Part shown: positions 1 to 20,673 of the stretch, piece after piece
Layout of the letters: each line of letters begins with the position of its first letter
How positions within the stretch are numbered: the first letter of the stretch is position 1
Source of the DNA: Nitrospinota bacterium
GTDB taxonomy: Bacteria; 2-12-FULL-45-22; JACOWJ01
Direction of reading: 5' to 3'
DNA length: 20,673 bases
Assembly: GCA_016176845.1 (NCBI GenBank)
Contig: JACOWJ010000012.1
Coordinates: 1-20,673 of the forward strand
The notes under the pieces: model-generated
The model's database searches: none
What the model was told of the DNA's origin: nothing
Seen by the model: the letters and a program-made list of their open reading frames with translations, nothing else
Position numbers and translations under genes: made by a program

Positions 1-1
1 C

Positions 2-277
2 GATCCCCCGATCCTGATCCTGGACGATCCCTTCTCCCAGGTGGACCTCCTGACCGAGGAGCGGATCCTGGAGGGGCTGCTGCCATGGCTCGAGGGGAAG
101 ACCTGTCTGCTCATCTCCAGCCGCGTCAGCTCCCTGCGGGGGATGGACCGGGTGGCGGTCCTGGTGGAGGGGAGGATCGTCGAGGAGGGCCGTCCCACAG
201 ATCTCCTCCGCCAGGGAGGGGTCTACGCGGGGATCTACCGCCGGCAACAGCTGCAGCGGGAGCTCGAGGGGCTTTAA
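2..277 (+). CDS. ABC exporter half-transporter, C-terminal part of degenerate ATPase domain (5' truncated by window)
   Basis: This is the last 91 codons of an ABC transporter ATP-binding domain that begins before the window. The frame is open from base 2. The Walker B strand reads ILILDD, so an aspartate stands where the catalytic glutamate normally is. The D-loop is FSQVD. The switch (H-) loop reads LISSRVSSL, where the family has xxAHRLSxL, so the histidine is replaced by serine. Both losses are known in the non-catalytic partner of heterodimeric type IV exporters such as BmrC and TM287. The next gene, 83 bases downstream on the same strand, has the intact residues, so the two probably form one heterodimeric inner-membrane exporter. 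The substrate cannot be read from the sequence. The membrane domain lies outside the window. Confidence 0.85.
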   Translation, partial: DPPILILDDPFSQVDLLTEERILEGLLPWLEGKTCLLISSRVSSLRGMDRVAVLVEGRIVEEGRPTDLLRQGGVYAGIYRRQQLQRELEGL

Positions 278-360
278 ACAGCGATGACCTGATCCTCTAA
301 GTACCGCTCCACGATATGCCAGACTTTTCACACACTCTCTGAGAGGAGGTGCGGAAACTG

Positions 361-2223
361 ATGGAGACTCCAGGGGCCGAGCGCCCTGGCAAGCTCTACG
401 ACCGGAGGCTGCTGCGGCAGCTGTGGCGATACGCCCGCCCCGAGCGATGGGCGCTCTTCGCGGGCGTCCTCCTGCTACCGACGGTGGCCACCCTCCACCT
501 CCTGCAACCCTACCTCTACAAGGTGGCCATCGACGGCCACATCCTCAAAGGGGATTTTCAGGGGCTGCGGGGGATCCTGGCGGTGTACGTGGGCCTGCTG
601 GCCTCGGAGTTTCTGGCCCGCTATCTCCAGGCCTACCTGGTGCAGGCGGCCGGCCAGAGGATCACCCATCGCCTGCGGGTTGTCCTCTTCGCGCATCTCC
701 AGGGGCTCTCCCTGCCGGCCCTGGCCCGCCACCCCTCGGGGGCCCTGATGACCCGGGTCATCGGGGATCCGGAGGCGGTCAGTAACCTCTTCGTGGCCGG
801 AATCGTGGGACTCCTGGGGGACCTCATCCTGCTGGCCCAGATCGTCGTGATCATGTCCCTGATGAACTGGAAGCTCACCCTGCTCACCTTCTCGGTGGTC
901 CCTCCCTTGTTCCTTCTGCTGGCCTTCCTCCGGAGGAAGATCCGGGAGCGCTCCCGAAAGGTACGGACCCTGGTGGCCGAGCTCAGCGCCTACCTGCAGG
1001 AGAGCCTGGCCGGAATGCCCACCATCCAGCTTTTCCTGAGAGAGCGGCGTAACCTGGAGGGGCTGCGGGAACTGGACCAAAAGCTTCTGGAGACCCAGCG
1101 GGGGACCGCCCGGTACGACTCGGCCCTCTACGTGGTGGTCGAGGCCCTGGGCTACACCGCCCTGGCCTCGCTGCTCTGGTACGGGGGGGTGAAGGTAGCG
1201 GTCGGGGAGTTCTCGGTGGGGGCTCTGGTGGCCTTCTTCAGCTACATCCGCCGGTTCTTCCAGCCACTCACCGAGCTCAGCGGCCGCTACAACCTGACCC
1301 AATCCGCCATGACCTCCCTGGAGAGGGTCTTCGCACTGATCGCCGCCCCTCAGGACGGGAATGGAGGGTTCCCAGAGGGGCCCTGGGATGTCCTCGCCTG
1401 CCCTCATGGGACGAGAGAGCAGGGGAGCCGGAGGGCGGAGGGGGCCTCTCCTCTGCATCCCATTCCCCCCGCTTTTCCGCTCAGAGGAGGGGCGGTAGAG
1501 CTCTGGAATGTCTGGTTCGCCTACCGGCCGGACGAGCCGCTCCTCCAGGGCGTCTCCTTCAAGCTGGAGGCAGGGGAGAAGGCCGCACTGGTGGGACTGA
1601 CCGGGGCAGGAAAGACGACCCTGATCCGCCTGCTCCATCGGCTCTACGAGCCCTCTCAGGGGGAGATCCGGGTAGATGGGGAGGAGATCCGGGCGATCGA
1701 CCTGACAAGGCTGCGCCGAAAGATCGGGGTGGTCCTGCAGGAGCCCTTCCTCTTCTGCGCCTCTCTGCTGGAGAACCTGAGGCTGGGCAATCCGCAAATC
1801 TCCCGGGAAGTGGTCCGGCAGGCCGCCGAGCGGGTCGGAATCCACCGGTTCATCGAGGGGCTGCCCGACGGCTACGATTTCTTTGTCGCCGAGGGAGGAA
1901 AGAACCTCTCGGCCGGCCAGCGCCAGCTCCTCTCCCTGGCCCGGGTCCTGATCCTCGATCCCCGCATCCTGATCCTGGACGAGGCCACCTCCAGCCTGGA
2001 CCCGGAGACGGAGCTCCTGGCCCAGGAGGCCCTGAAGGCGCTCCTCCCCGGCCGGACCTCGCTGGTGATCGCCCACCGGCTCTCCACCCTGCGGGAGATC
2101 GATCGAATCATCGTCCTGCACAAGGGGAAGGTGCGGGAGATCGGGACGTATGAGGAGCTGCTGCAGCAGAAGGGGATCTTCTACCGGCTCCACGAGACGC
2201 AGTACGCCGCGATCCGGAGATGA
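361..2223 (+). CDS. ABC exporter half-transporter, membrane domain fused to catalytic ATPase domain
   Basis: The protein has 620 residues: an N-terminal six-helix ABC exporter membrane domain (about residues 20-325), then an ATPase domain (about 380-620). Visible motifs are Walker A GLTGAGKTT (about 413-421), Q-loop VLQEPF, signature LSAGQ (about 516-520), Walker B ILILDEATSSLD and H-loop IAHRLST, all canonical. With the degenerate partner upstream this is the BmrD/TM288-like half, supplying the catalytic glutamate and switch histidine. I chose ATG 361 because AGGAGG at 344-349 lies 11 bases upstream; the in-frame GTG at 349 overlaps that site. The linker between the two domains is unusually long, about 55 residues rich in Pro, Gly and Arg (bases about 1350-1490). 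The exported compound is unknown. Confidence 0.93.
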   Translation: METPGAERPGKLYDRRLLRQLWRYARPERWALFAGVLLLPTVATLHLLQPYLYKVAIDGHILKGDFQGLRGILAVYVGLLASEFLARYLQAYLVQAAGQRITHRLRVVLFAHLQGLSLPALARHPSGALMTRVIGDPEAVSNLFVAGIVGLLGDLILLAQIVVIMSLMNWKLTLLTFSVVPPLFLLLAFLRRKIRERSRKVRTLVAELSAYLQESLAGMPTIQLFLRERRNLEGLRELDQKLLETQRGTARYDSALYVVVEALGYTALASLLWYGGVKVAVGEFSVGALVAFFSYIRRFFQPLTELSGRYNLTQSAMTSLERVFALIAAPQDGNGGFPEGPWDVLACPHGTREQGSRRAEGASPLHPIPPAFPLRGGAVELWNVWFAYRPDEPLLQGVSFKLEAGEKAALVGLTGAGKTTLIRLLHRLYEPSQGEIRVDGEEIRAIDLTRLRRKIGVVLQEPFLFCASLLENLRLGNPQISREVVRQAAERVGIHRFIEGLPDGYDFFVAEGGKNLSAGQRQLLSLARVLILDPRILILDEATSSLDPETELLAQEALKALLPGRTSLVIAHRLSTLREIDRIIVLHKGKVREIGTYEELLQQKGIFYRLHETQYAAIRR

Positions 2224-2287
2224 AGGCTTCTTACTGCCCCAGGCCATGATCATCGCTCCGGCCACGCAGTATCTTTCCTCACCCCCC

Positions 2288-2320
2288 CGCCTTCGGCGCC
2301 CCCCCCTTACGAAGGGGGGG
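2288..2320. repeat. G/C-tract hairpin pair in intergenic gap
   Basis: Two adjacent stem-loops follow the exporter gene: CGCC-TTC-GGCG at 2288-2298 and a 9-bp stem with loop ACG (CCCCCCCTT/AAGGGGGGG) at 2300-2320. No T-run follows, so a classic terminator is unlikely. The CCCCCTT...AAGGGGG form looks like a dispersed intergenic repeat, though it could still protect or end the exporter mRNA. The rest of 2224-2403 shows nothing else recognisable. Confidence 0.5.
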
Positions 2321-2403
2321 ATGGGGGCGTGCTCGACTGTCAATGGCCGAATGGAAGATCAACGCCCTGCCCCATATGGGGGGCAAATTGCCTTGTCTGG
2401 CCC

Positions 2404-2409
2404 TTATAT
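2404..2409. repeat. Left target-site duplication TTATAT of the IS
   Basis: The six bases TTATAT directly abut the left terminal inverted repeat and recur directly abutting the right one at 4783-4788. Target duplications of 5-6 bp are usual for the IS1634 family, as far as I recall. Confidence 0.85.
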
Positions 2410-2425
2410 CGCGGATTTCGACATC
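2410..2425 (+). repeat. Left terminal inverted repeat of IS
   Basis: CGCGGATTTCGACATC is the exact reverse complement of 4767-4782. It is flanked outside by TTATAT. Confidence 0.9.
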
Positions 2426-2438
2426 CCCCCTGGCAAAG

Positions 2439-2467
2439 TTGAGATTTTTCCTCCGTAGGGGTATATT
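2439..2467 (+). promoter_or_regulatory. Probable transposase promoter
   Basis: TTGAGA (2439-2444), a 17-base spacer and TATATT (2462-2467) form a good sigma-70-type promoter inside the left end of the IS. A small hairpin, CCTCA-GT-TGAGG, follows at 2471-2482. The transposase ATG is at 2526 with GAGGAGG at 2511-2517, giving an optimal spacing of 8 bases. Confidence 0.5.
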
Positions 2468-2560
2468 CCTCCTCAGTTGAGGTATCTCTGGAAAGATCAA
2501 CTCTTTGACGAGGAGGAAAAGGGCCATGGGTAAGCTGGTGGGATGGCTGCTGGGAGCAGC

Positions 2561-2589
2561 CCCTGGATCGGGTCCAGGGCAGGCTCTGC
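2561..2589 (+). repeat. 24-nt palindromic element, copy A (in frame, with shared flanks)
   Basis: The core is CCCTGGATCGGGTCCAGGG, followed by CAGGCTCTGC. The stem CCCTGGA/TCCAGGG encloses a 5-base loop. The net 24-nt unit is 2562-2585 and reads PGSGPGQA in the transposase frame. It matches copies B and C except at two central bases. Confidence 0.85.
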
Positions 2590-3350
2590 TTTGGGTGTTG
2601 TGGCCAACCGGTTTTGTAGAAGGAGCCCCCCTGACACAGGGAGCTACCTTGGTTCAGCATGGGGTATCCCAGGGAGGCCATCCTGGCCCCCGGGGGCCAT
2701 CCCAATCTCCAGGAAGCTCGTGGGTTGAGGGCGCTAACCCTCAGGAGGTTCCCAAGCCCCGGCGCAACCCCCGTCCCAGCCCACGCCGGAAGAAGCCGTG
2801 GGCGGGAAGGGCTCCCCGCCGCAAGGCCCCCAAACCTCCGGTGACCGATCCCAAGGATGGAGAGAGCCTCTCCCAAACCATTACCAAGAAGGTGGGCTCG
2901 GCCCCCATCTTGAACCACTTTATTCAAAGGATGGCCGTGGTGTCCATCATCGATACCCTGGCGCCCTCCCACCCCAACCGAGAGATCAGCCACGGAGAGG
3001 CGGTGGCCGCTCTGATGGTTTATTTGCTCAACAACGGCCGGGCCCTGTACCGGGTGGAGGGGTGGGCGGAGGAGACCTCGATCCTGGGAGAGCTTTTCCC
3101 CGGCTACCGACCGGAGGATTGGACCGACGACCGGCTGGGCGATAACTCTGGATGCCCTCTACCAGAAGGGGCTGGAGCCGATCCAGGGATCGATCAGTAC
3201 CCATATCGTGGGCGAATTTGGCCTGCGGCTCGATGAGATCCACTACGACCCGACCAGTGTATCTCTGTGGGGCACCTACGATTCGGCCACGGGACAGCCG
3301 GCCGTGCTCATTACCTTGGGCTACAGCAAAGACCACCGGCCTGACCTCAA

Positions 3351-3379
3351 GCAGAGCCTGCCCTGGACTTGATCCAGGG
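3351..3379 (-). repeat. 24-nt palindromic element, copy B (inverted, creates stop)
   Basis: On the minus strand this is CCCTGGATCAAGTCCAGGG followed by CAGGCTCTGC. The net insertion is 3355-3378, splitting the conserved DHRPDLKQ from VVVGMAVTGDGK. Read on the plus strand it adds SLPWT, a TGA stop, then SR. Removing exactly 24 bases restores the family sequence in frame. Confidence 0.88.
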
Positions 3380-4064
3380 TGGTGGTGGGGATGGCCGTCA
3401 CCGGGGATGGGAAGGTCCCCCTGGTGTCGGGGACCCACGACGGCAACACCGGCGAATGCACCTTGCCCCTGTCCTATTGGGAGCGGCTGCGGCAGTTGGC
3501 CGGCAAGAGCTCCTTTTGCTTCATTGGCGATTGCAAGATCGCCACCCTGGAGACCTTGCAAGAGATCTGTGCCCAAGGGGGGCAGTTTCTGGCTCCGCTG
3601 GCCATGACGGTGGCCCGGCAGGAGGAGCTGATCGAGAAATTGAAGGGGGGAGGGCTTCGCTTTACGGCCGTAACCCCGGAAGGAGAGGGTCAAAAGCCCA
3701 TTTACCCGAGACGGACCGGCCGGCCGGGCACCCGCCGCAAGAGGCAGGCCCCGGATCTGCCGGAAGAAGAAGAAGAGGAAGGGGAGGTGGACCAAGAGCC
3801 TTCGGGGATGGCTGGGCTGAGGACGGAATATCCGTTGGGGGGCTACCAGGTCTGTGAAGAGTCCTGGATGATCAAAGACAAGGAAGGCCATTCCTACCCT
3901 TTGCGCAAGCTCATCGTTCGAAGCAGCCAGCTCGCTCACCAGCAGGCTGACACCCGGGAGCGTCACCTGCAAGAGGCCGAGGCCGATCTGCTTGCCCTGC
4001 GGGGAAAGCTCAACCGGCGGAAGCTCACCACCCGGGAAGCGATTTCTTCGGCCGTGGCCAAGAT

Positions 4065-4093
4065 CCCTGGATCGAGTCCAGGGCAGGCTCTGC
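4065..4093 (+). repeat. 24-nt palindromic element, copy C (in frame)
   Basis: CCCTGGATCGAGTCCAGGG followed by CAGGCTCTGC. The net insertion 4066-4089 adds PGSSPGQA between AVAKI and LREHKVEGWLEV of the transposase. Its removal gives the contiguous sequence expected for the family. Confidence 0.85.
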
Positions 4094-4766
4094 GGGAGCA
4101 TAAGGTGGAAGGATGGCTGGAGGTGAGCATCGAAGAGCATGTCGAGAGCCGCCGCAGGAAACTGGGGCCGGGAAGGCCTGGGCCCAACAGCCAGTATGTG
4201 ACTGAAGAGAAGGCGATCTTTGAGCTGAAAGTCTGCCGAAAGGCCGAAGCCATCCAGGAGGAGGCCTGGCTCGATGGGTTCTTCCTGATGGTCAGCAACC
4301 GGGACCCCCAGGAGTGGTCGGCCTCTCGCCTGTTGGGGCTCTACAAACGCCAGTACAAAGTGGAGCAGGTTTTTCATGTCTTGAAGGGTCCTTTGGCTGT
4401 GGCTCCGATGCTGCTGGAGAAGCCCAACCCGATCTGCGCGATGATCTTCATCCTGACCCTGGCCCTCCAGCTCTATACCCTGATCCAGCGCCAGGCAGCC
4501 CAGGATCTCTTGAGGCGGGACCGTCCGCTGGCGGGGTTGATGCCTAACAAGATTCAGACCTGGCGGCCTCAAACTGCTACATTGCTGGCCGCCTTCGACA
4601 ACATCAATTAGGTGGAGATTATCCACGAGGGATTTCCCCCCTTGCGTTCTGTGACGAGTTTGAATCCCCTTCAGGCAGAGATCTTGGGGCTGCTGGGGGT
4701 CCCGGTAGAGGACTACTCGGTTGAGGCCCTCGCTCCTCGCTCCAAAATCGGATGAAACGTGAAGGA

Positions 4767-4782
4767 GATGTCGAAATCCGCG
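4767..4782 (-). repeat. Right terminal inverted repeat of IS
   Basis: GATGTCGAAATCCGCG is the exact reverse complement of 2410-2425. Confidence 0.9.
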
Positions 4783-4788
4783 TTATAT
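4783..4788. repeat. Right target-site duplication TTATAT of the IS
   Basis: Identical to 2404-2409 and directly abutting the right inverted repeat. Confidence 0.85.
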
Positions 4789-4815
4789 CATCTCCCAAGG
4801 CCCAACAAAAAAAAG

Positions 4816-4844
4816 TTGAAAATTTCTTCGAATCCTCCTAAACT
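4816..4844 (+). promoter_or_regulatory. Possible promoter of the mannose-1-phosphate guanylyltransferase gene
   Basis: TTGAAA (4816-4821), a 17-base spacer and TAAACT (4839-4844) lie in the A/T-richer stretch just outside the IS. The leader to ATG 4981 would be about 130 bases. The call rests on the match alone. Confidence 0.35.
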
Positions 4845-4980
4845 GGTTTTTCCAGGGGAAATTTTGCCTGCCCTAAACATCATGACCGAGGAGGGTCGAT
4901 CACCTCTGAGGAGGAAAATGGGCTCCAGAAACGACCCATAACATCTTTACGGTAAAACCTTTTTCCAGGAGAGGTGAAGC

Positions 4981-6114
4981 ATGTATGCAGTCATCATGGC
5001 GGGGGGAAAAGGCACCCGGTTTTGGCCGCGCAGCCGGGAGAGCCGACCCAAGCAGCTTCTCGATATCCTCGGGGAAAGGACCCTGCTCCAGCAGACGGTC
5101 CAACGGCTATCTCCCTGGATCGATCCCGCTCACATCCTGGTCGTCACAGATCGATCCATGATCTCGGCCACCCGAAGCCAGCTGCCGGAGATCCCTCCGG
5201 GAAATATCCTCTCGGAACCGGAGGGGAAAAATACGGCCGCTTGCATCGCCTTGGCCGTCATCCATATCCTGCGAAGGGAGCCGGATGCCGTCATGGTGGC
5301 CCTGCCCGCCGATCACTGGATTCGTGACGAGGCCTTGTTCCGAGACGCCTTATCGGTTGCTCGGGATTTTCTGAATCTGGGAGGGTCTCTGAGAACCCCG
5401 GATCCTCGGGCAGTTTCGCTGTCGCAAGGGATGGATGCGCGGGGCTTTGGCGGATATCTGGTTACCTTGGGGATTCGACCGAATCGGCCGGCTACGGGCT
5501 ATGGCTATATTCGGATGGGACGAGAGCTTCTCCAGATCAGAGGAATCAAGATCTTCCAGGCGGATAGGTTTATTGAGAAGCCGGATCCCCCGCTGGCCCA
5601 ACAGCTCTTTTCTAGCGGGGAATACCTTTGGAACAGCGGTATCTTCCTCTGGCGTGTGGAAGCCATTTTAGAAAATATCCGCCAACACCTGCCCCAACTC
5701 TTCTCCGGAATGAAAGAGATCGAGGCCGCCTTGGGCACCTCTCAGGAGGAGGAGGCCAGCCAACGAGTCTATGCCGGGCTGGAGGCCATCTCGATCGACA
5801 AAGGCGTCCTGGAAAAATCCTCCCAGGTAGCCGTCATCCCCCTGGAGCTTGGATGGAACGATGTGGGAAGCTGGCGTTCCCTCTCTGACCTCTACGGCGA
5901 ATCGGAGAACCTCGTCTGGGGCAAACACCTGGGGCTCGATACCCAGGGCTGCCTGATTTACAGCCCTCGGAAGCTGGTAGCCACCATCGGCCTAAAGGAC
6001 CTGGTCATCGTGGATACGGAGGATGCCCTGCTGATCTGCCCGAAAGAGCGGGACCAAGAGGTCAGAGAGGTAGTCCAACAATTAAAGGAGCGTGGCTGGA
6101 CCGAATATCTTTAA
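4981..6114 (+). CDS. manC: Mannose-1-phosphate guanylyltransferase
   Basis: The cytoplasmic enzyme makes GDP-mannose from mannose-1-phosphate and GTP, feeding polysaccharide and glycan synthesis. Of 377 residues, the nucleotidyltransferase signature MAGGKGTRFWPRSR...PKQ is at 6-25, EPEGKNTAA at 79-87, PADH at 109-112, TGYGYI at 172-177, FIEKP at 197-201, NSGIFLWR at 218-225 and WNDVGSW near 296. It is the short form without the C-terminal isomerase domain of type II enzymes. AGGAG at 4968-4972 sets the ATG start with 8 bases of spacing. Residues about 136-158 are an extra segment not usual for the family, between the PADH region and the strand LVTLGIRP. The gene ends 5 bases from the convergent coaX stop. 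No other polysaccharide gene is adjacent. Confidence 0.93.
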   Translation: MYAVIMAGGKGTRFWPRSRESRPKQLLDILGERTLLQQTVQRLSPWIDPAHILVVTDRSMISATRSQLPEIPPGNILSEPEGKNTAACIALAVIHILRREPDAVMVALPADHWIRDEALFRDALSVARDFLNLGGSLRTPDPRAVSLSQGMDARGFGGYLVTLGIRPNRPATGYGYIRMGRELLQIRGIKIFQADRFIEKPDPPLAQQLFSSGEYLWNSGIFLWRVEAILENIRQHLPQLFSGMKEIEAALGTSQEEEASQRVYAGLEAISIDKGVLEKSSQVAVIPLELGWNDVGSWRSLSDLYGESENLVWGKHLGLDTQGCLIYSPRKLVATIGLKDLVIVDTEDALLICPKERDQEVREVVQQLKERGWTEYL

Positions 6115-6119
6115 ATAGC

Positions 6120-6896
6120 TCATGGCTCGTGTCGCTTGTTCCGCTCGTAAATGAGGCGCAGCCCCTTCAAGGTCAGGTACGGCTCCACCTCCCGGATGGT
6201 CTCGGAGATCGGGGCGATGAATCCGGCCAGTCCCCCGGTAGCCACGACGTAAGCCTCGGCCTCCATCTCCTTCTTGATCCGTTGGACGGTGCCATCGACC
6301 AGGCCTACATAGCCGTAGAGGATGCCAGACTGGATGCTGTGAACGGTATTCTTGCCGATCACGTTCTTGGGCCGGACGAGCTCGACCCGGGGGAGCTTAG
6401 CAGCCTCGTTGAATAAGGCCTCCATGGAGATGGTGATCCCGGGAGAGATCACTCCGCCCAAGTAATCTCCCTTCCGGGAGATCACATCGAAAGTCGTAGC
6501 GGTCCCGAAATCCACCACGATCGTGGGCCCTCCGTACCGTTCGTAGGCTGCTACCGCGTTGACAATCCGGTCGGCCCCCACCTCCCGGGGGTTATCCACC
6601 AAGATCTGGATGCCGGTCTTGATGCCGGGCTCCACCACCAGCGGGGAGACGTGGAAATAGCGCTGGAACATCTCCATCATGACGGGCAACAGGGGGGGCA
6701 CTACGGAGGAGACGATGATATCGGTGATGTCCCGGAAGTCGATGGGGCTAAGGCTGAAGAGGTAACGCACCAGGATCCCATATTCATCCGCTGTCTGGTG
6801 CTTCCGAGTGGCGATTCGCCAGTCGGTTGCCAGCTCCTCGCCTTTGAAGACTCCTAACACACTATTGGTGTTTCCAATGTCGGCCACTAAGAGCAC
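6120..6896 (-). CDS. coaX: Type III pantothenate kinase
   Basis: This enzyme phosphorylates pantothenate in the first step of coenzyme A synthesis. The 258 residues have the ASKHA-fold signatures of CoaX: N-terminal phosphate loop [12 protein letters not shown] (6-17), GADRIVNA (107-114) with the likely catalytic Asp109, and [10 protein letters not shown] (128-137) followed by GGVISPG. The length is standard. Translation starts at GTG 6896, with AAAGGA overlapping the end of nadC, whose stop codon is 5 bases upstream, so the two are probably cotranscribed and coupled. In many Desulfobacterota birA stands between nadC and coaX; it is absent here. The stop converges with that of manC with no visible terminator between. 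Confidence 0.95.
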
Positions 6897-6901
6897 GGGC
6901 G

Positions 6902-7747
6902 TTAAATCCTTTCATATTTCAAGGAGATATCCACCGCCGGGGCAGAATGGGTCAGCCTGCCCAGGGAGATGAAATCTACCCCTGTTCGAGCCACAGCCTC
7001 CAGGCTTTCCAGGCTAATCCCCCCCGAGGCCTCTACCAGGGCCCTTCCAGCAACATAGCGCACGGCCTGCTCCATCTCCTTGCAGGCCATGTTGTCCAGC
7101 ATGATCATCTCGGCCCCGACCCTCAAGGCCTCCTCCACCTGAGCCAGGGTCTGGACCTCCACCTCGATCTTCATCAGGGGGGGGCACCCCCGTCGGGCCC
7201 TTTCCACGGCCTCGGCCAAACCCCCGGCCAGCGCGATGTGGTTGTCCTTGATCAGAATGCCGTGGCCCAGGCTGTAACGATGGTTAGTTCCGCCCCCCAT
7301 GCGCACCGCGTATTTCTCCAGGTGCCTCCAGCCTGGGGTGGTCTTGCGGGTATCCAAGATCTGGGCCTTGGTACCCTGGATCCGCCGGACACATTCCGCC
7401 GTGAGGGTTGCGATTCCCGAGAGCTGCTGCAAGAAGTTCAAGGCCAACCGCTCTCCCTTCAGGAGTGACTGGGCACTCCCTTCCACTTCAGCGATTCCGG
7501 TTCCCGCCTCCAGGACCTCCCCATCCCTGGCAAAACCGCGAAAGGCCACTTGGGGATCCAACGCCGAAAAGACCGCTCGCGCCACCTCCAGCCCGGCCAA
7601 TACCAAGGGCGCCTTCGCGCGGATCACGCCCCGAGCCCTGGCCTCGGGAGATACCGTGTTCTCCGTGGTAATATCCCCCGATCCCAGGTCCTCCATCAGG
7701 GCCATCCGGATCAGCTCCTGCGTTTGAGGTGTCAACAGCCCCTCCAT
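6902..7747 (-). CDS. nadC: Quinolinate phosphoribosyltransferase (nicotinate-nucleotide pyrophosphorylase, carboxylating)
   Basis: The enzyme converts quinolinate and PRPP to nicotinate mononucleotide in de novo NAD synthesis. The 281-residue protein carries [10 protein letters not shown] near the N-terminus, DTRKTTPG (132-139), GGGTNHR (151-157), KDNH (167-170), the acidic KIEVEV near 193-198, MLDNM, and the C-terminal EASGGI...[14 protein letters not shown] chose ATG 7747, which has GGAGGG 9 bases upstream; ATG 7756 three codons earlier directly abuts that site and is less likely. coaX follows after 5 bases. nadA and nadB are not in the window. A hairpin repeat separates this gene from valS. 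Confidence 0.95.
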
Positions 7748-7809
7748 TCTCCCCATCCCTCCACGTTACCCCTGGTAGTCCGTTTCATCAAAAGGTTGTC
7801 ATTTCGACC

Positions 7810-7884
7810 AATTTAGGGACTAGGGACTAGGGATTAGCAAAAGCTCTTCTTTCTTAATAGCCCCTAGCCCCTAGCCCCTAATTT
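7810..7884. repeat. Heptamer-rich imperfect hairpin repeat (CTAGGGA/CTAGGGG type)
   Basis: The left arm (7810-7837) has tandem ACTAGGG units, and the right arm (7857-7884) has tandem CTAGCCC units, nearly complementary over 28 bases around a 19-base loop. It lies between valS and nadC. A second repeat of the same style is at 13330-13424. It may end or stabilise transcripts, but no U-tract is present. Confidence 0.75.
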
Positions 7885-7908
7885 AAAAGCCGGGCGCCGA
7901 GCACCTGC

Positions 7909-10584
7909 TTAGGCCTCGCCCTCGATCCGGGCAAGTCCTCTCCTCAGCCGGGATTCCTTTTCCCGCAGGGCCTCCCTCCGCTCGAGGTTCTTTTCCACGA
8001 TCTCCGGGGGAGCCTTGGCGCGGAAATCTTCCCGCGAGAGCTTCTCTTCCAGGAGGAGCAAGTCCTCTTCGATCTTGGCCAGTTCTTTCCGTAAGCGCTT
8101 CCGCTCTCCCTCCATGTCGATCCCCTCCCCAGGCAGGACAATGACCTCCGTCTTGCTCACCATCGAGGTCAGGGCGCCCAGGATCTTTTCGTGTTGGGAG
8201 ACGACCGTCAGGGAGGCCAAGGAGGCCAGCAGGGAGATATCCTCCGCATGAGCTTGTAGCATGGCTCGCTCTCCCTCATCCGGCGAGGAGAGGATAACCT
8301 CCACCTTCTTGGAAGGTGCGATGTTTAGCTCGCTCCGGATGTTGCGAATCTCTCCGATCACCTCCATGGTGAGCCCCATCTCTTCCTCGGTCTGAGGGGC
8401 AAACCACACCTCCCGAACCTGGGGAAAGGGGGCCCGCATAATGGTCTCCCCCTCGACTGGAAGTTGTTGCCACAGCTCCTCCGTGATGAAGGGCATAATG
8501 GGGTGGAGCATCCGCAGGCACATATCCAGGACCCAGACCATAACCCGCTGCGCGGATAGCCGGTCCGGTCCGGCCGATCGAAGCCGGGGCTTGATTAGCT
8601 CCAGGTACCAGTCACAATACTCGTGCCAGATGAACTGGTAAAGTGCGTTGGCCACCTCGTTGAAGCGATACTCCTCCATGGCCGACTTCACCTGCCGGAT
8701 GGCACCGGTCAGGCGGCTCAGGATCCAGCGATCCACAATCGTTAGCTGCCCCTGATCCAGATCCCCCATCTCCCCTTCCGGGGTCGCCGGGTGCGAATAT
8801 CCCTCCAGGTTCATGAGGACGAAGCGGGCGGCATTCCAGAGCTTGTTGGCGAAGTGGCGGTAGCCCTGGATCCGTTCCTCCGAGAGGAGGATGTCCCGTC
8901 CCTGGACGGCAAACGCGGCCAGGGTAAAACGAAAGGCATCGGCCCCGTATCGGTCGATCATGATCAAGGGGTCGATCACGTTCCCCCGGGATTTGCTCAT
9001 CTTCTTGCCTTCGATGTCCTTGACCAAGGCATGGATGTAAACATCGCGGAAAGGGACATCCCCCCTGAATTTCAGTCCCATCATCATCATGCGGGCCACC
9101 CAGAAGAAGAGGATGTCGAAGGCGGTGACCAGGACCGACGTTGGATAGAAAAGCTCCAGCTCCCGGGTCCGCTGGGGCCAGCCCAGGGTGGAGAAGGGCC
9201 ACAGGGCCGAGCTGAACCAGGTATCCAAGACGTCCGTCTCCTGGATGATTTTCGAGCTGCCGCAGTGCTTACAATGGGCAGGCGTAGCCCGATCCGCAGT
9301 GATCCCGCTGCAATCCTGGCAATGCCAGGCCGGGATCTGATGCCCCCACCAGATCTGGCGCGAGATGCACCAATCCCGGATGTTCGTCATCCATTCGAAA
9401 TAGGTCTTCTCCCAGCCCTTGGGGATGATGCGGGCTCGACCCTCCTGGACGGCCTCGATAGCCGGCCTGGCCAGCTCCTCCATTCGGACAAACCATTGTT
9501 TGGAGAGCAGGGGCTCCACAATGGTCCGGCAGCGCTGGCAATGGCCTACCGCATGCCGATGGGGCTCGACCTTCTCCAAATGCCCTTCCTTACGCAGTTC
9601 CTCCAGCAGGAGCCGGCGACATTCAAACCGATCCATCCCAGCGTACTGTCCGGTGGCCTCGCTCATCTGCCCCTTCTCATCGATCACCTTCAAAGAGGGA
9701 AGCTGGTGACGTACCCCCACCTGGAAGTCGTAGGGATCATGGGCCGGGGTAATCTTCAAGGCACCCGTGCCGAATTCGATGCTCACATACTCATCGGCCA
9801 CCACCGGCAGCGGCCTCTTGACCAAGGGGAGATAGACCTGACGGCCGACGATCCCCGTATAGCGGGGATCCTTCGGGTTGACGGCGACCGCCGTATCCCC
9901 CAGGATCGTCTCAGGGCGGGTTGTGGCCACGGTCAAATGGTCCGGGCCATCCACCCAGAAGTATCGCACGTAGTAAAGGTTTCCCTTCATCTCCTCGTGT
10001 TCCACCTCGAGATCCGACAGGGCCGTTTGACACCGGGGACACCAGTTGATGATGTAATCTCCCCGATAGATCATCCCCTCCTCGTAGAGCCGGACGAAAA
10101 CCTCGCGGACAGCCGCCGAGAGCCCCTCATCCAGGGTAAAACGCTCCCGTTCCCAATCGCAAGAGGAGCCTAATCGTTTCAGCTGATGGATGATGGTGCG
10201 GCCCGATTCCTCTCTCCACCGCCATACCCGCTGGATGAACCGCTCCCGGCCCAGCTGGTGCCGATCTGTGCCCTCCTTCAGGAGCTGCTGCTCCACCACG
10301 TTTTGGGTCGCGATCCCCGCGTGGTCGGTCCCGGGCAGCCAGAGGACATTGTACCCTTCCATGCGCTTCCAGCGGCACAGGATGTCCTGCAGAGTATTAT
10401 TGAGGGCATGACCCATGTGGAGCAAGCCCGTGACATTAGGCGGGGGGATGACGATGCTGAAGGGCGGCCGTTCGGAATTCTCATCGGCATGGAAGAGGCC
10501 TTGTTCCTGCCAGAACTGGTACCACTTCTGTTCCACTTGCGAAGGGTCATAAGCCTTGGATAACGTATCCTGGCCGGGATTCAT
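7909..10584 (-). CDS. valS: Valyl-tRNA synthetase
   Basis: This class I aminoacyl-tRNA synthetase has 891 residues, a normal length. It has PPPNVTGLLHMGHA with the HIGH-type HMGH at 56-59, and KMSKS at 528-532. An editing domain (TTRPETILGDTAVAV, GTGALKITPAHDPYD) lies between them. Cysteine pairs (CPRC, CQRC, CQDC...CKHC) suggest zinc sites of the bacterial/thermophile type. The anticodon-binding domain follows, then a C-terminal coiled coil that ends EALREKESRLRRGLARIEGEA-like and clamps the tRNA. ATG 10584 has AGAGGG just upstream. The leader from the predicted promoter is only about 40 bases, so there is no T-box. Confidence 0.97.
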   Translation of the reverse strand: MNPGQDTLSKAYDPSQVEQKWYQFWQEQGLFHADENSERPPFSIVIPPPNVTGLLHMGHALNNTLQDILCRWKRMEGYNVLWLPGTDHAGIATQNVVEQQLLKEGTDRHQLGRERFIQRVWRWREESGRTIIHQLKRLGSSCDWERERFTLDEGLSAAVREVFVRLYEEGMIYRGDYIINWCPRCQTALSDLEVEHEEMKGNLYYVRYFWVDGPDHLTVATTRPETILGDTAVAVNPKDPRYTGIVGRQVYLPLVKRPLPVVADEYVSIEFGTGALKITPAHDPYDFQVGVRHQLPSLKVIDEKGQMSEATGQYAGMDRFECRRLLLEELRKEGHLEKVEPHRHAVGHCQRCRTIVEPLLSKQWFVRMEELARPAIEAVQEGRARIIPKGWEKTYFEWMTNIRDWCISRQIWWGHQIPAWHCQDCSGITADRATPAHCKHCGSSKIIQETDVLDTWFSSALWPFSTLGWPQRTRELELFYPTSVLVTAFDILFFWVARMMMMGLKFRGDVPFRDVYIHALVKDIEGKKMSKSRGNVIDPLIMIDRYGADAFRFTLAAFAVQGRDILLSEERIQGYRHFANKLWNAARFVLMNLEGYSHPATPEGEMGDLDQGQLTIVDRWILSRLTGAIRQVKSAMEEYRFNEVANALYQFIWHEYCDWYLELIKPRLRSAGPDRLSAQRVMVWVLDMCLRMLHPIMPFITEELWQQLPVEGETIMRAPFPQVREVWFAPQTEEEMGLTMEVIGEIRNIRSELNIAPSKKVEVILSSPDEGERAMLQAHAEDISLLASLASLTVVSQHEKILGALTSMVSKTEVIVLPGEGIDMEGERKRLRKELAKIEEDLLLLEEKLSREDFRAKAPPEIVEKNLERREALREKESRLRRGLARIEGEA

Positions 10585-10629
10585 CTTCCCTCTCTTTTCT
10601 TAACGCCATCGATAATTTTTACTCGATTT

Positions 10630-10658
10630 TTCGTATCACAAAAAGCCAGCGCTGTCAA
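10630..10658 (-). promoter_or_regulatory. Strong predicted valS promoter
   Basis: On the minus strand, TTGACA (10658-10653), a 17-base spacer and TACGAA (10635-10630) with an extended -10 TGA just before it. The -35 element contains the TGA stop codon of pgeF (10657-10655). valS can thus be expressed apart from pgeF. Confidence 0.6.
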
Positions 10659-11491
10659 GGACTGAGCGCGACCAGGCTCATCATCCGGCCGGTCTTCCCA
10701 TGCTCCCTGCGGTGGGAGAAGAAGAGCGATGGATGGCAGCAGGTACACCGCCCGACCAGTCCGATTTGCTGCTCCGGAATTCCCAGCTCCTTCAGTTGGA
10801 GCAGGTTGGCCCGCGCCAGATCCAATCGGTAGCGGCCTTCTCTTCCGGGCCACAGCCACGCGCGCCATCCAGGATACCGCTCTCGAAAGGGACCGGCGAC
10901 CTCCTCTCCCACTTCGTAGCAGCAAGGGGCAATGCCTGGCCCGATGCCTGCCCAGAGATTCGGCAAGAGCGAGCCTAAAGTCCTCTCCATCTCCCTTACG
11001 GCCCGGGGGAGTATGCCCTGCAGCGTTCCCCGCCAGCCCGCATGGACGATTCCCACGGCGGGAGAGACCGGATCGACCAATATGATGGGCAGGCAGTCGG
11101 CCGTCATGATTGCCAAAGGGAGATCCACCTCACGGGTGATCAGGGCATCTCCCTCCTTCAGGACCGCCGACCGCTCCGAGGGAGTATATCCTCCCGGTCC
11201 CACTCGGACCACTTCGATCCCATGGACCTGGTGCAGACAGACCAGTTTGTGCGGATCCAAACCCAAGGCCTGACAGAGGTCCTTCCGGTTAGAAAGGACG
11301 TTTTCCCGCATGTCTCCGCTCCCTCCGCAATTCAACGTCGCATAAGCTCCCTCGCTTACTCCCCCCTTCCGAGTGGCAAAGCCGTGAATTACCCTTCCGG
11401 CGCAGGCCAGGGCAGGGAAATGGAAGATCTCCACGGATCCTCCCCGCTTCAATCTGACTGCCCTTGGTCCGGTCCTTGGAAGGGTATTCAT
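10655..11491 (-). CDS. pgeF: PgeF/YfiH-type peptidoglycan editing factor (multicopper-oxidase-like fold, purine nucleoside phosphorylase activity)
   Basis: The 278-residue protein belongs to the YfiH/YlmD/laccase-domain family, for which both peptidoglycan editing and zinc-dependent adenosine/purine nucleoside activities are reported. Family motifs are HGFATRKGGVS, HQVHG (87-91), TADCLPI (130-136), HAGWRGT (150-156) and GIGPGIAPCCYEVG. His90, Cys133 and His150 are the likely metal ligands; the 17-residue Cys-His spacing matches the family. I chose ATG 11491, preceded by CGGAG; the upstream TTG at 11536 has no ribosome-binding site. The gene is divergent from the carboxylase operon and 70 bases upstream of valS. 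Confidence 0.9.
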   Translation of the reverse strand: MNTLPRTGPRAVRLKRGGSVEIFHFPALACAGRVIHGFATRKGGVSEGAYATLNCGGSGDMRENVLSNRKDLCQALGLDPHKLVCLHQVHGIEVVRVGPGGYTPSERSAVLKEGDALITREVDLPLAIMTADCLPIILVDPVSPAVGIVHAGWRGTLQGILPRAVREMERTLGSLLPNLWAGIGPGIAPCCYEVGEEVAGPFRERYPGWRAWLWPGREGRYRLDLARANLLQLKELGIPEQQIGLVGRCTCCHPSLFFSHRREHGKTGRMMSLVALSP

Positions 11492-11553
11492 AAGACTCCG
11501 ACTGCGGGGAATCGCTGGTGCCCCATTTCTTGCCAATAGTTCGTAGAATATGA

Positions 11554-11583
11554 AGTTTAGCGAAAATCAGAGGGGCCAGTCAA
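11554..11583 (-). promoter_or_regulatory. Possible pgeF promoter
   Basis: On the minus strand, TTGACT (11583-11578), an 18-base spacer and TAAACT (11559-11554). The predicted transcript start gives a leader of about 55 bases to ATG 11491. Confidence 0.4.
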
Positions 11584-11680
11584 GAGGTTTTGAGGAAGGG
11601 GGGCCTCCAAGGGCGAAGGCGCCGTGGCTGGGACCCCCTCTCTACCATTTTGGGGATGGGTGGCGCAAGGAAAATAAGGT

Positions 11681-11709
11681 TTGACTTTGACCTACCCGTT
11701 TGATATTTT
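11681..11709 (+). promoter_or_regulatory. Probable promoter of the propionyl-CoA carboxylase/mutase operon
   Basis: TTGACT (11681-11686), a 17-base spacer and TATTTT (11704-11709). An overlapping alternative is TTGACC (11687-11692) with TACTAT (11712-11717), spacer 19. It lies in the divergent region between pgeF and the carboxyltransferase gene. I see no clear operator. Confidence 0.45.
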
Positions 11710-11785
11710 TCTACTATCTAGAGGTATTCTCAAAGCCTCCAAAGCTAAAGATAGACAGGGCTCATAAGCAAAGAAGGGAGCGAAA

Positions 11786-13330
11786 ATCGAAGCGAAAATC
11801 GAGGAACTCAGGCGACGAAATCAGTTAGCAGAGTTGGGAGGCGGCCCCGAGAGGATCAAGCGGCAGCATGCAACCGGTAAACTCACCGCCCGGGAGAGGA
11901 TCGAGAAACTCCTGGATGAGGGTTCCTTTATAGAGCTCGACAAGTTCGTCACTCACCGTTGCAACAACTTTGGCATGGAAAAGACCCGGATCCCAGGGGA
12001 TGGGGTGGTGACGGGCTACGGAAAGGTGAATGGCCGTTACGTTTTCATCTTTGCCCAGGATTTCACCTTGTTCGGCGGCTCCCTGAGCGAGACTTACGCC
12101 TTGAAAATCTGCAAGATCATGGACCTGGCCATGAAAACTGGGGCTCCGGTCATTGGCTTAAACGATTCCGGTGGGGCTCGGATCCAGGAGGGTGTCCAAA
12201 GTCTGGCAGGTTATGCAGATATCTTCTTGCGCAATGTCCTGGCCTCCGGCGTCGTCCCTCAAATCTCCGCCATCATGGGACCCTGCGCGGGTGGGGCGGT
12301 TTACTCCCCCGCCCTGACCGATTTCACCCTCATGGTTAAAGATACCAGTCACATGTTCATCACCGGCCCCAATGTCATTAAGACCGCCACCCACGAGGAA
12401 ATCACCATGGAGGAGCTGGGTGGGGCAATGACGCATAACTCGGTGAGCGGCGTAGCCCACTTCATTGCGGACCATGACGAGGAATGTCTGGCCTTAATCC
12501 GGGAGCTCCTCTCCTTCATTCCCCAGAATAACATGGAAGACCCGCCTCGCCAACCCACCAGGGATGATCCCGAGAGGGCGGAGGAACTGCTCCAGACCTT
12601 GGTGCCGGAGAACCCAAACAAGCCTTACAACATGAAAGATCTCGTCGAGGCCGTGGTGGACGATGGCTATTTCTTCGAGGTTCAGCCCTATTACGGACAG
12701 AATCTCGTCATCGGTTTTGCCCGCATGTCGGGCCGGCCGGTGGGCATAGTGGGCAACCAGCCAGCCCACCTGGCGGGGACGCTGGATATTGCTGCTTCGC
12801 TCAAAGGTGCCCGCTTCGTCCGCTTCTGCGATGCCTTCAATATCCCTTTGATCGTCTTTGAGGATGTTCCGGGCTTCCTGCCCGGGGTAAACCAAGAGCA
12901 TGGGGGCATCATCAAGCATGGCGCCAAGCTGCTTTACGCCTTCTGCGAGGCGACCGTCCCCAAGATTACCGTGATCACCCGCAAGGCCTATGGGGGAGCC
13001 TATTGCGTCATGAACAGTAAGCACATCCGGGGCGATATCAACTATGCTTACCCCACGTCGGAGATCGCCGTAATGGGTGCTGAAGGGGCGGTGGAGATCA
13101 TTTACAGCAGGGAGATCGCCCAGGTTAAGGATCCCCTGGCCTTCAAGGAGTCCAGAGTAAGGGAGTTCCAGGAGAAGTTCGCCAACCCCTATGTGGCCGC
13201 TGAGCTGGGCTACATCGATGAGGTCATCGAGCCCAAGGATACCCGCCCTAAGCTGATCCGCGCCCTGGAGATGACCGAGACCAAGCGCGATACGAATCCG
13301 CCGAAGAAGCATGGCAATATCCCCCTCTAA
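11786..13330 (+). CDS. pccB: Propionyl-CoA carboxylase carboxyltransferase (beta) subunit, apparent ATC start
   Basis: This subunit transfers the carboxyl group from biotin to propionyl-CoA, giving methylmalonyl-CoA. The crotonase-like carboxyltransferase motifs are present: [39 protein letters not shown], then [21 protein letters not shown] and YGGAYCVM. The first standard in-frame start is TTG 11834, without a ribosome-binding site. The reading frame continues upstream to a TAA at 11765, and [15 protein letters not shown] upstream of the TTG matches the family N-terminus. AAGGGAG at 11774-11780 lies 5 bases before ATC 11786, so I place the start there (514 residues, usual length). The next gene is biotin carboxylase, which favours an ATP-dependent carboxylase over a sodium-pumping methylmalonyl-CoA decarboxylase. 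Acetyl-CoA as substrate is not excluded. Confidence 0.9.
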
Positions 13331-13424
13331 AAATAGGGGCCAGGGGTTAGGGACCAGGGATTAGTAGAGAAATAGCCATTTACATCCATTCACTAATCCC
13401 TAATGGCTAATCCCTAATCCCTTT
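13330..13424. repeat. Second heptamer-rich imperfect hairpin repeat
   Basis: The left arm at 13330-13364 (GGGGTTAGGGACCAGGGATTAG-like) and the right arm at 13392-13424 (CTAATCCCTAATGGCTAATC-like) are largely complementary. The repeat is of the same style as 7810-7884. It lies between the carboxyltransferase and biotin carboxylase genes, where it could set their relative expression. Confidence 0.7.
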
Positions 13425-13435
13425 TGGGAGCAGAC

Positions 13436-14992
13436 ATGATCGGAAAGGTGCTGATCGCTAACCGTGGGGAGATCGCGGTCCGAATCTTGCGCGCCTTGAT
13501 GGAACTGGATATCCGAGGCCTGGCGGTGTACTCTGAGGCCGACCGGGAGGCCCTCCATGTCCGTTTGGCCGATGAGGCATACTGCATAGGTCCTCCAGCC
13601 CCTGAAGAGAGCTACCTCGCCATCGAAAAGATCATCGGGCTGGCCAAAGAGAAAGGAGCCCAGGCCATCCATCCTGGCTACGGATTCCTGGCCGAGAACT
13701 ACCGTTTTGCCCAAAGGTGTCAGGAGGAAAGCCTGATCTTCTTGGGTCCGCCTCCCGAGGCCATTCGGGTCATGGGGAGCAAGACGGAGGCCCGCCGCGT
13801 CATGCGGGAGGCTGGGGTGCCGGTGGTGCCCGGAACGGTTAATCCGGTGGAGAGCGAGGCTGAGGTTTCCGCTTTGGCTGGGGAGATCGGTTACCCCATC
13901 GTCCTGAAGGCCTCGGCAGGTGGCGGCGGCAAGGGCATGCGGATTATCCGCAGCCGGGAAGAGGTCCCGAGCAGTTTTCGGGCAACCCGCTCTGAGGCCC
14001 AGTCAGCCTTTGGGGACCCGGCAGTTTACGTGGAGAAATATCTGGAGAACCCCCGGCATGTCGAGGTCCAGATCCTGGGGGATCAGCAGGGTCACTTGAT
14101 CCATCTGGGAGAAAGGGAGTGCACCATTCAGAGGCGCCACCAAAAGGTGATCGAAGAATCCCCCTCGGTCATTATGACCGAGGAACTGCGCCGGGCAATG
14201 GGGGAGACGGCCCTGGCGGCCGCTCGAGCGGTGGGCTATTACAGCGCCGGGACCGTGGAGTTCCTGGTAGATCGTCGGGGCAACTTCTATTTTCTGGAGA
14301 TGAACACCCGTCTACAGGTGGAGCACCCGGTCACTGAGATGGTTACTGGCCTCGATCTCGTCAAGGAGATGATCCGGATCGCTGCCGGGGAAAAGCTTCC
14401 CTATCGCCAAGAAGAGATTCAGTTCCGGGGGGCTGCCATCGAATGCCGCATCTACGCGGAGGACCCGGCCAACAATTTCTTCCCCTGCCCGGGCCGGGTC
14501 GAGGTGCTTCGCTCTCCGGAGGGACCGGGAGTTCGTGTGGACAGTGGAGTCTTTCCCGGTTATGAGATCCCCATCTACTATGACCCCCTGATCGCCAAAC
14601 TCATCGTTTGGGGAAGGGATCGCCAGGAGGCGATCCGACGGATGGAGCGGGCCCTGCGGGAGTACACCATCACCGGGGTCAAGACGGTCATTCCCTTCCT
14701 GTTGGAGGTGATGAGGGACGAGCACTTCCATCGCGGGGAGATCGATACCAGTTACATCGATCGAAAGCTCCTCCAAGCCGATCGAACGAAGGAAAAGGGG
14801 CGGATGACTCCCGCTCCCGAGGAGGAAGGGACCGAGAAAGCGGATATTGTTGTCCTGGCCGCCGCCCTGGACGCATTCCTGACCGGCAAGGAAAAGAAGC
14901 CGGCCATGGCGCCTCTCAGCAATGGGACGCTTTCCTCTTTCAACCCTTGGAAGATGGCCGGGCGGAGGAAGCTCTTGGAGAGCCGAGGGTAA
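13436..14992 (+). CDS. accC: Biotin carboxylase subunit of acyl-CoA (propionyl-CoA) carboxylase
   Basis: The enzyme carboxylates biotin on the carrier protein with ATP and bicarbonate. Of 518 residues, the first 445 or so are a standard biotin carboxylase: IGKVLIANRGEIAVRI (2-17), HPGYGFLAEN (79-88), ATP-grasp loop ASAGGGGKGMR (159-169), then EMNTRLQVEHPVTE. About 70 extra C-terminal residues follow: a charged linker, an Ala-rich hydrophobic helix (IVVLAAALDAFL) and NPWKMAGR. They resemble tails seen on separate biotin carboxylases that pair with a small carrier. ATG 13436 has GGGAG 5 bases upstream; the TTG at 13424 overlaps that site. The biotin carrier gene starts 19 bases downstream. Confidence 0.95.
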   Translation: MIGKVLIANRGEIAVRILRALMELDIRGLAVYSEADREALHVRLADEAYCIGPPAPEESYLAIEKIIGLAKEKGAQAIHPGYGFLAENYRFAQRCQEESLIFLGPPPEAIRVMGSKTEARRVMREAGVPVVPGTVNPVESEAEVSALAGEIGYPIVLKASAGGGGKGMRIIRSREEVPSSFRATRSEAQSAFGDPAVYVEKYLENPRHVEVQILGDQQGHLIHLGERECTIQRRHQKVIEESPSVIMTEELRRAMGETALAAARAVGYYSAGTVEFLVDRRGNFYFLEMNTRLQVEHPVTEMVTGLDLVKEMIRIAAGEKLPYRQEEIQFRGAAIECRIYAEDPANNFFPCPGRVEVLRSPEGPGVRVDSGVFPGYEIPIYYDPLIAKLIVWGRDRQEAIRRMERALREYTITGVKTVIPFLLEVMRDEHFHRGEIDTSYIDRKLLQADRTKEKGRMTPAPEEEGTEKADIVVLAAALDAFLTGKEKKPAMAPLSNGTLSSFNPWKMAGRRKLLESRG

Positions 14993-15011
14993 GGAAGGAG
15001 ACAGGAGAGGA

Positions 15012-15569
15012 ATGGCTTACGAGGTCAGGGTTGGAGAGCGCTCTTATCGAGTCACGATTCAGCCGGATACCGACCCCTCAGACTCACCGAAACCTGGGAA
15101 AAAAGAGGAAACGACAGGGAAGGAAGGGAGGTTTTACCGGGTCCAGGTCGATGACAGGGTCTATCAGGTGGATTTGGCCAGACCCCAGCCGGCTCTTTAT
15201 TCCCTGATTATCGAGGGCAGGTCTTATGAGGTGGAAGTCGGGAGGAAAGGAGACCTCTGCCAAATCTGGTTGGGTGGCGAGGCCTTCCAGGCCGAGGTGG
15301 TCGAGGAAAGCCTGAAGGCCTTACGGGCCAAAAAGAAGCAGCAGGTCCTGGAGGGAGAGCAAAAGATCAGTTCTTCGATGTCCGGCATGGTGATCAGCGT
15401 TTTGGTCCAGAAGGGCCAGGGAGTTCAGCGCGGAGAAGGGCTGGTTATCATCCAGGCCATGAAGATGGAAAACGAACTGAAGGCCCCGAAGGATGGAGAG
15501 ATTAAGGAGATCTTTGCGCGGGAAGGACAGAAGGTGGAGGGAGGGGAGGTGTTACTGATCCTTGGATAG
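15012..15569 (+). CDS. Biotin carboxyl carrier protein of acyl-CoA carboxylase
   Basis: This 185-residue protein has a C-terminal biotinyl domain (about 118-185), with the modified lysine Lys151 in IQAMKMENE and flanking SSSMSGMV and [11 protein letters not shown] turns. The N-terminal half holds three similar strands ([12 protein letters not shown] at 3-14, [12 protein letters not shown] at 42-53, [12 protein letters not shown] at 63-74), which suggests a repeated beta-hairpin, perhaps the docking platform for the carboxylase subunits. A Lys/Glu-rich helix (102-117) joins the halves. ATG 15012 has AGGAGAGG just upstream. Its stop overlaps the TTG start of the mutase gene, so the two are likely translationally coupled. 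Confidence 0.92.
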
Positions 15570-17133
15570 TGAGAGAAAGCGAGAGATCGTTTACACGCCT
15601 TCGCATCTGGGAGAGTTCGATTACTCGACTCAGATGGGACTTCCGGGGGAGTACCCTTATGTCCGGGGCATCCAGCCGACCATGTACCGGGGTCGCCTTT
15701 GGACCATGCGCCAGTACGCCGGTTTTGGCACCGCCGAGGAGTCCAACCGCCGTTATAAGTACCTGTTGGAGCAGGGACAAACGGGCCTGAGCGTGGCCTT
15801 TGATCTGCCCACACAGATGGGCTACGATTCGGATCACCCCCTGGCGGCGGGAGAGGTGGGCAAGGTGGGGGTTGCCATCGATACCCTGGAGGATATGGAG
15901 ACCCTCTTTCAGGATATCCCCCTGGACCAGATCAGCACCTCCATGACCATCAATGCCACGGCCTCGATCCTTTTGGCCATGTATATCGCGGTGGCGGAAA
16001 AGCAGGGGGTGCGACAAGATCAGCTGCGTGGGACCATTCAGAACGACATTTTGAAGGAATATATCGCCCGCGGCACTTACATCTACCCGCCCCGTCCTTC
16101 CATGCGTCTGATCACCGATGTCTTTCGTTATGGGAGCCGTAATCTACCGCAGTGGAACTTCATCAGCATTAGCGGATACCATATCCGAGAGGCCGGAGCC
16201 GACGCCGTGCAGGAGCTGGCTTTTACCCTGGCGAATGGCGTCACCTATGTCCAAACCGCCCTGGAGGCCGGCCTTCAGGTGGACGATTTCGCACCGCGCC
16301 TTTCCTTTTTCTTCAACGTCCATAATGATTTCCTGGAGGAGGTTGCCAAGTTCCGGGCCTCCCGGCGGATGTGGGCGAAGATCATGCGGGAGCGGTTCAG
16401 GGCCCGGAAGGCCGACTCCTGGAAGATGCGATTTCACTGCCAGACCGCCGGCTCCACCCTCACGGCCCAGCAACCCCAGAACAACATCGTGCGAGTTGCT
16501 TTACAAGCCCTCGCGGCTGTCCTCGGGGGGGCTCAATCCCTGCACACCAACTCCTGGGACGAGGCCTTATCCCTTCCCACCGAGGAGGCGGTTCGGTTGG
16601 CCCTGCGAACTCAACAGATCATCGCTTATGAAAGCGGGGCGGCGCACATGGTAGATCCACTGGGAGGGTCCTATGCCCTCGAGGCCTTGACCAGCGAGCT
16701 GGAGCGAAAGGCCTGGGATTACATCGCCGAGATCGAGGCGCGGGGTGGGGTGCTCAAGGCGATCGAGCAGGGTTATATCCAGCGGGAGATTCAGGAGAGC
16801 GCCTATCGCTATCAGCAAGCGGTCGAGCAGGGGGAGATGGTGGTGGTGGGGATAAACCGGTTCTCATCCTCGGAGGCCGAGAGCTCCGCCAAGCTCCTTA
16901 AGGTGGACCCCGCCCTGGAACAAAAGCAGAGAGGAAAGCTGGCCCGGGCAAAGGAGAGACGGGATGGCCAGAGGGTAAAGGCGGCTTTGGCCGGGCTAAA
17001 AGAGGCGGCGCAGGGAGAAGCGAACCTGATGCCCTTGATCCTTGAAGCCGTGAAGGCCTATACTACCCTGGGAGAGATCTCTGATAGTTGGAGGGAGGTC
17101 TTTGGAGTCTACCGGGAGGTAAAGACCTTTTGA
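15562..17133 (+). CDS. mcmA: Methylmalonyl-CoA mutase, catalytic (large) subunit without B12-binding domain
   Basis: The enzyme interconverts (R)-methylmalonyl-CoA and succinyl-CoA with adenosylcobalamin. The 523 residues cover the TIM-barrel domain: [83 protein letters not shown]. Tyr52, Arg170 and His207 align with Tyr89, Arg207 and His244 of the Propionibacterium enzyme; isobutyryl-CoA mutase has Phe and Gln at the first two, so this is methylmalonyl-CoA type. The protein ends before any DxHxxG cobalamin domain, so a separate small subunit is needed. The start is TTG 15562, overlapping the carrier gene by 8 bases, with GGAGG 12 bases upstream. The N-terminus is about 30 residues shorter than usual. 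Confidence 0.95.
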
Positions 17134-17192
17134 ATACGAGAGCCATTGGATGAGGTCTCCTTAGGTTTAAATGCTTATGGGGCGGGAGAAAT

Positions 17193-17231
17193 AAAAAAGG
17201 CCCGGGAAGAATTCCTTCCCGGGCCTTTTTT
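17193..17231. terminator. Bidirectional rho-independent terminator
   Basis: A perfect 17-bp stem (17193-17209 with 17215-17231) of AAAAAAGGCCCGGGAAG type around a 5-base loop. It gives a T-run on both strands. It ends the propionate operon from the left and the rRNA operon from the right, where it lies only about 8 bases past the 5S gene. Confidence 0.93.
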
Positions 17232-17238
17232 ATTAGCG

Positions 17239-17353
17239 CTCTCGGCAGCGACCTACTCTCCCACGCCGTTACCAACGCAGTACCATCGGCGCTGAGGGGC
17301 TTAACTGCCGTATTCGGGATGGGAACGGGTGTTTCCCCCTCGCTATGGCCACC
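17239..17353 (-). rRNA. rrf: 5S ribosomal RNA
   Basis: The minus strand reads GGTGGCCATAGCGAGGGGGA, then AACACCCGTTCCCATCCCGA and GGGAGAGTAGGTCGCTGCC, the standard 5S conserved blocks, over about 115 bases. The ends are judged from pairing of the terminal stem and are accurate to a few bases. Confidence 0.95.
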
Positions 17354-17384
17354 GAAAACAACCAAGGCTAAAACAAACCTTTAA

Positions 17385-17418
17385 GACAATTGGAAAGCTG
17401 GTTGAATCAAAGACTATG

Positions 17419-17427
<9 letters not shown>
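17385..17427 (-). other. Pre-23S processing stem, 3' arm
   Basis: This stretch repeats, as GACAATTGGAA, GCTGGTTGAAT and GTGATCAAGC blocks on the plus strand, the complement of blocks flanking the 5' side of 23S at 20358-20438. The two can pair to form the long stem cut by RNase III in rRNA precursors. It spans the 23S 3' end. Confidence 0.7.
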
Positions 17428-20433
<3,006 letters not shown>

Positions 20434-20438
<5 letters not shown>

Positions 20439-20445
20439 AAAGAAC
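20434..20445 (-). promoter_or_regulatory. boxA-like antitermination signal before 23S
   Basis: The minus strand reads GTTCTTTGACAA, matching the E. coli rrn boxA GCTCTTTAACAA at 10 of 12 positions. It lies in the spacer between tRNA-Ala and 23S, where such signals are known. It partly overlaps the processing stem. Confidence 0.55.
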
Positions 20446-20485
20446 AAAAAAACCTTGGGAAAAATCTATAAAAGAGCTGACGTTC

Positions 20486-20561
20486 TGGTGGAGATGAGCG
20501 GAATCGAACCGCTGGCCTCCTGCTTGCAAAGCAGGCGCTCTCCCTTCTGAGCTACACCCCC
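20486..20561 (-). tRNA. tRNA-Ala (anticodon TGC)
   Basis: 76 bases including an encoded CCA. The 5' end is GGGGGTGTAGCTCAG, the anticodon loop is CTTTGCAAG with anticodon TGC, and the T-arm is GGTTCGATTCC. The acceptor stem shows the G3:U70 pair that identifies alanine tRNA. It is located in the 16S-23S spacer. Confidence 0.97.
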
Positions 20562-20591
20562 AACTCTCGGCTCTCACCTCCCCAGCCCCCC

Positions 20592-20668
<77 letters not shown>

Positions 20669-20673
20669 CTCGC

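Follow-up and report, generated by a model that had tools for sequence, protein, structure and literature searches.

RPEs are about 100–150 nt long and are not known outside Rickettsia. IS200/IS605 elements have a hairpin adjoining a short guide whose sequence complements the cleavage site, and they insert directionally 3' of a short motif with no duplication. Small dispersed repeats (SDRs) of Nostoc and its relatives were reportedly described by Elhai et al. in 2008. In citing papers, SDRs are 21–27 nt long, form a hairpin with compensatory changes, are without a known enzyme, and occur nested or inside other repeats (PMC3116915, PMC2884548, PMC4390886); SDR5 is described there as inserting exactly at the junction of nucleotides 3 and 4 in HIP1 (PMC4390886). 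The CGTC REP superfamily has an unpaired CGTC (or TGTC/CCTC) tag at one end, a stem of 8–9 bp starting with AT pairs, a loop of 4–5 nt, and a CCA tail. It includes intragenic copies as well as Rickettsia RPE-4 and RPE-6, and is without a dedicated transposase (PMC3733652). GTAG-tagged REPs and REPINs are mobilised by RAYT (Y1) transposases (PMC3116915, PMC3733652).

The window, that is, the whole 20,673-nt stretch of Nitrospinota DNA analysed here, contained an IS1634-type transposase gene (DUF4277 + DDE_Tnp_1; 2505..4611, plus strand) that was host to three copies of a 24-nt element. Copy 1 (2562..2585, minus strand by the element strand AGCCTGCCCTGGACCCGATCCAGG) lay at the target GCAG^G and read PGSGPGQA in the plus-strand frame. 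Copy 2 (3355..3378, plus strand by the element strand AGCCTGCCCTGGACTTGATCCAGG) lay at AAGCAG^GTGGTG. Copy 3 (4066..4089, minus strand by the element strand AGCCTGCCCTGGACTCGATCCAGG) lay at GCAG^GATC and read PGSSPGQA in the plus-strand frame. The block common to the three copies was 28 nt (CCCTGGATCNNGTCCAGGGCAGGCTCTG), with sole differences at two central bases, and consisted of the 24-nt insert together with target bases shared by happenstance. With up to three mismatches allowed, the core matched 8 times in the window, compared with 0.20 expected from shuffles. The initial annotation had given exactly these positions and the two variable bases, and had rightly noted that the inverted copy, copy 2, reads through TGA. 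Since copy 2 adds this TGA to the transposase frame and a frameshift is present near 3146, the gene was identified as a pseudogene.

Alignment of copy 2 with homologous transposases showed exactly eight extra residues (DHRPDLKQ--------VV/LL), which the uninterrupted IS1634-type homologues lacked. At copy 3, homologous length was regained on taking out eight residues, and the alignment gaps were looser there. The proposal that excision of 24 bases rejoins the transposase sequence held exactly for copy 2, and in length for copy 3. Neither observation that the initial annotation would have taken as a refutation was made: related IS1634-type transposases did not share the eight residues, and the genome did have further copies. 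N-terminal conservation is poor where copy 1 sits, and the empty site of this copy is therefore taken from the pattern at other sites. No relatives of the transposase protein were matched in the genome contigs with the poorly chosen patterns used, and a plasmid search with the IS DNA as query gave no match. Elsewhere in the window, 17240–20668 of the minus strand carried 5S rRNA, 23S rRNA, and two tRNAs, and the ORFs listed there were spurious.

The unit was 24 nt, AGCCTG-CCCYGGA-CNNGA-TCCRGG, with an unpaired tag, a 7-bp stem, and a 5-nt loop. The order in element orientation was target (C)AG, A-GCCTG, the 7-nt arm, the loop CNNGA, and the complementary arm, with the target G closing the stem as the last base of the second arm. 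The DNA strand of the element by itself folded to this hairpin (−5.3 kcal/mol, z −2.7). In a scan whose pattern left both arms open at the variable stem position, every match (29/29) was complementary; with more stem positions freed, 32 of 33 matches paired. The reversed-pattern control gave 0 matches in the former scan and one match in all in the latter. A second subfamily, GCCTG-CACTGGA-GCTTCA-TCCAGT, differed in its stem and had a loop of 6 nt, and it also added 24 nt, at CCAG|GGCG in a tandem array of phage contig L060. Viral matches of the type GCCTG-CCCCGGA-N6-TCCGGGG (L176, L187, and others) were mostly without AG flanks; they were not accepted as the same element and were treated as a class apart or as chance matches. 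These loop-6 hairpins were apparently commoner than chance and possibly form another hairpin family. In two contigs their flanks were CCGGGCCAC...GTGGCCCGG.

Sites with and without the insert were compared. In Rhodanobacter glmU, 5 of 30 aligned orthologues had the insert and the other 25 were without exactly 24 nt, at GA|YCTGC. The GlmU insert read PGSSPGQA and corresponded to an exact 8-residue gap against the solved structure 7k47; the same peptide in gltB of genome G095 was an exact 8-residue gap against 7mfm. In the 72-nt tandem array of L060, AGCCTGCCCTGGACTCGATCCAGG was carried at CTCAG|GTGCGG by two of six units and the other four were empty; the frame of the array was open as a D12-type methyltransferase-related protein. 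The IS481 transposase of Sinorhizobium meliloti had the insert, S. fredii GR64 had a variant of it, and the Rhizobium and Ensifer homologues were without it. In REP dimers of Rhodanobacter G401, made up of GCATCGCGCACAG|GGTGCGCTCCTAC REPs, a filled member was paired with an empty one, the site being GCGCACAG|GGTGCGC. Viral contig L157 had one filled and one empty GGGAGAGGGTCAG|GGTGAGGG repeat. An 8-codon insert was likely in topB of G241, where alignment with solved structures gave no clean placement. These filled and empty pairs established, at the level of sequence comparison, that a fixed 24-nt hairpin inserts precisely, directionally, and recurrently, and that it is mobile. The view that the copies are insertions rather than ancestral was borne out by copy 2 and by the DNA-level empty sites elsewhere, and the predicted in-frame entry into genes was seen with PGSSPGQA in other genes.

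Other features of these contigs were observed. In L060, an HNH homing-endonuclease-like frame was read from the sequence at ~3700–4320, just past the element-bearing methyltransferase gene, and arrays of five-base GACNN units (GACTCGACTCGACGCGACTGGAC...) at 196–384 and 926–1011 resembled a hypervariable coding or structural region. L119 appeared ParB-like on reading, and Pfam gave no match.

The element resembled SDRs, as far as these are described in the citing papers, in size, 29/29 compensatory stem pairing, exact insertion into a fixed short target (CAG^G), and nested copies. By those descriptions, cyanobacterial SDRs are its nearest precedent, and CGTC REPs are the other closely similar kind. 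Unlike the SDRs, it had another target and probably another sequence, occurred beyond cyanobacteria, and had in-frame copies in conserved genes (glmU, gltB). The likeness to RPEs suggested in the initial annotation held as an analogy, namely an in-frame palindromic insert in protein genes (the 8-residue inserts of GlmU and GltB). However, RPEs are longer than 24 nt, the element was found outside Rickettsia, and the REP and RPE classes tested have another tag; the SDRs are closer.

Insertion into (C)AG^G took place after the AG and before the final G, in a single orientation. No target duplication was detectable, with a boundary ambiguity of 1 nt. AG preceded the insert at 11 of 14 independent genome sites (p = 6e-12) and at 12 of 27 viral sites (p = 9e-9), against a background of 5.7%. 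These statistics were obtained from scans without selection on the flank; a scan of 84,980 genomes was kept out of them because its pattern required AGA before GCCTG. The CCTG of the tag, at the hairpin foot, was the exact reverse complement of CAGG, which suggests that the tag acts as a guide by pairing with the target in a hairpin intermediate. Guide pairing predicts above all that tag and target covary. Such covariation was not seen; the few copies with a variant tag (GCTTG) were still preceded by CAG. No target preference for hairpin loops was found (13/49 vs. 26%), and many copies nonetheless lay within other palindromic repeats.

The overall explanation that we consider probable is a non-autonomous mobile hairpin, 5'-AGCCTG-CCCYGGA-CNNGA-TCCRGG-3', with guide-selected insertion at (C)AG^G and an enzyme acting in trans. 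The element would move as a folded single strand, either DNA or RNA copied to DNA. Its unpaired CCTG would recognise CAGG by base pairing, much as an IS200/IS605-type guide pairs with its cleavage site, and a putative enzyme in trans would do the joining. Copies would be tolerable in genes, even glmU, since 24 nt make up exactly eight codons and encode, in the preferred frame, a flexible linker, PGSSPGQA. Some copies may then multiply as passengers of longer repeats (REPs) where they landed. The three copies in the window transposase belong to one stem subfamily; they may have accumulated by hops over a short range, or may predate the entry of the transposase into this genome.

The element shares with IS200/IS605 a hairpin, a short tag complementary to the target, and directional, duplication-free insertion, but it has no tnpA and no second end, totals 24 nt, and showed no Y1 association in cis or trans. 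It is like GTAG REPs and REPINs in being a tagged hairpin, sometimes in inverted pairs, whereas its tag is GCCTG and the Y1 association of those repeats was not found. The Y1 transposase (PF01797) was absent from the 68% complete genome of the window, and carriers were not enriched in it (6/8 vs. 221/386 genomes overall). In 45 Rhodanobacter genomes, Y1 was not correlated with element copy number (Spearman −0.09). G421 and G197 had several element copies without a Y1 gene. A Y1 (RAYT-like) transposase was rejected as the mover at two scales, carrier enrichment and Rhodanobacter copy number; a diverged or lost enzyme is possible. The lack of a DNA transposase association also fits an RNA intermediate, in which the hairpin would be transcribed in longer RNAs and then reverse-transcribed or reverse-spliced into AG^G, a route reportedly proposed earlier for cyanobacterial SDRs. 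The exact 24-nt unit and the copies in transcribed genes and other hairpin repeats agree with this route, but insertions were found on either strand of genes (two vs. one in the window transposase), and we regard it as unlikely.

That the mobile hairpin belongs to the CGTC REP superfamily with an altered tag seems doubtful. The architecture is the same, with an unpaired tag on a short hairpin, a 5-nt loop (CNNGA), intragenic copies (glmU, gltB), and no dedicated transposase (PMC3733652). However, the tag was GCCTG in the window copies and their relatives, the larger set having been searched with the tag in the pattern, and the 7-bp stem CCCYGGA was without terminal AT pairs and without a CCA tail. 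In addition, the element was inserted inside CGTC-like repeats in G095. In Rhodanobacter G401 it was inserted in the loop of a REP that is putatively GTAG-type, going by the GTAG end of its sequence and by the Pseudomonas REP. Inverted REP pairs of G401 (L296, L297, L298) had the 24-mer in one or both loops. This suggests that the composite of inverted REP and 24-mer is itself being copied. At ~2990–3050 of L070, one element copy was nested in another element.

The genome of the window (1.53 Mb, 68% complete), searched by pattern only, had few copies, and three of them were in the window. The further copies, a possibility that the initial annotation had left to be checked, were in contigs C13 (two stem variants 200 nt apart, CCCTGAA/TTCAGGG and CCCCGGG/CCCGGGG), C5 (one copy, stem CCCCGGA/TCCGGGG), and C9 (the core with a diverged tail). 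By hand calculation, three copies within 1.55 kb are expected about 6e-5 times if six tagged copies are placed at random, so the cluster in the window is not random. Beside the C9 core copy (L001, ~2100–2210) there were other palindromic repeats, one of the TCGCTTCGCTCGGAATGACA type and one forming a GTAGGGGCGACGCATGCGTCGCCCCTAC hairpin. The one other genome of the candidate phylum available for comparison had three copies. The scan of 84,980 species genomes with AGAGCCTGCCCTGGANNNNATCCAGGG gave matches in Lysobacter, Rhodanobacter, a Methylococcus MAG, an Acidiferrobacteraceae MAG, and others. In the broad sample, AGCCTGCCCNGGACNNGATCCNGGG was found in 8 of 386 genomes, with 0 for the reversed control. 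The unit was present in Gammaproteobacteria and Alphaproteobacteria, and also in phage and prophage contigs. Five phage contigs (L173, L179, L192, L194, L205) shared a conserved position of the unit, CTCGCC|AGCC...GGG|GATCTCGA; this probably reflects an ancient insertion that became fixed in a phage gene, or else a convergent coding sequence.

The same composite flank recurred in HyVt-429, G019, and G401, as it would if true insertions were few and most copies had spread with host repeats (REPs, IS, phage arrays) as passengers or by gene conversion. Yet 51 independent flank pairs remained once similar flanks were collapsed, including those of unique genes (glmU, gltB, topB) and unrelated phages. 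As a full explanation, passenger spread is refuted by these independent flanks and we hold it to be very improbable; it accounts for some of the copies. Chance or convergent coding sequence, to which some loop-6 viral matches in unrelated coding contexts (left out of the counts) might point, is hardly credible given the reversed-pattern controls of 0 and one match in all, and is refuted by the exact empty sites in glmU and the phage array.

The mobile hairpin, if the explanation holds, would be among the smallest mobile DNA elements known. A case for mobile elements of this size has been made in cyanobacteria, and a demonstration elsewhere was not found in the literature searched. That literature also contained nothing on the element sequence or the PGSSPGQA peptide; a description beyond it is possible. 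More tentatively, 24-nt mobile hairpins that guide themselves may form a class spanning phyla and phages, in which the tag pairs with CAGG, a putative enzyme or reverse transcription carries out insertion, and an eight-residue linker is added to conserved proteins. Site-by-site comparison in culturable Rhodanobacter, with the insert in the housekeeping gene glmU, makes the mover of such elements directly testable. By adding a standard eight-residue linker to proteins, the element would amount to a natural insertion-scanning experiment.
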